Part shown: positions 1 through 64,000 of the stretch, piece by piece
How positions within the stretch are numbered: the stretch's first letter is position 1
How the letters are laid out: every line of letters starts with the position of its first letter
From: Geothrix sp. 21YS21S-4
Lineage (GTDB): Bacteria; Acidobacteriota; Holophagae; Holophagales; Holophagaceae
Length of the DNA stretch: 64,000 nt
NCBI RefSeq assembly: GCF_030845995.1
Contig: NZ_CP132719.1
Coordinates: 1,302,001 to 1,366,000, forward strand
Direction of reading: 5' to 3'
Made by a program: the position numbers and the translations under genes
The notes under the pieces: model-generated
What the model saw: the letters and a program-made list of their open reading frames with translations, nothing else
Database searches by the model: none
Told to the model about the DNA's origin: nothing

Positions 1-2
1 TG

Positions 3-512
3 CCCGTGGACGCCCGCAACCTCACCCGGCGCTTCACCCAGCGGGGCGGCATGGCCCTGGTCTCCGCCGCCGGCCCCATATCCAACGTCGCGCTGGCCGT
101 CCTGTTCCTGGGCGTGCTCCTCGCGCTCGTCAAGATGGCGGCGCCGCCTCCGCCGCTGGAGCTGCGGCTGTTCGCCCACGCCCTCCTCGCCCAGCGCGTG
201 GAAAGCCTCCAGGCTCTGGGTCTGGGCACGGGGCTGACGCTGGCCATGGCCCTCACGGGACGCTTGGTGCTGATCAACCTCGGCCTGGCCCTGTTCAACC
301 TCCTGCCCATCGGGCCCCTCGACGGCTCCGGCATCCTGCGGGGGCTGCTGCCCTGGCGCTGGCTGCCCAAGTACGACCGCGTCCAGCCCTGGATGGGCGG
401 CGTCCTCATCGTCCTCGCCCTCACCGGCCTGCTGGGCTACGTCATCGGCCCCGTGTTCGGCGTGATCCTGGCCGGAATCGAAACCATCGCCCGCCTGTTC
501 CTTGGAGCCTGA
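3..512 (+). CDS. Site-2 protease family protein (M50), 5' end outside window
   Basis: Only the C-terminal part (about 169 residues) is visible; the reading frame is open to the window edge, so the true start lies upstream. It is strongly hydrophobic, with several membrane segments, and carries NLLPIGPLDG. This is the NPxxPLDG-type motif that supplies the third zinc ligand (Asp) in S2P/SpoIVFB-type intramembrane metalloproteases. The HExxH half of the active site would be upstream and cannot be checked. The gene ends 3 bases before trpS, so the two probably share a transcript. The substrate cannot be deduced. Confidence 0.8.
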   Translation, partial: PVDARNLTRRFTQRGGMALVSAAGPISNVALAVLFLGVLLALVKMAAPPPPLELRLFAHALLAQRVESLQALGLGTGLTLAMALTGRLVLINLGLALFNLLPIGPLDGSGILRGLLPWRWLPKYDRVQPWMGGVLIVLALTGLLGYVIGPVFGVILAGIETIARLFLGA

Positions 513-515
513 TCC

Positions 516-1508
516 ATGCAGCCCCGCGTCCTCTCCGGAATCCAGCCCTCCGGCTCCCAGCACATCGGCCACCTGGTGGGGGCCCTGGACAACTTCACGC
601 GGCTCCAGGGCGAAGGCGAAGCCTTCTACATGATCGCGGACTGGCACGCCCTCACGTCGAAGTACGAGGCGGTGGAGGAGGTCTGGCCCGCCACGCTGGA
701 GCTGACGGCCACCTACCTGGCGGCGGGGCTCGATCCGCAGAAGGCGACGATCTTCGTCCAGAGCCTGGTGAAGGAGCACGCGGAGCTGCACCTGCTGCTG
801 TCGATGATCACGCCGCTCTCGTGGCTGGAGCGCGTGCCCACCTACAAGGAGAAGCTCCAGAACGCCGTGGCCGACCTCGGCAGCTACGGCTTCCTGGGCT
901 ACCCGCTGCTCCAGACCGCCGACATCATCGTCTACAAGGCCCGGAAGGTGCCGGTGGGCGAGGATCAGCTCTTCCACCTGGAACTGGCGCGCGAAGTGGT
1001 GCGCCGCTTCAATCACCTCTACCAGCGTGAGGTCTTCCCCGAACCCGAGGCGGTGCTCACCAAGACGCCCAAGGTGCCAGGCCTCGACGGTCGCAAGATG
1101 TCCAAGAGCTACGGGAACTGCGTCTACCTGCGGGACACCGACGCCGCGATCCTGGAGAAGTGCACCCGCCAGATGGCCTCCGACCCGGCCCGCGTGCGCA
1201 AGACCGATCCCGGCAATCCCGAGATCTGCCCCGTGTTCGAGTTCCACAAGCTGTTCAGCGACGCCGCCACCGTGGAGCTGGTGAACGTGGAGTGCCGCCG
1301 CGCCGGAATCGGGTGCTTCGACTGCAAGAAGCGCGTCGCCGAAGCCGTCATCCGCCGCGTGGCCCCCGTGCGGGAGCGGATCGAGGACAGCCTTTCCCGC
1401 CCCGCCGACCTGCAGGCCGTTCTGAAGGACGGCAGCGCCCGGGCCCGGGCCGTGGCCGTGGAAACCATGGAGGATGTCCGCGCCGCCATGCGGATGCCCG
1501 CCCTGTGA
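516..1508 (+). CDS. trpS: Tryptophan--tRNA ligase
   Basis: Class I aminoacyl-tRNA synthetase that charges tRNA-Trp in the cytoplasm. The HIGH signature is exact (HIGH, residues 16-19, within SGSQHIGHL), and KMSKS is at residues 194-198. The length of 330 residues is normal for bacterial TrpS. The ATG sits 3 bases after the stop of the upstream protease gene. A CxxxC-CxxC-like cysteine patch near residues 258-270 (ECRRAGIGCFDCKK) is seen in many single-domain TrpS proteins. tRNA-Lys follows immediately downstream but appears to have its own promoter. Confidence 0.97.
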   Translation: MQPRVLSGIQPSGSQHIGHLVGALDNFTRLQGEGEAFYMIADWHALTSKYEAVEEVWPATLELTATYLAAGLDPQKATIFVQSLVKEHAELHLLLSMITPLSWLERVPTYKEKLQNAVADLGSYGFLGYPLLQTADIIVYKARKVPVGEDQLFHLELAREVVRRFNHLYQREVFPEPEAVLTKTPKVPGLDGRKMSKSYGNCVYLRDTDAAILEKCTRQMASDPARVRKTDPGNPEICPVFEFHKLFSDAATVELVNVECRRAGIGCFDCKKRVAEAVIRRVAPVRERIEDSLSRPADLQAVLKDGSARARAVAVETMEDVRAAMRMPAL

Positions 1509-1522
1509 GCGAAAACGGGCGC

Positions 1523-1550
1523 TTGCATCCCGCAGAGCCCGTGCTAGACT
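1523..1550 (+). promoter_or_regulatory. Likely sigma-70 promoter of tRNA-Lys
   Basis: TTGCAT (1523-1528) and TAGACT (1545-1550) are separated by 16 bases. This places a transcription start about 5 bases before the tRNA. The spacing and position fit a strong stable-RNA promoter, but the call rests on consensus similarity only. Confidence 0.55.
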
Positions 1551-1561
1551 AGTGTTCCTGG

Positions 1562-1638
1562 GGTTCCTTAGCTCAGCTGGTTAGAGCATCTGACTCTTAA
1601 TCAGAGGGTCCTGGGTTCGAGTCCCAGAGGAACCACCA
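1562..1638 (+). tRNA. tRNA-Lys (anticodon CTT)
   Basis: A full cloverleaf can be drawn by hand: acceptor strand GGTTCCT pairs with AGGAACC, the D-arm contains AGCTCAGCTGGTTAGAGC, the anticodon stem TCTGA/TCAGA closes the loop CTCTTAA (anticodon CTT), and the T-arm is CTGGG-TTCGAGT-CCCAG. Discriminator A is followed by an encoded CCA at 1636-1638. Confidence 0.96.
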
Positions 1639-1647
1639 ACCCCAGAG

Positions 1648-1676
1648 GCCCGTGGATTTACGTCCGCGGGCTTTTT
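1648..1676 (+). terminator. Rho-independent terminator after tRNA-Lys
   Basis: A 9-bp stem GCCCGTGGA/TCCGCGGGC (one G-T wobble) with a 6-base loop is followed by TTTTT. It starts 10 bases after the tRNA. Confidence 0.85.
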
Positions 1677-1954
1677 GCATTGGGTCGAAACCTGTCAGGG
1701 AATGGGTCGGTTTGGCGCTCGGACGGGATTCGGACGGGGCCTTCATGTGTAGTAGCCGGAGGCCCAGCTTGGGAGGAGGCTCCTGTGCCGCCAGACGTGA
1801 GCGATTTTATGGTATTTTAGAGTGATAAATTACATTTATTGCCGAATTACTACAATCGACTTACAATCCTATCCTGCCTTTGATGGGGTATTCAGTTGAA
1901 CATCTCTCCCGTCGAACCGCAGGCCCCCTCCCCCTTCTCTTTGCGAGGCACGCG
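1677..1954. other. Non-coding stretch upstream of the hemerythrin-like gene
   Basis: No convincing gene is seen. Around 1800-1870 the composition turns clearly AT-rich, which may hold the promoter of the downstream gene or be foreign DNA downstream of the tRNA. No integrase or phage gene is visible. Confidence 0.4.
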
Positions 1955-2482
1955 ATGACCACTCCCAAGAAATCCGAATCTCCCACCGGCACCGCCACCA
2001 TGGACGCCATCTCCCTCCTCAAGAGCGACCACCAGAAGGTGCTCGCGCTCTTCGATTCCTTCGAGGAGATCAAGGATGATGGGCCCGTGGAGGAACGCCG
2101 CGCGATCGTGGAGCAGATCTGCTCCGAGTTGACGGTCCACACCGCCATTGAGGAAAAGGTCTTCTACCCCGCCGCCCGCGAGGCCATTGATGATGACGAC
2201 ATCATGGACGAGGCCAAGGTGGAGCACGCCGGCGCCAAGGCCCTCATCCGTCAGCTCCAAGGGATGGAGCCGGACGACGATCTCTACAACGCGAAGGTGA
2301 AAGTCCTGAGCGAGTACATCCGCCATCACGTGAAGGAAGAGCAGGGCGAGATGTTCCCCAAGGTCAAGAAGACCGACCTCGATCTGGATGCCCTTGGGGA
2401 GCGAATGAAGGAGATGAAGGATCGCCTGACGGAGGAGGAGCCCTCCTCGCGCGGCGCCGCTATGCCCAAAACCAAGAAGTGA
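1955..2482 (+). CDS. Hemerythrin/HHE domain protein
   Basis: Predicted cytoplasmic 175-residue four-helix protein that would bind a metal (di-iron) centre. Helices carry the expected ligands: H26 (SDHQK), H62 and E66 (VHTAIEE), H91 (VEHAG), and H124/H125 with E129 (YIRHHVKEE). The C-terminus is Lys/Glu-rich. I chose the ATG at 1955 because GAGG precedes it by 6 bases; an in-frame ATG at 1880 would add an unlikely 25-residue leader. HHE proteins are linked to oxygen, NO or iron sensing and stress, but the role here is not shown by context. The gene sits alone between tRNA-Lys and a degenerate copy of the tRNA 3' end. Confidence 0.85.
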   Translation: MTTPKKSESPTGTATMDAISLLKSDHQKVLALFDSFEEIKDDGPVEERRAIVEQICSELTVHTAIEEKVFYPAAREAIDDDDIMDEAKVEHAGAKALIRQLQGMEPDDDLYNAKVKVLSEYIRHHVKEEQGEMFPKVKKTDLDLDALGERMKEMKDRLTEEEPSSRGAAMPKTKK

Positions 2483-2713
2483 GGCGGATCCTCGGGTGGG
2501 TGTGTTCCGAGGACCCGAATACGCCGCCCTCCACCAGCAGCGGTTTCGGCGGAGCAGTCCTCCGTTTCGCCGCATAGGCCCTCTCCGGAAGTGGCCATTT
2601 CTCTTTCGGATCTCCCCCCGAGTACAGCCATGGCGTCGGACCCCGCCTCATCCCCATGCCCGAGGAAGACTCTTGAGGCAAACGCCTACTAGGCCGTGAA
2701 TCCTGAATCCGAA

Positions 2714-2787
2714 TCCTGGTTCAAGGCCCAGAGAAACCTCCAATTCCTGAAGCCCGCGGATTCATCTCCGCGGGCTTTTGCAGTGGG
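2714..2787 (+). repeat. Degenerate copy of the tRNA-Lys 3' half plus its terminator
   Basis: This segment aligns along its length with 1611-1684 (T-arm, acceptor strand, CCA region, spacer and terminator) with scattered substitutions and a few single-base gaps. It lacks the 5' half of a tRNA, so it cannot be a functional gene. It resembles the duplicated tRNA end left by an integrative element. Confidence 0.5.
2752..2779 (+). terminator. Rho-independent terminator
   Basis: A perfect 9-bp stem GCCCGCGGA/TCCGCGGGC with a 6-base loop is followed by TTTT. It is nearly the same hairpin as the one after tRNA-Lys. It would end transcripts from the hemerythrin-like gene. Apart from this hairpin and the tRNA-like segment, 2483-2917 shows nothing. 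Confidence 0.75.
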
Positions 2788-2917
2788 AGGCGGGTGAATC
2801 CGATGCGCAGCCATTGTCTCTCCGGTCACATCTCGCCCGGCGGAAAGGGCCGCTTCGCTATCCTTGGAAGGCCGCGAGCCCGGCGGATGGCGGGGCGCGC
2901 GGGAACGGAGGAAGCTC

Positions 2918-3814
2918 GTGGACCTGAAACGCACCCTCATCGATCTCATGCCCGGGCCGCTGGTCCGCACCTTCGCCGCCCCCTACATCGCGGGCAAGGG
3001 CATCGCCACCGGCGTGGCGAAGGCCGACGAGCTCCACTCGAAGCTGGGTCTCTACTCCACCGTGGACCTCCTGGGCGAGGAGGTGTTCCGCCGGGAGGAC
3101 GTGGAGGCCACCGTCCAGCTCTACTTCCGGATGATCGAGGCCCTGAAGGACCGTCCCTACGCCAGCATCAGCCTCAAGCCCACCCAGCTCGGAATCAACG
3201 AGAGCGAAGCCTACTGCCAGGACAACCTCCGCCGCATCGTCGAGGCCGCCGCGCCCCACCGCCTCCACATCACCCTGGACATGGAGGACCACCACTTCAC
3301 GGACGTCACCCTCCGCATGTTCAAGGCGCTCCGCGACGAGTTCGACAACTTCGGGATCGTGCTCCAGAGCCGCCTCTTCCGGACGAAGGAGGACATCAAG
3401 GCCCTCCACGCCAAGCCCTGCAAGGTGCGCATCTGCATCGGGATCTACCGCGAGCCCACGGAAGAGGCCCTCCAGGAGAAGCCCCAGATGAAGGAGAAGC
3501 TGTTCGAGTACGTCCAGCTGCTCCTCGACCACGGCCACTACCCCGAGATCGCCACCCACGACGAGCCCCTGGTGCGCCGCTGCATGGAGTTCCTCGACAA
3601 GCGCGGCGTGGCGAAGGACGCCTACGAGTTCCAGATGCTGCTGGGCGTGCCCCGCACGGCGATCCAGCAGGAGATCGTCAAGCGCGGCCAGATCGTGCGC
3701 CTCTACGTGCCCTTCGCGGAGGAGTGGCAGTACGCGGAGCACTACCTCAAGCGGCGCCTCGCCGCCAATCCCGCCATGGCGATGATGGTGATGAAGAACC
3801 TCTTCGGAAGCTGA
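2918..3814 (+). CDS. Proline dehydrogenase (monofunctional, PRODH family)
   Basis: FAD-dependent enzyme that oxidises proline to pyrroline-5-carboxylate, feeding electrons to quinone. The 298-residue length fits the monofunctional bacterial form. The TIM-barrel landmarks of the family are recognisable: SISLKPTQLG near residue 78, LDMEDHHFTD near residue 120, VLQSRLFRT, RICIGIYREP and the C-terminal AEEWQYAEHYLKRRLAANP, where the family has its substrate-binding arginines (YxxRRL-like). I chose GTG at 2918 because GGAGGA lies 5 bases upstream; an in-frame ATG at 2864 has no such site. No pyrroline-5-carboxylate dehydrogenase gene is in the window. Confidence 0.9.
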   Translation: MDLKRTLIDLMPGPLVRTFAAPYIAGKGIATGVAKADELHSKLGLYSTVDLLGEEVFRREDVEATVQLYFRMIEALKDRPYASISLKPTQLGINESEAYCQDNLRRIVEAAAPHRLHITLDMEDHHFTDVTLRMFKALRDEFDNFGIVLQSRLFRTKEDIKALHAKPCKVRICIGIYREPTEEALQEKPQMKEKLFEYVQLLLDHGHYPEIATHDEPLVRRCMEFLDKRGVAKDAYEFQMLLGVPRTAIQQEIVKRGQIVRLYVPFAEEWQYAEHYLKRRLAANPAMAMMVMKNLFGS

Positions 3815-3919
3815 ACGCCGGCTTTCCGACCTGGACGTGGCTTTTCCGCCTTTGGAAAAACCGGGGCGGGGAGTATGGTGCTTCTCGTGGGAGCGTGTCC
3901 CACCCATCTGGAGGATCCG

Positions 3920-4108
3920 ATGAAGAAATTCCTGGCCCTGGCCCTGGTGAGTTCCTTCGCCCTCGCGGGCTTCGCCGCCGAAGAAAAGAAGCCCGAGCCC
4001 AAGAAGGGCTGTGGGATGGCCTGCTGCGAGAAGGCCAAGGCCTCCTGCAAGGACTGCCCCGAGTGCGCCAAGAAGAAGGACGCCCACAAGGAAGCCAAGA
4101 AGGGCTGA
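3920..4108 (+). CDS. Small exported cysteine/lysine-rich protein
   Basis: A 62-residue protein starting at the ATG after GGAGGATCCG. Residues 1-20 (MKKFLALALVSSFALAGFAA) form a typical Sec signal peptide. The mature part of about 42 residues is extremely Lys/Glu-rich and holds six cysteines in CGMACCEKAKASCKDCPEC. Such clustered cysteines could bind metal or form disulphides in the periplasm. I do not recognise a family. It is a single gene with its own terminator just downstream. Confidence 0.7.
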   Translation: MKKFLALALVSSFALAGFAAEEKKPEPKKGCGMACCEKAKASCKDCPECAKKKDAHKEAKKG

Positions 4109-4126
4109 GATTCCCCTCGCCACTCG

Positions 4127-4153
4127 AACCCCGGAGCCCGTCTCCGGGGTTTT
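4127..4153 (+). terminator. Rho-independent terminator after the small Cys-rich gene
   Basis: Stem AACCCCGGA/TCCGGGGTT with a 7-base loop, ending in TTTT. Confidence 0.8.
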
Positions 4154-4187
4154 GCGTTGGGCCCCCTTTTCATGATTGTCTGGACGG

Positions 4188-6095
4188 ATGAATGTCCGCT
4201 CCTGGATCCCCGCAGCCGCGCTGCTGCTGTTGGCTGCCGCGGCTGGCGCCGGGTGGGTGGCCACCCGCGAGCGCCCCGCTCCGGCCGCCCAGGAAGAGTC
4301 GGCGCCGAAATCCCAGGAAGCCAAATCTCCGGAGGCCAAGCCTCAGGGCGCACCCCGGGACGCCAAGCGCGGTCCCCGCCGCGAGCGGCTGGTGGACCAG
4401 TCCCCGCTGCTCACCGCCCGCAGCCTGGTGCCGCTGGCCCAGACGTCGGAGGAACAGCAGTTCGCGCGGCAGGCGGAGCGGGTGGCCAACCACGAGGTGG
4501 ACCTGGCCTTCGCCGACGCCATCTGGCGCGCCGTCTCGGACCAGGCCCCCGCCACGCCCGAAGTGAAGGGGCTGGCGGATCTCAAGGCCAAGGCCCAGGC
4601 CACGGTCGATGCCGATCAGCAGCTCATCGCGGGCCTGGAAAAGCGCCTGGCCGCCGTCCCCGGATCCCAGAAGGACGTCATTGAGGATCAGCTCGACGTC
4701 GCCCGGGCGCAGCTGGAGCTGGACAAGGACGAACTGGAAGCCGCGGCCGAGGATCTGGCGCGGGCCGGCGGCGATCCCCAGGCCCGGATCCGGCGCCTCA
4801 AGGAGGCCCACGAGGCCGCCGACCGGGAATCCTCCCAGGCCATGGGCGCCGCGCTTCCCGCCTCCGCGTTCCAGGCCGGCAGTCTGGTGGCCCGCTTCGG
4901 CGAGTGGCGGATCCAGAAGGAGAAGGTGACGCGCCTGGAGCGGGCGCGGCAGGAGTGCCTCGTCAAGGCCCAGGCGCTGGAGAAGCGCCGCCAGATCATC
5001 GAGGCGCGGTCCAAGCAGGAGAAGGACGACCGGGAGGCCGCCAAGTACTGGGCGTCCAACCTCGTGAAGGAATCCGCCGCCGCGGAGGGAGGTCCCGGCC
5101 GGGATCAGGCGCAGTCCGCGGTTTCCTACCTCCGGCAGTACGGCGACGCGCAGCGGCGCCTGTCCGACATGGGCCGCCGGATCCAGGATCAGCAGGAGCT
5201 GGCGGAGATCTACGGCAACTGGCTGGGCGTGGTCGACGGCCTGCGGAAGGCGGCTCTGCACGGGCTGCTGGCCAAGCTCCTGGGGATTCTCGGACTGGCG
5301 CTCATCGCCTACCTGGGTGGCCTGTTCGTCGATCACGCCTTCCACCGGGCCGCCGCCGGCGACCGGAAGGGCGCGGGCACCCTGCGCATCGTGGTGAAGC
5401 TGGCCCTTCAGGCCGTCTGCCTCCTCGCCGCCGTCTTCCTCCTCCTCGGCGTCCCCGCCCAGACCAGCACGGTCCTCGGCTTGGCGGGCGCGGGCCTCAC
5501 CGTGGCACTGAAGGATTTCATCGTCGCCTTCTTCGGCTGGTTCGTCCTGATGGGCCGCAACGGGATCCGCGTGGGCGACTGGGTGGAGATCCGCGGCGTG
5601 GGCGGCGAGGTGGTGGAGATCGGCCTGCTGCGCACTGTCGTCCTGGAGACCGGGAGCTGGAGCGACGCCGGCCATCCCACGGGCCGCCGCGTCGCCTTCG
5701 TGAACAGCTTCGCCATCGAAGGCCACTTCTTCAACTTCACCACCTCGGGCCAGTGGATGTGGGACGAGCTGCGGGTCCTGATTCCCGCGGGCCAGGATCC
5801 CTATCCCGTGATCGACGGTCTCCGGAAGCTGGTGGAGAACGAGACCGAAGCCAACGTCCGCCAGGCCGAGCAGGAGTGGCGGCGGGCCACGGCGCGCTAC
5901 CGCGTCCAGGCCTTCTCCGCCGCGCCCGGCCTCGACGTGGTGCCCACCGCCGGGGGCGTGGAAGTGCGGATGCGCTACGTCACCCGCGCCTTCGAGCGCC
6001 ACGAGACCCGCCTCCGCCTCAACGAGGCCGTGGTCGCGCTGCTGCACGGCCGCGGCGAGGCTGACATTTCCGCCCCGAAAGCCGAGGATCGATGA
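4188..6095 (+). CDS. MscS-family mechanosensitive channel with long periplasmic coiled-coil domain
   Basis: A 635-residue inner-membrane protein. The N-terminus is a signal-like hydrophobic helix, followed by about 330 residues of Ala/Glu/Lys/Gln-rich helix that looks like a coiled coil. Three membrane segments follow at about residues 360-382, 400-422 and 428-455. The third runs into the MscS beta-domain signature (ALKDFIVAFFGW, then GDWVEIRGVGGEVVEIGLLRTVV). The family opens under membrane tension to release solutes on osmotic downshock. The ATG at 4188 is preferred over a TTG at 4176; its ribosome site is weak. The stop overlaps the next gene (ATGA at 6092-6095), suggesting translational coupling. 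Confidence 0.88.
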   Translation: MNVRSWIPAAALLLLAAAAGAGWVATRERPAPAAQEESAPKSQEAKSPEAKPQGAPRDAKRGPRRERLVDQSPLLTARSLVPLAQTSEEQQFARQAERVANHEVDLAFADAIWRAVSDQAPATPEVKGLADLKAKAQATVDADQQLIAGLEKRLAAVPGSQKDVIEDQLDVARAQLELDKDELEAAAEDLARAGGDPQARIRRLKEAHEAADRESSQAMGAALPASAFQAGSLVARFGEWRIQKEKVTRLERARQECLVKAQALEKRRQIIEARSKQEKDDREAAKYWASNLVKESAAAEGGPGRDQAQSAVSYLRQYGDAQRRLSDMGRRIQDQQELAEIYGNWLGVVDGLRKAALHGLLAKLLGILGLALIAYLGGLFVDHAFHRAAAGDRKGAGTLRIVVKLALQAVCLLAAVFLLLGVPAQTSTVLGLAGAGLTVALKDFIVAFFGWFVLMGRNGIRVGDWVEIRGVGGEVVEIGLLRTVVLETGSWSDAGHPTGRRVAFVNSFAIEGHFFNFTTSGQWMWDELRVLIPAGQDPYPVIDGLRKLVENETEANVRQAEQEWRRATARYRVQAFSAAPGLDVVPTAGGVEVRMRYVTRAFERHETRLRLNEAVVALLHGRGEADISAPKAEDR

Positions 6096-7720
6096 TTTCG
6101 TTTTCCAGCGTCAGCAAGCAGTACGGCAAGCAGGTCCTGTTCATCGAGGCGGATTTCCAGCTGAATCCCGGCGAGAAAGTCGGCCTGGTGGGACCGAACG
6201 GAGCCGGAAAATCCACGCTCTTCCGCATGATCATGGGCGAGGAATCCCCGGACGACGGTGCCGTCACCCTGCCGAAGAAGCTCACCGTGGGCTATTTCCG
6301 GCAGGAGGTGGACGAGATGGCCGGCCGCCCGGTCCTGGACGAGGCCATCGCCGGCAGCGGCCGCTTGGGCGACCTCCACCACGAACTCCTGGAGCTGGAG
6401 AAGGCCATGTCCGATCCGGACACGCCGGATTTCGAGGCCGTCCTGGAGCGCTTCGGCCACGTCCAGGAGGAGTACCAGCACCTGGGCGGCTACGAGTTGG
6501 AAGCCCGGGCGCGGGCCTGCCTCCACGGCCTGGGCTTCGAGGACGCCCAGATCGACGGCGACGTGGGCGCCCTCTCCGGCGGCTGGAAGATGCGCGTCTC
6601 CATGGCCAAGGTCCTGCTGGGGAACTTCGACGTCCTGCTGATGGACGAGCCCACCAACCACCTGGACATCGAGTCCATCCTCTGGCTGGAAGGCTTCCTC
6701 AAGTCCGTGCCGGCCACGCTCCTGATGACCAGCCACGACCGCGATTTCATGAACCGCGTGGTGACCAAGGTCCTCGAGATCGACGGCGGCGACATCGTCA
6801 CCTACTCCGGCAACTACGACTTCTACGCGAAGGAGCGGGAGCTGCGCGAGGCCAACCAGGAGGCCGCCTACGCTCGCCAGCAGGCGAAGCTGGCCAAGGA
6901 GCAGCGCTTCATCGAGCGGTTCTCCGCCCACGCCGCCAAGGCCGCCCAGGTGCAGAGCCGCGTGAAGGCCCTCGACAAGATCGAGCGGATCGAGCCGCCC
7001 CGGCGGCGGCGCGTCGTGAAGTGGGACTTCCGCGTTCCCGGCCGCTCCGGCGACGACGTGGCCATGCTCGAAGGCGTCTGTAAGGCCTACGGCGCGAAGA
7101 AGCTCTACGACCAGTTCGCCCTCCACGTCCGCCGCGGCGAGCGCTGGTGCGTGATGGGGAAGAACGGCACCGGCAAGTCCACGCTGCTCAAGATGGTGGC
7201 CGGCGCGGTCCCGCCCGACGCGGGCACCGTGCGCCTGGGCGCCAGCCTGCGCCTCGGCTACTTCTCCCAGCAGGCCCTCGATCTGCTGGACGCCGACCTC
7301 ACGGTCCTGGAGCAGATGCAGAAGGACTTCCCCATGGAGGGTCTGGGCGTGCTGCGGAACCTCCTGGGCGCCTTCCAGTTCTCCGGGGACGACGTGGACA
7401 AGCGGGTCCGCGCCCTCTCCGGCGGCGAGAAGTCACGGCTGGTGATGGCCCGGATGCTGTTCGATCCGCCCAATTTCCTGGTGCTGGACGAGCCCACCAA
7501 CCACCTGGACCTCGCCACCAAGGAGATGCTGATCGACGCCCTGAAGGACTTCGAGGGCACCATGCTGTTCGTGTCCCACGACCGCACCTTCCTACGCGGC
7601 CTCGCCAACCGGGTTCTCGAACTGGCCGGCGAGGAGCACGATGGGCCCATGGCCTTCCCAGGGACCTACGTGGAGTACGTGGAACGCACCGGCCGCGAGG
7701 CGCCGGGAGTCCACAACTGA
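6092..7720 (+). CDS. ABC-F family ATPase
   Basis: Soluble protein with two ABC ATPase domains and no membrane segment (542 residues). Walker A motifs are GPNGAGKST (about 34-42) and GKNGTGKST (about 356-364). Signature motifs are LSGGWK and LSGGEK, and both Walker B motifs read DEPTNHLD. The inter-domain linker (about 240-310) is charged and helical, as in ABC-F factors that act on the ribosome. Which subgroup (EttA, Uup, YbiT, or resistance type) cannot be settled here. The start overlaps the upstream mscS-like stop by 4 bases. Confidence 0.93.
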   Translation: MISFSSVSKQYGKQVLFIEADFQLNPGEKVGLVGPNGAGKSTLFRMIMGEESPDDGAVTLPKKLTVGYFRQEVDEMAGRPVLDEAIAGSGRLGDLHHELLELEKAMSDPDTPDFEAVLERFGHVQEEYQHLGGYELEARARACLHGLGFEDAQIDGDVGALSGGWKMRVSMAKVLLGNFDVLLMDEPTNHLDIESILWLEGFLKSVPATLLMTSHDRDFMNRVVTKVLEIDGGDIVTYSGNYDFYAKERELREANQEAAYARQQAKLAKEQRFIERFSAHAAKAAQVQSRVKALDKIERIEPPRRRRVVKWDFRVPGRSGDDVAMLEGVCKAYGAKKLYDQFALHVRRGERWCVMGKNGTGKSTLLKMVAGAVPPDAGTVRLGASLRLGYFSQQALDLLDADLTVLEQMQKDFPMEGLGVLRNLLGAFQFSGDDVDKRVRALSGGEKSRLVMARMLFDPPNFLVLDEPTNHLDLATKEMLIDALKDFEGTMLFVSHDRTFLRGLANRVLELAGEEHDGPMAFPGTYVEYVERTGREAPGVHN

Positions 7721-7736
7721 CACCCCTTTGCATTCA

Positions 7737-7856
7737 AAGAAAGGATCACCACCAAGACGCCAAGGACACCAAGAACCGCATCCATGGTGAGCGGAGCTTT
7801 TCTTGGTGCCTTGGTGTCTTGGTGGTGAAAAGAAAATCCTGGATCTTGATCGCCTA
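7737..7856. repeat. Intergenic palindromic element, family 1, copy 1
   Basis: About 120 bases with long imperfect inverted arms: 7747-7775 (CACCACCAAGACGCCAAGG...) against 7800-7827 (...CCTTGGTGTCTTGGTGGTG). Flanks (TTTGCATTCAAA on the left, CTTGATCGCCTATTG on the right) are shared with the copy at 37049-37180, which helps define the element ends. It lies between two convergent genes, where the hairpin could end transcription. Confidence 0.8.
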
Positions 7857-7895
7857 TTGGCATGAACCATCAAGGAACACCGCCAAGAAGAAAAA

Positions 7896-8831
7896 TTATT
7901 CTGAGCGGGGTTTTTGTTCAGAGGGAAAACCCCGCCGCAACATCGGCGGCGGCTGGCATTCCAGCCGGAGCATCTCGTCCGTTCTCGGATGGGGCAGCTC
8001 CAGCAGCCCCGCATGCAGCAGGTAGCCCAGGTCGCCGGGCACGGCCTGCGTATGGGGCAGGGGACCGCCGCCGGGGCCGTAGAGCGGATCGCCGACGAGG
8101 GGATGGCCCGCGAAGGCCAGGTGGATGCGGATCTGGTGGGGCCGGCCGGTGAGGATCTCCACCTCCACCAGGGAGGCATCCCCCCGGCGCTCCAGCACGC
8201 GGACGCGGCTGAGGGAAGGGCGGCCCTCCGGCGACGCCGCGTGGAGGACACCGAGCGGCGCGTAGGGCACGGGTCCGATCGGCGCGGCCACCTCGAAGGC
8301 GTCCTCTACGGGCCGGCCCTGGCACAGGGCGCGGTAGACCTTGCGCGTGCGGGGATCCTGGAACGCGGCCTGGAGCGGGCTCCGCGCTTCGGGCCGCCAG
8401 GCGAACAGCACCAGCCCCGACGTGCCCCTTCCGAGCCGGTGCATGGGGCTCGCCTCCGGCGCCCGGCGCCGCACCAGGGCGAGCAGGGTGCGCTCCTGGA
8501 AGGCGCCCCCGCCGGGCAGGGTGGGCAGGCCGCTGGGCTTGGCCACGGCCAGCAGGTCGGCGTCCTCGTACAGCACCGCCGTGGCGAAGGGCGCGTCGGG
8601 TTCGGTCCAGGGCGGACGCGCCCAGGCCACGCGCTGGCCCGCCCGCAGCACGGCGCCGGGCGAGGGGCGCTCCTCGGCGTCGAGCTGGACCTGGCCGTCC
8701 TCGATCCGCTCCCGCCAGAGCTCCGTGGACGCGGAAGGGTACCGGGCCGCCAGGTGGGCGAGGAGCGTCCGGCCCGCGCCGTCGAGGCCGATCTGCTCCC
8801 TGTGGACGACGCCCTGATTCTTCTCCGCCAT
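7896..8831 (-). CDS. RluA-family RNA pseudouridine synthase with Gly at the catalytic position
   Basis: A 311-residue protein predicted to isomerise uridine in rRNA or tRNA. An S4-like N-terminal segment (about 15-70) precedes the RluA catalytic domain. The key motif normally reads HRLDxxTSG, but here it is HRLGRGTSG at residues 131-139, so the catalytic Asp position (134) is Gly. Other family blocks are intact (AVAKPSGLP, GRPHQIRIHLAFAGHPLVGDPLYG). From memory, a subfamily of RluA-like proteins including plant members also has HRLGRGTSG, so this need not be a damaged gene. ATG 8831 has a good site (GGAAGGCGGG) and fits the family's usual N-terminus; an ATG at 8873 overlaps the stop of the upstream chemoreceptor gene. 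Confidence 0.85.
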   Translation of the reverse strand: MAEKNQGVVHREQIGLDGAGRTLLAHLAARYPSASTELWRERIEDGQVQLDAEERPSPGAVLRAGQRVAWARPPWTEPDAPFATAVLYEDADLLAVAKPSGLPTLPGGGAFQERTLLALVRRRAPEASPMHRLGRGTSGLVLFAWRPEARSPLQAAFQDPRTRKVYRALCQGRPVEDAFEVAAPIGPVPYAPLGVLHAASPEGRPSLSRVRVLERRGDASLVEVEILTGRPHQIRIHLAFAGHPLVGDPLYGPGGGPLPHTQAVPGDLGYLLHAGLLELPHPRTDEMLRLECQPPPMLRRGFPSEQKPRSE

Positions 8832-8869
8832 CCCGCCTTCCGGAAACCCCGGCCCGGCCGGGGCTTCCA

Positions 8870-10405
8870 TCATCCCAGCTTGAAGCGCCGCACGGTTCCG
8901 CGCAGGTTCTCGGCCACCCGGGACAGGTCGTCGGCGGTGTCCGAGACCTGGCGCACGGTGGCCGCCAGCTCCTGGGTCGCCGCGGCGTTCTGATCCAGGC
9001 GCACGGCGGTCTGGTTCATCATCCGGCCCACGTCCTGCCCGGTCCGCGCCTGGCCGCCGCTGAGGCCCTCGATCTCGCGGATGCTGCCGGACACGTGCGA
9101 GATGCGATCCCGGATGGCCTCCAGGTGCCGCAGGGTGACCTCCACGCTGTCGACGCCGCCGGAGACGGCCGCCTGCATGGCCTGGACGATGTCCTCGATC
9201 TCCTTGGCGGACTGGCCGCTGCGTTCGGCCAGGATGCGGATCTCCTCCGCCACCACCGCGAAGCCCTTGCCCATGGTTCCCGCCTTCGCCGCCTCGATGG
9301 CGGCGTTGAGGCTGAGCAGGTTGGTCTGGCGGGCGATCCCCTGGATCGCCTGGACGGCGTCGACGATGCGCGCGGTGGCCTGCCGGATGGATTCCATCCC
9401 CTCCGCCGTGCCCCGGCCCGTGACGGCGCCGCGATCGGTGTCCTGGACGGCCTCTTCGGCCTGGGTGCCGGTGCGCCGGGTGTGGTCGGCCATGGTCTCG
9501 ACGTTGGCGTCCAGGCGGCGCAGGGCTTCCACGACCTCCTGGCCCGCCTGGCGGAGATCCTCGCCCACCTGGGCGGTCTCCTGCACGGTGACGTTCATCT
9601 GCTCCGCGCTGGCGGCCAGTTCCGTGCTGCCCGACGCCACCCGTTCCGAGGCCTGGTCCATGCTGCGCAGCGCCTGGTTGAGGTCGGCCACCATCCCGTT
9701 GAACGTGCCGGCGAGCTGCCCGATCTCATCCTCGGAGCCCACGGCGGCGCGGGCGGTCATGTCGCCGGCCGCGACCTGGCCGATGGCCTCCGACACCGTC
9801 CGCAGCGGGCGGAGGATGGACACGCGGACCTGGCGGATGGTGACGGCGCTGATCAGGACGAGCAGCGCCAATCCCGCCCCGGCGCCCAGCAGGCGCGTGG
9901 TCTGCTGGCTGCGGTAGAGGTCGGCGGTGGACATGGAGACCCCGAAGGAGGCCACCAGATCGCCGATCTTCCGGTCCTTGAAGATGCTCACGCCGAACGC
10001 GTCGTGGCACTGGGCGCAGGATTCCTTCAGCCGCCCGGGACTCAGGACGTAGACGCGGGGCACGCCCTGGGCGTCGCGGTAGTGGAGCGCCCGGTGCGCC
10101 AGCGAGGGATCCGACGCGAAGGACTGGAGCGCCACGCGCTCGAAGGCTGCGGCGGCGGGGTCCTCCGACAGGCGGCCCTCCTCGACCCGGTGGAAGGCCA
10201 TTCCCTGGCTGCGGCAGTAGTCCTCGGCCTCGGAATGGACCATGGACCGGGAACCGACCGCCAGCGAGGTCAGGTGCTCCTCGAAGGCCTGTTCCACGTT
10301 TCGCGTCTGGTAGGCGGTCGCGGCCCAGATGGCCACGCCCAGGAGAACGGCGAGGGACGCCGCCACGGGCAGGAAGAATTTCAGGGCAAGGCCATTGCGG
10401 TTCAT
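8870..10405 (-). CDS. Methyl-accepting chemotaxis protein with c-type haem sensor domain
   Basis: A 511-residue chemoreceptor. Membrane segment about 9-31, then a periplasmic domain of about 135 residues containing CAQCH (residues 130-134), a c-type haem attachment motif, then a second membrane segment (about 167-186). A HAMP domain and a long cytoplasmic signalling coiled coil follow. The coil includes the conserved hairpin tip (residues around EEIRILAERSGQSAKEI, preceded by NLLSLNAAIEAAKAG). The sensor resembles the DUF3365/Tll0287-like haem domain, which suggests redox or gas sensing. ATG 10405 is chosen over 10504 because it begins the signal-anchor and has AGGAG upstream. No cheA/cheW gene is in the window. 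Confidence 0.92.
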   Translation of the reverse strand: MNRNGLALKFFLPVAASLAVLLGVAIWAATAYQTRNVEQAFEEHLTSLAVGSRSMVHSEAEDYCRSQGMAFHRVEEGRLSEDPAAAAFERVALQSFASDPSLAHRALHYRDAQGVPRVYVLSPGRLKESCAQCHDAFGVSIFKDRKIGDLVASFGVSMSTADLYRSQQTTRLLGAGAGLALLVLISAVTIRQVRVSILRPLRTVSEAIGQVAAGDMTARAAVGSEDEIGQLAGTFNGMVADLNQALRSMDQASERVASGSTELAASAEQMNVTVQETAQVGEDLRQAGQEVVEALRRLDANVETMADHTRRTGTQAEEAVQDTDRGAVTGRGTAEGMESIRQATARIVDAVQAIQGIARQTNLLSLNAAIEAAKAGTMGKGFAVVAEEIRILAERSGQSAKEIEDIVQAMQAAVSGGVDSVEVTLRHLEAIRDRISHVSGSIREIEGLSGGQARTGQDVGRMMNQTAVRLDQNAAATQELAATVRQVSDTADDLSRVAENLRGTVRRFKLG

Positions 10406-10574
10406 GGACGCGGACGCTCCTGGCTGTCGATGGGGGGAATCTTCAGACGGACGGTGATCAGCTTCTCGACCCCCCGCGGAGGGGGGATAAGTGCCGATGG
10501 TCACGCTTCCCCCGCGCCGGCGGTGCGAACCCCTGGTGCCGAGCCCCAGCCGGGAGGAAAAAGGGCTGTGCGGA

Positions 10575-12422
10575 CTATTTTTTCGCTTTGTTCAGGCGGT
10601 CCAGGAGCTTCTGGTCCACGTAGGCGGTGATGTCGCTGAGGCGGTCCGTCGCGGCCTTCAGCAGCTCGGCGCACCGGGCCTGCATGTCCGCCACGTAGCC
10701 GGGATCCGTGATGTCCTTGAGGTTGATCACCACGTTCCACACGCCGCCGCGCACGCCCGCGTAGGCCATCTGCGCGCCCACGGCCGCGTCGGTGATGGAT
10801 GCCACCTTCCCCAGGCGGGCGGCCTCGCCGGCCAGTTCCAGGGCCTCCAGGCTGGTGAGGGCGGTATCCAGGGGCACGTCGATGGCGACCTTCAGCCCCG
10901 CCTGCATGGCGTCGTGGCGGGCGGCCTTCTGCTCGGGCGTGGCGTCCGGCAGGCGGCGGGCGTCCATGAACGCGTTGAAGGCGTTGGTGTCCGCGTCTAC
11001 CGCGATCATGAGGCGATCCTTCAGGCCCTGGGCCCGTTCCGCCAGGGCGATGAGCTTGGCGTCCTTCTCCGCGTCCGGTCCGCCCTGGGCCAGGTTCGCC
11101 ACCATGCTCGCCAGCGCCGCGCCCAGGGAGCCCGCCAGGGCCGCGATGGAGCCGCCGCCGGGGGCCGGCGTGTCGCGGCTGACCTCGTCCGTGAAGGCGT
11201 GGACCGGCATGGACACCAGGGCCTTCGGATCATGCGCGGGCAGCCCCAGGACCTTCTTCTCGATCTCGAAGGGCGCCACGTCGCCCAGGCCCATGGAGAA
11301 CGCCGCCGTCTGGAGCACATCCTGGACCGGCACGCCCGTGGATTTGCCCATGGCCTTCAGGTAGTGGCGGCCCGAGGCCAGCAGGCACTGGAAGGGCACC
11401 AGTCCCACGATCTCGCTGCCCGTCACCACCAGCCCGCGCTCGGCGGCCAGGCGGCGGGCTTCCTCCAGCACCGCGTGGGGCGGGGTCCGCTTGTAGTCCG
11501 TGAGGTTCACGCTGATCTGGGCGCGGCGGTAGGTGTCCACGTACCAGCCGATGGCCTTGCAGTGGCTGAAGGTGCCCCGCCGGCGGACCTTCTGGCCCAC
11601 GGGATTCGCGGCGTCCGCGTCGTTCAGCCGCATCAGGGCGGGCAGGTCGTAGCCGTGCGCCGACGCGCAGTGGTCCACGGTCTCCTGGAAGGTGGCGCCG
11701 GTGAAGTCGCAGTTGCCGCAGGGGAAGGCGCCCTCCGCGTAGTAGATCAGCTCGCCCGCCTGGTAGTAGGGCTTCACCCGCCCGCGGCGGGCCACGCGGC
11801 CCTTCTCGCGCAGTTCGAAGGCGATGTCCGTGGCGTGGGCCTTGTCGCCGGAATTCAGCGTGACGTTGTAGGCCACCAGGAACTCCCGGGCGCCGACGAT
11901 GGTAGCCCCCGCGCCGGCGTTGTAGGCCGCCGCGAAATCCGGCGCCCACAGCGGATCCCGCAGCTTCTTCTCCAGCCCCTCGTACTCGCCCCGGCGCACT
12001 TCCGCCAGGTTGCGGCGCTCGGGCCGCGCGGCGGCCTCCTCGTACAGGTAGACGGGAATGTCCAGCTCCGCGGCCACCCGCGCGCCCAGGCGTCGCGCCA
12101 GGTCGGCGCATTCCTTCATCGTGACGCCCTCCACGGGCACGAAGGGCACCACGTCCGTCGCGCCCATCCGCGGATGGGCACCCTTGTGCTGGCGCATGTC
12201 GATGACCCTGGCTGCCTCCGCCACGCAGGCGAAAGCCCCCGCCAGCACCGCTTCCGGCGCACCCACGAACGTGATCACCGTCCGGTTCGTATCCGCCCCC
12301 GGATCCACGTCCAGCACCCGCACACCAGGGACCGCCGCGATGGCATCCACCACCTGCTTGATCTTCGCGGCATCCCGCCCCTCCGAGATGTTCGGCACGC
12401 ACTCCACCAGCTTGCGGGACAT
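10575..12422 (-). CDS. ftcD: Bifunctional glutamate formimidoyltransferase / formimidoyl-THF cyclodeaminase
   Basis: A 615-residue cytoplasmic fusion acting at the end of histidine degradation: it moves the formimino group from formiminoglutamate to tetrahydrofolate and then releases ammonia to give methenyl-THF. The N-terminal transferase domain (about 1-300) has VPNISEGRD and HKGAHPRMGATDVVPF, containing the expected catalytic His. The cyclodeaminase domain begins near residue 405 (AFTDEVSRDTPAPGGGS) and runs to the C-terminus. At 615 residues it is longer than animal FTCD (about 540), mainly through the central and linker region. No hutHUI gene is in the window. Confidence 0.95.
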   Translation of the reverse strand: MSRKLVECVPNISEGRDAAKIKQVVDAIAAVPGVRVLDVDPGADTNRTVITFVGAPEAVLAGAFACVAEAARVIDMRQHKGAHPRMGATDVVPFVPVEGVTMKECADLARRLGARVAAELDIPVYLYEEAAARPERRNLAEVRRGEYEGLEKKLRDPLWAPDFAAAYNAGAGATIVGAREFLVAYNVTLNSGDKAHATDIAFELREKGRVARRGRVKPYYQAGELIYYAEGAFPCGNCDFTGATFQETVDHCASAHGYDLPALMRLNDADAANPVGQKVRRRGTFSHCKAIGWYVDTYRRAQISVNLTDYKRTPPHAVLEEARRLAAERGLVVTGSEIVGLVPFQCLLASGRHYLKAMGKSTGVPVQDVLQTAAFSMGLGDVAPFEIEKKVLGLPAHDPKALVSMPVHAFTDEVSRDTPAPGGGSIAALAGSLGAALASMVANLAQGGPDAEKDAKLIALAERAQGLKDRLMIAVDADTNAFNAFMDARRLPDATPEQKAARHDAMQAGLKVAIDVPLDTALTSLEALELAGEAARLGKVASITDAAVGAQMAYAGVRGGVWNVVINLKDITDPGYVADMQARCAELLKAATDRLSDITAYVDQKLLDRLNKAKK

Positions 12423-12498
12423 GGCTCCTCCGGAAACCCGAGAAGTCTAGCAGTGGCGCGGGGTTGGAGCGGCCCGGGGCGAAAGGCAGAGGAACGGT

Positions 12499-12515
12499 CT
12501 TGACACCCTGTCAAG
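12499..12515. promoter_or_regulatory. Perfect inverted repeat in the divergent ftcD/RHS intergenic region
   Basis: CTTGACA-CCC-TGTCAAG is a perfect 7-bp inverted repeat, 77 bases upstream of ftcD and about 330 bases upstream of the RHS gene. It has the size of a regulator half-site pair, but no regulator is implied by the neighbours. The rest of 12423-12843 shows no gene. Confidence 0.35.
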
Positions 12516-12843
12516 GGAGGTCGGGTGACTGGCCCGGGGAAAGTCCCTCGAGATCAAAAAAAAGAAAGTGAGAAGAGCCCGTCGGATTTTCACGATCGCT
12601 CGCCTTGATTCACGCGCGATTCGCTGGAAAGGCGCACCAGTACGCATTTTGCCACGTCCCTCATGACAATAATCACCTTTGGAGTCGGCAAAGCGTTCGC
12701 TAGGATGGGCGGAAATCATTTCGGGATGTCCATGCTTCCGCCAACTCTCGTTTGCTCGCCAAGGCACACGCAGCGGAAGGAATTTCCTTACCAAAGATTA
12801 ACAACAGGGTGGTCGATTCTGACCTTAGGATCGGGATCCTGAC

Positions 12844-15800
12844 ATGCGGGATGTTATGAAGCTGAAGCCTTCTTTCCTGACTTTCTTCTGGCTGTGCCTG
12901 ACGGGCCTTTCGGCCTTGGCGCAGAGCTACCAGACGTCGTTTTCGGACGTGAAGTTCGACCGTGCGAAGGGACCGGCGACGTTCAGTGGAGGCGTGGAAG
13001 TGGACGCGGCCTCGGGAGCGGCGAGCCTGAACATTCCGTTTGGCCCCGGCATCGGAGAGCGGGGGCTGAAGTTCCGGCCGATGCTGTCCATGCGGCTCTC
13101 TCCCCAGTTGGGGATCAGTTCGGTGGACGAGAACGTGTTGCTGTCGCCCGGATTCGACCACTCGACGGATCTCTGGGGGGTGCAGACGGTGGACACCCTC
13201 TATCAGCGGGGGTTCGGTTCGTCGTCGATTTCGCCGGGGTCGCTCGATCTGGGGACGATGGTGAGCCATATCGACCATAAGAAGACCTCGTACAGCCTTC
13301 CGGGCGGCGGAGGAGGGCGGGCCCTGGGGCAGGTGCCGGCTGGAGTGATGGCGAACCTCCCGGCGCTGCTCGGGAAGTTCGGGTTCGGCTCGGAGGTCAC
13401 GGTGGGGTACATGCCGGGCTCCACGGCCGTCGCGCTGGGGGATCGGACGCCCTATGTGGAGATGGGATCCTCGGGCCATCTGATCGTGGGATTGCGGGCG
13501 GCGGGCACCCCCAATGCGATGGGGCTGACGGATGAAGTCTCCGACGACATCCAGGAATACCCCTACACCCAGTACCGGTGGCACTTCCCCCGGCGGATGG
13601 CCGTCATCGAAGGGGATGTGGCCTACGAGTTCCACTATGTGAATCACAGTTACATGACGCAGCACATTCCGTATCTGCTCATCACGGAAAAGACGCAGTT
13701 GTACAGCGGCCATTACATGCTGACGAGGATTCGGAATCGCTTTGGGGAATCCATTGCCTTTACCTACGATTCGGATGGGATCGGATACACCGCGACGTGG
13801 AGCACCAATCCTGCCGTGCGGATCCGGGTGCAGGTCACGGATCCCGCTTCCGTTCCGTCCGGGCAGCCCAGCCTTTCCAGAAACACCCTCCTGCTGACGA
13901 GCGCCACCCGGATCTGGATCAGTTACGAGGGGCTCAGCCAGCCGGTGTCCGGCTACTTTCTGGACGTGTCCGAGCCCACCCAGGGAGGGGCGCTTTTCTC
14001 GCCTTCGAGCGGAGGGCCCGACAGCGCGGCCGCGCTGAATGGCGTCAATGGCCAGCGGGCGAACGACATGATGTCGTTCGACGCCGCGATGCAGAGCGTT
14101 CAGCCCGTAAAGGTGATTCAGCAAGCGACCCAGGAGGAGATTCGGTTCGGGTACGCCGTCGCGGAGCCCACGACGTGGGGCCTGGTGACCGTCACGCCGA
14201 CGGTGTTGTCCAGCGTGACGTTCCCGACGCGGGCAGTGGGTTTGGTGTGGAAGCCCTATCCCTTCCGGATGAACTACAGTCCCGAGGCGTGGGGGGGAAT
14301 GGCGAGCAGCAGCGCGCCGGGTCGGCCGGCCTATGCCTACGGGGTCGTGGGGGTCTTCGATTCCGACGGCGCGCAGACGCGAGGATATGCCCATACCCGC
14401 GTCACGCCGACGTCGAATTGGGGCTATTACCCGGCCGGCCAGATACCGCCGGACCAGTGGGTGGATCGGACGTTCTATGACGCGATCAGCAATGTGGACG
14501 GGTCGGTGAGCGTCCACCGGTTCGTGGGCCCGCCCGATCAAGCGGGAATGATGCAGGATCTGGCCTTCATCAAGACCCTCGAGCGCGAAGTTCGGTACTA
14601 CCTCCCGGGAGTGGATTGGAAGGCGGATCTTTCCAACACAGACCCGGCGTCGAGTACGGCCTACAAGTGGGTGGTGAAGGACCGATTCGACGTGCGGACC
14701 GTAGGGGCACCAAGTGGGGAGATGGCCTACCAGGCGGTGCCTTATCCCACGCGGACACGGACCTGGGAGAAGGAGAGCCAGGTGCTCGTCACCGAGGAGA
14801 TGGGGGGCTGGGACAGCAGCGCCTTCGGATGGGGGACCATCCACCGCACCTCGGCGGTAACGTCGAGTCCGGACCTGAGCGTCGACTACCTGAGCCTGGC
14901 CCAGCAGGGCCTGGGATATTCACCCTACCCGGCCACTCAGGGGGTGTACCGGCAGACGGTGAAGACCTTCGCGACCAGCGTGCCGGACTGGTTCATCGGG
15001 CGCGTGAAGGGGGAACAGACGGTCACGGTGGCGGACAACACCGGATTTCTGATGCCGAACACCCCTCTGCCGAGCGCCCAGCCTACGGCGGAGAAGACCT
15101 TCCATGCCTCCATCAACCGGGTGGAGTCGGTGGCCCTGAAGGGGTCGGACGGAAGCATCGTCACCACGGGGTTCAGCTATCAGGGGACGTCGGGCCTCGC
15201 GGCGGTGCAGCTCCAGAGCGCGACCCTCACCTCGCCGGGCCTGGCCCTGAGTGGCCAGATGGGGGTGAGCGCCTACGGATACGACAGCAACGGCTACCTG
15301 AACGCCATCAGCCAGAAGCCCAACGCGGGAACCACCCTGAGCGTGAGCCAGGCCCAGGATGAGCTGGGACGGCCCACGAGCCAGACGGACATGAACGGGA
15401 AGGTGCAGAGCTTCACCTGGGACGCGGCGGGACGGTTGGCCCGGATCACCCCGCCCGGCGAGACGGGGACGGACATCGCCTACAACGACAGCGATCATCG
15501 GGGCATTACCCTCACCCGGGGTTTCCAGGTGACGGAGCTGCGGTACAACGGGTTCGGAGAATTGGTCCTGGAGCGGCGGAAGGCGCCCGATGGAGCGTGG
15601 ACCTACCGCCTCTACGGGTACGACCCCATGGGCCGAAAGATCGGCGAGACGGTGTGGCAGCCCGGGGATGGGGCGGGGCATGAGGCGGACTGGGCGAATG
15701 CCTGGCTGGTGCAGCCCGTAGACGTCACGGTGACGACGTCGGATCAGACCATCTGCAAGCGGTGGGGACTGGACGAGGGAAATGGGCCGGTCTGCCTGGA

Positions 15801-18800
15801 GTGGCAGTTCATTCCCGGAACCACGACGGTGACCCATCACAATGGCCAGTACGTCGGCGCGTCTACCCAGTACGACGGTCGCGGCCGCGTGACGGGGACG
15901 ACGGACGCGAACGGGATCCCGGTGGAGACCGTCTATGGGCCTGGGACGGTGCGGACGGTGACCGTGGGCGCGGGCACGACGGATGCGCGGACGACGCGGT
16001 ACGAGAACGACGCGGCCGGGCGCCTGGGCCGGGTGACCGACGCCCTGGGCCAGGGAACCCTCTACCGCTACGACGGCGGAGACCGCCTGAAAGAGGTGCG
16101 GCAGGCCGACGCGGCGGGCCGGGAGCAGGTGCGGACCTGGACCTACAACGGCCTGGGCTGGCTGACGGGGCTGCTGCAGCCCGAAAGCGGATCCACCACC
16201 TATTCGGACTTCACGGTGGCGGGAAAGCCCACCACCACGAACTATGCAGGGCGCCTCGTCCGAATGACGCCGGACTGGATGGGCCGGCCCCTCTCCGTCA
16301 CGTCCGATGACGGGACGGTGAGTCAGGTTCTCAGTTACGACACGGCCTTGGGCGGCCTGGGGAAGCTGGCGAGCAGCCAGGATGGAACGGTGACCACGGC
16401 CTTCGGCTATGGCGGCCGGGGAGGGCGGCTCGACAATCTGCAGACGACGGTCCGGGGCCAGGCATTCACCCAGACGTTCACCTACGACGAGTACGGGCAG
16501 CGGACCGGAGGGAACACGGGGCATGCGCCGTGGAGCCAGACCTACCATTCGGAAACGGGCCTTCCCAAGCAGCTCACCTACAACGGGAGCCTAGTGGCAG
16601 ATACCCCATGGGGCCAGTACGATCCCATCAGCTGGGCGATCCGGAGCATCCGCTACGGGAACCAGGCGGTGAGCAGTTTCGACTACGGGGCGGATCAGGC
16701 GCGACTGACCCAGATCGTGCACAGCCCGGCAAGCGGAGGTCCCCTGGCCCAGTGGGTCTACACCTACGACCAGGTGGGGAATCTGACGCGGGAGTCGGAC
16801 CTGACGACGGGATCCTTCGACCAGTATCGCTACGACAGCCTGAACCGGCTGGTGGAAGCCCTGGTGCAGAGTCGGGACTTCGGGGATCAGCTCCAGACGT
16901 TCGGATATGACGCGTTCGGGAACCGGACTTCGACCCAGATCCTGGCGGTACTGGGATGGAGCGGCGCTCGCGGAGGAGAGGACTCGATACCAAGCACGAC
17001 CACTTCGCCGCTGCTGGGCGCGGCGGGGCGGGACGTGGTGAACGTGAGCTTCGATCCCGCGTCCGCGGCGCTGGTTCAGAAGAACCAGATGCCGGCGGCG
17101 ACGGCGGGAGGCGCACTGACCGGGGCGGTCTACGACGCCCAGGGGAACCTGATCCAGGTGTTCAAGAAGCCCGGTGACGCCGCTACGGCGCTGACGATGG
17201 CCTACGACGCGCTGGGCCGGGTGACGTCCCTGGGGCGCCCGGACGGGACCTCCGAACGCTACGCGTACACCGCGGAAGGCCTGAGGAGCCTGGTGGAGGA
17301 ATGGCAGGGATCGACCCTGGTGAAGCGGAAGTACAACCTCTACAACGATGGGCGCCAGTTGGTGGGGCAGTACGAGGAGAGCTTGAGCGGGGGCGTGGTG
17401 CCCGCGGGGACGCAGGCCCTGGCGGCGAAGACGTCCGCCGCGAAGAGCCTGGCCTCGACGACCAAGTCCACAGCGGGCACGGCATCCATCGGGACGAATC
17501 CGGTGATCACGTCGCCGTCGGGTCCGATTACGGTCCGCGTAGGAGAGGCCGTGTGGTTCAGCGGCAGCTCGCCGGATGGAAATGGAGGCTCCTGGGCCTT
17601 TGGCGACGGAGGAACGGCGAGCGGATGGAGCGCCAGCCACGCCTACGGCGCCGCGGGGACGTATACGGCCATGCTGACGACGCAGGTGCCGACCAATGGG
17701 AAGTGCGTCAGCTGGGGATGGGACGATCAGGGAAATCGGGTGTGCAACCAGTACCAGACGACGTGGGTGGCGGAGTCCACCACGGTGACGATCACGGTGC
17801 TGCCGAATGCCCCGTCGATCGTGAGCTTCACGGCGAGCCCGACGACCATCGCGATCGGAGGAAGTTCGACGCTGAACTGGAATGTGTCTGGGGCGAGCAG
17901 CGTGACCTTGTCCGGAGGCGGCGTGGGAGCCAGCGGCGGGCAGGCGGTGTATCCGTCCTCGACGACGAGCTACACGCTGGTGGCGACGAATGCGGGAGGA
18001 ACCACCAGCGCCACCATCACGGTGAATGTGGTGCAGGCTCCTGTCATTTCGTGGTTCACCGCGAGCCCAGGAACGATCTATCAGGGCGACGGAAGCACAT
18101 TGAGCTGGGGCGTGAGCAATGCGACCGGTCTCACCCTCGACCAGGGGATCGGAAGCGTGATCGGAACGAACAGTAGGTGGGTGAGTCCGAGTGGAACGAC
18201 GACCTACACGCTGACGGCGACGAACAGCCTGAACGGGGTGAGCGTCACCCGAACTGCCGGCGCCACGGTGACGGTGAATCCGAGGCCGACGGTGCCGACG
18301 ATCACGGCGTTCTATGCGGATCCCGCGACCATCGGCGTTGGAAATGGAACCACGCTGAGATGGAATGTCACCAACAGTGTGGGAGATGTGACGGTGACGC
18401 TGTCGGGAAGCAGCGTGCCCGCCAGCGGCTCGATGTGGGTCGTGCCGGGAACAAGCACCACTTATACCCTGACGGCGACGAACAACCTGGACCCGAGCAA
18501 GTCGGTGACCGCAAGCGCAGCGGTGACGGTGATCCAGAAGCCGGTTATTTCGTTCAGTGCGAGCCCGACGAGCGTGAATGTGGGGAACAGCACGACGCTG
18601 AGCTGGAGCGTTACGAACAGCCCGACCTCCGTGGTGATCGACAATGGAATCGGAAATGTCGGAGCATCGGGAAGCTTGGGGGTGACGCCCCTGTCGAATA
18701 CGACCTACACGATCACGGCGAGCAACCTGGGAGGCACGACCAGTGCCCAGGTGAGCATCTCCGTGACGCAGAAACCCGTGATCGTGAGCTTCACGGCCAG

Positions 18801-19995
18801 CCCGAGCGGCATTACCAAGGGGCGCAGCTCGACACTTGCCTGGGTCGTTCAGGGGGCGGATTCGATCACTCTGAATGGGCAGGCCATGAGCACGAGCAGC
18901 CTCGTGGTAGCTCCCGCGAGCACTCAGATCTACACTCTCGTGGTGAATAACAGTGCAGGGGCAGACAGCGCTCAGGTGACGGTCACCGTCACGGAGAGCG
19001 GAACGCTGACTTGGAAGCGGGACATCCTGTATCTGGGAACAAGAGAGGCTGCGGAGATCGATGCAGCGGGCATGCATGTCACGATGGTCGATCACTTGGG
19101 AAGTCCGCGGATTGTGACAGGGCCAACAGGGCAGGTGGAATCCCGGCAGAAGTACCTGCCGTTCGGGGAACTGTTGGATCAGAGCGGATCCAGCTACATC
19201 ACTTCCAAGGGCTACACGAACCACGAGCAGACGGATACCTCGGGATTGATCTACATGCAGGCGCGGTTCTACATGCCGTGGACGGGAAGGTTCACCAGCC
19301 CCGATCCAGCTCGGGATCAGCATTTCGAGGACACGCAGAGCTGGAACATCTATAGCTATGTGCGGAACAGTCCGATCTTGAATACCGATCCCACGGGCAT
19401 GGAGATGGCCATCAACGCGCCGGCCCAAGAGGGTGCGGATGCTGATCAATGGGGAGCGCAAAAGGCGGATAATGAAAACAAGGCAAAGATAGCTTCCGAT
19501 GGAATCGCGCATACAAACAAAGACACCTATCAAAGCAAATCTGGCGATGTTGTTACCTCAATCCTGAATGGTGATTTCAAAGGGGCAGTGAGAAATTTAC
19601 TTCAAGCTTGGGGCTTGGCAGTCAAGGACCCGGAATGGGTAGCGGGAGCCGCTTTGGCAACAGCCGCTCCATTCATGGGAGCAGAAGCGGCCGCCGCCAA
19701 GGGTGTTGGGGGTGCGGAAGCAGCAGAGGTTACGGCAGCCGCCAAAGGTGCCCCAAAACCATCACCTCAATTTGAAACTCCTACGAATCCAGCGCAACCT
19801 CCTCCTACCAGCCTTCCTGAAGGTCATTCGGTCCGAGTCATGCCGGGGACAAAACAATATCCGAATGGCTATTGGGTCCAGACGAATGCAAATGGGCAAC
19901 CGGTAAACCCAGCTACCGGGAAACCACCAGCGAATGTGACGAGACCACAAGCGAGAGCCCAGGTCCATGTTCCACTCCCCCCGAAGATTGATTAG
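12844..19995 (+). CDS. Sec-exported RHS/YD-repeat polymorphic toxin-like protein with PKD and Ig-like array
   Basis: A 2383-residue exported protein. The N-terminus ([23 protein letters not shown] from residue 5) is a Sec signal peptide; an ATG at 12856 is an alternative start. A SpvB/RHS-like N-terminal region follows, then YD repeats from about 810 to 1550 (for example [10 protein letters not shown]-type units). A PKD-like segment is at about 1570-1650, and five Ig-like repeats of 75-90 residues at about 1655-2055 (each with a xVISFxASPxxI opening). The RHS core is at about 2059-2190 ([42 protein letters not shown]). The last 190 residues are a unique tail ending HVPLPPKID, expected to be the effector domain; I cannot name its activity. 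No VgrG, PAAR or T6SS gene is in the window, so export looks Sec/WapA-like. A small gene follows after 7 bases. Confidence 0.93.
18134..19440 (+). repeat. Direct repeat of Ig-like/RHS core, copy A (inside the intact RHS gene)
   Basis: Matches 20748-22054 at a constant offset of 2614 bases with no indels and few substitutions. It covers three and a bit Ig-like repeats and the whole RHS core up to DPTGM. Shorter parts match copies C (22972 on) and D (24643 on). Confidence 0.9.
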
Positions 19996-20002
19996 GAGTT
20001 AA

Positions 20003-20362
20003 GTGGTGTACAAACTCTCTCCCGACATTGATCTCTCATTCCTTCTCGGAATCGACCTATTGCAGGTGTGTGTTGGCAAGAATGAAGTGATTCTGAACTT
20101 TACTGACGATGTCAGGATCACGCTCTTGTCGGAATTCTTAATTAAGGAGGCCGATCAGGAACTCGTCACCTTCCATGAGACCAGTGATGGTGCGCAAGCC
20201 CTGGTCAGAATGCTGAATGATGAGATTGAGCACGCTAAGGCTACCAAGGAGGGAGGGCTTCTGATTGCCTTCCGTTCTGGAACAACCCTAGGGATTCCAG
20301 ACACGAGCGAAGTATACGAGTCATTCTGGATCTCAAAAGGAGAACGGCAAATCATTGTTTAA
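20003..20362 (+). CDS. Candidate immunity protein for the intact RHS tail (module 1)
   Basis: A 119-residue acidic soluble protein with no signal peptide or membrane segment, rich in beta-type residues (LSFLLGIDLLQVCVG, EVILNFTDDVRITLL). It begins 7 bases after the RHS stop with AGGAG upstream; GTG at 20003 or the adjacent GTG at 20006 (better spaced) is the start. The position directly after the variable RHS tail is where immunity genes occur in polymorphic-toxin loci. Its soluble nature would suit a cytoplasmic target such as a nuclease-type tail. I do not recognise the family with confidence. Confidence 0.65.
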   Translation: MVYKLSPDIDLSFLLGIDLLQVCVGKNEVILNFTDDVRITLLSEFLIKEADQELVTFHETSDGAQALVRMLNDEIEHAKATKEGGLLIAFRSGTTLGIPDTSEVYESFWISKGERQIIV

Positions 20363-20547
20363 CGCGGCATGTGAGGTTGCGATTCTGGGAATTATTAACT
20401 GATTCAGTCTCCTAGTAATACACCAGGGAAAGTGTTAATCAATCAAGAGGCCTCACTGCCCTCGTAAAAAATAGGTATTTTAACCAAATAACCACGGGCT
20501 ATTGAATCTGTTGTGTAATTTTAAAAATTTTACCAAGTGGAACAACG

Positions 20548-20643
20548 ATGGATGAATTGGAGACAGAATTTGAACCTTCAAGAATGGTAATAATAGAGAC
20601 AATAGAGACGCAACCAGAAAAAGCTCCAATCATAGTAAAATGA
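20548..20643 (+). CDS. Possible 31-residue ORF between modules 1 and 2
   Basis: An ATG-to-TGA frame of 31 codons encoding an acidic peptide (MDELETEFEPSRMVIIETIE...). A weak GGAAC lies upstream. Composition is AT-rich like the module tails. It may be chance or the remnant of a displaced tail. The rest of 20363-20734 is AT-rich with no other gene. Confidence 0.25.
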   Translation: MDELETEFEPSRMVIIETIETQPEKAPIIVK

Positions 20644-20734
20644 GATCCCATAGATCACAATTTTGTTCTTATAGTCTCTCGGTTTTGGGAGATTTCGATG
20701 TGAATCTGGGCAAAGCTTTTCGGTATATGGGGAA

Positions 20735-22645
20735 ATGCATTCCCTTTCCCTCGATCAGGGGATCGGAAGCGTGATCGGAACGAACAGTAGGTGGGTGAGT
20801 CCGAGTGGAACGACGACCTACACGCTGACGGCGACGAACAGCCTGAACGGGGTGAGCGTCACCCGAACTGCCGGCGCCACGGTGACGGTGAATCCGAGGC
20901 CGACGGTGCCGACGATCACGGCGTTCTATGCGGATCCCGCGATCATCGGCGTTGGAAATGGAACCACGCTGAGATGGAATGTCACCAACAGTGTGGGAGA
21001 TGTGACGGTGACGCTGTCGGGAAGCAGCGTGCCCGCCAGCGGCTCGATGTGGGTCGTGCCCGGAACAAGCACCACTTATACGCTGACGGCAACGAACAAT
21101 CTGGACCCGAGCAAGTCGGTGACCGCAAGCGCAGCGGTGACGGTGATCCAGAAGCCGGTTATTTCGTTCAGTGCGAGTCCGACGAGCGTGAATGTGGGGA
21201 ACAGTACGACGCTGAGCTGGAGCATCACCAATAATCCGACCTCGGTAACGATCGACAATGGGATCGGAGGGGTGGGGGCATCCGGATCGTTGGCCGTGAC
21301 GCCGCTGTCGAATACGACCTACACGATCACGGCGAGCAACCTGGGAGGCACGACCAGTGCCCAGGTGAGCATCTCCGTGACGCAGAAACCCGTGATCGTG
21401 AGCTTCACGGCCAGCCCGAGCGGCATTACCAAGGGGCGCAGCTCGACACTTGCCTGGGTCGTTCAGGGGGCGGATTCGATCACTCTGAATGGGCAGGCCA
21501 TGAGCACGAGCAGCCTCGTGGTAGCTCCCGCGAGCACTCAGATCTACACTCTCGTGGTGAATAACAGTGCAGGGGCAGACAGCGCTCAGGTGACGGTCAC
21601 CGTCACGGAGAGCGGAACGCTGACCTGGAAGCGGGACATCCTGTATCTGGGAACGAGGGAGGCCGCGGAGATCGATGCGACCGGCATGCACGTGACAATG
21701 GTCGATCATCTTGGGAGCCCGAGGATCGTGACCGGACCGACGGGGCAGGTGGAATCCCGGCAGAAATACTTGCCCTTCGGAGAACTGCTCGACCAGAGCG
21801 GATCGACCTACATCAGCTCGAAGGGCTATACGAATCACGAGCAGACGGATACCTCGGGATTGATCTACATGCAGGCGCGGTTCTACATGCCGTGGATGGG
21901 GAGGTTCGCCAGTCCCGATCCGGCAAGGGACCAGCATTTCGAGGACACGCAGAGCTGGAATATCTATAGCTACCTGCGGAACAAGCCGATCATGAGCACC
22001 GATCCCACGGGCATGGAAGAGGCCATCAATGCGCACGCCCGAAAGGGTGCGGATAATGATGAAAGAGGGTTACAGGACGACGATACTCATAAGAAAAGAA
22101 AGAAAGCTGAGGTTGATAAGGGGCGGCCAAAAAGTACCAATGATGGTGCGCCTAAACCAGCCCCCGGAATAATTCCGCCAGGAGGGAAAGCACCCTCATT
22201 AACCCCAGTTACTCCTTCGGAAGACAAATCAGCAAAGCCGCAAGCACCAGTAAAGCCAAAAACCCCAGAAAAAGAGTCTGGAGGAATTCATGCTGGCGTA
22301 TTCGGTTTTGGAGGAGTTGAAGCTGACGGGGCTGTGGCGGGATTTTTTCATGGAGCGATACATGAAATCGACACAGCTGAAGGGCATAGCACAGGCCTAT
22401 TGACAGAGGCGTGGGGCGGCGGTGAAGTGGCGGTTCTAGGTGGTGGCAAGATCACTACTGTTGAAAATGTAAAAAGTGGAGGAGTCTTGAGTGGAGGGTT
22501 TGTTTTTGGAGGTGCTAGCCTAAGTGCCGGGCCGCTCGCAGGTACTCAGCTTGGGATAGTGAGTGGGCCTGGTTGGATAGGAGTTTATTGGGAGGGGCAT
22601 GCCGGACCTGGCGCTGTGGGGGGTGGAGGGTACATTAGATGGTAA
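20735..22645 (+). CDS. Displaced RHS C-terminal module 2 (Ig-like repeats, core and distinct Gly-rich tail)
   Basis: A 636-residue open frame lacking signal peptide and YD repeats. It starts at an ATG (20735) with only a weak GGGGA upstream and enters the RHS sequence in the middle of an Ig-like repeat. Residues 5-435 match the intact protein nearly exactly (copy B of the repeat). After DPTGM the tail diverges: a linker (EEAINAHARKGADNDERG, shared with modules 3 and 4), a Lys/Pro-rich stretch, then about 110 Gly-rich residues (HAGVFGFGGVEADGA ... AVGGGGYIRW). It could be a silent tip that replaces the module 1 tail by recombination, or could be translated alone. The toxin activity is unknown. 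Confidence 0.75.
   Translation: MHSLSLDQGIGSVIGTNSRWVSPSGTTTYTLTATNSLNGVSVTRTAGATVTVNPRPTVPTITAFYADPAIIGVGNGTTLRWNVTNSVGDVTVTLSGSSVPASGSMWVVPGTSTTYTLTATNNLDPSKSVTASAAVTVIQKPVISFSASPTSVNVGNSTTLSWSITNNPTSVTIDNGIGGVGASGSLAVTPLSNTTYTITASNLGGTTSAQVSISVTQKPVIVSFTASPSGITKGRSSTLAWVVQGADSITLNGQAMSTSSLVVAPASTQIYTLVVNNSAGADSAQVTVTVTESGTLTWKRDILYLGTREAAEIDATGMHVTMVDHLGSPRIVTGPTGQVESRQKYLPFGELLDQSGSTYISSKGYTNHEQTDTSGLIYMQARFYMPWMGRFASPDPARDQHFEDTQSWNIYSYLRNKPIMSTDPTGMEEAINAHARKGADNDERGLQDDDTHKKRKKAEVDKGRPKSTNDGAPKPAPGIIPPGGKAPSLTPVTPSEDKSAKPQAPVKPKTPEKESGGIHAGVFGFGGVEADGAVAGFFHGAIHEIDTAEGHSTGLLTEAWGGGEVAVLGGGKITTVENVKSGGVLSGGFVFGGASLSAGPLAGTQLGIVSGPGWIGVYWEGHAGPGAVGGGGYIRW
20748..22054 (+). repeat. Direct repeat of Ig-like/RHS core, copy B
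   Basis: Second copy of 18134-19440, collinear without gaps. The left edge is abrupt at CCCTCGA(T/C)CAGGGG; the right edge is just after DPTGM, where the tails diverge. Confidence 0.9.
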
Positions 22646-22872
22646 TCGGGACGGTAATGGAGTCACCTTCAAGGAGTGGGTATCCGGGGATGCCACTCAT
22701 CCTTATTTATGTATGTTTAAGTTTATTTGTGGTGATTAGGTGTGTACTGCAGGTTTACAAGATTCGACGGGGAACCGTACTTTGGGAAGATGCTCGTCGC
22801 TATATCTTAATTGGAAGTGTTGCGCTACTTTTGTTTTTTATAGCTCTATGGTCAATTTGGGTTCATCGTTAG
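22639..22872 (+). CDS. Candidate immunity protein for module 2, two membrane segments
   Basis: A 77-residue protein overlapping the end of module 2 by 7 bases. It has hydrophobic helices at about residues 18-37 (MPLILIYVCLSLFVVIRCVL) and 53-74, with a basic loop between. A membrane immunity protein would suit a tail that acts on membranes or in the periplasm. No family is recognised. Confidence 0.55.
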   Translation: MVIGTVMESPSRSGYPGMPLILIYVCLSLFVVIRCVLQVYKIRRGTVLWEDARRYILIGSVALLLFFIALWSIWVHR

Positions 22873-22953
22873 CTCTATAGTCGTCAATCTTAAGTGCAAA
22901 TTTTTATTATTTTACGAAATCTTCCCCTGATCTTATCTGGATGCTAAAAAGAT

Positions 22954-23970
22954 GTGAGAGACTCAAATAAGGGCACGCTGACCTGGAAGCGGGACATCCT
23001 GTATCTGGGAACGAGGGAGGCCGCGGAGATCGATGCAGCTGGCATGCACGTGACAATGGTCGATCATCTCGGGAGCCCGAGGATCGTGACCGGACCGACG
23101 GGGCAGGTAGAATCCCGGCAGAAGTATCTGCCGTTCGGGGAACTGTTGGATCAGAGCGGATCCAGCTACATCATTTCCAAGGGCTACACGAACCACGAGC
23201 AGACGGATACTTCGGGATTGATCTACATGCAGGCGCGGTTCTACATGCCGTGGATGGGACGGTTCACGTCCCCCGATCCCGCCAGAGACCAGCACTTCGA
23301 GGACACGCAGAGCTGGAACATCTATAGCTACGTGCGGAACAAGCCGATCATGAGCACCGATCCCACGGGCATGGAAGAGGCCATCAATGCGCACGCCCGA
23401 AAGGGTGCTGATAATGATGAAAGAGGATTACAGGACGACGATACCCAAAAGAAAAGAAAGAAGGCTGAGGTTGATAGGGGACGGCCAAAAAATACCAATG
23501 ATGGAGAGCCTAAACCAGGGACAAAGATGATCCCTGCAGGAGGCATTGCTCCATCATTAACTCCCGGTAGTTTCCAGCCACTTATGCCTGCTACAACTCA
23601 ATCTGTCTCAAATGATTCTGCCTCGACAAATGCAGCAACAATTTCAACTGCTATAAAAGCGACATCTCATACTTTAAAAATTGTGGCATCGATGGGAGAT
23701 GGGCCAGTCGCAAAAGCTGCTGGATCCGCCGGTAAAGTGGCACCAATTGCTAGCATTTTGGGAGACATTAATAGTGCTAATGCGGGGAATATGACCAAAG
23801 CTCAGGTGGCAACAAATGCTGGAATAACAGCGATTCTATATGGTCTTGGAAAAGCCGCAGGGGCTGAAGTTGCTAGTTTTGCGGGTCTTATAGTTAGTGA
23901 AATTAAATGGGCAAACCAACAGATAGAGGATTTTGCAAAAACTTTTCCCACTCAATTTACTCCGAGGTAG
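22954..23970 (+). CDS. Displaced RHS C-terminal module 3 (core and distinct tail)
   Basis: A 338-residue frame from a GTG at 22954. The RHS core matches from residue 7 ([20 protein letters not shown]) to DPTGMEEA, with no Ig-like repeats in front. The linker after the core matches module 2 to about 23517. The last 140 residues differ: Ser/Thr-rich, then hydrophobic Ala/Gly-rich segments (NAGITAILYGLGKAAGAEVASFAGLI) and an end KTFPTQFTPR. The hydrophobic tail together with a multi-membrane-segment neighbour suggests, by inference only, a membrane-active toxin. No signal peptide, so it is probably silent unless recombined onto the main gene. Confidence 0.7.
   Translation: MRDSNKGTLTWKRDILYLGTREAAEIDAAGMHVTMVDHLGSPRIVTGPTGQVESRQKYLPFGELLDQSGSSYIISKGYTNHEQTDTSGLIYMQARFYMPWMGRFTSPDPARDQHFEDTQSWNIYSYVRNKPIMSTDPTGMEEAINAHARKGADNDERGLQDDDTQKKRKKAEVDRGRPKNTNDGEPKPGTKMIPAGGIAPSLTPGSFQPLMPATTQSVSNDSASTNAATISTAIKATSHTLKIVASMGDGPVAKAAGSAGKVAPIASILGDINSANAGNMTKAQVATNAGITAILYGLGKAAGAEVASFAGLIVSEIKWANQQIEDFAKTFPTQFTPR
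22972..23517 (+). repeat. Direct repeat of RHS core, copy C
   Basis: Matches module 2 at offset 1358 from 21614 on. Unlike the module 1/2 match it continues past DPTGM through the shared linker before diverging. Confidence 0.85.
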
Positions 23971-24017
23971 TGATAAATATTTAAATTTATTTCATAAATT
24001 CAAAAGGTGTTGACAGT

Positions 24018-24488
24018 ATGGCGACAATTAATTCCTCTCCTCCTATCTGCTCCCCCTCGGAAGGTATTCCTCCTCATAAGACCACTATTATAGCAATTAT
24101 TAGATGTATTGGTATATTTTGCTTGATGTATTTATGCCTATTGGTATTTATCTATATATGTATGTATATTACTGATTGGCGATCGACTAACGTTAATATG
24201 CCTGTAATTCTTCTTTCGGCAATTACGGCTAAATTTGATTTCAATAAAAAATATTCAAGACTCTTCTCCATTTCGGAGTTTAAAAAAATATTTATATCTA
24301 CTTTTGTTTTTGATTGTGGACTTCAGTATATTCTCTTGATGATTGGAACGGGCTGGGATTTTTCAAGAATTAATTTGGGAATTTATGAGATATTAACTAT
24401 ATGCTTTTCGCATGCTTTTATAATTTTTATTGGCTTTTTTCCATGGTCTCGTTTAGACGTAAAAAGAGATTCTGAAAAAACTAAATAA
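24018..24488 (+). CDS. Candidate immunity protein for module 3, multi-pass membrane protein
   Basis: A 156-residue protein, very AT-rich, with AAAAGGTG before the ATG. About four hydrophobic segments are seen (near 24-50, 60-70, 92-112 and 123-143) with basic connecting loops and C-terminus. It lies 47 bases after module 3. Immunity proteins against pore-forming toxins are often of this type. No family is recognised. Confidence 0.6.
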   Translation: MATINSSPPICSPSEGIPPHKTTIIAIIRCIGIFCLMYLCLLVFIYICMYITDWRSTNVNMPVILLSAITAKFDFNKKYSRLFSISEFKKIFISTFVFDCGLQYILLMIGTGWDFSRINLGIYEILTICFSHAFIIFIGFFPWSRLDVKRDSEKTK

Positions 24489-24592
24489 TTTAATGGCAAA
24501 TAAATCATTGTGGATAGATTAAATCTCTCGCGTCTGATTTTTGACAATCGATTTTCCTGCTTTTATTTGATTTCAGAAATCTCGACTTCTTT

Positions 24593-25552
24593 GATGATGG
24601 AGGGAGGGCGAGCGGATAGAACGCCAGTCACCCTACGGTACCGCGGAGATCGATAGCCGCAGGCATGCATATTACGATGGTGTGTCACTTGGGAAGGCCG
24701 AGGACGTGATAGGGCCAACAGGTTAGGTGGAGTCGAGGCAGAAGTATCTGCCCATTTGGGGAACTGCTGGATCAGAGCAATTCCAGCTACATCAGCTCGA
24801 AGGGCTACACGAACCACGAGCAGACGGATACCTCGGGATTGATCTACATGCAGGCGCGGTTCTACATGCCGTGGATGGGAAGGTTCACCAGCCCCGATCC
24901 AGCTCGGGATCAGCATTTCGAGGACACGCAGAGCTGGAATATCTATAGCTACGTGCGGAATAAGCCGATCATGAGTACCGATCCCACGGGCATGGAAGAG
25001 GCCATCAATGCGCACGCCCGAAAGGGTGCGGATAATGATGAAAGGGGATTACAGGACGACGATACTCAAAAGAAAAGAAAGGAAACTGAAAGGACCCGGA
25101 CAAATACGGCGGTCGCCGGAAGTGTTGGAGCAGTTGCAACTCGAAGTTTGGTAGCCCAATTTGGTTCATGGCTGATGGGAGCGCTTAACACTGCTGGAAC
25201 GGCAGTAGTCCCTTATGTAGCCGCATTACTTATGGTATCCGATGCATCGCCGGCGGCATTGGCCCAACAGAAGGCAAAGGAAGCCAATGCGGATGCGGCA
25301 AAGAAAGGTGACACGAAAGAGGGCAGTGATGAGACAGGAAAAACAACGAAGGAAATAAAAGAACGAAAAACTCCAGGAAGAGATGGCGGTAAGTCTGAGC
25401 ATATTATTGAGAAAGAAGATGGGCAGACAATTTCGAAAACACACCGGGTAACAAAGGATGGCGAGATTGTTCATCAGCACCAGGATCATGTAGGCAAAAG
25501 TGGCACTATTCGCCGGTTTCCTGATGAGTGGACTGGGACCAAAACCAAGTAA
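24593..25552 (+). pseudogene. Displaced, decayed RHS C-terminal module 4 with nuclease-like tail
   Basis: The first 50 bases (24593-24645) match the PKD segment of the intact gene (about 17600-17655) and then jump, at the shared CGCGG, straight to the RHS core (19050 on). The core copy has a TAG (24725-24727), a one-base insertion near 24750 and several substitutions, so it is broken upstream. From about 24750 the frame is open to 25552 and reads [16 protein letters not shown] through DPTGMEEA and the shared linker. The tail has an Ala-rich hydrophobic segment and a His/Lys-rich end (GEIVHQHQDHVGKSG, RRFPDEWTG) that looks nuclease-like, though I cannot name a family. Confidence 0.75.
24643..25075 (+). 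repeat. Direct repeat of RHS core, copy D (degenerate)
   Basis: Matches the core copies with frameshift and stop mutations in its first 110 bases, then closely from about 24780 through the shared linker. Confidence 0.8.
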
Positions 25553-25569
25553 GGAGAGAGGAGTGAATC

Positions 25570-26028
25570 ATGCTGACAGAACAATTATCTAACGCTCTCT
25601 ACACATTAGTTGATCCATCTATAGTTATTGGTAATAACGCCAAAACGTTAATTGAGGCCATACTTGTCGTTGAAGACAACCAATTAACTAAAGATATATT
25701 GAATTATTTGCTCGAAATGCATAAAAAACCTTTTATATCAGTAGTGGAAGTCAATAAATTGAGAGCCATGCTCTTTTTTACCTCGTACCCTTTGTTTGAT
25801 ACTCCGCGCTTAATTAAATTGGGGTTTTCTTTGATGGCATCCAAAATTGATACTAAAGCTGTGATGGAAAGGTTGGCTGAAATTGGAGAAGTGGAAAGGC
25901 GAGCGCTCCCCGAAAACGTACAGAACCTTCTCCAAGAGATCGGCTTCATTGTTGAAGATGCATCCGAAGGCTTTGGGGATATTGAAATTCCTGCAACATT
26001 TGCTATTGATATAATTGCTACATTTTAG
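25570..26028 (+). CDS. Candidate immunity protein for module 4
   Basis: A 152-residue soluble, mostly helical protein (many Leu/Ile/Glu) with no signal peptide. A strong ribosome site (AAGGAGAGAGGAG) precedes the ATG, and it lies 17 bases after module 4. The intact frame and strong site contrast with the decayed module 4 core, as expected if immunity is kept after the toxin tip is displaced. No family is recognised. Confidence 0.6.
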   Translation: MLTEQLSNALYTLVDPSIVIGNNAKTLIEAILVVEDNQLTKDILNYLLEMHKKPFISVVEVNKLRAMLFFTSYPLFDTPRLIKLGFSLMASKIDTKAVMERLAEIGEVERRALPENVQNLLQEIGFIVEDASEGFGDIEIPATFAIDIIATF

Positions 26029-26189
26029 GCTGTTGAAGCTTGAGAAGAAGGAGCGAATCTCTTTTGTGATTTCTCGTAATCACCCCTCATGCACATGTCT
26101 TTCACGAGGATTGCGGCGAGGTACCCCATGGCAATGACTGTAATGACCCAGTGAAAAGCTGCTCAGGGGATACTCCAAAGGAGACCCCC

Positions 26190-26504
26190 ATGAGTGGAGC
26201 CATGGAAGACGAGATCAAACGATGGACGGCACGCCGGAAGGCGGCATTGGTGCTGGAGATCATCCAGGGGAAGACGACGGTGGCGGAAGCCAGCCGGGCC
26301 TTCGACCTTCCCCCCTCGGAGATCGAGGGATGGATGGAGGATGGCAAACGCGGCATGGAGAACGCGCTGCGGACGAAGCCCCTGGAGGTGAAGGAGCAGT
26401 ACGAGCGTCAGCTCAAGGATCTCCAGGAGGCTTATGGTGAGGCGATGCTGGAGCTGCGCGCCCGAAAAAAAGCGGCGTCCCTGCTGGGCGAGGACGAGAA
26501 GTGA
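26190..26504 (+). CDS. IS-A transposase OrfA
   Basis: A 104-residue helix-turn-helix DNA-binding subunit (KRWTARRKAALVLEIIQGK, then VAEASRAFDLPPSEIEGWM) with a C-terminal leucine-rich helix. AAAGGAG precedes the ATG. A run of seven A residues (26465-26471, read A AAA AAA) lies just before the overlap with orfB, which is in the -1 frame. This is the classic arrangement for programmed frameshifting to an OrfAB fusion transposase. Confidence 0.88.
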   Translation: MSGAMEDEIKRWTARRKAALVLEIIQGKTTVAEASRAFDLPPSEIEGWMEDGKRGMENALRTKPLEVKEQYERQLKDLQEAYGEAMLELRARKKAASLLGEDEK

Positions 26505-27307
26505 TCGCCGCGGTCCGGCAGGGACTGAAGGACGAGGGGGTCACCATCCCTCTCAGCCGCTTTTGTGAATGGTTCGAGGTGCCGAGGCGGACGATGTACT
26601 ACCGCTCCCGAAAGAAGCCGCCCGTTCTCCAGGACCGCTTCGTCCGGCCTATCAAGGCGCTCATCGAGCAGGAGCCTTCCTATGGCTATCGCACGGTGGC
26701 CCACCTCCTCGGTTTCAACAAGAACACCGTCCAGCGGGTGTTCCAGCAGATGGGCTGGCAGGTCCGCAAGCGGCCGACGGGCTTCCGTCCCCGCGTGGAG
26801 GTCAAGCCCTCCATTGCCGCCGCGCCGGACCAGCGTTGGGCCACGGATCTCTGCCGGATCTGGACCGGACGGGACGGATGGGCCGTCCTCGCCCTCGTCA
26901 TCGACTGTTGCACCCGCGAACTGCTTGGCTGGCACCTCTCCCGATCCGGCAAGTCCAGGACCGCCGAGGCTGCCCTGGAGCAGGCCCTCATCACCCGCTA
27001 CGGCACCCTGGGCCGCGTGGCCGAACCTTTCCTCCTTCGCTCGGACAATGGCCTCGTATTCACCTCTCGCAGCTACACCGCCCTCGTCCGCAGCTACGGC
27101 CTCCGCCAGGAATTCATCACACCCCATACCCCCGAGCAGAATGGCCTCTGCGAACGGGTCATCCGCACCCTCAAGGAGCAATGCGTCCACCACCACCGCT
27201 TTGAAACCCTCCAGCACGCCTCCCGTGTCGTCGGCGACTGGATCTGACGTGCCCCCGAGAAGTAGGTCCAGCGAGAATGAGCTTGCCCCCGTCCAAAGGA
27301 GGACAAG

Positions 27308-27574
27308 TTGCAGGCCAAACGATTTTCAGAGGAACAGATCATTCGAGCCTTGAAAAGGCATGAGGCTGGAGAGAAGGTTCCGGATTTATGCCGGGATTTG
27401 GGGATCTCCAAACAGACATTCCATCGATGGAAGGCGAAGTTTGGGGGGATGGAGGTCTCTGACGCCCGTCGACTGAAGCAATTGGAGCAGGAAAATGCGC
27501 AGCTACTGCGGCTCCTGGGGAAGCGGGAATTGGAGATTGAGGGGATGAAGCACCTCCTCTCAAAAAAATGGTGA
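27308..27574 (+). CDS. IS-B transposase OrfA
   Basis: An 88-residue HTH protein ([39 protein letters not shown]) with a leucine-zipper-like C-terminus ending LSKKW, as in IS407/IS51-group OrfA. A run of seven A residues (27562-27568, A AAA AAA in the orfA frame) overlaps the orfB start in the -1 frame, suggesting frameshift production of OrfAB. Confidence 0.92.
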
Positions 27575-28458
27575 GGTCCGGCGCACGAAAGCAGGCCGTT
27601 CGAGATCTGGTGCAAGGCCGGTTCGTGAGCGAGCGCCGGGCCTGTATCCTGCTGGGGGTCACGCGGTCGGCCTATCGTCGACCGAGCAGTTGCGTGGACT
27701 GGACGGAGCTACGCAAGCGCCTGATAGAGCTGGCGGGAGAGCGCAAGCGGTTCGGCTATCGGCGGCTGCACATGCTGCTTCGCCGGGAGGCTTTCTCCGT
27801 GAATGTGAAGCGGATCTACCGGCTCTACAAGGAGGAGGGTCTGTCGGTTCGAAAACGGATTCGAAAGCGGCTAAAGGGGGGCATGCGGAGAGATCTGCGC
27901 GTTCCGGCCCGGCCGAATGAGCAATGGGCCATGGACTTCACCTCGGATGCACTGGCTGATGGCCGTTCGATCCGGACGCTGAACGTTGTGGATATCTTTA
28001 CGCGGGAATGCCTGGCCATCGAGGTAGACACAAGCCTTCCTAGCCTTCGGGTGGCTCGGGTGTTGGAACGGATCATTGATGAGAGGGGCCGCCCAGAGCT
28101 CCTCGTTACGGACAATGGCCCCGAATTCACCAGTCGAGTCTTCGACCAGTGGCGCCACCAACAAGGCATCGAGCACCATCTCATCCAACCCGGAAAGCCG
28201 ATGCAAAACGGAACATGCGAAAGATTTAACGGACGGTTCAGAGATGAATGCCTCAACGAGCACTGGTTCGCCAGCCTACGAGAAGTTCGAATCATCACGG
28301 AAGCCTGGCGCCATGACTACAATCACTACAGGCTCCACGGACCTCTGGGCGGTATTACCCCCATCGAAGCAGCGCGTCGGTGGGATTCACTCCAGTCGCC
28401 TACGGCTCCTTCCGCGAATCCCACCGAGATCCTTTTCAACCCAGTAGGCTCATCCTGA
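27568..28458 (+). CDS. IS-B transposase OrfB (DDE)
   Basis: A 296-residue catalytic subunit. The rve-type DDE core shows [18 protein letters not shown] and [16 protein letters not shown], preceded by the [17 protein letters not shown] block typical of the group. The ATG at 27568 lies inside the poly-A frameshift site. The ORF is complete, ending about 26 bases before the right end of the element. Confidence 0.93.
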
Positions 28459-28595
28459 TTGGACCTAATCTGGGGGGCACGTCAGATCCACTTCTACAAC
28501 CACGAGCGCCCCCACCAGGCCCTTGGCATGAACACTCCCCGTCAGACCTACCTGCTTAACAACCAATCCTGAGCAGCTTTCACTGGGTCATTACA

Positions 28596-29051
28596 TACCA
28601 GCCTACCGAGCCTTCGGGTGACAAGGGTGTTGGACCACGTCATTGAGGAACGGGGGCGACCTGAACAGGTGCTGACGGACAATGGGTCTGAGTTCATCAG
28701 CAAAGCGTTTGATCAATGGAGTCATCAGCGCGGTATCCATCACCACTTCATCCAGCCGGGAAAGCCGATGCAGAACGGAACCTGCGAGAGCTTCAACGGA
28801 CGTTTCAGGGATGAGTGCCTCAATGAACACTGGTTCTCCAGCCTCTGGGAGGCGAGAGCCATCACAAAAGCTTGGATGGATGATTACAATCATCGAAGAC
28901 CCCACAGCGCCCTCGGTGGGCTTCCACCCGCCGTCGCCGCGCGCCGATGGGATTCACTCCGGTCGCCTACGGCTCCCTCCGCGAATCCCATCGAGATCCT
29001 TTTCAACCCCACAGGCTCACTCTGATTGGACCTATTGTGGGGGGCACGTCA
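28596..29051 (+). mobile_element. IS-C: 3' remnant of an IS-B-like element
   Basis: Begins at the IS-A right end and reads as the last 136 or so residues of an IS-B-type OrfB ([36 protein letters not shown], ending NPTGSL at 29025). The right inverted repeat GGGGGGCACGTCA then ends at 29051. It is clearly related to but diverged from IS-B at the DNA level. Its left half is absent on the far side of IS-A, so the element was deleted rather than simply interrupted. Confidence 0.85.
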
Positions 29052-29217
29052 GTCTAATTATCAGGGAACACTACATTCAGCGGGGACGGAATATCTGTTT
29101 ATGGGCAAAGGGAGGAAGGCGACCAGCGTGCTGATCGCCTTCCTCGAATCTCAGCCCAACCCCGACTCCTTCCTATATTTGCTGCTGGAACTGGATGGGC
29201 TTTCAGGGGCTGACTAA

Positions 29218-30342
29218 TTAGTATGGATGATAAATGCCTTTAATGGTGGTATTGGTGGTATAGTCTGGTAGACGCTTAATTGTCCAGGAACCACCCACGC
29301 CAGTATTTATGGGAGTGCCTGATGATTCAGCCTTCATATTGAGGTAAGGCCAAATTCCCAATTCAGCCAGCTCTTCTTCGGTGGGTTCTCCATAAAAGTC
29401 GCGCCTTAAAGATGCATTGGTTCTATCTGGGGTAAATCCGGGTAGAATCGGCGCGATATTTGTAAAAGAAACGGACCCATCCCCGATTTCTTGTGGCTTC
29501 CCGGGTAATTGAGTGTTAAGAGTAAATGTGCGTTCCTCTCCAACGTTAGGTAAATATGATAATAGCGAATAATCTTGAGATGTTACAGGGAAATTGGGCT
29601 CTGTCCATTCAAGGTATTCTGAAGAATCGAGCCTTGCGCCATCACAGGTTCCCGCACTATGAAAGTATAAGGAACCAGAACCAATGGATACGTTTATCCT
29701 ATGGATACCTCGCGACAAAGTGATCTTCTTTGTGATATGAGCATTGCTGCCATATGAATTCTCATAATTAAATACCAGAGGCTGTGAACCGTCCTCATTA
29801 CACCTGAAAATTTTTGCCATGCTGGTTGGGTGATCAATATCTCCGGGGAAATAAAAATCAAAATAATAATCAGAGGTTGTTGGAATATATACAAAATATT
29901 CGCGGGATTGAACGTTGTTTTGACTTGCTATTGCAAGCAATGTTTGGGCCATTAATACATATCCAACACCAGAAATAACTCCGGTAAGCATTTGGCCGTA
30001 GTAGGCGCCAGCATAGGCGCCATAATATGTTCCATAGTATTGGGTGTAGTAGGCGGTAACCCACTCACGAACTTGATTGACAGCAGCATCTCGAAGAAGC
30101 GGACTATATGCAGATTTTATGACTTCAATTGCATAAAAATTCGAGCTAAGCCCTGCTGTCACTTGGGTGGGACTTAGTAGGGGAAGATCCATCCTCTTAA
30201 CTCGGAAATTTGCATTTCCAGCTAAGGTCAAATTGATCTTGTAGTAGCCTCTAAGATCCTCCGTAGGATGACTTTGGGCCACCAATAATGAACATAAGGT
30301 CAAGGAAAATAGCCCTGAAATGTATTTTAGGCCTAGCATCAT
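29218..30342 (-). CDS. Exported protein of unknown function with Tyr/Gly-rich segment
   Basis: A 374-residue protein. A Sec signal peptide covers about residues 1-22, and AGGAGGACA precedes the tandem ATGATG start. Around residues 95-120 there is a striking Tyr/Gly/Ala-rich stretch (YYTQYYGTYYGAYAGAYYG) followed by a hydrophobic segment. The C-terminal 200 residues look beta-rich. Base composition is more AT-rich than the chromosomal genes to its right, so it may belong to the RHS/IS accessory region. I do not recognise a family. Confidence 0.7.
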   Translation of the reverse strand: MMLGLKYISGLFSLTLCSLLVAQSHPTEDLRGYYKINLTLAGNANFRVKRMDLPLLSPTQVTAGLSSNFYAIEVIKSAYSPLLRDAAVNQVREWVTAYYTQYYGTYYGAYAGAYYGQMLTGVISGVGYVLMAQTLLAIASQNNVQSREYFVYIPTTSDYYFDFYFPGDIDHPTSMAKIFRCNEDGSQPLVFNYENSYGSNAHITKKITLSRGIHRINVSIGSGSLYFHSAGTCDGARLDSSEYLEWTEPNFPVTSQDYSLLSYLPNVGEERTFTLNTQLPGKPQEIGDGSVSFTNIAPILPGFTPDRTNASLRRDFYGEPTEEELAELGIWPYLNMKAESSGTPINTGVGGSWTIKRLPDYTTNTTIKGIYHPY

Positions 30343-30673
30343 CTGTCCTCCTGTAAACTTCGGATGATATCAAAGCAGAAAATTGGGTCCCCAGACATCG
30401 TTATTCACGATGTTGTGATGCGAATCACAGGGGTAATTGGATTTTATTCCCGCGATGCTGCTTGATCACAGGCGAGGGAGTTGATAGGTCCCTAGTGAGA
30501 GATGAATCGAAGATAGATTTAATATCAATTCTGCGCGTTTAGGAACTCCTGGAATTCGAGGGAGGTTCCCTTTTAGAGCCGTAAGAATTGAACTGATTGG
30601 ACTGGCTGAAGGTTCAAGCACTCCGGCCAATGACCGGAGGTACCCCAGACACAACAAACATGCCCTTGAGTCC
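30343..30673. other. Intergenic stretch with no recognised feature
   Basis: It separates the accessory region from the chromosomal genes. Apart from the ribosome site of the leftward gene I see no gene, RNA or clear terminator. Confidence 0.5.
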
Positions 30674-31588
30674 TCAATTTCTCTCCTTCACTTCGTTCTT
30701 CACCCCGGACACCACGTGCCCCGTAGGCCCCACTTTGGCGGCGGTGTCGCAGTAGCCGGGTTGGTCGTCGAAGAAGAAGTCGGGTTCGAATTCGCGGAGG
30801 AAGTCGGCTTTGTCGAGGCCGCCGAGGAACATGGCTTCGTCCACTTGGATGTTCCAGGCCATGAGGGTGCGGATGGGGCGCTCGTGGGCGGGGACGCTGC
30901 GGGCGGTGACGAGGGCGGTGCGGAGGCGCATGGGCGCGTCGGCGGCCATCTCCTGAAGGGGTTGGAGGGCCTGGAGGAGCGATTTGAAGGGCCCCGCCGG
31001 GAGGGGGACCGCGGCCCGTTCGATCTCGTAGGCCTGGAAGGCGGCGAGGCCGCCTTCGGCGTAGATGCGCTCGGCCTCGTCGCCGAACAGGACGGCGTCG
31101 CCGTCGAAGGCGATCCGAATCTCGTCGGGATGGCGGTCGGCGGCGGTGGCGCTGTCCGGATACACGCGGGCCGCGGCGAAGCCCGCCTGGAGCGCGGCGC
31201 GGACGTCCTTCTCCTGGGCGGAGAGGAACAGCGTGGCGCCCAGCGACCGAAGGTACGGGAAGGGATCCCGGCCGCGGGTGAACACGCCCCGCTCGATGGG
31301 AAGCTCCGCGGCGAGGGCGCTGCGGAAGGCCCGCATCCCGCTCACGGGATCATTGCGCGACAGGATCACCACCTCCACCCGCTGCTGTCCGCCGGTGTTG
31401 AACGCGAGGAGCTTCTTCACCAGCGGGAAGGCGACGCCGGGGCGGGCGGGCTGGTCCAGCCGCTCCAGCTGGAGCTGCATGTAGGGCCGATCGTCCCCCT
31501 CCTCGAATACCCGGTTCTCCTCCTCGAAATCGAAGAGCGCGCGGGAGGAAATCGCGACGACGAGCTTGCCTGCGAGGGACCGGGACAT
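30674..31588 (-). CDS. 5'-nucleotidase (NT5C1-like)
   Basis: A 304-residue cytoplasmic protein resembling the cytosolic 5'-nucleotidase I family, which removes phosphate from nucleoside monophosphates. Family blocks seen: LVVAISSRALFDFEEENRVF at the N-terminus, VVILSRNDP, RIAFDGDAVLFGDEAERIY (HAD-like catalytic region) and EPDFFFDDQPGYC. No signal peptide. It is divergent from the cysteine desulfurase-like gene, with 53 bases between the two starts, and its ribosome site is weak. Confidence 0.85.
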   Translation of the reverse strand: MSRSLAGKLVVAISSRALFDFEEENRVFEEGDDRPYMQLQLERLDQPARPGVAFPLVKKLLAFNTGGQQRVEVVILSRNDPVSGMRAFRSALAAELPIERGVFTRGRDPFPYLRSLGATLFLSAQEKDVRAALQAGFAAARVYPDSATAADRHPDEIRIAFDGDAVLFGDEAERIYAEGGLAAFQAYEIERAAVPLPAGPFKSLLQALQPLQEMAADAPMRLRTALVTARSVPAHERPIRTLMAWNIQVDEAMFLGGLDKADFLREFEPDFFFDDQPGYCDTAAKVGPTGHVVSGVKNEVKERN

Positions 31589-31641
31589 GGGGGTAGGGTA
31601 GCGGAAAGGGGGCAGCGGAATGCCACCCGGTAAACTGGGTC

Positions 31642-32676
31642 ATGCCGCGCTTCTATTTCGACGCCAACGCCACCGTGCCGCCCCATCCGGCGGCAGTGGA
31701 GGCGGTGGCGCGGGCGATGGTGGAGGACTGGGGCAATCCCACCAGCACGCACCGCGAAGGGCAGCGGGCGCGGTTCCGGATCGAGGAGGCCCGGCGGGAG
31801 TTGGCGGTGGTCCTCGGTGTGGCCGCAGGGGAGCTGGTGTTCTGCGCCAGCGCTACGGAAGCCCTGCACCTGCTCATCCGCGGCCTTCAGCCCGCCCTGG
31901 GGGACCGCCCCGCGGCGGTGTTCCCGGGCGAGCACAGCGCCTGCCTGAATCCGCTGCGGGACTGGGACAGGGTGGCCTGGCTGCCGGAGATGCCCGGCGA
32001 GTGCGCGACGATGGCCCAGATGGCCGCCAACAACGAGACGGGCCTCCTCTACGCCATGCCGCCGGCCCTGGACGCCGTGCGGATCAAGGACTGCGCCCAG
32101 GCCTGGGGGAAGGTGCCTGTGGACCTGTCGGACTGCGACGCGGCGGTGTTCAGCGGGCACAAGATGGGCGGTCCGCGGGGGGCGGCCCTGCTGTGGATGC
32201 GATCCGGTCTGCCGTGGGAGGCGGTGATGGAAGGTCCCCAGGAGCGGCGGCGGCGGGGCGGGACCGAAGACCTGCCCGCCATCCTGGGACTGGCGGTCGC
32301 GGCGCGGCACGTGGCGGAGCGCGAGGCGCAGAATGCCGCCCTGGCGCCGGTGAGGGATGCTTTCGAGGCGGAAGTCCTCTCCTGGAACCGGGAGATAGAG
32401 GTCGTCGGCGGAAACCAGCCGCGCCTCCCCAACACCAGTTGCCTCCTGATCCGCGGCCGGAACGGGGAGGCGCTCCACGCCGGGCTGGACCTGGCGGGAT
32501 TCGCCGTGAGCACCGGAAGCGCCTGCCACAGCGGATCCGTGAAGCCCAGCCACGCCATCACGGCCCTGGGCTACACCGCGGACGAGGCCCGGTCGGTGAT
32601 CCGCGTCTCGATGCTGCCCGACGCGCAGTCCGCCGAGGTGGAGGCCCTGGCGGCGGTCCTCAAGCGGCTGGCGTGA
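31642..32676 (+). CDS. Cysteine desulfurase-like aminotransferase class V (NifS family)
   Basis: A 344-residue PLP enzyme expected to take sulphur from cysteine for Fe-S clusters or thiolation. The PLP-binding Lys174 lies in FSGHKMGGPRG. Active-site loop Cys295 lies in STGSACHSG. The N-terminal FYFDANATVPPHP block is typical. The protein is shorter than IscS (about 400), mainly in the first half. No iscU or other Fe-S assembly gene is adjacent, although ttcA (a thiolation enzyme) lies 5 kb downstream. The ribosome site is not clear. Confidence 0.85.
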   Translation: MPRFYFDANATVPPHPAAVEAVARAMVEDWGNPTSTHREGQRARFRIEEARRELAVVLGVAAGELVFCASATEALHLLIRGLQPALGDRPAAVFPGEHSACLNPLRDWDRVAWLPEMPGECATMAQMAANNETGLLYAMPPALDAVRIKDCAQAWGKVPVDLSDCDAAVFSGHKMGGPRGAALLWMRSGLPWEAVMEGPQERRRRGGTEDLPAILGLAVAARHVAEREAQNAALAPVRDAFEAEVLSWNREIEVVGGNQPRLPNTSCLLIRGRNGEALHAGLDLAGFAVSTGSACHSGSVKPSHAITALGYTADEARSVIRVSMLPDAQSAEVEALAAVLKRLA

Positions 32677-32704
32677 TCTCAAGGCGAACGTGGGCGGAGC
32701 GCAC

Positions 32705-34390
32705 ATGATCGAGCACATCCTCTTCTTCTTCGCGCACAACCCGCTGCTGATGCTGTTCGCCGTAGTGGCCCTGGGCTATCCCATCAGTAAGATCCGCATC
32801 GCCGGAGCCTCCTTCGGGATCGCCAGCATCCTGTTCGCGGGGATCGCCCTGGGCGCGCTGGTGATGGCGCCGGGGCTGGATCCCGCCCTCAAGAAGGACA
32901 TCTCGAAGGAGATGAAGCTGGTCTACGAACTGGGCCTGGCGGTGTTCGTCTACGCCATGGGTCTGTCGATCTCGCACAGCTTCTGGGCCGCCTTCAGCCG
33001 GGAGGGCATCAAGAAGAACGCCGTGGTGTTCCTGGTGATGCTGGCGTCCACCGCCTTCGTGGTGGCGCTGGCCAAGGCCCTGGGGTTCAACGCCCGCTAT
33101 GCCGCGGGCCTGCTCACGGGCAGCTTCACGAACATGCCGGCCCTGGCGGGCGTCATCGAGCGGGTGAAGGGCATGGCGGGCGTCGGCCCCGTGGAGCTGG
33201 CGCAGCCCACGGTGGCGTCCGCCATCGCCTATCCGGTGGGCGTGCTGGTCCCCATGCTGGTGATCCTCGTCAGCGCCAAGGTGTTCGGCGTGAACCTGCG
33301 GGAGGAGGCCGACGGGCTGAAGGACTACCAGGCGGGTCACCAGAAGCTGGAGGCCTGGACCCTCCGCGTGACGAAACCCGAGGCGGAATCCCTCAGCAAG
33401 CGGGACCTCTGCCGGGCGGGGCGGCTCCACGTGGTGTTCGGCCGCGTGCTGCGCAAGGCGGAGCTGCTGCTTCCCGGGGCCGACTTCCGGCTGAAGCTGG
33501 ACGACCTCGTGACCGTGGTGGGCGCGCCCGACGACCTGGCCCAGGTGGAGGCGCTCATCGGCGAGCGCAGCCACGTGGAGCTGGACCGGGACCAGAGCGC
33601 CTTGGACGCCACGCGGGTTTTCGTGTCGCGCTGGGACGTGGTGGGCGTGCCCCTCGGCAAGCTGGACCTCGTCAACCGGCACCAGGCCATCGTCACCCGC
33701 GTCCGCCGCGGGGATCTCTGGTTCGTGCCCGACGGCGACACGGTCCTGGAATTGGGCGACCGCGTCCGCGTGACCACCCGCCGCGACAACATCGAAGCCA
33801 TCGAGGAATTCTTCGGAGACAGCTACCGCGACCTGAGCGAGGTGAGCTTCCTGACCTTCGCCATGGGGCTGGCGGCGGGCCTGGCGCTGGGGCAGGTGCC
33901 CATTCCCCTGGGCCATGGGATCGTGTTCAAGCTGGGCTTCGCGGGCGGGCCTCTGGCGGCGGCGCTGGTGCTGGGGCGGTTCCACCGCATCGGACCCCTG
34001 GTCTGGAACTTTCCGTACAGCGCCAACCACACCGTCCGCCAGTTCGGGCTGGTGCTGTTCGCGGCGGGTATCGGCGTGATCTCCGGCGAGGGCTTCCGCG
34101 CCATCCTGTCGCACGACGCGTCGGTCCTCCCCCTGTTCCTCGGCGCCGCATTCCTGGTCTGCTTCCTGGCGGATTCGCTGACGATGGTCCTGGGCCACAA
34201 GCTGTTCGGCATCCCCCTCAACGTGATGTTCGGGATCCTGGCCGGGACCCACACCCAGCCCGTGGTGCTGGGCTACGCCAGCCACCACACGGGCAACGAA
34301 CTGCCCAACGTGGGCTTCGCCACCGTGTATCCGCTCGCGACCATCCTCAAGATCGTCCTGGCGCAGGTGCTGCTGGCGCTGATCCCGTAG
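32705..34390 (+). CDS. AspT/YidE/YbjL-type transporter with two RCK_C domains
   Basis: A 561-residue inner-membrane protein. Two hydrophobic halves (about 1-200 and 385-561), each with the duplicated AspT-type membrane domain (GLLTGSFTNMPALAGV in the first, GILAGTHTQPVVLGYA in the second), flank a central cytoplasmic region of about 170 residues. That region has two TrkA_C (RCK_C)-like units. The family includes aspartate:alanine exchangers; the substrate here cannot be told. Start at ATG 32705 (AATGT-GGGCGGAG upstream) rather than GTG-type codons before it. Confidence 0.9.
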   Translation: MIEHILFFFAHNPLLMLFAVVALGYPISKIRIAGASFGIASILFAGIALGALVMAPGLDPALKKDISKEMKLVYELGLAVFVYAMGLSISHSFWAAFSREGIKKNAVVFLVMLASTAFVVALAKALGFNARYAAGLLTGSFTNMPALAGVIERVKGMAGVGPVELAQPTVASAIAYPVGVLVPMLVILVSAKVFGVNLREEADGLKDYQAGHQKLEAWTLRVTKPEAESLSKRDLCRAGRLHVVFGRVLRKAELLLPGADFRLKLDDLVTVVGAPDDLAQVEALIGERSHVELDRDQSALDATRVFVSRWDVVGVPLGKLDLVNRHQAIVTRVRRGDLWFVPDGDTVLELGDRVRVTTRRDNIEAIEEFFGDSYRDLSEVSFLTFAMGLAAGLALGQVPIPLGHGIVFKLGFAGGPLAAALVLGRFHRIGPLVWNFPYSANHTVRQFGLVLFAAGIGVISGEGFRAILSHDASVLPLFLGAAFLVCFLADSLTMVLGHKLFGIPLNVMFGILAGTHTQPVVLGYASHHTGNELPNVGFATVYPLATILKIVLAQVLLALIP

Positions 34391-34434
34391 CCAGCCTCAT
34401 CCCACCAGAAACCGCGTCAACGGTGGACAGGTTT

Positions 34435-34627
34435 TTTCTTGGCGCCCTTGGCGTCTTGGTGGTGAATCAGTTTTCTTCTTTCCCGACGGATCTGCGGACG
34501 CTCGCTCCTCGCTGAGGCGGGAGGAAGAAAAGGAACACCGCCAAGGGCGTCAAGAAAGGCTGGCAACCCTCGCCAGGGGCTTTTCTTGGTGTCTTGGTGG
34601 TGATCCTTTAATCTTTTGAATGCAAAG
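34435..34627. repeat. Intergenic palindromic element, family 1, copy 2 (compound)
   Basis: Contains a right arm (TTCTTGGCGCCCTTGGCGTC..., 34437-34466), a left arm (AACACCGCCAAGGGCGTCAA..., 34533-34556) and a second right arm (34581-34603), followed by AATCTTTTGAATGCAAAG. That last string is the inverse of the left flank of copies 1 and 3. It looks like two elements, one inverted or nested, between convergent genes. Confidence 0.75.
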
Positions 34628-34632
34628 CTGCC

Positions 34633-35808
34633 TCATCGGCCCCGAAGCAGCGCGGCCACGGGCTTTCCGTCGGGTGCTTGGGCCCAGCGGATGCCCAGCC
34701 ACGCCGCCGCGGTGGGGGCGATGTCCCAGGCGGGCAGGTCCGGCAGAGTGCCTTCGCCCGCGCCGAGGACCACCAGCCACGCCCGCATGAGTGCGGCCTC
34801 GGAGGCGTAGGCATGGGCGCCCGCGCGACCGCGGCGCTCGGTGGCTTCCTCCCGGCTGTTCCGGGCCTGGGACAGCCACGTGCCCAGCGGCGCCAGGACG
34901 ACGATGTCGCCCACTCGGGGGTTGCCCGCGAGGTGGTAGCGGGCGGGCACCTGGGCGCGCGGCCAGGCGCGGAGCCCCGCCTTCCGGAGCCGCGCCAGAG
35001 CGGCGGGGGCGTCCGCGGGGCGCTTCAGGTAGACGTAGGCGCTCCCGCCGTGGGCGACGAGATCGGCGGGAAGGCCGTCCAGGACGCTGGGGAGGTGGAC
35101 GCGGCGCTTCATGGAAGCCATGCCGTGATCGGCGGTGAGGATGACGCGCAGGCCCGGGTGGGCCGCCCGCATCCGCTCCAGCCAGGGGGCCAATTCCGCG
35201 TCGAGGGTTCGCAGTTTGGCAAGGGTCTCCGGACTGCGGGGGCCGTGGTGATGGCCCTCCTCGTCGGTGCCGGAGAAGTAGCCCATGACCAGCCGGGCGC
35301 CTTCCGCCAGGGCGGCTTCGCAGAAGGCCAGGCCCTCGGCGTCGGTCCGGCCCGCCTGGAACGACTGCATCCGCCAGGGCGTCACGCCTTCCCAGGGGCC
35401 CGTGGCGCCCACCCAGTGGAAGACGGCGGTGCGGACGCCGCTCCGGGTGGCGGCCACCCACAGCGGCTCGCGCTGGATGTCCTCCACCCGGTGCGCGGCG
35501 GGAACGAAGCCGTGGTCCTCCGGCCGGTAGTAGGCGTTGGCGACCACGCCGTGGTGCTCGGGCCAGCAGCCCGTGGCCAGGGTGATGTGGCCGTTGAAGG
35601 TGGTGGCGGGGAAGGGCGGGCGGACGGCGCCGCGGAGGCCCTTTTGGGCCAGCGCCCACAGCTGGGGCATGGTGTCGGGGCGGAACTGGTCGGCGCCCAG
35701 GCCGTCCTCGCTGAGGATCAGCACCGGTCCTTCCGCGACTTCGGGAGCCGCGCCGGCCCGCGCCGGGAGGAAGAGGAGCAGGAGGGCGAGAACGGCGGAA
35801 CGGCGCAT
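34633..35808 (-). CDS. Exported type I phosphodiesterase/nucleotide pyrophosphatase-like protein
   Basis: A 391-residue member of the alkaline-phosphatase superfamily with a Sec signal peptide (residues 1-20, ending ARAGAAP). The metal/nucleophile block reads LILSEDGLGADQ, with FPATTFNGHITLATGCWPEHHG, where the Thr of ATTFN is the expected nucleophile. VILTADHGMASMK carries later metal ligands. It is likely periplasmic, hydrolysing phosphate diesters or nucleotides; the substrate is unknown. It is divergent from the downstream methyltransferase gene. Confidence 0.88.
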   Translation of the reverse strand: MRRSAVLALLLLFLPARAGAAPEVAEGPVLILSEDGLGADQFRPDTMPQLWALAQKGLRGAVRPPFPATTFNGHITLATGCWPEHHGVVANAYYRPEDHGFVPAAHRVEDIQREPLWVAATRSGVRTAVFHWVGATGPWEGVTPWRMQSFQAGRTDAEGLAFCEAALAEGARLVMGYFSGTDEEGHHHGPRSPETLAKLRTLDAELAPWLERMRAAHPGLRVILTADHGMASMKRRVHLPSVLDGLPADLVAHGGSAYVYLKRPADAPAALARLRKAGLRAWPRAQVPARYHLAGNPRVGDIVVLAPLGTWLSQARNSREEATERRGRAGAHAYASEAALMRAWLVVLGAGEGTLPDLPAWDIAPTAAAWLGIRWAQAPDGKPVAALLRGR

Positions 35809-35838
35809 CCCTCCAGCCTATCAAGCTACCCTGAAGCC

Positions 35839-37041
35839 ATGTCTGGACTCCCGAACGCTCCCCGCTGGCCCTATCCGCTGCTCCGCCTCAAACCCGGGAA
35901 GGAGGGCCTGGTCTCCAAGCGCCATCCCTGGGTCTTTTCCGGCGCGCTGGCGCGGCCGTCGGAATCGCCGCTGGTGCGCCTGGCGGACGATTCGGGTTGC
36001 GTGATCGGCGTCGGCACGGCCAGCGCCGGAAGCGCGCTCGCGGCGCGGGTGTTCCGCTTCGAGGATGCGCCTCTGGACGAAGCCTTTTTCCGGGGGCGGT
36101 TCGAATCCGCGCTGGCCCTCCGCAAGGAACTGGGCCTGTGGGAGCCGGAGGGCGGCTGCCGGTGGGTGTTCGGCGAGGGCGACGGCCTCCCCGGCCTCGT
36201 CGTGGACCGTTACGCCCAGGCGCTGGTGATCCAGGTCGGGACCGCGGGCCTGGAGGCCCTTCGCGAGGTGTGGTGGCCCGTCCTGTTCGAGTTGGGCAAG
36301 CGGGAGGGCATCGCCGCGTTCGTGGAGCGCAGCCAATCGGGCCGCCGAGAGGAGGGGCTGGATCCCGTGAACCGCCTGCTGAAGGGCAGCCTGAGCGGCC
36401 CGGTCACGGTGCGCGAAGGCGCCGCGAGGCTGAGCGTGGACCTGCTGCGCGGCCAGAAGACCGGGTTCTTCCTGGACCAGCGCGACCACCGCCTGCAGCT
36501 TGGCCGGGTATCGGAGGGGAAGCGGGTGCTGAACGCCTTCGGCTACACCGGCGGATTCAGCATCCACGCCGGTCTCGGCGGTGCCGCCCAGGTGGCGACC
36601 CTGGACATCAGCATCCCCGCCCTTGACCAGGCGGACCGCGACTGGGCCGCCAACGGGCTGGATCCCGCCGCCCACGTGCGAATGGAAGGGGACGCCTTCG
36701 ACCTGATGCGCCAGCTGGAGCCGGCCGCATGGGATCGCGTGATCGTCGATCCTCCCGCCTTCGCCAAGCAGCGGAAGGACGTGGACAAGGCCTTCAAGGC
36801 CTACAAGGATGTCTTCCGCCTCGGCGCCCGCGCCACGGCGCCGGGTGGGATGCTGTGGTGCTTCTCCTGCAGCCAGCACCTCGACCGGACGCGCTTCCAG
36901 GAAGCCGTGTGGACCGCCCTCCTCGAAGCCGGCCGCGAAGCCCGCGTCCTCGCCCACCTCGGCCAGCCCGCCGACCACCCCTACGCCCTGAACCACCCCG
37001 AGGGCTTCTACCTCAAGGGACTGTGGTTGAGCGTGGATTGA
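35839..37041 (+). CDS. SAM-dependent rRNA (cytosine-5) methyltransferase, RlmI-like
   Basis: A 400-residue cytoplasmic protein. A PUA domain (about 12-90: RLKPGKEGLVSKRHPWVFSG) precedes a central EEHEA-like segment and a Rossmann methyltransferase domain (about 185-395). Seen motifs: GQKTGFFLDQRDHR, VLNAFGYTGGFSIHAG (SAM loop), VIVDPPAFAK and FSCSQH, where the Cys is the expected catalytic residue. It is homologous to 23S rRNA methyltransferases RlmI/RlmK; the exact target is not established. The family 1 and 2 palindromes follow immediately. Confidence 0.9.
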   Translation: MSGLPNAPRWPYPLLRLKPGKEGLVSKRHPWVFSGALARPSESPLVRLADDSGCVIGVGTASAGSALAARVFRFEDAPLDEAFFRGRFESALALRKELGLWEPEGGCRWVFGEGDGLPGLVVDRYAQALVIQVGTAGLEALREVWWPVLFELGKREGIAAFVERSQSGRREEGLDPVNRLLKGSLSGPVTVREGAARLSVDLLRGQKTGFFLDQRDHRLQLGRVSEGKRVLNAFGYTGGFSIHAGLGGAAQVATLDISIPALDQADRDWAANGLDPAAHVRMEGDAFDLMRQLEPAAWDRVIVDPPAFAKQRKDVDKAFKAYKDVFRLGARATAPGGMLWCFSCSQHLDRTRFQEAVWTALLEAGREARVLAHLGQPADHPYALNHPEGFYLKGLWLSVD

Positions 37042-37048
37042 TACCACT

Positions 37049-37180
37049 TTGCATTCAAAAAAATAAGGATCACCACCAAGACTCGAAGGACACCAAGAAG
37101 GCATCTCCAGTGGATAGAGCTTTTCTTGGTGCCTTGGTGCCTTGGTGGTGAAAGAAAACCTTGATCTTGATCGCCTATTG
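37049..37180. repeat. Intergenic palindromic element, family 1, copy 3
   Basis: Arms 37071-37100 (CACCACCAAGACTCGAAGGA...) and 37123-37150 (...GCCTTGGTGCCTTGGTGGTG). Both flanks match copy 1 (TTTGCATTCAAA and CTTGATCGCCTATTG), so the mobile unit is longer than the palindrome itself. Confidence 0.8.
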
Positions 37181-37200
37181 ATTATGAGAAAAGGAATTTA

Positions 37201-37293
37201 GAAAGCGGAGGAGAGTGGAAAGGCAGAGGAAAGCGGAGGAAGACCGGCTTTCTTTTCTCCGCTTTCCTCCGTGCCTCTGCTCTCTCCGCTTTC
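37201..37293. repeat. Intergenic palindromic element, family 2, copy 1
   Basis: A different long inverted repeat: GAAAGCGGAGGAGAGTGGAA... (37201-37238) against ...CTCTGCTCTCTCCGCTTTC (37257-37293). It shares its arms with the element at 60614-60703. It lies in tandem with a family 1 element between convergent genes. Confidence 0.8.
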
Positions 37294-37318
37294 AAAATGC
37301 TTTTCCGAAAAGCGGGAC

Positions 37319-38170
37319 CTACCCCAGCCCCGCCACGGCCTCGTCCCCGCCCTTTGCGATCGAGGCCCCGAGGCTCAGGTCCAGCAGATGCGAGGGCTTG
37401 ACGTTGCCCATGGCGCCCAGCATGGACGCCTTGAGCCGGGGGATGGTGGTCTCCAGGGAGGCGACGAGTTCCTTCACCTGCTTGCGCCGGCTCTCCAGGC
37501 TGGAGCAGCCGCACAGGGGGCAGCCGCAGGGGACGATGGGGAAGCCCCGCAACCACGCGTAGCGCTGGAGGTCCTTCTCCTCGCAGGTGCCCAGGGGGCG
37601 GATGACGGTGTTGGCGCCGTCGTCGCTGACCAGGCGCAGGGGCATGGTGCTCAGGCGGCCCTCGAAGAACAGGTTGATCAGCAGGGTCTCGACCAGGTCG
37701 TCCAGGTGGTGGCCCAGGGCGATCTTGGAGAAGCCCTGCTGCTTGGCGAAGGAATACAGCACGCCCCGCCGCAGCCGCGAGCAGATGATGCAGGGCAGCT
37801 CGTCGGGCTTGCTCCGCACCATCCTGTCGATGGGGGCGGAGATGACGTGATGGGGAACGCCGATCCGCTCGCAGGTTTCGGCGATGGGATCGGGGTTGAA
37901 CTGGGGAAAGCCGGGATCCACCGTGGCGGCCTCGACCTGGAAGGTCACCGGCGCCCGCTTCCGAAGGCGCTCCAGGATGTCCAGCAGGGCCCAGGAATCC
38001 TTCCCCCCGCTGACGGCGACGAGGATGCGGTCGCCCGCCTCGATCAGCCGGTGGGCGGCATTGGCCTCGCCCAGGCGGCGCGCGAGCTTCCGCTCAAGGG
38101 CGGGAAGGCCCTTGAGGTCGGCCTCGGTCGGAGGCAGGGCGAGGCTGGGAAGGGCGCAGGGATTGCTCAT
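37319..38170 (-). CDS. ttcA: tRNA 2-thiocytidine biosynthesis protein TtcA
   Basis: A 283-residue PP-loop ATPase that thiolates cytidine 32 in certain tRNAs using a [4Fe-4S] cluster. PP-loop SGGKDS is at residues 54-59. Cluster cysteines are C127 and C130 (PCIIC) and the later CGCPLCGC cluster. LGHHLDDLVETLLINLFF is the diagnostic family block. ATG 38170 is the most sensible start although its ribosome site is poor; longer in-frame starts add a non-conserved leader. A sulphur donor such as the NifS-like enzyme at 31642 would be needed. Confidence 0.92.
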   Translation of the reverse strand: MSNPCALPSLALPPTEADLKGLPALERKLARRLGEANAAHRLIEAGDRILVAVSGGKDSWALLDILERLRKRAPVTFQVEAATVDPGFPQFNPDPIAETCERIGVPHHVISAPIDRMVRSKPDELPCIICSRLRRGVLYSFAKQQGFSKIALGHHLDDLVETLLINLFFEGRLSTMPLRLVSDDGANTVIRPLGTCEEKDLQRYAWLRGFPIVPCGCPLCGCSSLESRRKQVKELVASLETTIPRLKASMLGAMGNVKPSHLLDLSLGASIAKGGDEAVAGLG

Positions 38171-38298
38171 GGAGGGCACGTCACAAAAAGGAACGATAGC
38201 ATTCCTCTGGCGCCGCTCATGGATGCTGCATGAAGGGAAATTGGCTTTTTCGTGCCATTTGAATATATTCGTCACCACACGTATCTGAGAGGTGAACG

Positions 38299-39948
38299 AT
38301 GGGCTTCCTCCTCTCCTCGCTTCTTCTCGTCTGCACCGTGGCGGCCGCCGCGCCTTCCGAATCCGGGAGCGCGCCGGCGCCGTGGCGGGCCTACGACCTG
38401 GGGCGGCACCACCGGCGCGTCGCCACGCAGGTCCCGGCGGCCCAGGCGGCCTTCGACCAGGGGTTGGTCTGGGCCTACGCGTTCAACCACGAGGCCGCCG
38501 TCCGGGCCTTCCAGGAGGCGCTGCGCCTGGATCCCGGCTGTGCCATGGCCTGGTGGGGGCTGGCCCTGGTGAACGGTCCCCACATCAACAATCCCGCCAT
38601 GGACGAGGCCCAGGCCAAGGCGGCGTGGGAGGCTCTGGGCGAGGCCCGGAAGCGCGCCGCCCAGGCGCCGCCGGTGGAGCGGGCGCTCATCGAAGCCCTC
38701 GGAACCCGCTACGCCATGCCCAATCCCGCGGATCGCAGCGCCCTGGATGCGGCCTACGCCCGGGCCATGGCGCGGGTGGCCGCCCGCTTCCCCAAGGATG
38801 CGGACGTGGCGGCCCTGTACGCCGAAGCGCTCATGGACGTGCGGCCCTGGGACCAGTGGACGCGGGCCGGCGAGCCCCAGCCCGGCACGAAGGAGATCCT
38901 GGCCGCCCTTCGCCGGGCCCAGGCGTTGGCTCCGGACCATCCCCTGGCGCTCCACCTCGCCATCCATGCCTACGAAGGCTCGCCCCATCCCGAGCGGGCC
39001 AGGGTCGCCGCGGACCGCCTGCGCCGCCTGGTGCCGGACGCGGGGCACCTGCTCCACATGCCCGGCCACATCTACGCGTGGATCGGCGATTGGGGCGGAG
39101 CCGCCGAGGCGAACGAGCGGGCCATGGAGGCCGACGGCCGCTACCGAACGCGCCAACCGCAGATCGGCTTCTACGGGCTCTACATGGTCCACAACGCGGA
39201 CTTCCTGGCCTACACAGCCCTCATGGAAGGCCGCAAGGAGGTGGCTCTGGCCCAGGGTAGGGCGGTGGTGGCGGCCTTCCCCCTGGATTGGGTGGTGGCC
39301 AACGCCACCTTCGCCGAGGCCTTCGCCACCCGGCACTGGGAGACGCTGAAGCGGTTCGGCCTCTGGGAGGAATTGCTGGCGGAACCCGCGCCGGACGCCC
39401 GGTTGCCTCTGGCCACGGCCTATTGGCACGCCCTGCGGGGCACGGCTTTCGCCGCCACGGGCCGCGGCGCGGAAGCCCTGAAAGAGCAGGCGGCCTTCGA
39501 GGCGGCGCTGCCCGGGATTCCGGAGACCCACGTCTGGGGCTCCAACAACGCCCGCCAGGTGATGCAGGTATCCCGCGCCTTCCTGGCCGGCGAAATCGCC
39601 TTCGGGCAGAGCCGGACGGACGAGGCCGTCGAGCGCCTCCAGGAAGCCGTGCGCCTGGAAGACGGCCTCAAATACGACGAACCGCCCGCCTGCGTCGTCC
39701 CCGCCCGCCACGCCCTGGGAGCCGTGCTCCTGTCCGCCGGTCGGGCCAAAGAAGCCGAAGCCGTCTACCGCATGGACCTCCGGGCCTATCCCGCCAACTA
39801 CTGGTCCCTGCTGGGCCTGCGGAAAGCGCTGACGGCCCAGGGGCGGACCACCGAGGCCGCGGCCGCGGAGGAAAACCTGCGGCGCGCCCAGGCCCGGGCG
39901 CAGGTGAGGGCCGAGACCTCCTGTTTGTGCGTGAAGGAGAAGGGCTGA
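38299..39948 (+). CDS. Exported tetratricopeptide-repeat protein
   Basis: A 549-residue protein with a signal peptide (about 1-18). TPR-type helical pairs are recognisable (AFDQGLVWAYAFNHEAAVRAFQEALRLDP read in parts, and DEAVERLQEAVRLE near the C-terminus), along with a conserved middle region with LLHMPGHIYAWIGDW. Such proteins are common, uncharacterised periplasmic or extracellular scaffolds. GAGAGGTG precedes the ATG. It is convergent with the Rrf2 regulator gene. Confidence 0.85.
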   Translation: MGFLLSSLLLVCTVAAAAPSESGSAPAPWRAYDLGRHHRRVATQVPAAQAAFDQGLVWAYAFNHEAAVRAFQEALRLDPGCAMAWWGLALVNGPHINNPAMDEAQAKAAWEALGEARKRAAQAPPVERALIEALGTRYAMPNPADRSALDAAYARAMARVAARFPKDADVAALYAEALMDVRPWDQWTRAGEPQPGTKEILAALRRAQALAPDHPLALHLAIHAYEGSPHPERARVAADRLRRLVPDAGHLLHMPGHIYAWIGDWGGAAEANERAMEADGRYRTRQPQIGFYGLYMVHNADFLAYTALMEGRKEVALAQGRAVVAAFPLDWVVANATFAEAFATRHWETLKRFGLWEELLAEPAPDARLPLATAYWHALRGTAFAATGRGAEALKEQAAFEAALPGIPETHVWGSNNARQVMQVSRAFLAGEIAFGQSRTDEAVERLQEAVRLEDGLKYDEPPACVVPARHALGAVLLSAGRAKEAEAVYRMDLRAYPANYWSLLGLRKALTAQGRTTEAAAAEENLRRAQARAQVRAETSCLCVKEKG

Positions 39949-39967
39949 GACCGCTCCGGAGGAGGGC

Positions 39968-40483
39968 CTACATCACGCCGCAGGCCCGGCGCTCCCCGCG
40001 CACGATCTGCCCCTGAACGTCCCGCACGTAGTCGGGACAGGTGCAGTCCGGACAGGTGTTGCTGGCGGTCTCGGAACACAGGTCGGCGAAGGTCACCTTC
40101 TCCATGAAGGCAGAGATGTGGTCGGACAGGCGACTCCACAGGACGCGGCTCATCCGCTCGTCGGCCATCAGCAGGCGGTCGGCGGCGATGGGATCCTCCT
40201 TCGCCACGGCGTAGAACCCGCTGTCGGTGAGGCGGAGGATCTCGCCCACGCTCACCTGATTGCAGGGCCGGGTCAGGATGTAGCCGCCCTTGGGCCCGCG
40301 GACGCTGGCGACGATTCCGGCCTTCTTCAGCTTGTTGAAGATCTGTTCGAGGAAGGGCAGGGAGAGCTTCTGGCGCTCGGCGATCACGTGCAGGGGCACC
40401 GGCTGGCCGTGGCTGTGGTGGGCCAGGTCGAACAGGGCCTGCATGCTGTACCTGCCTCGGGCCGAGATCTTCACGAACGACAT
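39968..40483 (-). CDS. Rrf2-family transcriptional regulator with C-terminal cysteine cluster
   Basis: A 171-residue regulator. The N-terminal winged helix is typical of Rrf2/IscR (KISARGRYSMQALFDLA, LPFLEQIFNKLKKAG, VRGPKGGYIL). The three cysteines that hold the cluster in IscR (around residues 92-104) are absent. Instead C136, C144, C147 and C149 (CPDCTC) and C168 lie near the C-terminus. It may therefore bind a metal or Fe-S cluster differently. It is divergent from a thioredoxin-like gene with a palindrome between them, suggesting autoregulation and control of that gene. Confidence 0.88.
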   Translation of the reverse strand: MSFVKISARGRYSMQALFDLAHHSHGQPVPLHVIAERQKLSLPFLEQIFNKLKKAGIVASVRGPKGGYILTRPCNQVSVGEILRLTDSGFYAVAKEDPIAADRLLMADERMSRVLWSRLSDHISAFMEKVTFADLCSETASNTCPDCTCPDYVRDVQGQIVRGERRACGVM

Positions 40484-40505
40484 TCTCCGGGTCCAGGCTA
40501 GTATT

Positions 40506-40524
40506 CTTGAGCGAATGAGTCAAG
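40506..40524. promoter_or_regulatory. Candidate Rrf2 operator/promoter region
   Basis: Inverted repeat CTTGA-N9-TCAAG in the 58-base divergent gap. On the minus strand the arm forms a TTGACT (-35-like) element, so a bound dimer would block that promoter. The link to the adjacent Rrf2 protein is inference. Confidence 0.45.
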
Positions 40525-40541
40525 TTTAAGGGGAGGCCACA

Positions 40542-41129
40542 TTGACCGGGAAGAGCCCCATGACGGCTGCCCTTTTGGCCCTCGCCACGCTGGGCGCGGC
40601 GGCCCAGAAGGCGCCTGTATCCCCTCCCATTCCTCCCGCGGCGCCGGGCGAGCTCCCCTGCGACGCGAAGGACAAGCAGCCGCTGCTCCTCGGCCGCGCC
40701 ACCCGGGAAGCGGTGCTGTCCCACCGGGCGGTGTTTCGCGAGCGGACGGTGGCGCTCAAGCTGGCGCCCGATCTGAAAGCCCGGTGGGCGGCGATCCGGC
40801 GGCCGTTCACCCTCGTCGCGGTGTTCGGTTCCTGGTGCGGCGACAGCCACGAGCACCTGCCGCAGCTTCTGGCCCTGGAAGCGGATCCGAATCCGTTCAT
40901 CGACGTGCAGTACCTGGGCGTCTACCGCGACAAGGCCCTGAATCCCGCCGCGTGGCCGCAGGGCTGCCCGCCGCAGCCGGTGACGCGGGTTCCCACCTTC
41001 TACCTGTTCGCCCTCCAGCCCGGCGGGGTGCAGAAGCTGGTGGGCACGGTGGTGGAGCATCCGCCGAAGGAGGGGCAGTCCATGGCGGAAGCCCTGGTCG
41101 AGCTGACGGAGAGGGCAAGCCGGTCCTAG
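40542..41129 (+). CDS. Exported thioredoxin-like protein (WCGDS)
   Basis: A 195-residue protein with an N-terminal signal-like segment (about 1-20). A thioredoxin-fold region contains VFGSWCGDSHEHLPQL, where the usual CxxC is CGDS, leaving a single active-site cysteine, and the cis-proline segment TRVPTF. A TTG start at 40542 is preferred because AAGGGGAGG lies 5 bases upstream; an ATG at 40560 is the alternative. It is divergent from the Rrf2 gene. The missing resolving Cys argues against a classic dithiol reductase. Confidence 0.8.
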   Translation: MTGKSPMTAALLALATLGAAAQKAPVSPPIPPAAPGELPCDAKDKQPLLLGRATREAVLSHRAVFRERTVALKLAPDLKARWAAIRRPFTLVAVFGSWCGDSHEHLPQLLALEADPNPFIDVQYLGVYRDKALNPAAWPQGCPPQPVTRVPTFYLFALQPGGVQKLVGTVVEHPPKEGQSMAEALVELTERASRS

Positions 41130-41226
41130 CGGCGGCGGGCAAAAGCCGGCAGAGCCCGCGGGAAGGGCTTTTCGAAGGGGATTGGGCCTCAAGCTGGGAC
41201 CTTCTTTCCGCCGATGAGACGACACC

Positions 41227-42792
41227 ATGCTCTGGCGCGCCCTCTTCCTGTCCACTGCACTTTTCTGCGGCCTGAGCGCGGCGGAACCCATTCGGGTGGC
41301 CGTGGACGAGTGGACCACCGTGAATCCCCTGCTCCTGTCGAGGGACGTGGACGGGGAAGCCGTGGACCTGGTCTTCGACCGGCTCGTCACGCTGGACGCC
41401 GGCGGGAACTTCATTCCGGAACTGCTGGAGAAGTGGACGGTGCTCAAGGGCGGCCGGGAGGTCGTCCTGGACCTGCGGCCGGGGATGACCTGGCACGACG
41501 GGTCTCCGATCGAAGCCGAGGACGTGGTCTTCACGTGGCAGAGTCTGCGCCTGCCGCAGGTGCGGGCGCTGGCGGACACGGTGGGAGGCGTGACGAGCCT
41601 CGACAGCGTCGTGGCCGAAGGTCCGCTGCGCGTCCGCATCCGCCTCTCCCGTCCGCGGGGGACGCTGCTTTCCGACCTCTACAACTTCATCCCCGTTCCC
41701 CGCCGCCACTACCGCGTGGGCGCCCGGCCCATGGCCGAGCCGGTGAACTTCCTGCCCGTGGGCTCGGGTCCGTATCGCGTCGTGGAGCGCGCCACCACGA
41801 AGCTTCTCCGGCTGGAGCGGTGGGATGGCTACAAGGGGCCCCATCCGGGCGCCTGGCCCGCGTTCGAATTCCGGGATCCCGCCGGCGAGCGATCCACGGC
41901 GGAAGCCATCCTGGCGGGCCGGTACCACTTCGCCGCGACGGCGGCGCTGCCCCACTACCTGGTGCGGAAGGGCGCGCTGGGCAGCGACCGTCTCCAGGTC
42001 TTTTCCGTGCCCCAGGCCGCGTTCGGGGCCTTCTTTCTGAACTGCGATCCGCGCCGCAGCCTCCTGGGCGAACTGGCGGTCCGGCAGGCATTGGCGGAAC
42101 TGGTCCCGTGGGAGGAGTTCGCCCGCGCGCGCCAGTTCTTCCCCACGCGGCTGGCGTCTTCTTTCTGGCCGCCGGAGAGCTGGGCCCATGACGCCACGCC
42201 CCGGCCGCTGCCCCAGATCGGGCGGGCGGAGGCCATCCTGGAAGCTGCGGGTTGGCGGATGGGACCCAATGGGATCCGCCGCGACGCGCAGGGGCGGCCT
42301 CTGACCCTGGTGGCCTACGAGCAGAACTCCTCTACGCGGCGAAGCACCGCCCGGCTCCTCGCCGAGCGCGCCGCGAAGGCGGGCATCCGGATCGAGGTGC
42401 GGAAGCTGTCGTTCCAGGCGCTCACGGAGGCGTCGGCCGCCCACGAGGGCGACCTCTGGTCCTACGGATGGACGACCTCCCTCGACCCCGACGTGGACAG
42501 CCCCCTGTTCACCCGGGAGGGCTACCGCACCAAGGCGAACGTCAGCAGCTACCTGAACGCGGAAGTGGACCGCCTGTTCGACGAGGGCCGCCACACCCTG
42601 GATCCGGAGGTCCGGAAGAAGATCTACCTCAAGCTGTCCGAGATCATCTGGCGCGACAAGCCCGTGATCCCCCTCAACTACAACCTGGCGCGGATCCTCG
42701 CCACGCGGCAGCTGAAGGGTGTGGGCTTCAACGTCCTGGGCCAGAGCTACGGGTTCTGGCCCGGGAAGCGCGGCTGGACCCTGACGGAATAG
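41227..42792 (+). CDS. Extracellular solute-binding protein family 5 (peptide-type)
   Basis: A 521-residue periplasmic binding protein with a signal peptide (1-18, ending GLSAAEP). SBP_bac_5 landmarks: LEKWTVLKGGREVVLDLRPG, MTWHDGSPIEAEDVVFTWQS, LPVGSGPYRVVE and the C-terminal RDKPVIPLNYN. The family delivers oligopeptides, nickel or other solutes to ABC transporters. No permease or ATPase gene is adjacent, so the partner is elsewhere or it has a stand-alone role. Confidence 0.9.
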   Translation: MLWRALFLSTALFCGLSAAEPIRVAVDEWTTVNPLLLSRDVDGEAVDLVFDRLVTLDAGGNFIPELLEKWTVLKGGREVVLDLRPGMTWHDGSPIEAEDVVFTWQSLRLPQVRALADTVGGVTSLDSVVAEGPLRVRIRLSRPRGTLLSDLYNFIPVPRRHYRVGARPMAEPVNFLPVGSGPYRVVERATTKLLRLERWDGYKGPHPGAWPAFEFRDPAGERSTAEAILAGRYHFAATAALPHYLVRKGALGSDRLQVFSVPQAAFGAFFLNCDPRRSLLGELAVRQALAELVPWEEFARARQFFPTRLASSFWPPESWAHDATPRPLPQIGRAEAILEAAGWRMGPNGIRRDAQGRPLTLVAYEQNSSTRRSTARLLAERAAKAGIRIEVRKLSFQALTEASAAHEGDLWSYGWTTSLDPDVDSPLFTREGYRTKANVSSYLNAEVDRLFDEGRHTLDPEVRKKIYLKLSEIIWRDKPVIPLNYNLARILATRQLKGVGFNVLGQSYGFWPGKRGWTLTE

Positions 42793-42810
42793 GCCGTCGG
42801 ATCAGACGGA

Positions 42811-43836
42811 TCAGAGCCGGTCGAAGCGGATGATCTCCACTTTTCCGGCCTTGCCCTTGGGGGCTTCCTCGCGGTCGCGTTCCCGCGGGGCGCGCTCGGG
42901 GCGGGATTCCGACCGCGATTCGTGCGAGGGGCGGGACTCGCTCCGCCGGGGCTCGGGGGCGGGTTCGGGCCGCGGCGCGGGCTTGGGGGGAAGGGCGGCG
43001 GGCTGGCGCTCGCGGCCCGCCCACACGGCGCCCACCTGCTTGACGCGGTCCACGAGGCGCGTGGGTTCCAGCACCTGGATCCCGTCGCCGAACTGCATGG
43101 CCCAGCGGGCGATGGCGCGGAGGTCCGTGGCGGTGAAGGAGACCAGCGCCTGGCCGTCGCCCTGCTCCTCGATCTTGAAGTGGGGGAAGGCGGGGGGCGC
43201 CTGCTTGATGGCGAAGACCCACTGCTTCAGCAGCGTGGCCTTCACGGCGATGGGCTCGCCGCCCAGCCAGCCGCCGATCTGATTGGCGGGCGTTCCCTCG
43301 GGGTAGGGCCCCTGGGCCGCGCGGCCGACGCCCTCCACCGCGTTCACCTCGGCGAGCAGATCCACCCGGTGGTGGCGCTCGGCGTTGTAGCGGCGGTCCC
43401 AGCCCCACACGAACCACGCCTGGCTGAGCGCGTCGAAGGTGAGCTGGCGCGGCTCGAAGGTGCGGGGCGCGTTGGCGTCGCCGTCCGCGAAGATGAACTC
43501 CACGGCTCGGCCCTCGCGGATCGCCGCCAGAAGAGCCTCCACCAGGGCGGACGGGGCCGTCGCGGCGACGGGCTTGGGAGCGGCCACCGCTTCCGGCACG
43601 GGAGCGGGCACCGGCAGGGGGGCGGCGGATTCGGACGGGGCGGAAACGGGCTCGACGACCGGCTCTTCGGGCTTCGCCTTGCCCTTCGCGGCGCGGGTCT
43701 TCGGGGCGGGTTCGGAGGCACCGGCCTTCTTGGAAGCGGCCTTCTTCGCGGGCGCAGCCTTGGCCTTCGGCGCGGGCTGCTCTTCCTCCACGGCGGCGGT
43801 CACGGGCTTCTTGCGGGGGGTCTTGGTCACGGCCAT
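42811..43836 (-). CDS. WYL-domain protein with histone-H1-like N-terminal tail
   Basis: A 341-residue protein. Residues 1-95 are Ala/Lys/Pro-rich and disordered-looking (KAAPAKKAASKKAG), like bacterial histone-H1 tails. Then comes a WYL-type domain (about 97-165: LLAAIREGRAVEFIFADGD, WFVWGWDRRYNAERHHRVD) and a WCX-like domain (about 185-265: ARWAMQFGDGIQVLEP). The C-terminal 70 residues are Arg/Glu/Pro-rich. WYL proteins usually carry an HTH at the N-terminus to read DNA; here the basic tail takes its place, suggesting non-specific nucleic-acid binding gated by a WYL ligand. AGGAG precedes the ATG. Confidence 0.82.
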   Translation of the reverse strand: MAVTKTPRKKPVTAAVEEEQPAPKAKAAPAKKAASKKAGASEPAPKTRAAKGKAKPEEPVVEPVSAPSESAAPLPVPAPVPEAVAAPKPVAATAPSALVEALLAAIREGRAVEFIFADGDANAPRTFEPRQLTFDALSQAWFVWGWDRRYNAERHHRVDLLAEVNAVEGVGRAAQGPYPEGTPANQIGGWLGGEPIAVKATLLKQWVFAIKQAPPAFPHFKIEEQGDGQALVSFTATDLRAIARWAMQFGDGIQVLEPTRLVDRVKQVGAVWAGRERQPAALPPKPAPRPEPAPEPRRSESRPSHESRSESRPERAPRERDREEAPKGKAGKVEIIRFDRL

Positions 43837-43901
43837 GGTGTCGAGGCTCCTGGGCCATCATCGCTGAAGGCGGGGTGGCTGTCAGCTGTCGCGTCTTCCC
43901 C

Positions 43902-44843
43902 TCAGGGCGCGGAGCGGGGATGCATCCGGTCGTAGAGGGCGCGGAGCCGGGCCTGGTGGACGTGCGTGTAGATCTGCGTCGTGCTGATGTCGGCGTGGCC
44001 GAGCATGGCCTGGACGGCGCGGAGGTCGGCGCCGTGGTCGAGGAGGTGGGTGGCGAACGCGTGGCGGAGGACGTGGGGACTCACGGCTTCCGCGCGGAGG
44101 CCCGCGGTGCGCGCGTAGCCCTTCAGCAGCCGCCACAGGTGCTGGCGGCTGAGGCCCTCGCCGCGCTGGCCCACGAACAGTTCGCCGCCGCGGGGCCGGA
44201 AGCCGGGCCGCAGGGCCAGCCAGGCGCGGATCCACCGCTCGGCGCCGGAGCCGAAGGGGACGAGCCGCTCCTTGCGGCCCTTGCCCATCACCTTGAGGAA
44301 GCCTTCGTCGAGGAAGACCGCCAGGGCGGGGAGTTCCGCCAGTTCGGACACGCGCAGTCCGGAGGCGTAGAGGAGTTCCAGCCAGGCGCGGTCGCGCACG
44401 CCTAGGGGCGTGGCCGTGTCCGGCGCGGCGAGGAGGGCGTCCACCTGCGTTTCGCCGAGGGTGCGCGGCAGGATGCGGGGAGGGCGCGGCGGCTTGACCA
44501 CCGCTTCGGGACCGGCGCCTTCGCCGCCCTCCATGCGCAGGAAGGCGAGGAAGGCGCGGAGGCTGGAACTCATCCGCGCAAGGCTGCGCGGGGCCTTGCC
44601 TTCGGCCTGTTGGGTCACGAGGAACGCGGTGAGCTGGTCGCGGTCCAGATCCGTGGGGGACAGCTCGCGGCCGCAGGCCCAGATGGCGAGATGGCTGAGG
44701 TCCGCGAGGTAGCCGGCGGCGGTGTTCGCCGACAATCCCCGCTCCACGGACAAGAAGGTGCGGAATTCGCGCAGGCTGGCCGCCCAGCCCAGGGGCCAGC
44801 CTTCATCGGGTTCTTGATGGGTTCGGGGACGGGGCATGGACAT
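43902..44843 (-). CDS. Tyrosine recombinase, XerC/XerD-like
   Basis: A 313-residue site-specific recombinase. The N-terminal SAM-like core-binding domain (about 18-110) precedes the catalytic domain, with Arg in ASGLRVSEL, Lys in VMGKGRKERLV, HxxR in SPHVLRHAFATHLL, His in LGHADISTTQIYTH, and a following nucleophilic Tyr in TQIYTHV. Length and spacing fit chromosomal Xer recombinases that resolve dimers at dif, rather than phage integrases. C or D cannot be decided alone. Start is ATG 44843 or 44837. Confidence 0.9.
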   Translation of the reverse strand: MSMPRPRTHQEPDEGWPLGWAASLREFRTFLSVERGLSANTAAGYLADLSHLAIWACGRELSPTDLDRDQLTAFLVTQQAEGKAPRSLARMSSSLRAFLAFLRMEGGEGAGPEAVVKPPRPPRILPRTLGETQVDALLAAPDTATPLGVRDRAWLELLYASGLRVSELAELPALAVFLDEGFLKVMGKGRKERLVPFGSGAERWIRAWLALRPGFRPRGGELFVGQRGEGLSRQHLWRLLKGYARTAGLRAEAVSPHVLRHAFATHLLDHGADLRAVQAMLGHADISTTQIYTHVHQARLRALYDRMHPRSAP

Positions 44844-44935
44844 TTCCTGGAGGCCGTTCCAGCCAACCTACCCGGAGTTTGGCAATCCCGCGGAGAGTGT
44901 GTTACGGTTTCCGGGTTCGTTTGGAGGAGCCCACG

Positions 44936-45175
44936 ATGGCTGATGTACGTAAGAAGGTCATTGCGATCATTGCCGAGCAGCTGGCCAAGCCCGAGGATTC
45001 CATTTCCGAATCCAGCCACTTCGTGGACGACCTCGGCGCCGACAGCCTCGACACCGTCGAGATCATCATGGCCATCGAAGAGGCGTTCAGCCTCGAGATC
45101 CCCGAGAGCGAGCAGGAGAAGATCCGCACGGTGGGCGATGCGATCGCCTACATCGAGAAGCACGCGAAGGCCTGA
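44936..45175 (+). CDS. acpP: Acyl carrier protein
   Basis: A 79-residue acidic four-helix protein that carries fatty-acid intermediates. The phosphopantetheine attachment Ser37 lies in LGADSLDTVE. ATG 44936 follows GGAGGAGCCCACG. A possible promoter (TTGGCA at 44879) lies upstream. fabF is the next gene, an arrangement common in many bacteria. Confidence 0.97.
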   Translation: MADVRKKVIAIIAEQLAKPEDSISESSHFVDDLGADSLDTVEIIMAIEEAFSLEIPESEQEKIRTVGDAIAYIEKHAKA

Positions 45176-45192
45176 TCCTACGCGATCCCGTC

Positions 45193-45231
45193 GTGCCGCA
45201 GCGCCCCCCGGCCCTGCGGCACGTTCGTTTT
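45193..45231 (+). terminator. Terminator-like hairpin between acpP and fabF
   Basis: A perfect 9-bp stem GTGCCGCAG/CTGCGGCAC with a 12-base loop is followed by GTTCGTTTT. The interrupted T tract suggests partial termination, which would make more acpP than fabF mRNA from one operon. Confidence 0.6.
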
Positions 45232-45260
45232 CAGACTTCCATCGACCTTGAGGTGAAGCC

Positions 45261-46517
45261 ATGACCAGGACCGTCCAGCGCCGCCGCGTCGTCATCACCG
45301 GCATGGGAACCGTCAATCCCTGCGGTCTCACCGTGCCCGAGACCTGGGACAACCTTCTCGCCGGAAAGAGCGGGATCGGGCAGATCGACCGCTTCGATGT
45401 GTCCGATTTCGCCTGCAAGATCGCGGGCCAGGTGAAGGGTTTCAATCCCGATCTGTTCATCGACAAGAAGGAACAGAAGAAGATGGACATCTTCATCCAC
45501 TACGCCCTGGGCGCGGCCCACGAAGCGTGGGTGGACGCGGGCTACGACCAGATCGAGCTGACCAAGGCCGAGCGCGAGTTGTTCGGGGCCTACATCGGCA
45601 GCGGAATCGGCGGCCTCAGCACCATCTGGGAGGAGGCCAACGGCTACCGCGGACCCCGCCGCACCAGCCCCTTCTTCATCCCCAGCCTCATCGTGAACCT
45701 GGCCAGCGGCCAGGCCAGCATCAAGTACGGCCTCCAGGGGCCCAACAGCGCCGTCGCCACGGCCTGCGCCACGGGCGCCCACGCCATCGGGGACGCGGCC
45801 CGCCTCATCGCCTTCGGCTACGCGGACCGCATGATGGCCGGCGGCAGCGATTCCGTGGTGAACCAGCTCGGCGTGGGCGGATTCGCCGCCATGCGCGCCC
45901 TCAGCACCCGCAACGACGAGCCCGAGCGCGCCTCGCGGCCCTTCGACGTGGATCGCGACGGGTTCGTGATGGGCGAAGGCGCCGGCGTCGTCATCCTGGA
46001 GGAATACGACCTCGCGAAGGCCCGCGGCGCCAAGATCTACGCCGAAGTGGTCGGATACGGCATGAGCGGCGACGCCAACCACATCACCAGCCCCGCGCCG
46101 GAGGGCGAAGGCGGCCAGCGGGTGATGCGCGCGGCCATGAAGGACGCGGAGATCGCCCCCGAGCAGGTGGGCTACATCAACATGCACGGCACCAGCACCC
46201 CCGTGGGCGACAAGCTGGAGTGCATGGCCATCCACAAGGTCTTCGGGGAGCACACCAAGACGCTCAAGGTGAGCAGCACCAAGTCCATGCACGGCCACCT
46301 CCTGGGCGCCGCGGGCGGGCTGGAGACCATCGTGGCCGTCATGGCCGTGAAGACCGGGAAGATCCCTCCCACCATCAACGTGGATCACCAGGATCCGGAA
46401 TGCGACCTGGACGTCACCGCGAACGTCGCCGGCACGCTGGACGCCGAATATGTCATGAACAACGGCTTCGGCTTCGGCGGCACGAACGCCTGCCTGGTGT
46501 TGCGCAAGGCTCAGTAG
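45261..46517 (+). CDS. fabF: 3-oxoacyl-ACP synthase II
   Basis: A 418-residue condensing enzyme that elongates acyl-ACP with malonyl-ACP. The catalytic triad is present: Cys169 (TACATGAHA), His309 (MHGTSTPVGD) and His346 with Lys341 (KSMHGHLLGAAGG). GFGFGGTNA is the usual C-terminal loop. GAGGTG precedes the ATG. Downstream, a family 1 palindrome separates it from uvrB. Confidence 0.97.
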   Translation: MTRTVQRRRVVITGMGTVNPCGLTVPETWDNLLAGKSGIGQIDRFDVSDFACKIAGQVKGFNPDLFIDKKEQKKMDIFIHYALGAAHEAWVDAGYDQIELTKAERELFGAYIGSGIGGLSTIWEEANGYRGPRRTSPFFIPSLIVNLASGQASIKYGLQGPNSAVATACATGAHAIGDAARLIAFGYADRMMAGGSDSVVNQLGVGGFAAMRALSTRNDEPERASRPFDVDRDGFVMGEGAGVVILEEYDLAKARGAKIYAEVVGYGMSGDANHITSPAPEGEGGQRVMRAAMKDAEIAPEQVGYINMHGTSTPVGDKLECMAIHKVFGEHTKTLKVSSTKSMHGHLLGAAGGLETIVAVMAVKTGKIPPTINVDHQDPECDLDVTANVAGTLDAEYVMNNGFGFGGTNACLVLRKAQ

Positions 46518-46526
46518 AAGATTCGC

Positions 46527-46589
46527 CACCAAGACACGAAGGCACCAAGAAAGGCTGTTTCTTTTCTTGGTGCCTTCGTGTCTTGGTGG
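46527..46589. repeat. Intergenic palindromic element, family 1, copy 4 (short form)
   Basis: Left arm CCACCAAGACACGAAGGCAC... (46527-46553) and right arm TTCTTGGTGCCTTCGTGTCTTGG... (46564-46589). It is near-perfect, occupies almost all of the fabF-uvrB gap and ends 16 bases before the uvrB ATG, so it could affect uvrB expression. Confidence 0.8.
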
Positions 46590-46604
46590 TTTGCTTTTGG
46601 ATCT

Positions 46605-48617
46605 ATGGCCAAGGCGATCCCCTTCAAGCTCCACGCGCCCTACCAGCCCGCCGGCGACCAGCCGGAGGCCATCGCCCAGCTTGTGGAGGGGCTGAAGCGG
46701 GGGGATCGGGCCCAGACGCTGCTGGGCGTCACCGGGTCGGGCAAGACCTACACGATGGCCTCCACCATCGCGCGGGCGGGCCGTCCGGCGCTGATCTTCG
46801 CGCCCAACAAGACGCTGGCGGCGCAGCTGTTCAGCGAGTTCAAGCAGTTCTTCCCCGAGAACGCCGTCGAGTACTTCGTCAGCTACTACGACTACTACCA
46901 GCCCGAGGCCTACGTGCCCGAGCGGGACCTGTTCATCGACAAGGACGCCAAGATCAACGAGGAGCTGGAGAAGCTCCGCCTCAGCGCCACCCGCTGCCTG
47001 CTGGAGCGGCGGGACACCATCGTGGTGGCCTCCGTGAGCTGCATCTACGGCCTGGGCGATCCCACCTCGTACCTCAACCTGTCCGTCCACCTGAAGGCGG
47101 GCCAGACCATCGACCGGGCCATGCTGCTGCGCGACCTGGTGGCGATCCAGTACCAGCGCAACCACCTCAGCTTCGAGCCGGGAATCTTCCGCGTGCGGGG
47201 CGATGTGGTGGAGGTCTATCCGGCCTACGAGGACGTGGCCTACCGGATCGAGCTGTGGGGCGACGAGGTGGAGCGGCTGTCGAAGATCGATCCTCTGCGC
47301 GGGACAGTCCTTGAGAAGCTGGACGAACTGATGATCTGGCCCAAGACCCACTACGTGACGCCGGAGGACAAGCTCAAGGCCGCCATCCGCGACATCAAGG
47401 CCGAGCTGGAGGTCCGGGAGAACGAGCTTCGCGCCGCGGGGAAGATCGTCGAGCTCCAGCGGCTCCACCAGCGCATCATCTACGACGTGGAAATGATGAA
47501 GGAGATGGGGCACTGCAGCGGCATCGAGAACTACAGCCGCTTCCTGGACGGTCGCCAGCCCGGCCAGCCGCCCCACACGCTCCTCGACTACTTCCCCGAG
47601 GATTTCGTCGTCTTCATGGATGAGAGCCACGTGGCCACGGGCCAGCTCCACGGGATGTACAACGGCGACCGCTCCCGCAAGAGCACCCTGGTGGAGTACG
47701 GGTTCCGGCTTCCCTCCGCCCTGGACAACCGGCCCCTCCAGTTCGAGGAATTCGAGAGCCGCGTCAAGCAGGTGGTCTACGTGTCGGCTACGCCCGGCGC
47801 CTACGAGCTGCAGCAGAGCGGCGGGGCCTTCGTGGAGCAGGTGGTGCGGCCCACGGGGCTGGTGGATCCCATCGTGGAGGTGCGGCCCGTGGGCACCCAG
47901 GTGGATGATCTGCTCGAGGAGATCCGTAAGGTGGTGGCCCGGGACGAGCGCGTCCTGGTGACCGTGCTCACCAAGCGGCTGGCGGAGCAGCTCACCGCCT
48001 ACTACCAGGAGCTGGGCATCAAGGCCGAGTACCTCCACAGCGAGATCGACACCCTGGAGCGGGTGGAACTGCTCAAGAACCTGCGGCGCGGCGTGTTCGA
48101 CGTCCTCGTCGGGATCAACCTCCTGCGGGAGGGGCTGGACCTGCCGGAGGTGAGCCTGGTGGCGATCCTGGACGCGGACAAGGAGGGCTTCCTCCGCAAC
48201 ACCCGCAGCCTCATCCAGACCATCGGCCGCGCCGCCCGCAACGTCCAGGGCAAGGCCATCCTGTACGCCGACGTGATGACCGGCTCCATGGAGCAGGCCA
48301 TCGGCGAAACCGAGCGTCGGCGCCAGAAGCAGCTGGCCCACAACGCGGAGCATGGGATCACGCCGGAGACGGTGAAGCGCAACCTGGACGACGTCATGGG
48401 CGAGGCCCTGGCGCGCGAATTCATCAACGTGCCCAAGGAGGAACGCGCCGCCGAGGAGCCGCTGCTCTACCTGGAGGACAAGGCCTTCGAACGCGAAGTG
48501 GCCAAGCTGGAGAAGCGCATGAAGGAACTGGCCTCCCAGATGAAGTTCGAAGATGCGGCGGAATTACGCGACAGGATCCTCCGTGCCCGGCGCGAACGAT
48601 TGATTTTGGCCCCTTGA
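46605..48617 (+). CDS. uvrB: Excinuclease ABC subunit B
   Basis: A 670-residue DNA helicase-like damage-verification subunit of nucleotide excision repair. The Walker A GVTGSGKT begins near residue 41, the beta-hairpin region includes [18 protein letters not shown] is the Walker B-like motif, and the helicase motif VI segment reads QTIGRAARN. The C-terminal UVR domain (about 630-665, [20 protein letters not shown]) binds UvrC. I chose ATG 46605; an in-frame ATG at 46578 would lie within the palindrome. A short repeat of the UVR end follows the stop. Confidence 0.97.
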
Positions 48618-48634
48618 TGCGTGAGGTCTCGTGT

Positions 48635-48760
48635 ATGCCGCAGGCATACCGAGAGGAGGCGGCGGAACTCCGCGACCGCATCCTCCATGCCCGCCGGGAG
48701 CGGATCCTGGAGGCCCGCGGACCGCTGGCGGCGGGACCGGCCGGGCCGCCCGCCCCCTGA
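48635..48760 (+). pseudogene. 41-codon duplicate of the uvrB C-terminal UVR motif
   Basis: An open frame from an ATG encodes [20 protein letters not shown] followed by a Gly/Ala/Pro tail. It parallels the last residues of UvrB ([19 protein letters not shown]), 18 bases after the uvrB stop. A small hairpin (GTATGCC-GCA-GGCATAC, 48633-48649) spans its start. It may be a relic of a partial tandem duplication, or an old longer uvrB end cut off by a new stop. Confidence 0.5.
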
Positions 48761-48835
48761 TCCGCACGGCTCGCCCCAAGGGCGGGCCTTGGCGGAGCGG
48801 GAATGGCACCCTGAAGCTCCTTCCCGGGAGGTCCT

Positions 48836-49837
48836 GTGCATCCACGGACGGCGATGTTCGCGCTCGCAGCGCTCTGCGTTTCCCCGCTCCTGCCCCAGGC
48901 GCCGCTTCCCTACGCGGGCCAGCCCCTTCCTGGACGGGAAGCGGTGCCCTTCGCGCCCGGCTTCCTGAACTGCGGGTTGCCCATCCGCGACATCGCCCTG
49001 GCGCCGGACGGCACGGCGATCTATGTCGGCATGTCCCTTCCAGGTTTCCGGAAGGCCGCGATCGTGGAGACGCATCTGGAGGGAGGCCGCTGGACCTCTC
49101 CCGAGGTGGCGGCTTTTTCGCGGGATCCGCGGTGGAGATGCCTCGAACCCTGCATCAGTCCCGATGGGCGACGCTTCTTCTTCGTCTCGGACCGGCCGGC
49201 GGATCCCGCGGGCGATAAACCTGGTCCTTTCGGGATCTGGGCCATGGACCGGGAGGCCGCCGGCTGGTCCGTCCCGCGGCGCCTTCCGGAGGCCGTCAAC
49301 GGAACAGCGGATGCCTTCTATCCCTCGATCACCCGGGACGGTGTTCTCTATTTCCTGCGGGAGGCGGGCCGCGAGGCGTGGGTGATGCGGTCCGCCTGGA
49401 AGGACGGCGCCTGGACACCCGCGGAGCGGCTGCCCGCGCCTTTCAACACGGAGGCCCGCCAGGCCAATCCGCGGATCGATCCCGACGGGCGGTTCCTGCT
49501 GCTTCCCATCGCGGGCCGTCCCGATTCCCTGGGCGGAGCCGACTACTACGGCTATTTCCGGCGGGATGACGGCACCTGGACCGGTCCCGTCCATTTGGGT
49601 CCCGCGGTGAACAGTGCCGCGGCGGACGAATACTCCATCACGCCCAGCCCCGACGGCCGGGTGGTGTTCTTCGGCAGCAACCGGGCGCTGCCCCGCCTGG
49701 AGGGGAAGCCGCTCCGGTTCGCGGATCTCTTGGCGGAGCGGACGCTTCCCGGCAACGGGCACACGACTTTGTGGTGGGTCGACGCGGGCTTCCTGGAGGA
49801 GGCGCGGGCGAAGGCCCTGGCGGCGCCCCGAAACTGA
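48836..49837 (+). CDS. Exported WD40/PD40-like beta-propeller protein
   Basis: A 333-residue protein starting at GTG with GGGAGG upstream. It has a signal peptide (about 1-20). Repeated PD40/TolB-type strands are seen: DIALAPDGTAIYVG, PCISPDGRRFFFVSDRP, PSITRDGVLYF, NPRIDPDGRFLLLP and SITPSPDGRVVFFGSNR. This indicates a beta-propeller of about five blades acting outside the cytoplasm. Function is unknown. It sits 62 bases upstream of a propeller histidine kinase, and they may be co-transcribed. Confidence 0.82.
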   Translation: MHPRTAMFALAALCVSPLLPQAPLPYAGQPLPGREAVPFAPGFLNCGLPIRDIALAPDGTAIYVGMSLPGFRKAAIVETHLEGGRWTSPEVAAFSRDPRWRCLEPCISPDGRRFFFVSDRPADPAGDKPGPFGIWAMDREAAGWSVPRRLPEAVNGTADAFYPSITRDGVLYFLREAGREAWVMRSAWKDGAWTPAERLPAPFNTEARQANPRIDPDGRFLLLPIAGRPDSLGGADYYGYFRRDDGTWTGPVHLGPAVNSAAADEYSITPSPDGRVVFFGSNRALPRLEGKPLRFADLLAERTLPGNGHTTLWWVDAGFLEEARAKALAAPRN

Positions 49838-49899
49838 TCTCCGCCCATTTCAGGATCCCCGCGGCGCTGCCGAATAAAAGGGGGCATCTCCAGCCGCCT

Positions 49900-52800
49900 A
49901 TGCAGCCTCTGCGCTCCTTCCTCCTGGGCTTCCTCCTCGTGGGGGGAATGGGAATGGGCGCCGAGCTTCCCGGTCCGGCGGAAGCGGGCGATCCGATCAT
50001 CCGGAACTACTCCCCCAAGCTCTACGGCGCGGACGCCCAGAACTGGGCCATCCTCCAGGATCCGCGGGGCGTCGTCTACGCCGGGAACAACCGCGGCGTG
50101 CTGGAATACGACGGGGCGCGCTGGCGGCTGATCCCCACCCTCCGCAAGACTGTCGTCCGCTCCCTGGGAATGGATTCGACGGGCCGGGTCTACGTCGGAG
50201 GGGTGGGAGAGATCGGCTACCTGGCGCCGGACGAGCGCGGCGCGGCCCGCTTCGTCTCCCTGAACGATCGGCTGCCCGAGGCCGCGCGCGCCTTCTCGGA
50301 CGTGTGGGTGACGGCGGTGACGCCCCAGGGGGTGCTGTTCCAGACGCGCGAGGCCCTGTTCCTGCTGCGAGGCGAGGAAGTCCAGGTGGTGAAGGCCTCC
50401 ACCACCTTCCACGTGGCCTTCGCGGTCCAGGGGCGGATCTTCGTCCGCCAGCGGGAAGTTGGCCTCCAGGAGTTGCGCGACGGGCGGTTGTCCTCCGTTC
50501 CCGGCGGCGAGCGGTTCGCGCGGGAGAGCCTGTTCGCGATGCTGCCGCTGGGAGCGCCGGGCGACGGGGCGGGCATCCTTCTGGCGAGCCGGTCGGCGGG
50601 CCTGTGGAAGCTGACTTCCAGCGGGATCTCGCGGTTTCCCACGCCCGCGGAGGCCTATCTCAACGCCCACGCGGTCTACCACGGCGTCCGGCTCCGGGAG
50701 GGGACGCTGGCGCTGGCGACCATCAAAGGCGGGGTCGTCCTCCTGGATGGCCGCGGGCGCGTGCACGGTCTTCTGGACCGGCAGGCGGGGCTGGACAGCG
50801 ACAACGTCAAGGCCATCTGCGCGGGCCGCGATGCGGCGCTGTGGCTGGCCCTGGACAACGGTCTCTCCCGGGTGGAGTGGCCCTCGCCGCTGACGGTCTT
50901 CGATCACCGCTCCGGGCTGAAGGGAACCGTCTGGGCGGTGCAGGATTTCGGCGGCCGGCTCTACGTGGCCACGGGCCAGGGCGCCTTCGTTCTGGAGGAA
51001 CCTGCCGCGGAGGGGTTCCATCCCCGCCCGCGCTTCGCGCCCCTTCCGGGCGTCACCACGCAGAGCCTGGCGTTTCTTCCGGGAAAGCGGAGCCTGCTCC
51101 TGGGCACGGCCCAGGGCGTGTTCGAGGTCCGGGGCTCCCAGGCGCGGCTGATCCGGCGCTCCAGCAACGTGGCCATTTCCTTCCTGCGATCGCGCCTCGA
51201 CCCTTCCCGCGTTTTCCTCGGCCTCCAGGGGGAACTGGCCTCGCTCCGGGAAAGCGGGGACGGGTGGCAGGAGGAGGGGCGCATCGCCGGGGTGGAGGAC
51301 GACGTCTATTCCCTGGTGGAGGACGAGCGGGGGCGGCTGTGGCTGGGGACGGGCTCGCAGGGGCTGCTCCGCCTGACCTTCGGAGAGGGGTGGCGCGGCG
51401 GGAGCACGGCGCCGGTCCGGGTCGAGCGCTTCGGGACGGCGGAGGGCCTGCCGAACCTTCTCCAGCCGTTCGTGTTCAGGTGGCGGGGCGAGATCCTCGC
51501 GGCCACCGCGGCGGGCATCCTGGCCTTCGATGAGGCGGGAGGCCGGTTCCGGCCCGCCCCCTGGTTCGCCCGCTTGTTTCCCGACGGTCCGCGGGCGGTG
51601 AAGGCGGCGCGGGTGGATGCCTTGGATCGGCTGTGGATGGACACCCGGGACGAAGCCCGGGGCCTGCACGAAGCCGGCGTCGCCGTGGCGGGGGCGGAGG
51701 GAACGCTCGCCTGGGAGGCCGCGCCCTACCGGAGGCTGGGGGACACGTCGGTGGAATCCATCCATGTGGATCCCCGCGGCGTGGTCTGGTTCGGCGGGTC
51801 CGAGGGGGCCCTGCGCTTCGATCCGGCCCGGGCGGACCGGCACGGCCGCGCGGGGCAGGTCCTGATCCGGCGCGTCTCTCGGGCGGACGGCGAAATCTAC
51901 GGCGGGGACGGACCCCTTTCCGCGACGCCGGAGGAGGGGCCCGCCCTCCCGCACCGAACGGGAGCCCTGCGGTTCGAATTCGCCTCGCCCAGCTTCGACG
52001 CCGAAAGCGCCAACCAGTACCAGGTGCGGCTGGACGGCTACGATCCGGACTGGTCCCCCTGGACGTTCGAGGCCCAGAAGGAATACACCAACCTTCCGGA
52101 AGGGCGCTACCGCTTCCAGGTGCGGGCGCGGAACGTCTACGGGCAGGTGAGTCCGGAGCAGTCCTTCGGCTTCCGCGCCCTTCCGCCCTGGTACCGCACC
52201 GCCTGGGCGAGGGCGCTCTTCGCGGGCCTGGCGCTTCTCGCGGCGGGGCTGGCCGTGCGGGTGTGGACGGCCCTGCTGCGGCGGCGGAACCGGACGCTCC
52301 AGCGGTGGATCGCGCTCGCCGTCGAGGACCTGCGCGACCGCGAGCGGATGCTGGCGGACCAGGCCGGCGCCCTGGAGCGGGCGAACGCGCAGCTGGTGGA
52401 GATCAACGAGCAGAAGAACCACTTCCTGGCCATGGTGGCCCACGACCTGCGGAACCCGCTCCACAGCATCCTCGTCAATTCGGAATTCCTCGCGGAGGAG
52501 GGAGGGCCCGACGTCCGCCGCCGGGCCGGCATGATCGCCCAGGAAGGCGCGAATATGAACCTCCTCATCGGACGCTTTCTGGACATCTCCGCGCTCGATT
52601 CCGGCCGCATCCGCAACGAGCCCGGGCACCTCTCCATACCGGCGCTGCTGGAAGGGCTGCTCCAGCGGCACGGGCCCGCCGCCGAAGCCAAGAGCATCGC
52701 CCTTCGCGTTACCGCCGACCCGCAGGGAGGGCGCGTCTTCGCGGACGCGAAGTTCGTCACCGCCATCCTGGACAACCTGCTGTCCAACGCCATCAAGTTC

Positions 52801-53085
52801 TCCCCCCTGCGGACCGCCGTGGACATCTGCGTGGAGGACGGGGAGGAGACGGTTCGCATCGCCGTCCAGGATCAGGGTCCGGGACTGACGGAGGCCGACC
52901 AGAAGCGCGCCTTCGGCCGGTTCGTCCGCCTCAGCGCCCGACCCACCGGCGGCGAGAAATCCGTGGGTCTGGGGCTGTCCATCGCCAAGCAGATGGCGGA
53001 GCTGTGCAAAGGGAGCATCCGCGTGGAGAGCGAGCCGGGGAAGGGCGCCACCTTCCTTGTGGAGCTGCCCCGGGCGAAGGAATGA
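49900..53085 (+). CDS. Two-component sensor histidine kinase with periplasmic propeller and Y_Y_Y domain
   Basis: A 1061-residue sensor. It has a signal peptide (about 1-20), then about 620 residues of Reg_prop-type beta-propeller repeats (for example NWAILQDPRGVVYAGNNRGVLEYDG), a Y_Y_Y domain ending near PWYRTAWA, and one membrane segment (about 772-789). A coiled coil leads to HisKA with phosphoacceptor His848 (MVAHDLRNPLHS) and HATPase_c (DNLLSNAIKFSP, DQGPGLTEAD, GLGLSIAKQM). No receiver or DNA-binding domain is attached, unlike the classical Bacteroidetes hybrid systems, so a separate response regulator is needed; none is adjacent. Confidence 0.93.
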   Translation: MQPLRSFLLGFLLVGGMGMGAELPGPAEAGDPIIRNYSPKLYGADAQNWAILQDPRGVVYAGNNRGVLEYDGARWRLIPTLRKTVVRSLGMDSTGRVYVGGVGEIGYLAPDERGAARFVSLNDRLPEAARAFSDVWVTAVTPQGVLFQTREALFLLRGEEVQVVKASTTFHVAFAVQGRIFVRQREVGLQELRDGRLSSVPGGERFARESLFAMLPLGAPGDGAGILLASRSAGLWKLTSSGISRFPTPAEAYLNAHAVYHGVRLREGTLALATIKGGVVLLDGRGRVHGLLDRQAGLDSDNVKAICAGRDAALWLALDNGLSRVEWPSPLTVFDHRSGLKGTVWAVQDFGGRLYVATGQGAFVLEEPAAEGFHPRPRFAPLPGVTTQSLAFLPGKRSLLLGTAQGVFEVRGSQARLIRRSSNVAISFLRSRLDPSRVFLGLQGELASLRESGDGWQEEGRIAGVEDDVYSLVEDERGRLWLGTGSQGLLRLTFGEGWRGGSTAPVRVERFGTAEGLPNLLQPFVFRWRGEILAATAAGILAFDEAGGRFRPAPWFARLFPDGPRAVKAARVDALDRLWMDTRDEARGLHEAGVAVAGAEGTLAWEAAPYRRLGDTSVESIHVDPRGVVWFGGSEGALRFDPARADRHGRAGQVLIRRVSRADGEIYGGDGPLSATPEEGPALPHRTGALRFEFASPSFDAESANQYQVRLDGYDPDWSPWTFEAQKEYTNLPEGRYRFQVRARNVYGQVSPEQSFGFRALPPWYRTAWARALFAGLALLAAGLAVRVWTALLRRRNRTLQRWIALAVEDLRDRERMLADQAGALERANAQLVEINEQKNHFLAMVAHDLRNPLHSILVNSEFLAEEGGPDVRRRAGMIAQEGANMNLLIGRFLDISALDSGRIRNEPGHLSIPALLEGLLQRHGPAAEAKSIALRVTADPQGGRVFADAKFVTAILDNLLSNAIKFSPLRTAVDICVEDGEETVRIAVQDQGPGLTEADQKRAFGRFVRLSARPTGGEKSVGLGLSIAKQMAELCKGSIRVESEPGKGATFLVELPRAKE

Positions 53086-53100
53086 TTCCCTGGAAAGACT

Positions 53101-53170
53101 CACCGCCAAGACGCCAAGAAGGAACTCAAAAGAGGATGCTTTTCTTGGTGCCCTTGGCGTCTTGGCGGTG
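53101..53170. repeat. Intergenic palindromic element, family 1, copy 5
   Basis: Arms CACCGCCAAGACGCCAAGAA (53101-53120) and TTCTTGGTGCCCTTGGCGTC... (53142-53170). It lies between two convergent genes. Confidence 0.8.
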
Positions 53171-53194
53171 ATCTTTTAAGTTCTTCGAGCGGCT

Positions 53195-54589
53195 CTACTT
53201 CGCGTACTGGCGGATCACCTTCTCGATGGCGGCGCGGCAGGCGGCGCAGAAGCCGGCGTCGTTGCGGGTGAACATCAGGCAGTCCTCCTGGCTGCGGAAG
53301 TAGCCCTTCGCCTCGTAGTTCGCCCCCTCGAAGGCGCCCACCTTTCCGCTGTGGGCGTCGGTGCCCAGGAGGTCCGTCTCGAAGACCTTCTCCCTGGCGA
53401 AGAGGGCGTCCATGTCCGATTCCGGCTTGTTGGCGGCGCGGATGGCGCGGCGCTCCTTCTGGTAGTCGTGGCTGTGGGCCTCGAAGGCGTCCTTCTTCCA
53501 GGGCGTGGGCAGGGGGACGCCGGGCGTGAGCAGGGCCTTCCACTTGGGGTTCTTCGGATCGGCGGTGGCGTTGGGTTCCCAGGGCTCGGGCCGCGAGGGG
53601 CTGTTGGTGATGGCCACGTCGGAGGTGTAGTACTCGTCGGCCAGCCCCGCGAAGTGGTGGCCGAACTCGTGGACGAACAGGTAGCCGATGGTGCTGTTTC
53701 CCGCGGAGGCCGTGCTGTAGAGGTTGTGGATCCCGCCGCCGCCGTAGGTCTCCGAATTGGTGAGGATCTCCACGAACTCGTAGGGCGCCTGGGCGGCGAT
53801 GTCGCGCCAGGCGCGGTTGTCGAAGGTGAGGACGTAGCGCTCGCTCCCGAAGGCGTCGTAGGTGGTGCCCAGGGGCGTGCGCCGGTGGACGCCGGTGGAG
53901 GGGCGCGAGATGCCGCTCTCCTTCGAGGCGGGGCAGATCGCCCACACGTTGAAGTCCTTGCGGTGCTCCTTGAAGGGGGGCTGGGCGAACAGGAACTCCA
54001 TGACCTTGCGGGCCTGGGCCTCGAACTTCCCACGCTCGGCCGCGGTGTAGCCGTCTCCCAGGATCAGGAGGTCCACCTTCTCCGCCGGCTCGCCCGCCTT
54101 CTGGAGGGCGATGAGGGCGCCGGCCTCTGGGGCCGGAGCCTGCTCGATGAGGGGATCCGCGGGATCCAGGTCGAAGGCCCAGACCGCCTTGAAGGCGTTG
54201 CGCTCGTCCCGCTTCTTCACGGTGATGCGGACGGGCGCGTCGGGCCGGGGGAAGCGCAGCGATTCGCCGAAGCTGCGGCTGGCGGCTTTGGCCTCGTCGG
54301 TGGTCTCCCACTCGCCGTAGATGCTGGCGAAGCCCCGGGAATAGAGGAGCTTGCCGGTGGCCTTGTCCGTCACCTCGAAGCAGTACTTTCCGAGGTTGCT
54401 GGCGTCCACGGCCTTGGCGGGATCGCCGGGCCAGGGCAGGGGCTCCAGCACCACGCGATCCACGCCGAAGCGCTCGGAGGCGGCGTCCCCCGTGTGCCCA
54501 TAGTCCACGCGCAGGGTGCGGGGCGGCGCGGCCAGGCAGGCCAGGGCCGTACAGGCGAGCAGGAGGGGGCGGAGCGCTGGATGCGGCAT
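53195..54589 (-). CDS. Exported M64-family metallopeptidase
   Basis: A 464-residue secreted protease similar to peptidase family M64 (IgA-peptidase-like). It has a signal peptide (about 1-20). The zinc site HEFGHHFAGLADEYY (HEFGH at 307-311) is intact, with the downstream Asp/Glu typical of the family. The preceding DLLILGDGYTAAERGKFE block is also diagnostic. Its substrate is unknown; the name does not imply IgA cleavage. The ATG at 54589 has GAGGTG upstream. Confidence 0.92.
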   Translation of the reverse strand: MPHPALRPLLLACTALACLAAPPRTLRVDYGHTGDAASERFGVDRVVLEPLPWPGDPAKAVDASNLGKYCFEVTDKATGKLLYSRGFASIYGEWETTDEAKAASRSFGESLRFPRPDAPVRITVKKRDERNAFKAVWAFDLDPADPLIEQAPAPEAGALIALQKAGEPAEKVDLLILGDGYTAAERGKFEAQARKVMEFLFAQPPFKEHRKDFNVWAICPASKESGISRPSTGVHRRTPLGTTYDAFGSERYVLTFDNRAWRDIAAQAPYEFVEILTNSETYGGGGIHNLYSTASAGNSTIGYLFVHEFGHHFAGLADEYYTSDVAITNSPSRPEPWEPNATADPKNPKWKALLTPGVPLPTPWKKDAFEAHSHDYQKERRAIRAANKPESDMDALFAREKVFETDLLGTDAHSGKVGAFEGANYEAKGYFRSQEDCLMFTRNDAGFCAACRAAIEKVIRQYAK

Positions 54590-54632
54590 GGGACACCTCG
54601 CATCGAGGATAGACTGGGAGGCCGGAGATACG

Positions 54633-54932
54633 ATGCTCACCCCCAAACAGCGCCAGTTCCTCAAGGCCCAGGCCCACCATCTCAAGCCCGCCATGCACGT
54701 GGGGAAGGGGGGCGTCACCCCCGGCCAGGCCGCGGAGCTGGACCTGATGATGGACAGCCTCGAGCTGGTGAAGATCAAGGTGAACCAGAACAGCTTCGAG
54801 GACGAGGCCTCCGCCGTGAAGGCCCTGTGCGCCGCCGTGCCGGGCCTGGAGCACGTCTGGACCATCGGTCACACCCTGCTGTTCTTCCGCCCCAGCCGCA
54901 CCCGCGACACGCGGTATTCTTTGCCTTCCTGA
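54633..54932 (+). CDS. yhbY: YhbY-like CRS1/CRM RNA-binding protein
   Basis: A 99-residue single CRM-domain protein associated with 50S ribosome assembly in bacteria. It shows LTPKQRQFLKAQAHHLKP, the GxxG-type loop HVGKGGVT, and LVKIKVNQNSFED. The ATG at 54633 follows a GGAG site. It is divergent from the M64 peptidase gene. Confidence 0.93.
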   Translation: MLTPKQRQFLKAQAHHLKPAMHVGKGGVTPGQAAELDLMMDSLELVKIKVNQNSFEDEASAVKALCAAVPGLEHVWTIGHTLLFFRPSRTRDTRYSLPS

Positions 54933-54981
54933 TTCAGGTCCCTCCGGCCGTCGCCGAAATAGTGCGGAGGGAGACACGCGA

Positions 54982-57087
54982 ATGCCGTACTTGTCGTGGA
55001 TGGAGGGAAGCCAGCGCTTCCGGCATGCGATCACGGAGGACCCGTGCGTGCTGGGCCGCGATCCCCTGGCCTGCGCCGTCGCCCAGCCCACGTCGGGGGC
55101 AGTCTCGCGGACCCACGCCCAGATCGCCCGCGTCGGCGGGATCTGGTGGGTGAAGGACCTGGACTCCGCCAACGGCACGACCCTCAACGGCCTGCCCCTG
55201 AATCACCCTCAGGGCAACACGCTGCGCGACGGCGACGAGCTGTCCCTCGGCGGCTGGCGGATGACGTTCACCGAAGGCTTTCCCAGCCTGGACGGCGTCG
55301 TCTTCGCCGAGCGGGTGGGCGATCTGTTCGAAGAGGTGCGCCCCGAGCCGGCTCAGGCCATGGTGCTGATCCGCGGCGTGGAGATGCTGTACCGCTCCAC
55401 GGAAAAGCTGATGCGCGAAGTGGATTCGGACGCCCAGGTGCGCGGGCTGCTGGAGGAATCCCTGCGCCTGCTGGGCGGGGACCGCGGCTTCCTCGTGATG
55501 CGGACCCGCGAAGGGGGCTGGCGCACGGCCCACCGCGTGGGCGACGTCCAGGAGGGCATCGGGCTGTCGCGGTCGGTGCTGGACTATGTAGCCCAGGAGC
55601 GCACCGCCGTGCTGTCCAACCAGCCCCTGGCGGACCCCCGGTTCGGCGGGCTGAGCCTCGTGGAGCTGCACCGGGGCTCGCTCCTGTGCGCCCCGATGCT
55701 GGACGAGGGCGAGATCCTCGGCGCCCTCTACCTGGACCGAGAATCCGCGGGGCGGCCCTTCAGCCGCTTCGACCTCGCCATCTTCCAGGCCTTCGTCCGG
55801 CAGGGCTCCCTGGCCCTTCGCCAGGCCATGCTCCACCGCCGCGCCATGGGCCAGGCGGAACAGCAGGGCGAGCTGCTGCGTTTGCGGACCGAGCGGCAGC
55901 GCGAGCTGGACCGCCACGGAGAGCTGCTCGCGGCCCTGGCGGTGCCCCTGCGGCGCATCCAGGGCTGGGCCGATGAACTGCCTGCCGTCGCCGGCGAGGC
56001 CATCCGCTCGCAGCTGGACCATCTCCACACCCTCCTGGAGGACGGGCATCGCGAAGGCGCCTCCGACGGGATGAACCTGGCGGGCCATCCCCTCCCGTTG
56101 GGGACCCTCCAGGAGGAGCTGGCCCGGCGGTGGGAGCCCCTGGTCGCCCTGCGCCGGACCCGGCTGCGGTGGACCGATCCGCCCCAGGGCTTCGTGTGGG
56201 TGCCGAGCGGTCCGCTGGTGTCCGCCCTCGCCGGGCTGGTCGAGCTGATGCTGATGCAGATGTCCGTCGGGATGGAGATCTTCACCCGCTGGGACCAGGA
56301 GCGGGGCTTCCACGTCCTGCGCCTCAGCCTGCCCCAGGGGCTCCACGGCCCCGTTCCCGACCCCTGGACCCAGCGGGTCCTCCAGGATGCGGGCGTGCGC
56401 TGGCACTGGGCGGACCAGGCCCTGGACCTGTTCATGCCCGAGGGGCCCGACGCCATGCCCGAGGAGCCGGTCCGACCGCTCCTGGGCCTCATCAGCGAGG
56501 ATCTCAGCCTTCTGGGCCTGTTCCAGACCGTGGCCGAAGCGGGCGATCTCCTGCTGCATCCCCTGGAAGTCCAGCCTCCGCCGCCGCCCCTGCCCAAGTT
56601 CCGGTTCCTGGTGGTCGACGCCAAGGGCACCGCGGACCTGGAGCGGACCATCCGCGCCTACCGCCAGCATCCCTCCTTCGCCACCACGCCCTTCCTGGTG
56701 GTGCGGTCCAACGAGGAGGAGACGCCCCGCCTCATCGAAGCGGGAGCCACGGACTGGCTGGCCGAGGGCTTCCGATGGGAGGCCCTTCATCACCGCCTCC
56801 AGGTGCTGCGCGGCCACACCGAGTTGCAGCAGCGGGCCCTGGCCGCGGAGCGCCTGGAGTCCTTCCGCCAGATGGCGGGGACCCTCAAGCACGAGATCAA
56901 CAACCCGCTGGCGATCATCTCCATGCAGGTGGAGATGCTCCAGCGGAAGTACCCCGAGGAGGTCAAGCTGGCCAAGATCGGGGACATGGTGGACCGCATC
57001 CGGGCCCTCGTGCAGGTGCTCCAGAAGATGCGTGAGACGCCCACCGAGGACTACGCGGACGGATCGAGCATCCTGAAGCTGGGATAG
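54982..57087 (+). CDS. FHA-GAF signalling protein with receiver-like and HisKA-like segments but no C-terminal ATPase
   Basis: A 701-residue cytoplasmic protein. FHA domain about 15-95 (GRDPLACAV, SRTHAQIAR, NGTTLNGLP) and GAF domain about 140-285 (LLGGDRGFLVMR, GALYLDRESAGRPF). The middle 300-530 region is weakly similar to a HATPase fold but lacks clear N and G boxes. A receiver-like segment follows (about 540-615, FRFLVVDA and FLVVRSNEEE). Then a HisKA-like helix with H637 (LKHEINNPLAIISMQVEML) lies only 65 residues from the end. The usual HATPase_c after HisKA is missing. It may be an inactive or permuted kinase. It ends 3 bases from the convergent folate gene. Confidence 0.8.
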   Translation: MPYLSWMEGSQRFRHAITEDPCVLGRDPLACAVAQPTSGAVSRTHAQIARVGGIWWVKDLDSANGTTLNGLPLNHPQGNTLRDGDELSLGGWRMTFTEGFPSLDGVVFAERVGDLFEEVRPEPAQAMVLIRGVEMLYRSTEKLMREVDSDAQVRGLLEESLRLLGGDRGFLVMRTREGGWRTAHRVGDVQEGIGLSRSVLDYVAQERTAVLSNQPLADPRFGGLSLVELHRGSLLCAPMLDEGEILGALYLDRESAGRPFSRFDLAIFQAFVRQGSLALRQAMLHRRAMGQAEQQGELLRLRTERQRELDRHGELLAALAVPLRRIQGWADELPAVAGEAIRSQLDHLHTLLEDGHREGASDGMNLAGHPLPLGTLQEELARRWEPLVALRRTRLRWTDPPQGFVWVPSGPLVSALAGLVELMLMQMSVGMEIFTRWDQERGFHVLRLSLPQGLHGPVPDPWTQRVLQDAGVRWHWADQALDLFMPEGPDAMPEEPVRPLLGLISEDLSLLGLFQTVAEAGDLLLHPLEVQPPPPPLPKFRFLVVDAKGTADLERTIRAYRQHPSFATTPFLVVRSNEEETPRLIEAGATDWLAEGFRWEALHHRLQVLRGHTELQQRALAAERLESFRQMAGTLKHEINNPLAIISMQVEMLQRKYPEEVKLAKIGDMVDRIRALVQVLQKMRETPTEDYADGSSILKLG

Positions 57088-57090
57088 CTC

Positions 57091-57636
57091 TTAGATCTCC
57101 CGCCAGCCCCGCTCGCTCAGCAGCGCCTTCACCGGCCGATCGTGGGGCTCCACGGGGACGGCCTGTCCCATCTGCGCGTCGAAGCCCACCCCCACGGTGA
57201 GCACGTCCTCGGGGAGCTCCGCCAGCAGCGCGTCGTAGAAGCCCCGCCCGTAGCCCAGGCGGTGGCCGCTGTCGCTGAAGCCCAGGCCCGGCACCAGCAG
57301 GAGCTGCACGGGCGGCAGCGCGTGGGGCGCGAGGATGGGCTCCCACAGGCCCCAGTGGCCCTTCTCCAGGGGCTCCATGCCCCAGGCCAGGCGCGGGGGC
57401 CGCGTGGAGGCCACCTTGGGGAAGAACCACAGGCCTTCGGGATGGGCGGTCCGGGCGGGCCCCAAGTCGAGTTCGGAACCGAAGGTTCGGAAGGCGCCGA
57501 TCCGCAGGATCCCGCGCTGGCGGCAGAGTTCCGCCACGCGAAGGGCGATGGCTTTGGACCACGCCTCTCGGGCGTCCCCGGGCAGGGCATCCCGGCGGGC
57601 CTTGAGGTGGGCGCGAAGCTCGGCCTTGGTGTCCAT
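57091..57636 (-). CDS. 5-formyltetrahydrofolate cyclo-ligase
   Basis: A 181-residue cytoplasmic enzyme converting 5-formyl-THF to 5,10-methenyl-THF with ATP. Family blocks: KAELRAHLKARRDAL at the N-terminus (ATP-binding Lys/Arg), LLLVPGLGFSDSGHRLGYG and GRGFYDALLA. GTGGGGGG precedes the ATG. It returns a storage folate to the pool also served by ftcD, though the two genes are far apart. Confidence 0.94.
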   Translation of the reverse strand: MDTKAELRAHLKARRDALPGDAREAWSKAIALRVAELCRQRGILRIGAFRTFGSELDLGPARTAHPEGLWFFPKVASTRPPRLAWGMEPLEKGHWGLWEPILAPHALPPVQLLLVPGLGFSDSGHRLGYGRGFYDALLAELPEDVLTVGVGFDAQMGQAVPVEPHDRPVKALLSERGWREI

Positions 57637-57708
57637 CCCCCCACGGAACCAGGGGCCGAAGCCGCCGTCAATGGCGGGCGTCGGACTATCCTGGAGAGGG
57701 AGTCCGCC

Positions 57709-58887
57709 ATGCGCTTTCGTTCCATCTTCCTGACCCTGGTGGCCTGCCTGGCCCTGGCCGCCCAGGCGCCCGCCGGGCGTCCGGTCACGCAGCTGATCCA
57801 ATCCGTTCCGGCGGAAACCGACCTCGCCGATCCCGCGCTGCCCTTCGCCAAGGACGTCTGGGTGGAGGCGATCCGCGGCGCCAAGACCAGCGTGGACGCC
57901 GCCCAGTTCTACGTCACCAGCCGGCCGGGGAGCGCCCTGGAGCCCGTTCTGGCGGAGCTGGAGAAGGCCGGCGCCCGGGGCGTGAAGGTGCGGTTCCTCC
58001 TGTCCGCCCGGATGCTGGATCAGGATCCCGCCTCCCTGGCCCGGCTCCGCCGCATCCCGGCCGCCGAGGTGCGCAGCTTCGAGCTGGCGGGCGTTTCCCG
58101 GGGCATCCTGCACGCCAAGTACTTCGTGGTGGACGGCCGCGAGGCCTGCCTCGGCAGCCAGAACTTCGACTGGCGGGCCCTGGAGCACATCCACGAACTG
58201 GGCGTGCGAACCACCGACCCGCGCATCGTCCCCCAGCTGACCCGCCTGTTCGCCATCGACTGGGCCTTCGCCGCCGACCGGAAGGCCCCGGAATTCGCGC
58301 CCGTGGCCGCTCCCCCGGCGGGTTCCGCCGTGGAGCTGGTGGCCAGCCCGCCGCTCCTCACCCCCCGCGACATCCGGCCTTCCATCGACGCTCTGGTGGA
58401 ACTGATCGGCCAGGCGAAGGAGAGCGTCCGCGTCCAGCTCCTCACCTATTCCCCCATTGCGGGGCAGGACCGCTACTGGCCGCGGCTGGACGACGCCCTC
58501 CGCGCCGCCGCCGTGCGGGGCGCGAAGGTGCGCCTGCTGGTCTCCGACTGGACGCTGGGGAGCCGCGCCCTGCCGCACCTGAAGGCCCTGACCCTGATCC
58601 CGAACCTGGAGGTGAAGGTGGTCTCCATCCCCGAAGCGAAGGAGGGCCACATCCCCTTCGCCCGCACGGTCCACAGCAAGTACCTCGTGGTGGACGGCGC
58701 GCACCTGGCGCTGGGCACCAGCAACTGGGAGGAGAGCTACTTCACGGATTCCCGGAACATCGAGCTGCTGTTCCGTGACTCGCCCCTGGCCGCCGAAGCG
58801 GTCCGGATCCACGATCGCCTGTGGACCAGCCGCTACGCCGCTCCCCTGGATGCCGTGAAGGCCTACGAGAAGCGGAAGGTGGATTAG
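57709..58887 (+). CDS. Exported phospholipase D-like protein with two HKD motifs
   Basis: A 392-residue protein with a signal peptide (about 1-20). Two PLD motifs are intact: H135-K137-D142 (HAKYFVVDG, then GSQNFD) and H322-K324-D329 (HSKYLVVDG, then GTSNWEESYF). Both halves are needed to form one active site. Substrates in the family range from phospholipids (including cardiolipin synthases) to nucleic acids. The cleavable signal and lack of further membrane segments suggest a periplasmic or secreted enzyme. GGAGAGGG precedes the ATG. Confidence 0.9.
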   Translation: MRFRSIFLTLVACLALAAQAPAGRPVTQLIQSVPAETDLADPALPFAKDVWVEAIRGAKTSVDAAQFYVTSRPGSALEPVLAELEKAGARGVKVRFLLSARMLDQDPASLARLRRIPAAEVRSFELAGVSRGILHAKYFVVDGREACLGSQNFDWRALEHIHELGVRTTDPRIVPQLTRLFAIDWAFAADRKAPEFAPVAAPPAGSAVELVASPPLLTPRDIRPSIDALVELIGQAKESVRVQLLTYSPIAGQDRYWPRLDDALRAAAVRGAKVRLLVSDWTLGSRALPHLKALTLIPNLEVKVVSIPEAKEGHIPFARTVHSKYLVVDGAHLALGTSNWEESYFTDSRNIELLFRDSPLAAEAVRIHDRLWTSRYAAPLDAVKAYEKRKVD

Positions 58888-58962
58888 GCCCGTTTCCAAA
58901 TCCGGAACTCCGGCCTAAGGTCTAGGCACGCTTCCCGTGCCTGCCCCGAAAGGAGAAGGATC

Positions 58963-59409
58963 ATGGCCACCAGCACCATCCGGCTTCACCGCGTGCTCCG
59001 CGCGACGCCCGAGCGGGTCTATCGCGCCTTCCTCGATCCCGATGCCCTGGCCAAGTGGCTTCCGCCCCACGGGTTCACGGGGAAGGTCCACCACCTCGAC
59101 GCCAAGGTCGGCGGCACCTACCGGATGTCGTTCACCAACTTCACGACGGGGCACAGCCACTCGTTCGGCGGCGAATACCTCGAACTGGTGCCCTCCGAGC
59201 GCATCCGCCACACGGACCGCTTCGAGGATCCCAACCTGCCCGGCGAGATGACCACGACGATCTCCCTGAAGGAGGTCTTCTGCGGAACCGAACTGAGCGT
59301 GGTGCAGGAAGGCATCGCGGAGGCCATTCCGCCGGAGGCCTGCTACCTCGGCTGGCAGGAATCGTTGGTCCTCCTTGCCCAGCTCGTGGAGGCGGAAGTT
59401 CCGGACTAG
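58963..59409 (+). CDS. SRPBCC/AHSA1-like protein
   Basis: A 148-residue START-like fold protein. The N-terminal motif IRLHRVLRATPERVYRAFLD, then WLPPHGFTGKV, and the C-terminal GWQESLVLLAQLVEAE are typical of the AHSA1 group. These bind hydrophobic ligands; bacterial members have mostly unknown roles. AAAGGAGAAGG precedes the ATG. Confidence 0.9.
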   Translation: MATSTIRLHRVLRATPERVYRAFLDPDALAKWLPPHGFTGKVHHLDAKVGGTYRMSFTNFTTGHSHSFGGEYLELVPSERIRHTDRFEDPNLPGEMTTTISLKEVFCGTELSVVQEGIAEAIPPEACYLGWQESLVLLAQLVEAEVPD

Positions 59410-59423
59410 CTCTGGGGCTCCGC

Positions 59424-60551
59424 CTAGACGGCGGTGTAGACGTTGTAGAGGTTGTCCCGCTCCAGGGCCTCGAAGCCCGCTTCCTCGATGAGGCGGACCA
59501 GATCCCCGCGCTTCAGCCCCTGGGGGCTCTTGGCGCCGGCCAGGTGGGCGATCTCCTCGGCGATGATGGTGCCGTCCAGATCGTCGGCGCCGTAGCTGAG
59601 GCCCGCCTGGGCCAGGCCCGGAGTGATCATCACCCAATAGGCTTTGATGTGCGGGATGTTGTCGAGCAGCAGCCGGGCCACGGCGATCTCGCGCAGGTCC
59701 TGGGTGCCGGTGGTCTCGTGGATGACGTGGGTGGCGCTCAGCTCGTTGTCCTCGTTCTGGTAGGCGAGGGGGATGAAGGCCAGGAAACCCTGGTAACCCG
59801 CGGCCTGGGAGCGGTCCTGGAGGTCGCGCAGGCGCAGGAGGTGGTCCACCCGGTGCCGCGCCTCCTCGATGTGGCCGTAGAGCATGGTGCAGTTGGTGGG
59901 CAGGCCCTTGCGGTGGCAGAGCGCGGCCGTGTCCAGCCAGACCTGGGCGTCCTTCTTGCCGATGCAGATCTGCTCCCGGAGCTGCTCGTCGAAGATCTCC
60001 GCGCCGCCGCCGGGGCAGCTCTCCAGCCCCGCGGCCATGCAGCGGTCCAGGAACGCATCCGTGGACAACCCCGAGATCCGAGCGTAGTAGTCCATCTCGA
60101 TCATGGTGAAGACCTTGAGGTGGATGGACGGGAAGTGTTCCTTGATCTTCCGGAACAGATCCTCGAAATAGTCGATCTTCAACTTGGGGTTGTGCCCCGA
60201 GGTCATGTGCAGCTCGCGGACGCCCGCATTCTCGGGCTTCTCCAGCTCCCGGACGATGTCCTCGGCGGACAGGGCGTAGGCCCGCGGATCGCCGGGCTTG
60301 GCCTGGAAGGCGCAGAACTGGCAGTGGGTGTAGCAGACGTTCGTGTAGGACAGGCGCCGGCTGATCACGTAGTAGGCGGCCCGGCCGTGCTTCGCCAGGC
60401 GGACGTGGTGGGCCATGGCGCCCACGCCGGTGAGGTCCGGCGTCTCGTACAGCAGCAGCCCGTCGTCGAAGCTGAGGCGCTCCCCTCGCAGCACCTTGTC
60501 CGCCAGGGGCAGCAGGCGCGGGTCGCGGATCCGGGAATGGAGTGACAACAT
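59424..60551 (-). CDS. mqnE: Aminofutalosine synthase (radical SAM)
   Basis: A 375-residue radical SAM enzyme of the futalosine route to menaquinone, joining the enolpyruvyl-benzoate intermediate to SAM to give aminofutalosine. The cluster motif CYTHCQFC gives C73, C77 and C80. ESCPGGGAEIFDE and TSGHNPKLK are characteristic of the MqnE/MqnC/CofH-like group; overall features favour MqnE over MqnC. A GAGG site precedes the ATG. No other mqn gene is in the window. Presence implies menaquinone-based respiration. Confidence 0.9.
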   Translation of the reverse strand: MLSLHSRIRDPRLLPLADKVLRGERLSFDDGLLLYETPDLTGVGAMAHHVRLAKHGRAAYYVISRRLSYTNVCYTHCQFCAFQAKPGDPRAYALSAEDIVRELEKPENAGVRELHMTSGHNPKLKIDYFEDLFRKIKEHFPSIHLKVFTMIEMDYYARISGLSTDAFLDRCMAAGLESCPGGGAEIFDEQLREQICIGKKDAQVWLDTAALCHRKGLPTNCTMLYGHIEEARHRVDHLLRLRDLQDRSQAAGYQGFLAFIPLAYQNEDNELSATHVIHETTGTQDLREIAVARLLLDNIPHIKAYWVMITPGLAQAGLSYGADDLDGTIIAEEIAHLAGAKSPQGLKRGDLVRLIEEAGFEALERDNLYNVYTAV

Positions 60552-60613
60552 CGAAACCTCGGGCCCCCAGTTTACCCGGGCAGGCAGGTGGAGGTGGACA
60601 CGGGGAAAAATCA

Positions 60614-60703
60614 GGAACGCGGAGGAGAGCTGAAGAAGGGAGGAAAGCGGAGAACAAACCGCCTCTCCGCTTTCCTCCGTTCCCCTCGGTGTTCTTCAGT
60701 TTC
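60614..60703. repeat. Intergenic palindromic element, family 2, copy 2
   Basis: Left arm (GGAACGCGGAGGAGAGCTGA..., 60614-60652) and right arm (CTCTCCGCTTTCCTCCG..., 60663-60703). Its right arm covers the pyrD stop codon (60696-60698), so this element forms the 3' end of pyrD and probably its terminator. Confidence 0.75.
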
Positions 60704-61724
60704 TTTCCAGCAGTCCCACGTGAATCTGGCGGACGAACTCCGGCCCTTCGAAGATCAGGGCACTGTATATCTGGGCGAGGGCGGCGCCGTCGTTCAGGGC
60801 GCCCCGCACGTCCTCCGCAGAGCCCAGCCCGCCGCAGGCCACCAGGGGCAGGCGGCCGTTGAGGGCCGCCAGGATGCGCTTCCGCACGTCGCGGGCCTTG
60901 GCCTTGAGCGGGACCCCGCTGAGGCCCCCCGCGCCCTTCGATTCCACGGCCGTCCGCAGGGGTTCCGGGACGACGCCGCGGTCGAGGGTGGTGTTGGTGG
61001 CGATGAGCCCCGAGATCCCCGACGCCGCCGCGACCTCCACGATGGCATCCAGATCCTCGGGTGCGAGATCCGGTGCCAGCTTGAGCAGCAGGGGCTGGCG
61101 CTCGAGGCCCATTTCCTTCCGCAGGTCCAGCATCCCGGCCAGCAGCGGCTCCAGGGCGGCGGGGGCCTGGAGGTTCCGCAAGCCGGGGGTGTTCGGGCTG
61201 CTCACGTTCAGGGCGATGTAGTCCACGCCCGGCGCGATCAGGCGGTAGGCGGCGCGGTAGTCGTCCAGGGCCAGCGCCTCGGGCGTCTCCTTGTTCTTGC
61301 CGAGGTTGCCGCCCACCACCAGCCCCGCGGGGCGGCGACGGAGGCGCGCGGCCACCGCTTCGGCCCCTTCGCTGTTGAAGCCCATCCGGTTGAGGATCAG
61401 GCCCGCCTGCGGAAAGCGGAACAGGCGCGGCTTGGGGTTGCCGGGCTGGGGCCGGGGCGTGACGGTGCCGATCTCCACGTGCCCGAAGCCCAGGGATTTC
61501 CACAGCGGGAGCAGGGTGGCGCCCTTGTCCAATCCGGCGGCGAGGCCCAGGGGCGTGGGGAAGTCCAGGCCGAAGGCGGTCCGGCGCAGGGAGGGCGCAT
61601 GCTCCGGTTCCGGCAGGCGCGGCCAGGAGCAGGCCCGCTCCCCCAGCCAGAAGGCCAGGTTGTGGGCGGTTTCGGGATCGAGGCGGAAGATCAGGGGGCG
61701 GAGGGCCCGGTAGAGATCCCTCAC
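60696..61724 (-). CDS. pyrD: Dihydroorotate dehydrogenase (quinone), class 2
   Basis: A 342-residue FMN enzyme of pyrimidine synthesis that reduces quinone at the membrane. GLAAGLDKGA and VEIGTVTPRPQPGNPKPRLFR are class 2 landmarks; the active-site Ser lies in ALNVSSPNTPGLR. The GTG start at 61724 overlaps the stop of the upstream lipoprotein gene (GTGA), indicating translational coupling. An N-terminal amphipathic segment (residues 1-20) would contact the membrane. Confidence 0.95.
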   Translation of the reverse strand: MRDLYRALRPLIFRLDPETAHNLAFWLGERACSWPRLPEPEHAPSLRRTAFGLDFPTPLGLAAGLDKGATLLPLWKSLGFGHVEIGTVTPRPQPGNPKPRLFRFPQAGLILNRMGFNSEGAEAVAARLRRRPAGLVVGGNLGKNKETPEALALDDYRAAYRLIAPGVDYIALNVSSPNTPGLRNLQAPAALEPLLAGMLDLRKEMGLERQPLLLKLAPDLAPEDLDAIVEVAAASGISGLIATNTTLDRGVVPEPLRTAVESKGAGGLSGVPLKAKARDVRKRILAALNGRLPLVACGGLGSAEDVRGALNDGAALAQIYSALIFEGPEFVRQIHVGLLERN

Positions 61725-62071
61725 TGGACCGTCACCGTGGCGGTGGCGACGACCTCGGGGAAGTCCTCCCGCTTCACTTCCACGTGGAAGATGCCGGGTG
61801 CGGTGGGCGCTGTGTACAGCCCCGCGGGCGTGACCGTGCCGCCGTCGGGCTCGACCACGCGCCAGACCACGGGCTGGCGCAGGTAGCGCGCGCCCTTGGG
61901 GTAGTTGATCTCCGCCTGGAAGGCCTGGGTGGCGCCGGGCGCGAGGCTGACGGCGATGGGGCGGATCCCCAGGCCGGGCTTGAAGGGCTCGGGAGGTGCG
62001 GCGGGCGTGTCCTTGGGGGCCTGGCACCCGAGGAGGAGGAAGGCGGCGAAGGGGGCGATACGGCTCAACAT
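61721..62071 (-). CDS. Small lipoprotein with Ig-like (BIG-type) domain
   Basis: A 116-residue protein with a lipobox (FLLLGC, Cys17). About 75 residues after a Pro-rich linker form a beta-rich domain with APGATQAFQAEI and PAGLYTAPTAPGIFHVEV, typical of bacterial Ig-like adhesion or structural modules. GAGGTG precedes the ATG. It overlaps pyrD by 4 bases and follows scoB by 7, so the three genes form an operon of unrelated functions. Confidence 0.82.
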   Translation of the reverse strand: MLSRIAPFAAFLLLGCQAPKDTPAAPPEPFKPGLGIRPIAVSLAPGATQAFQAEINYPKGARYLRQPVVWRVVEPDGGTVTPAGLYTAPTAPGIFHVEVKREDFPEVVATATVTVQ

Positions 62072-62078
62072 GGGCACC

Positions 62079-62741
62079 TCAGATTCCGGACATGGGAACA
62101 ACGCGGTCCATCACCAGGGGAGGCTCGGTCCGGGCCTGGACATCCTCTCGGGTGATGCCGGGGGCCACCTCCACCAGGCGCAGGCCCTCGCGGCCCGGCA
62201 CCACGTCGATGACGGCCAGATCGGTGATGATCCGGTGGACACAGCGCGTGCCGGTGAGGGGCAGATTGCACTTCCGCAGGATCTTGGGCTCGCCCTCCTT
62301 GGTGGTGTGCTCCATCACCACCACCACGCGCCGGGCCGCGGCGACCAGGTCCATCGCCCCGCCCATCCCCTTGACCATCTTTCCCGGCACCATCCAGTTG
62401 GCGAGGTTGCCCTCCATGTCCACCTGCATGGCGCCCAGGATGCTCAGGTCGATCTTCCCGCCGCGGATCATGGCGAAGCTCTCGGGGCTGCCGAAGAAGC
62501 TGGCGCCCGGCGCGGCGGTCACGGTCTGCTTCCCTGCGTTGATGAGGTCCGCGTCCACCTCCGCTTCCGTGGGGAAGGGGCCGATGCCCAGCAATCCATT
62601 CTCGCTCTGGAGGACGACTTCCATTCCCTCGGGAATGGCGCCCGCGATGAGGGTGGGGATCCCGATGCCCAGGTTCACGTAGAAGCCGTCGCGGAGTTCC
62701 TGCGCCGCGCGGCGGACGAGCTGATCACGGGACAGCGCCAT
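62079..62741 (-). CDS. scoB: 3-oxoacid CoA-transferase, subunit B
   Basis: A 220-residue beta subunit that transfers CoA between acids such as succinate and acetoacetate. The catalytic Glu47 lies in [10 protein letters not shown]. The N-terminal [13 protein letters not shown] and [17 protein letters not shown] blocks are typical. The alpha subunit gene normally sits directly upstream, but that position is occupied by an unrelated outer-membrane protein gene. The alpha subunit must be elsewhere or outside the window. GAGGT precedes the ATG. Confidence 0.93.
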
Positions 62742-62786
62742 TCGGACCTCGGGTGTCCCTCAGGATAGCGCAGGCGGAAAAGGGCC

Positions 62787-64000
62787 TCAGAACACGCGGA
62801 AGGCCTGGAACGCGCTGAGCGTCCATCCCCAGCGGGCGGGAGCGGCGGGGAACTGGGCGCGCGTCGTGGCGAAGGACCCGCCGGCCCGGCCCGTGGGCGT
62901 GCGCCATTGGAGGTCCGCCTGCGCGAACCACGCCGCCGATCCTTCGGGATGGTCGAGGGGCGCGGTGATCCTTGCCACCCGGAGGATTCCCCGGCCTTCC
63001 AGCGGCAGGGAGAGACCCAGTTCCACCGTCCGGGTCGCCGCGTCGGGCCCGAAGGCCGCACCCAGGGGATCGCCCTGCGAGGAGAAGTCCGCCGGGTGGG
63101 CGGAACTGGCTGTGTCCCATGGCCGGCGCGGGGCCGCGCCCGCCACCTCGAAAGCCACGTCCCATCCTTCCCATACCGCCTGGAGGCCGGCGGTGGTCCG
63201 ACCTCCGTCCAGGGTGAGGACGGTGCCTCCGGACACGCCGGTCCGGCCCACCCGAATGGAGGCGCCCCGGGCCTGGAGGGCTCGCGCCAGCGGCGGGACG
63301 CGCGCTTCCACTTCCGCCAGGGAGCGGGTGAGGGCGCGGTCTCCCCGCAGGCTGGCGGCCGCGAGGCGCGCCTCCACCAGCGGGCCGAATGCCCCCCGTA
63401 CGCGCGCGCCCAGGAGATCCGGCCGCTCCGACGTCCGGCCATCCGCTTCCGCGGCGAGCCGGGCTTCCCGATCCGACAGCCAGGAAGGGATGGGTTGGTC
63501 CCCTGGGAGGCGGCCGAAAAAGGCTTCCCCCGTCCACCGCGTGGCGCCGAGGGAGACCGGCGGCGTGGCGACGCTCAGGCGCGGAAAGGGGCGGGCTTCG
63601 GCACCCAGCAGGTCGCCGCTCAGGAGGCCCGATCCCCAATCCAGCGGCGTCTGCTCCAGGGCCGCGCGCCAACCCGATTCGGCCTGGTAGGCCAGGGCGC
63701 CCCGCTGCAGGATTCCCAGGATGCGTCCATGGTCGCTTAGACCCAGCAGCGTGGCGGAGAACGACCAGCCGCCGCGGGTGACGCGGCCCTGCACGCCCAG
63801 TCCCCACCCCCGCGTGCCGCTGCCCAGGCCTTCGCCGCCGACGAGGGGCGCGCGGGGACCCTGGCCGTCCGCGCCGCCCCAGCCCACATCCAGGAATGGC
63901 AGAGAAAGAGAGGGAAGGGGCTCGTCGCCCTGGACCCACGCCAGCCGCGCTTGGCGCAGGCTCGCGGCCCCGTCCTGGAAGAGGGGCGCCTGCGCGGAAA
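62787..64000 (-). CDS. Outer-membrane beta-barrel-like protein, 5' end outside window
   Basis: At least 404 residues, open to the window edge. Alternating hydrophobic and polar strands with many Gly, Trp, Arg and Ala residues (for example VTRGGWSFSATLLGLSD and RWTGEAFFGRLPGD) and a C-terminal FRVF ending in Phe are features of outer-membrane barrels assembled by BAM. No catalytic motif is seen. A GTG at 63887 could be misread as a start, but the frame continues upstream without a stop. Function unknown. Confidence 0.65.
   Translation of the reverse strand, partial: SAQAPLFQDGAASLRQARLAWVQGDEPLPSLSLPFLDVGWGGADGQGPRAPLVGGEGLGSGTRGWGLGVQGRVTRGGWSFSATLLGLSDHGRILGILQRGALAYQAESGWRAALEQTPLDWGSGLLSGDLLGAEARPFPRLSVATPPVSLGATRWTGEAFFGRLPGDQPIPSWLSDREARLAAEADGRTSERPDLLGARVRGAFGPLVEARLAAASLRGDRALTRSLAEVEARVPPLARALQARGASIRVGRTGVSGGTVLTLDGGRTTAGLQAVWEGWDVAFEVAGAAPRRPWDTASSAHPADFSSQGDPLGAAFGPDAATRTVELGLSLPLEGRGILRVARITAPLDHPEGSAAWFAQADLQWRTPTGRAGGSFATTRAQFPAAPARWGWTLSAFQAFRVF

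Follow-up and report, generated by a model that had tools for sequence, protein, structure and literature searches.

A gene on the minus strand of the Geothrix sp. 21YS21S-4 chromosome encodes a WYL-WCX protein that lacks any detectable helix-turn-helix (HTH) domain, carries a long disordered tail at either end and closes with a strongly conserved peptide. It occupies positions 42811-43836 of the 64,000-nucleotide stretch of DNA analysed here, to which we refer as the window, and belongs to the core genes of a single bacterial family, the Holophagaceae. In a 2019 survey, more than 90% of WYL sequences contain an HTH (passages of PMC6789036), and the WYL domain is therefore mostly viewed as the part of a transcription factor that receives the input. 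Fusions of WYL to enzymes and other domains are, as such, already known (passages of PMC4012209 and PMC9964779); what is new here is that a WYL-WCX protein combines disordered tails with a conserved peptide at its end. No description of a tailed, HTH-less WYL-WCX family was present among the matches listed for open-licence PubMed Central texts. If a WYL-WCX protein free of a DNA reader is confirmed, it would offer a clean case for a WYL sensor role outside transcription factors, and the C-terminal peptide provides a direct handle for finding its partner.

Gene and domain architecture

The open reading frame runs exactly from 42811 to 43836 and encodes 341 residues plus a stop codon; the gene is real, and its host genome is a single 3.08-Mb contig. 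Pfam places a WYL domain (PF13280) at residues 99-164 with 30.9 bits against a cut-off of 21.8, and a WCX domain (PF25583) at residues 221-267 with 42.4 bits against a cut-off of 23.9, and no further family is matched in the protein up to an E-value of 1. Both domains are present in 34 of 34 family members scanned (WYL at E <=0.01), in which the only third family is Trypan_PARP (7/34), whose matches we take to be low-complexity matches. NCBIfam returned merely two matches, both at chance level, and PADLOC matched two generic WYL models that it catalogues as CRISPR-associated signalling (best 72.7 bits). A preliminary description made from the DNA alone had proposed a WYL domain with basic-rich tails instead of an HTH; this layout stands, but the description had omitted the WCX domain, the C-terminal peptide and the minus strand.

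Across relatives, 102 loci yielded 67 distinct proteins, 66 of which are complete at the N-terminus. The ratio dN/dS stays below 1 throughout the gene's four regions, rising from 0.054 in the last ten residues to 0.119 in the core, 0.236 in the C-terminal spacer and 0.343 in the N-terminal tail. These values are mean dN over mean dS for 299 of the 300 pairs of 25 proteins, with 277-299 pairs usable per region; the pairwise values depend on one another, and mean dS reaches 0.9 and 1.1 in the tails.

A core gene of the Holophagaceae

Orthologues, matched at E 2e-75 or better and with 63-95% identity in the core, were detected in 68 of the 77 family genomes searched, the genome of origin included, and the named relatives comprise Geothrix species and other Holophagaceae. 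Six family genomes gave no match at all: three small ones belong to one genus, and the other three to a second genus. Three further genomes of lower completeness (58-81%) gave weaker matches only. No orthologue was found in 16 genomes from two other families of the class. Sampling the phylum more widely (247 genomes, completeness of at least 85) gave 26 genomes with a match, and outside the family there were just four weak matches (E 3.7e-11 to 8.4e-4), three spanning 48-65 residues and one spanning 151. A search of genome contigs recovered 33 loci, all from Holophagaceae or unplaced Acidobacteria as judged by title. This distribution marks it as a core gene of a single family.

The genome of origin also encodes a WYL-WCX paralogue, at about 525 kb of the contig, which is 33% identical and has an HTH recognizable by eye. 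Further matches beyond the orthologue occur in 56 of the 68 orthologue-bearing genomes, leaving 12 without a second match. When seven of these 12 genomes (G052, G055, G056, G057, G059, G061 and G075; 90-97% complete) were searched with the WCX model, the tailed protein was the sole match in every one, a count that a divergent WCX beyond the model, or one in a missing part of a genome, would escape. In general, an HTH-bearing WYL-WCX partner is therefore not needed. A third WYL match in the genome of origin (L106:3736-5694, about 2.58 Mb) is in a protein of 653 residues that also has a Helicase_C_3 domain; scored as a whole protein, the match falls below the curated cut-off.

No detectable helix-turn-helix

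The preliminary description had reported the usual winged helix as absent, and we likewise found none in the sequence or in the model. None of the HTH models in Pfam matched any of the 34 members scanned. This is a weak test, because Pfam also reports no HTH in the same-genome WYL-WCX paralogue where one is visible by eye, and the argument is therefore carried by composition and structure models. Hydrophobic residues make up 13% of the N-terminal tail versus 31% of the core. Two AlphaFold models were available, with mean pLDDT values of 57.5 and 64.8, both weak overall and built from shallow alignments. Structure prediction, which had been suggested as a check for an HTH hidden in the tail, gave no secondary structure for residues 1-95, most of which have pLDDT <50. 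By model and composition, the winged HTH and the helical linker that characterize the DriD/PafBC class are thus absent from residues 1-95, and the N-terminal tail occupies the place that they hold in relatives of the same fold.

A WYL-WCX core with a partly conserved groove

The folded part of the protein comprises the WYL domain, an Sm-like barrel (residues 99-164; 43345-43542, minus strand), a connecting loop (residues 171-193; 43258-43326, minus strand) and the ferredoxin-like WCX domain (residues 196-272; 43021-43251, minus strand). The second model aligned to the PafBC WYL domain with Z 11.2 and rmsd 2.4 over 77 residues, and to the WYL domain of BrxR with Z 10.9. The first model matched the DriD C-domain (7tzv) with Z 11.4 over 155 aligned positions within residues 94-276, at an rmsd of 7.2; because this rmsd is high, the relative placing of WYL and WCX in the model is unreliable. 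In an alignment of 34 proteins the connecting loop contains many invariant residues (GRAAQGPY...IGGWLGG), and model confidence there is low.

According to passages of PMC11804915, binding of single-stranded DNA (ssDNA) by PafB needs R181, Y196, R204, R208 and R211/R214. We mapped these positions by profile alignment to chain 7p5x_AY, which we take to be PafB and whose numbering the six named residues fit. R181 and R208 correspond to R125 and R154, Arg in 67/67 proteins, and R211 to R157, Arg in 59/67, while Y196 corresponds to residue 142 (F142 here), occupied by Tyr in 41 and Phe in 26 of 67. Two of the ssDNA-binding arginines are lost: R204 is replaced by Y150 (Tyr in 67/67) and R214 by L160 (Leu in 57/67). 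Judged from these positions, the WYL groove is conserved in part and altered in part relative to PafB, and its ligand is likely to be a nucleic acid or a nucleotide. It is also plausible that the WYL core contributes no less than the tail to a link with nucleic acid, given its match to the DriD domain with bound ssDNA and its retention of some of the PafB residues.

Two tails and a terminal peptide

Residues 1-95 (43552-43836, minus strand) form the N-terminal tail, recognized by composition, model and orthologues. Its Ala/Lys/Pro-rich character, noted from the outset, is borne out by 26 Ala, 19 Pro and 14 Lys, next to 9 Glu, 2 Arg and no Asp. Comparison of homologues, an early proposal, revealed both tails in all 66 full-length distinct orthologues, the N-terminal one spanning 48-145 residues and the C-terminal one 50-103. 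Ala, Lys and Pro account for at least 50% of the N-terminal tail in 61/66 orthologues. Its net charge is positive in 66/66 orthologues, but spans +1 to +20 (sd 3.98) and is just +1 to +4 in 4 of 22 members from distant genera; the first 12 residues carry +2 to +4 in 65/66, a count that includes one protein with a misassigned start (L060). Pfam HC2 is not matched by the WYL-WCX protein.

Such a tail is more than a chance feature: within a 424-kb sample of the genome that includes the window, 3 of 270 crude gene calls, made by third-position G+C, have an A/K/P-rich 90-residue end, and the other two encode RNase E/G (L146:1915-4119), with an Ala/Lys/Pro-rich C-terminal tail, and indole-3-glycerol-phosphate synthase (contig positions 3008709-3010151; L155:8709-10151). 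The latter bears an extension of roughly 240 residues, the last 143 of which match the histone-H1-like family HC2 with 47.5 bits against a cut-off of 40, a match that puts a tail of nucleoid type on a biosynthetic enzyme.

The C-terminal tail behaves differently in its charge. Residues 277-341 contain 13 Arg and 10 Glu, in agreement with the Arg/Glu-rich end noted before, together with 13 Pro, 4 Lys and 2 Asp. Although the number of charged residues ranges from 16 to 61 across orthologues and length varies as well, net charge stays at +2 to +5 in 66/66, the 22 distant-genus members included. Its sd is 0.87, against 3.98 for the N-terminal tail, and against 5.76 for independent draws of the same composition, a null that ignores relatedness. 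Its Arg/Glu/Pro spacer, near balance in charge, spans residues 277-331 (42844-43008, minus strand) and is followed by the terminal peptide KVEIIRFDRL (residues 332-341; 42814-42843, minus strand).

A motif covering this peptide, written after the C-termini had been inspected, closes 67/67 distinct proteins. The form KVEVIRFDRL occurs in 28/67 and the rest are close variants, among them the GKIEIRIDRL and KVEIRIERL types from other genera; by dN/dS, the last ten residues are the most constrained part of the protein. Their hydrophobic pattern is mostly alternating. The models do not place the peptide confidently: in the second, a strand or bridge of two residues appears at 334-335 with pLDDT <50, and the first has no strand. 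A search of the genome of origin with up to 3 mismatches recovered the peptide in this gene alone; with 2 mismatches there were 3 matches, none stop-terminated, and 4 in a reversed control. We therefore rejected the idea of a motif common to other proteins of this genome.

The proposal of non-specific basic tails on a nucleoid- or RNA-linked regulator is supported only in part. The N-terminal tail is always net positive, but its charge varies widely. The C-terminal tail is close to balance in charge, and the conserved peptide at its end points to a specific contact.

Comparison with known systems

DriD, the Caulobacter HTH-3HB-WYL-WCX activator with ssDNA as its effector, shares the WYL-WCX core fold with the Holophagaceae protein. 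DriD has an HTH and a three-helix bundle, the latter contacting RNA polymerase according to passages of PMC12340889; the Holophagaceae protein lacks both and in their place has its two disordered tails and conserved C-terminal peptide. The mycobacterial heterodimeric regulator PafBC likewise has WYL and WCX domains in common with it, along with the PafB positions kept above, and differs in possessing an HTH, in its second WYL-WCX subunit, which is not obligatory here, and at the changed counterparts of R204 and R214. WCX is the dimer domain in both DriD and PafBC.

RspWYL1, the Cas13d accessory protein, is a WYL protein outside ordinary transcription control, as the present protein probably is too. 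Passages of PMC6547453 describe it as a homodimer held mainly via its C-terminal domain that binds single-stranded RNA (ssRNA) and a protein partner; its N-terminal domain is an ordered ribbon-helix-helix needed for ssRNA binding, unlike the disordered tail found here. The histone-H1-like tails of AlgP and PhaF share Lys/Ala/Pro-rich disorder with the N-terminal tail (passages of PMC9239181), whereas the latter is shorter, lies at the N-terminus and lacks regular KPAA repeats. For the C-terminal tail a design parallel exists in SSB, where a C-terminal tip sits on a variable linker.

Proposed mode of action and alternatives

The family appears to have retained the part of a DNA-damage-type regulator that senses nucleic acid, with tails and a conserved peptide in place of the part that reads DNA, and contact with a partner is therefore more probable than promoter reading. 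We propose, at a confidence approaching but not reaching even, that the protein acts on its own, probably as a dimer, to bind a single-stranded nucleic acid or nucleotide, with output via its tails and a docking peptide. It would be a housekeeping WYL-WCX protein that arose, by loss of the HTH and helical linker, from a regulator of HTH-WYL-WCX layout like DriD or PafBC. WCX would mediate dimerization, and the groove of WYL, turned towards WCX, would take the ligand, with an output other than promoter reading. Long flexible tails may tether the WYL-WCX dimer: the basic N-terminal tail would add weak, multivalent contacts with nucleic acid, and the C-terminal tail, balanced in charge, would be a spacer that offers the peptide to a partner protein, where it would probably dock as an extra beta-strand. 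The two lost PafB arginines, the weak models and the lack of an identified partner count against this dimeric-binder reading. By analogy with SSB, one may go further and picture a single-strand sensor freed from transcription throughout the family, in which a disordered arm of tuned charge with its conserved peptide, of the SSB kind, would bring another protein to single-stranded DNA or RNA, a possibility that we consider rather doubtful.

Other readings account for parts of the same evidence. The protein could be a non-specific nucleoid- or RNA-coating protein whose Lys-rich N-terminal tail binds DNA or RNA like the tails of AlgP or HC1/HC2 and is modulated by WYL. The positive charge of this tail in every orthologue, with +2 to +4 on its first 12 residues in 65/66, argues for this, as does the binding of DNA by AlgP-type KPAA tails (passages of PMC9239181). 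It is nevertheless unlikely: the tail's charge drops to +1 to +4 in 4 of the 22 distant members and is far more variable than that of the C-terminal tail, a metabolic enzyme of the same genome also bears a Lys-rich tail, and the conserved peptide is left unexplained. That peptide might instead pack in cis as a strand on the protein's own WYL/WCX sheet, at the site of the PafBC wing, with the tails as inert spacers. Its mostly alternating hydrophobicity, the short strand or bridge in the second model and the extension of the WYL-B sheet by the wing of HTH-C in PafBC (passages of PMC6789036) are consistent with cis packing, and the low pLDDT at the peptide and the strandless first model speak against it; we regard it as quite unlikely.

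An accessory role in RNA decay, with the protein binding ssRNA and docking to RNase E/G, would have its precedent in RspWYL1 with ssRNA and Cas13d (passages of PMC6547453), and the RNase E/G of this genome has a similar A/K/P tail. RNase E/G also divergently adjoins the gene in 5 of 64 loci, all of one other genus (L077, L072, L070, L071 and L076); elsewhere, however, xerD (53/64) or neither gene (6/64) lies upstream, so the adjacency looks incidental, the RNase E link is weak and such a role is very unlikely. Least credible of all is a heterodimer in the manner of PafB and PafC, in which the protein would pair via WCX with a WYL-WCX protein that does have an HTH and would so still act on promoters. 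The paralogue with its HTH and the further matches in most orthologue-bearing genomes would suit this arrangement, but the seven genomes in which the tailed protein is the sole WCX match refute it as a general rule, and we rejected an obligatory heterodimer on these grounds.

Upstream region and genomic context

A promoter-like site, CTGACA-17-GATGAT, lies upstream of the gene at 43857-43885 (minus strand; 1 found versus a mean of 0.0 in shuffles), followed by a Shine-Dalgarno-like AGGAG at 43847-43851 (minus strand), read directly and seen by eye in most of 65 upstream regions. A corresponding site precedes the ATG by 18-21 bases in 54/65 distinct genes, compared with 0/65 on the opposite strand, under an expression written after viewing those upstream regions. 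In most relatives it takes the form TGGACC, TGGACG or TAGACG, a spacing of 17-18 bases and a GATGAT-type element. The window species is among the 11/65 that do not fit the relatives' expression, and has its own form at the same place; an expression modelled on the window species fitted 6/65 only and was discarded. In three relatives (L005, L007 and L074) the promoter-like -35 element falls within short CTGACAG-type or CTGACGC-type repeats.

The xerD gene counted above lies on the same strand within 1.6 kb upstream, among the 64 proteins with enough upstream DNA, and the same 1.6 kb holds in the six loci with neither neighbour. The estimated gap between xerD and the gene is <=132 bp in only 19/53, and another open frame intervenes in 4 of 8 loci looked at by eye, so that a functional link to XerD is unsupported. 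The gene therefore looks like a unit of its own, with neighbours that are little informative. Elsewhere in the window, positions 18000-31000 have a G+C content of 0.41-0.62 per kilobase against about 0.62-0.72 on either side, a genomic-island-like profile.
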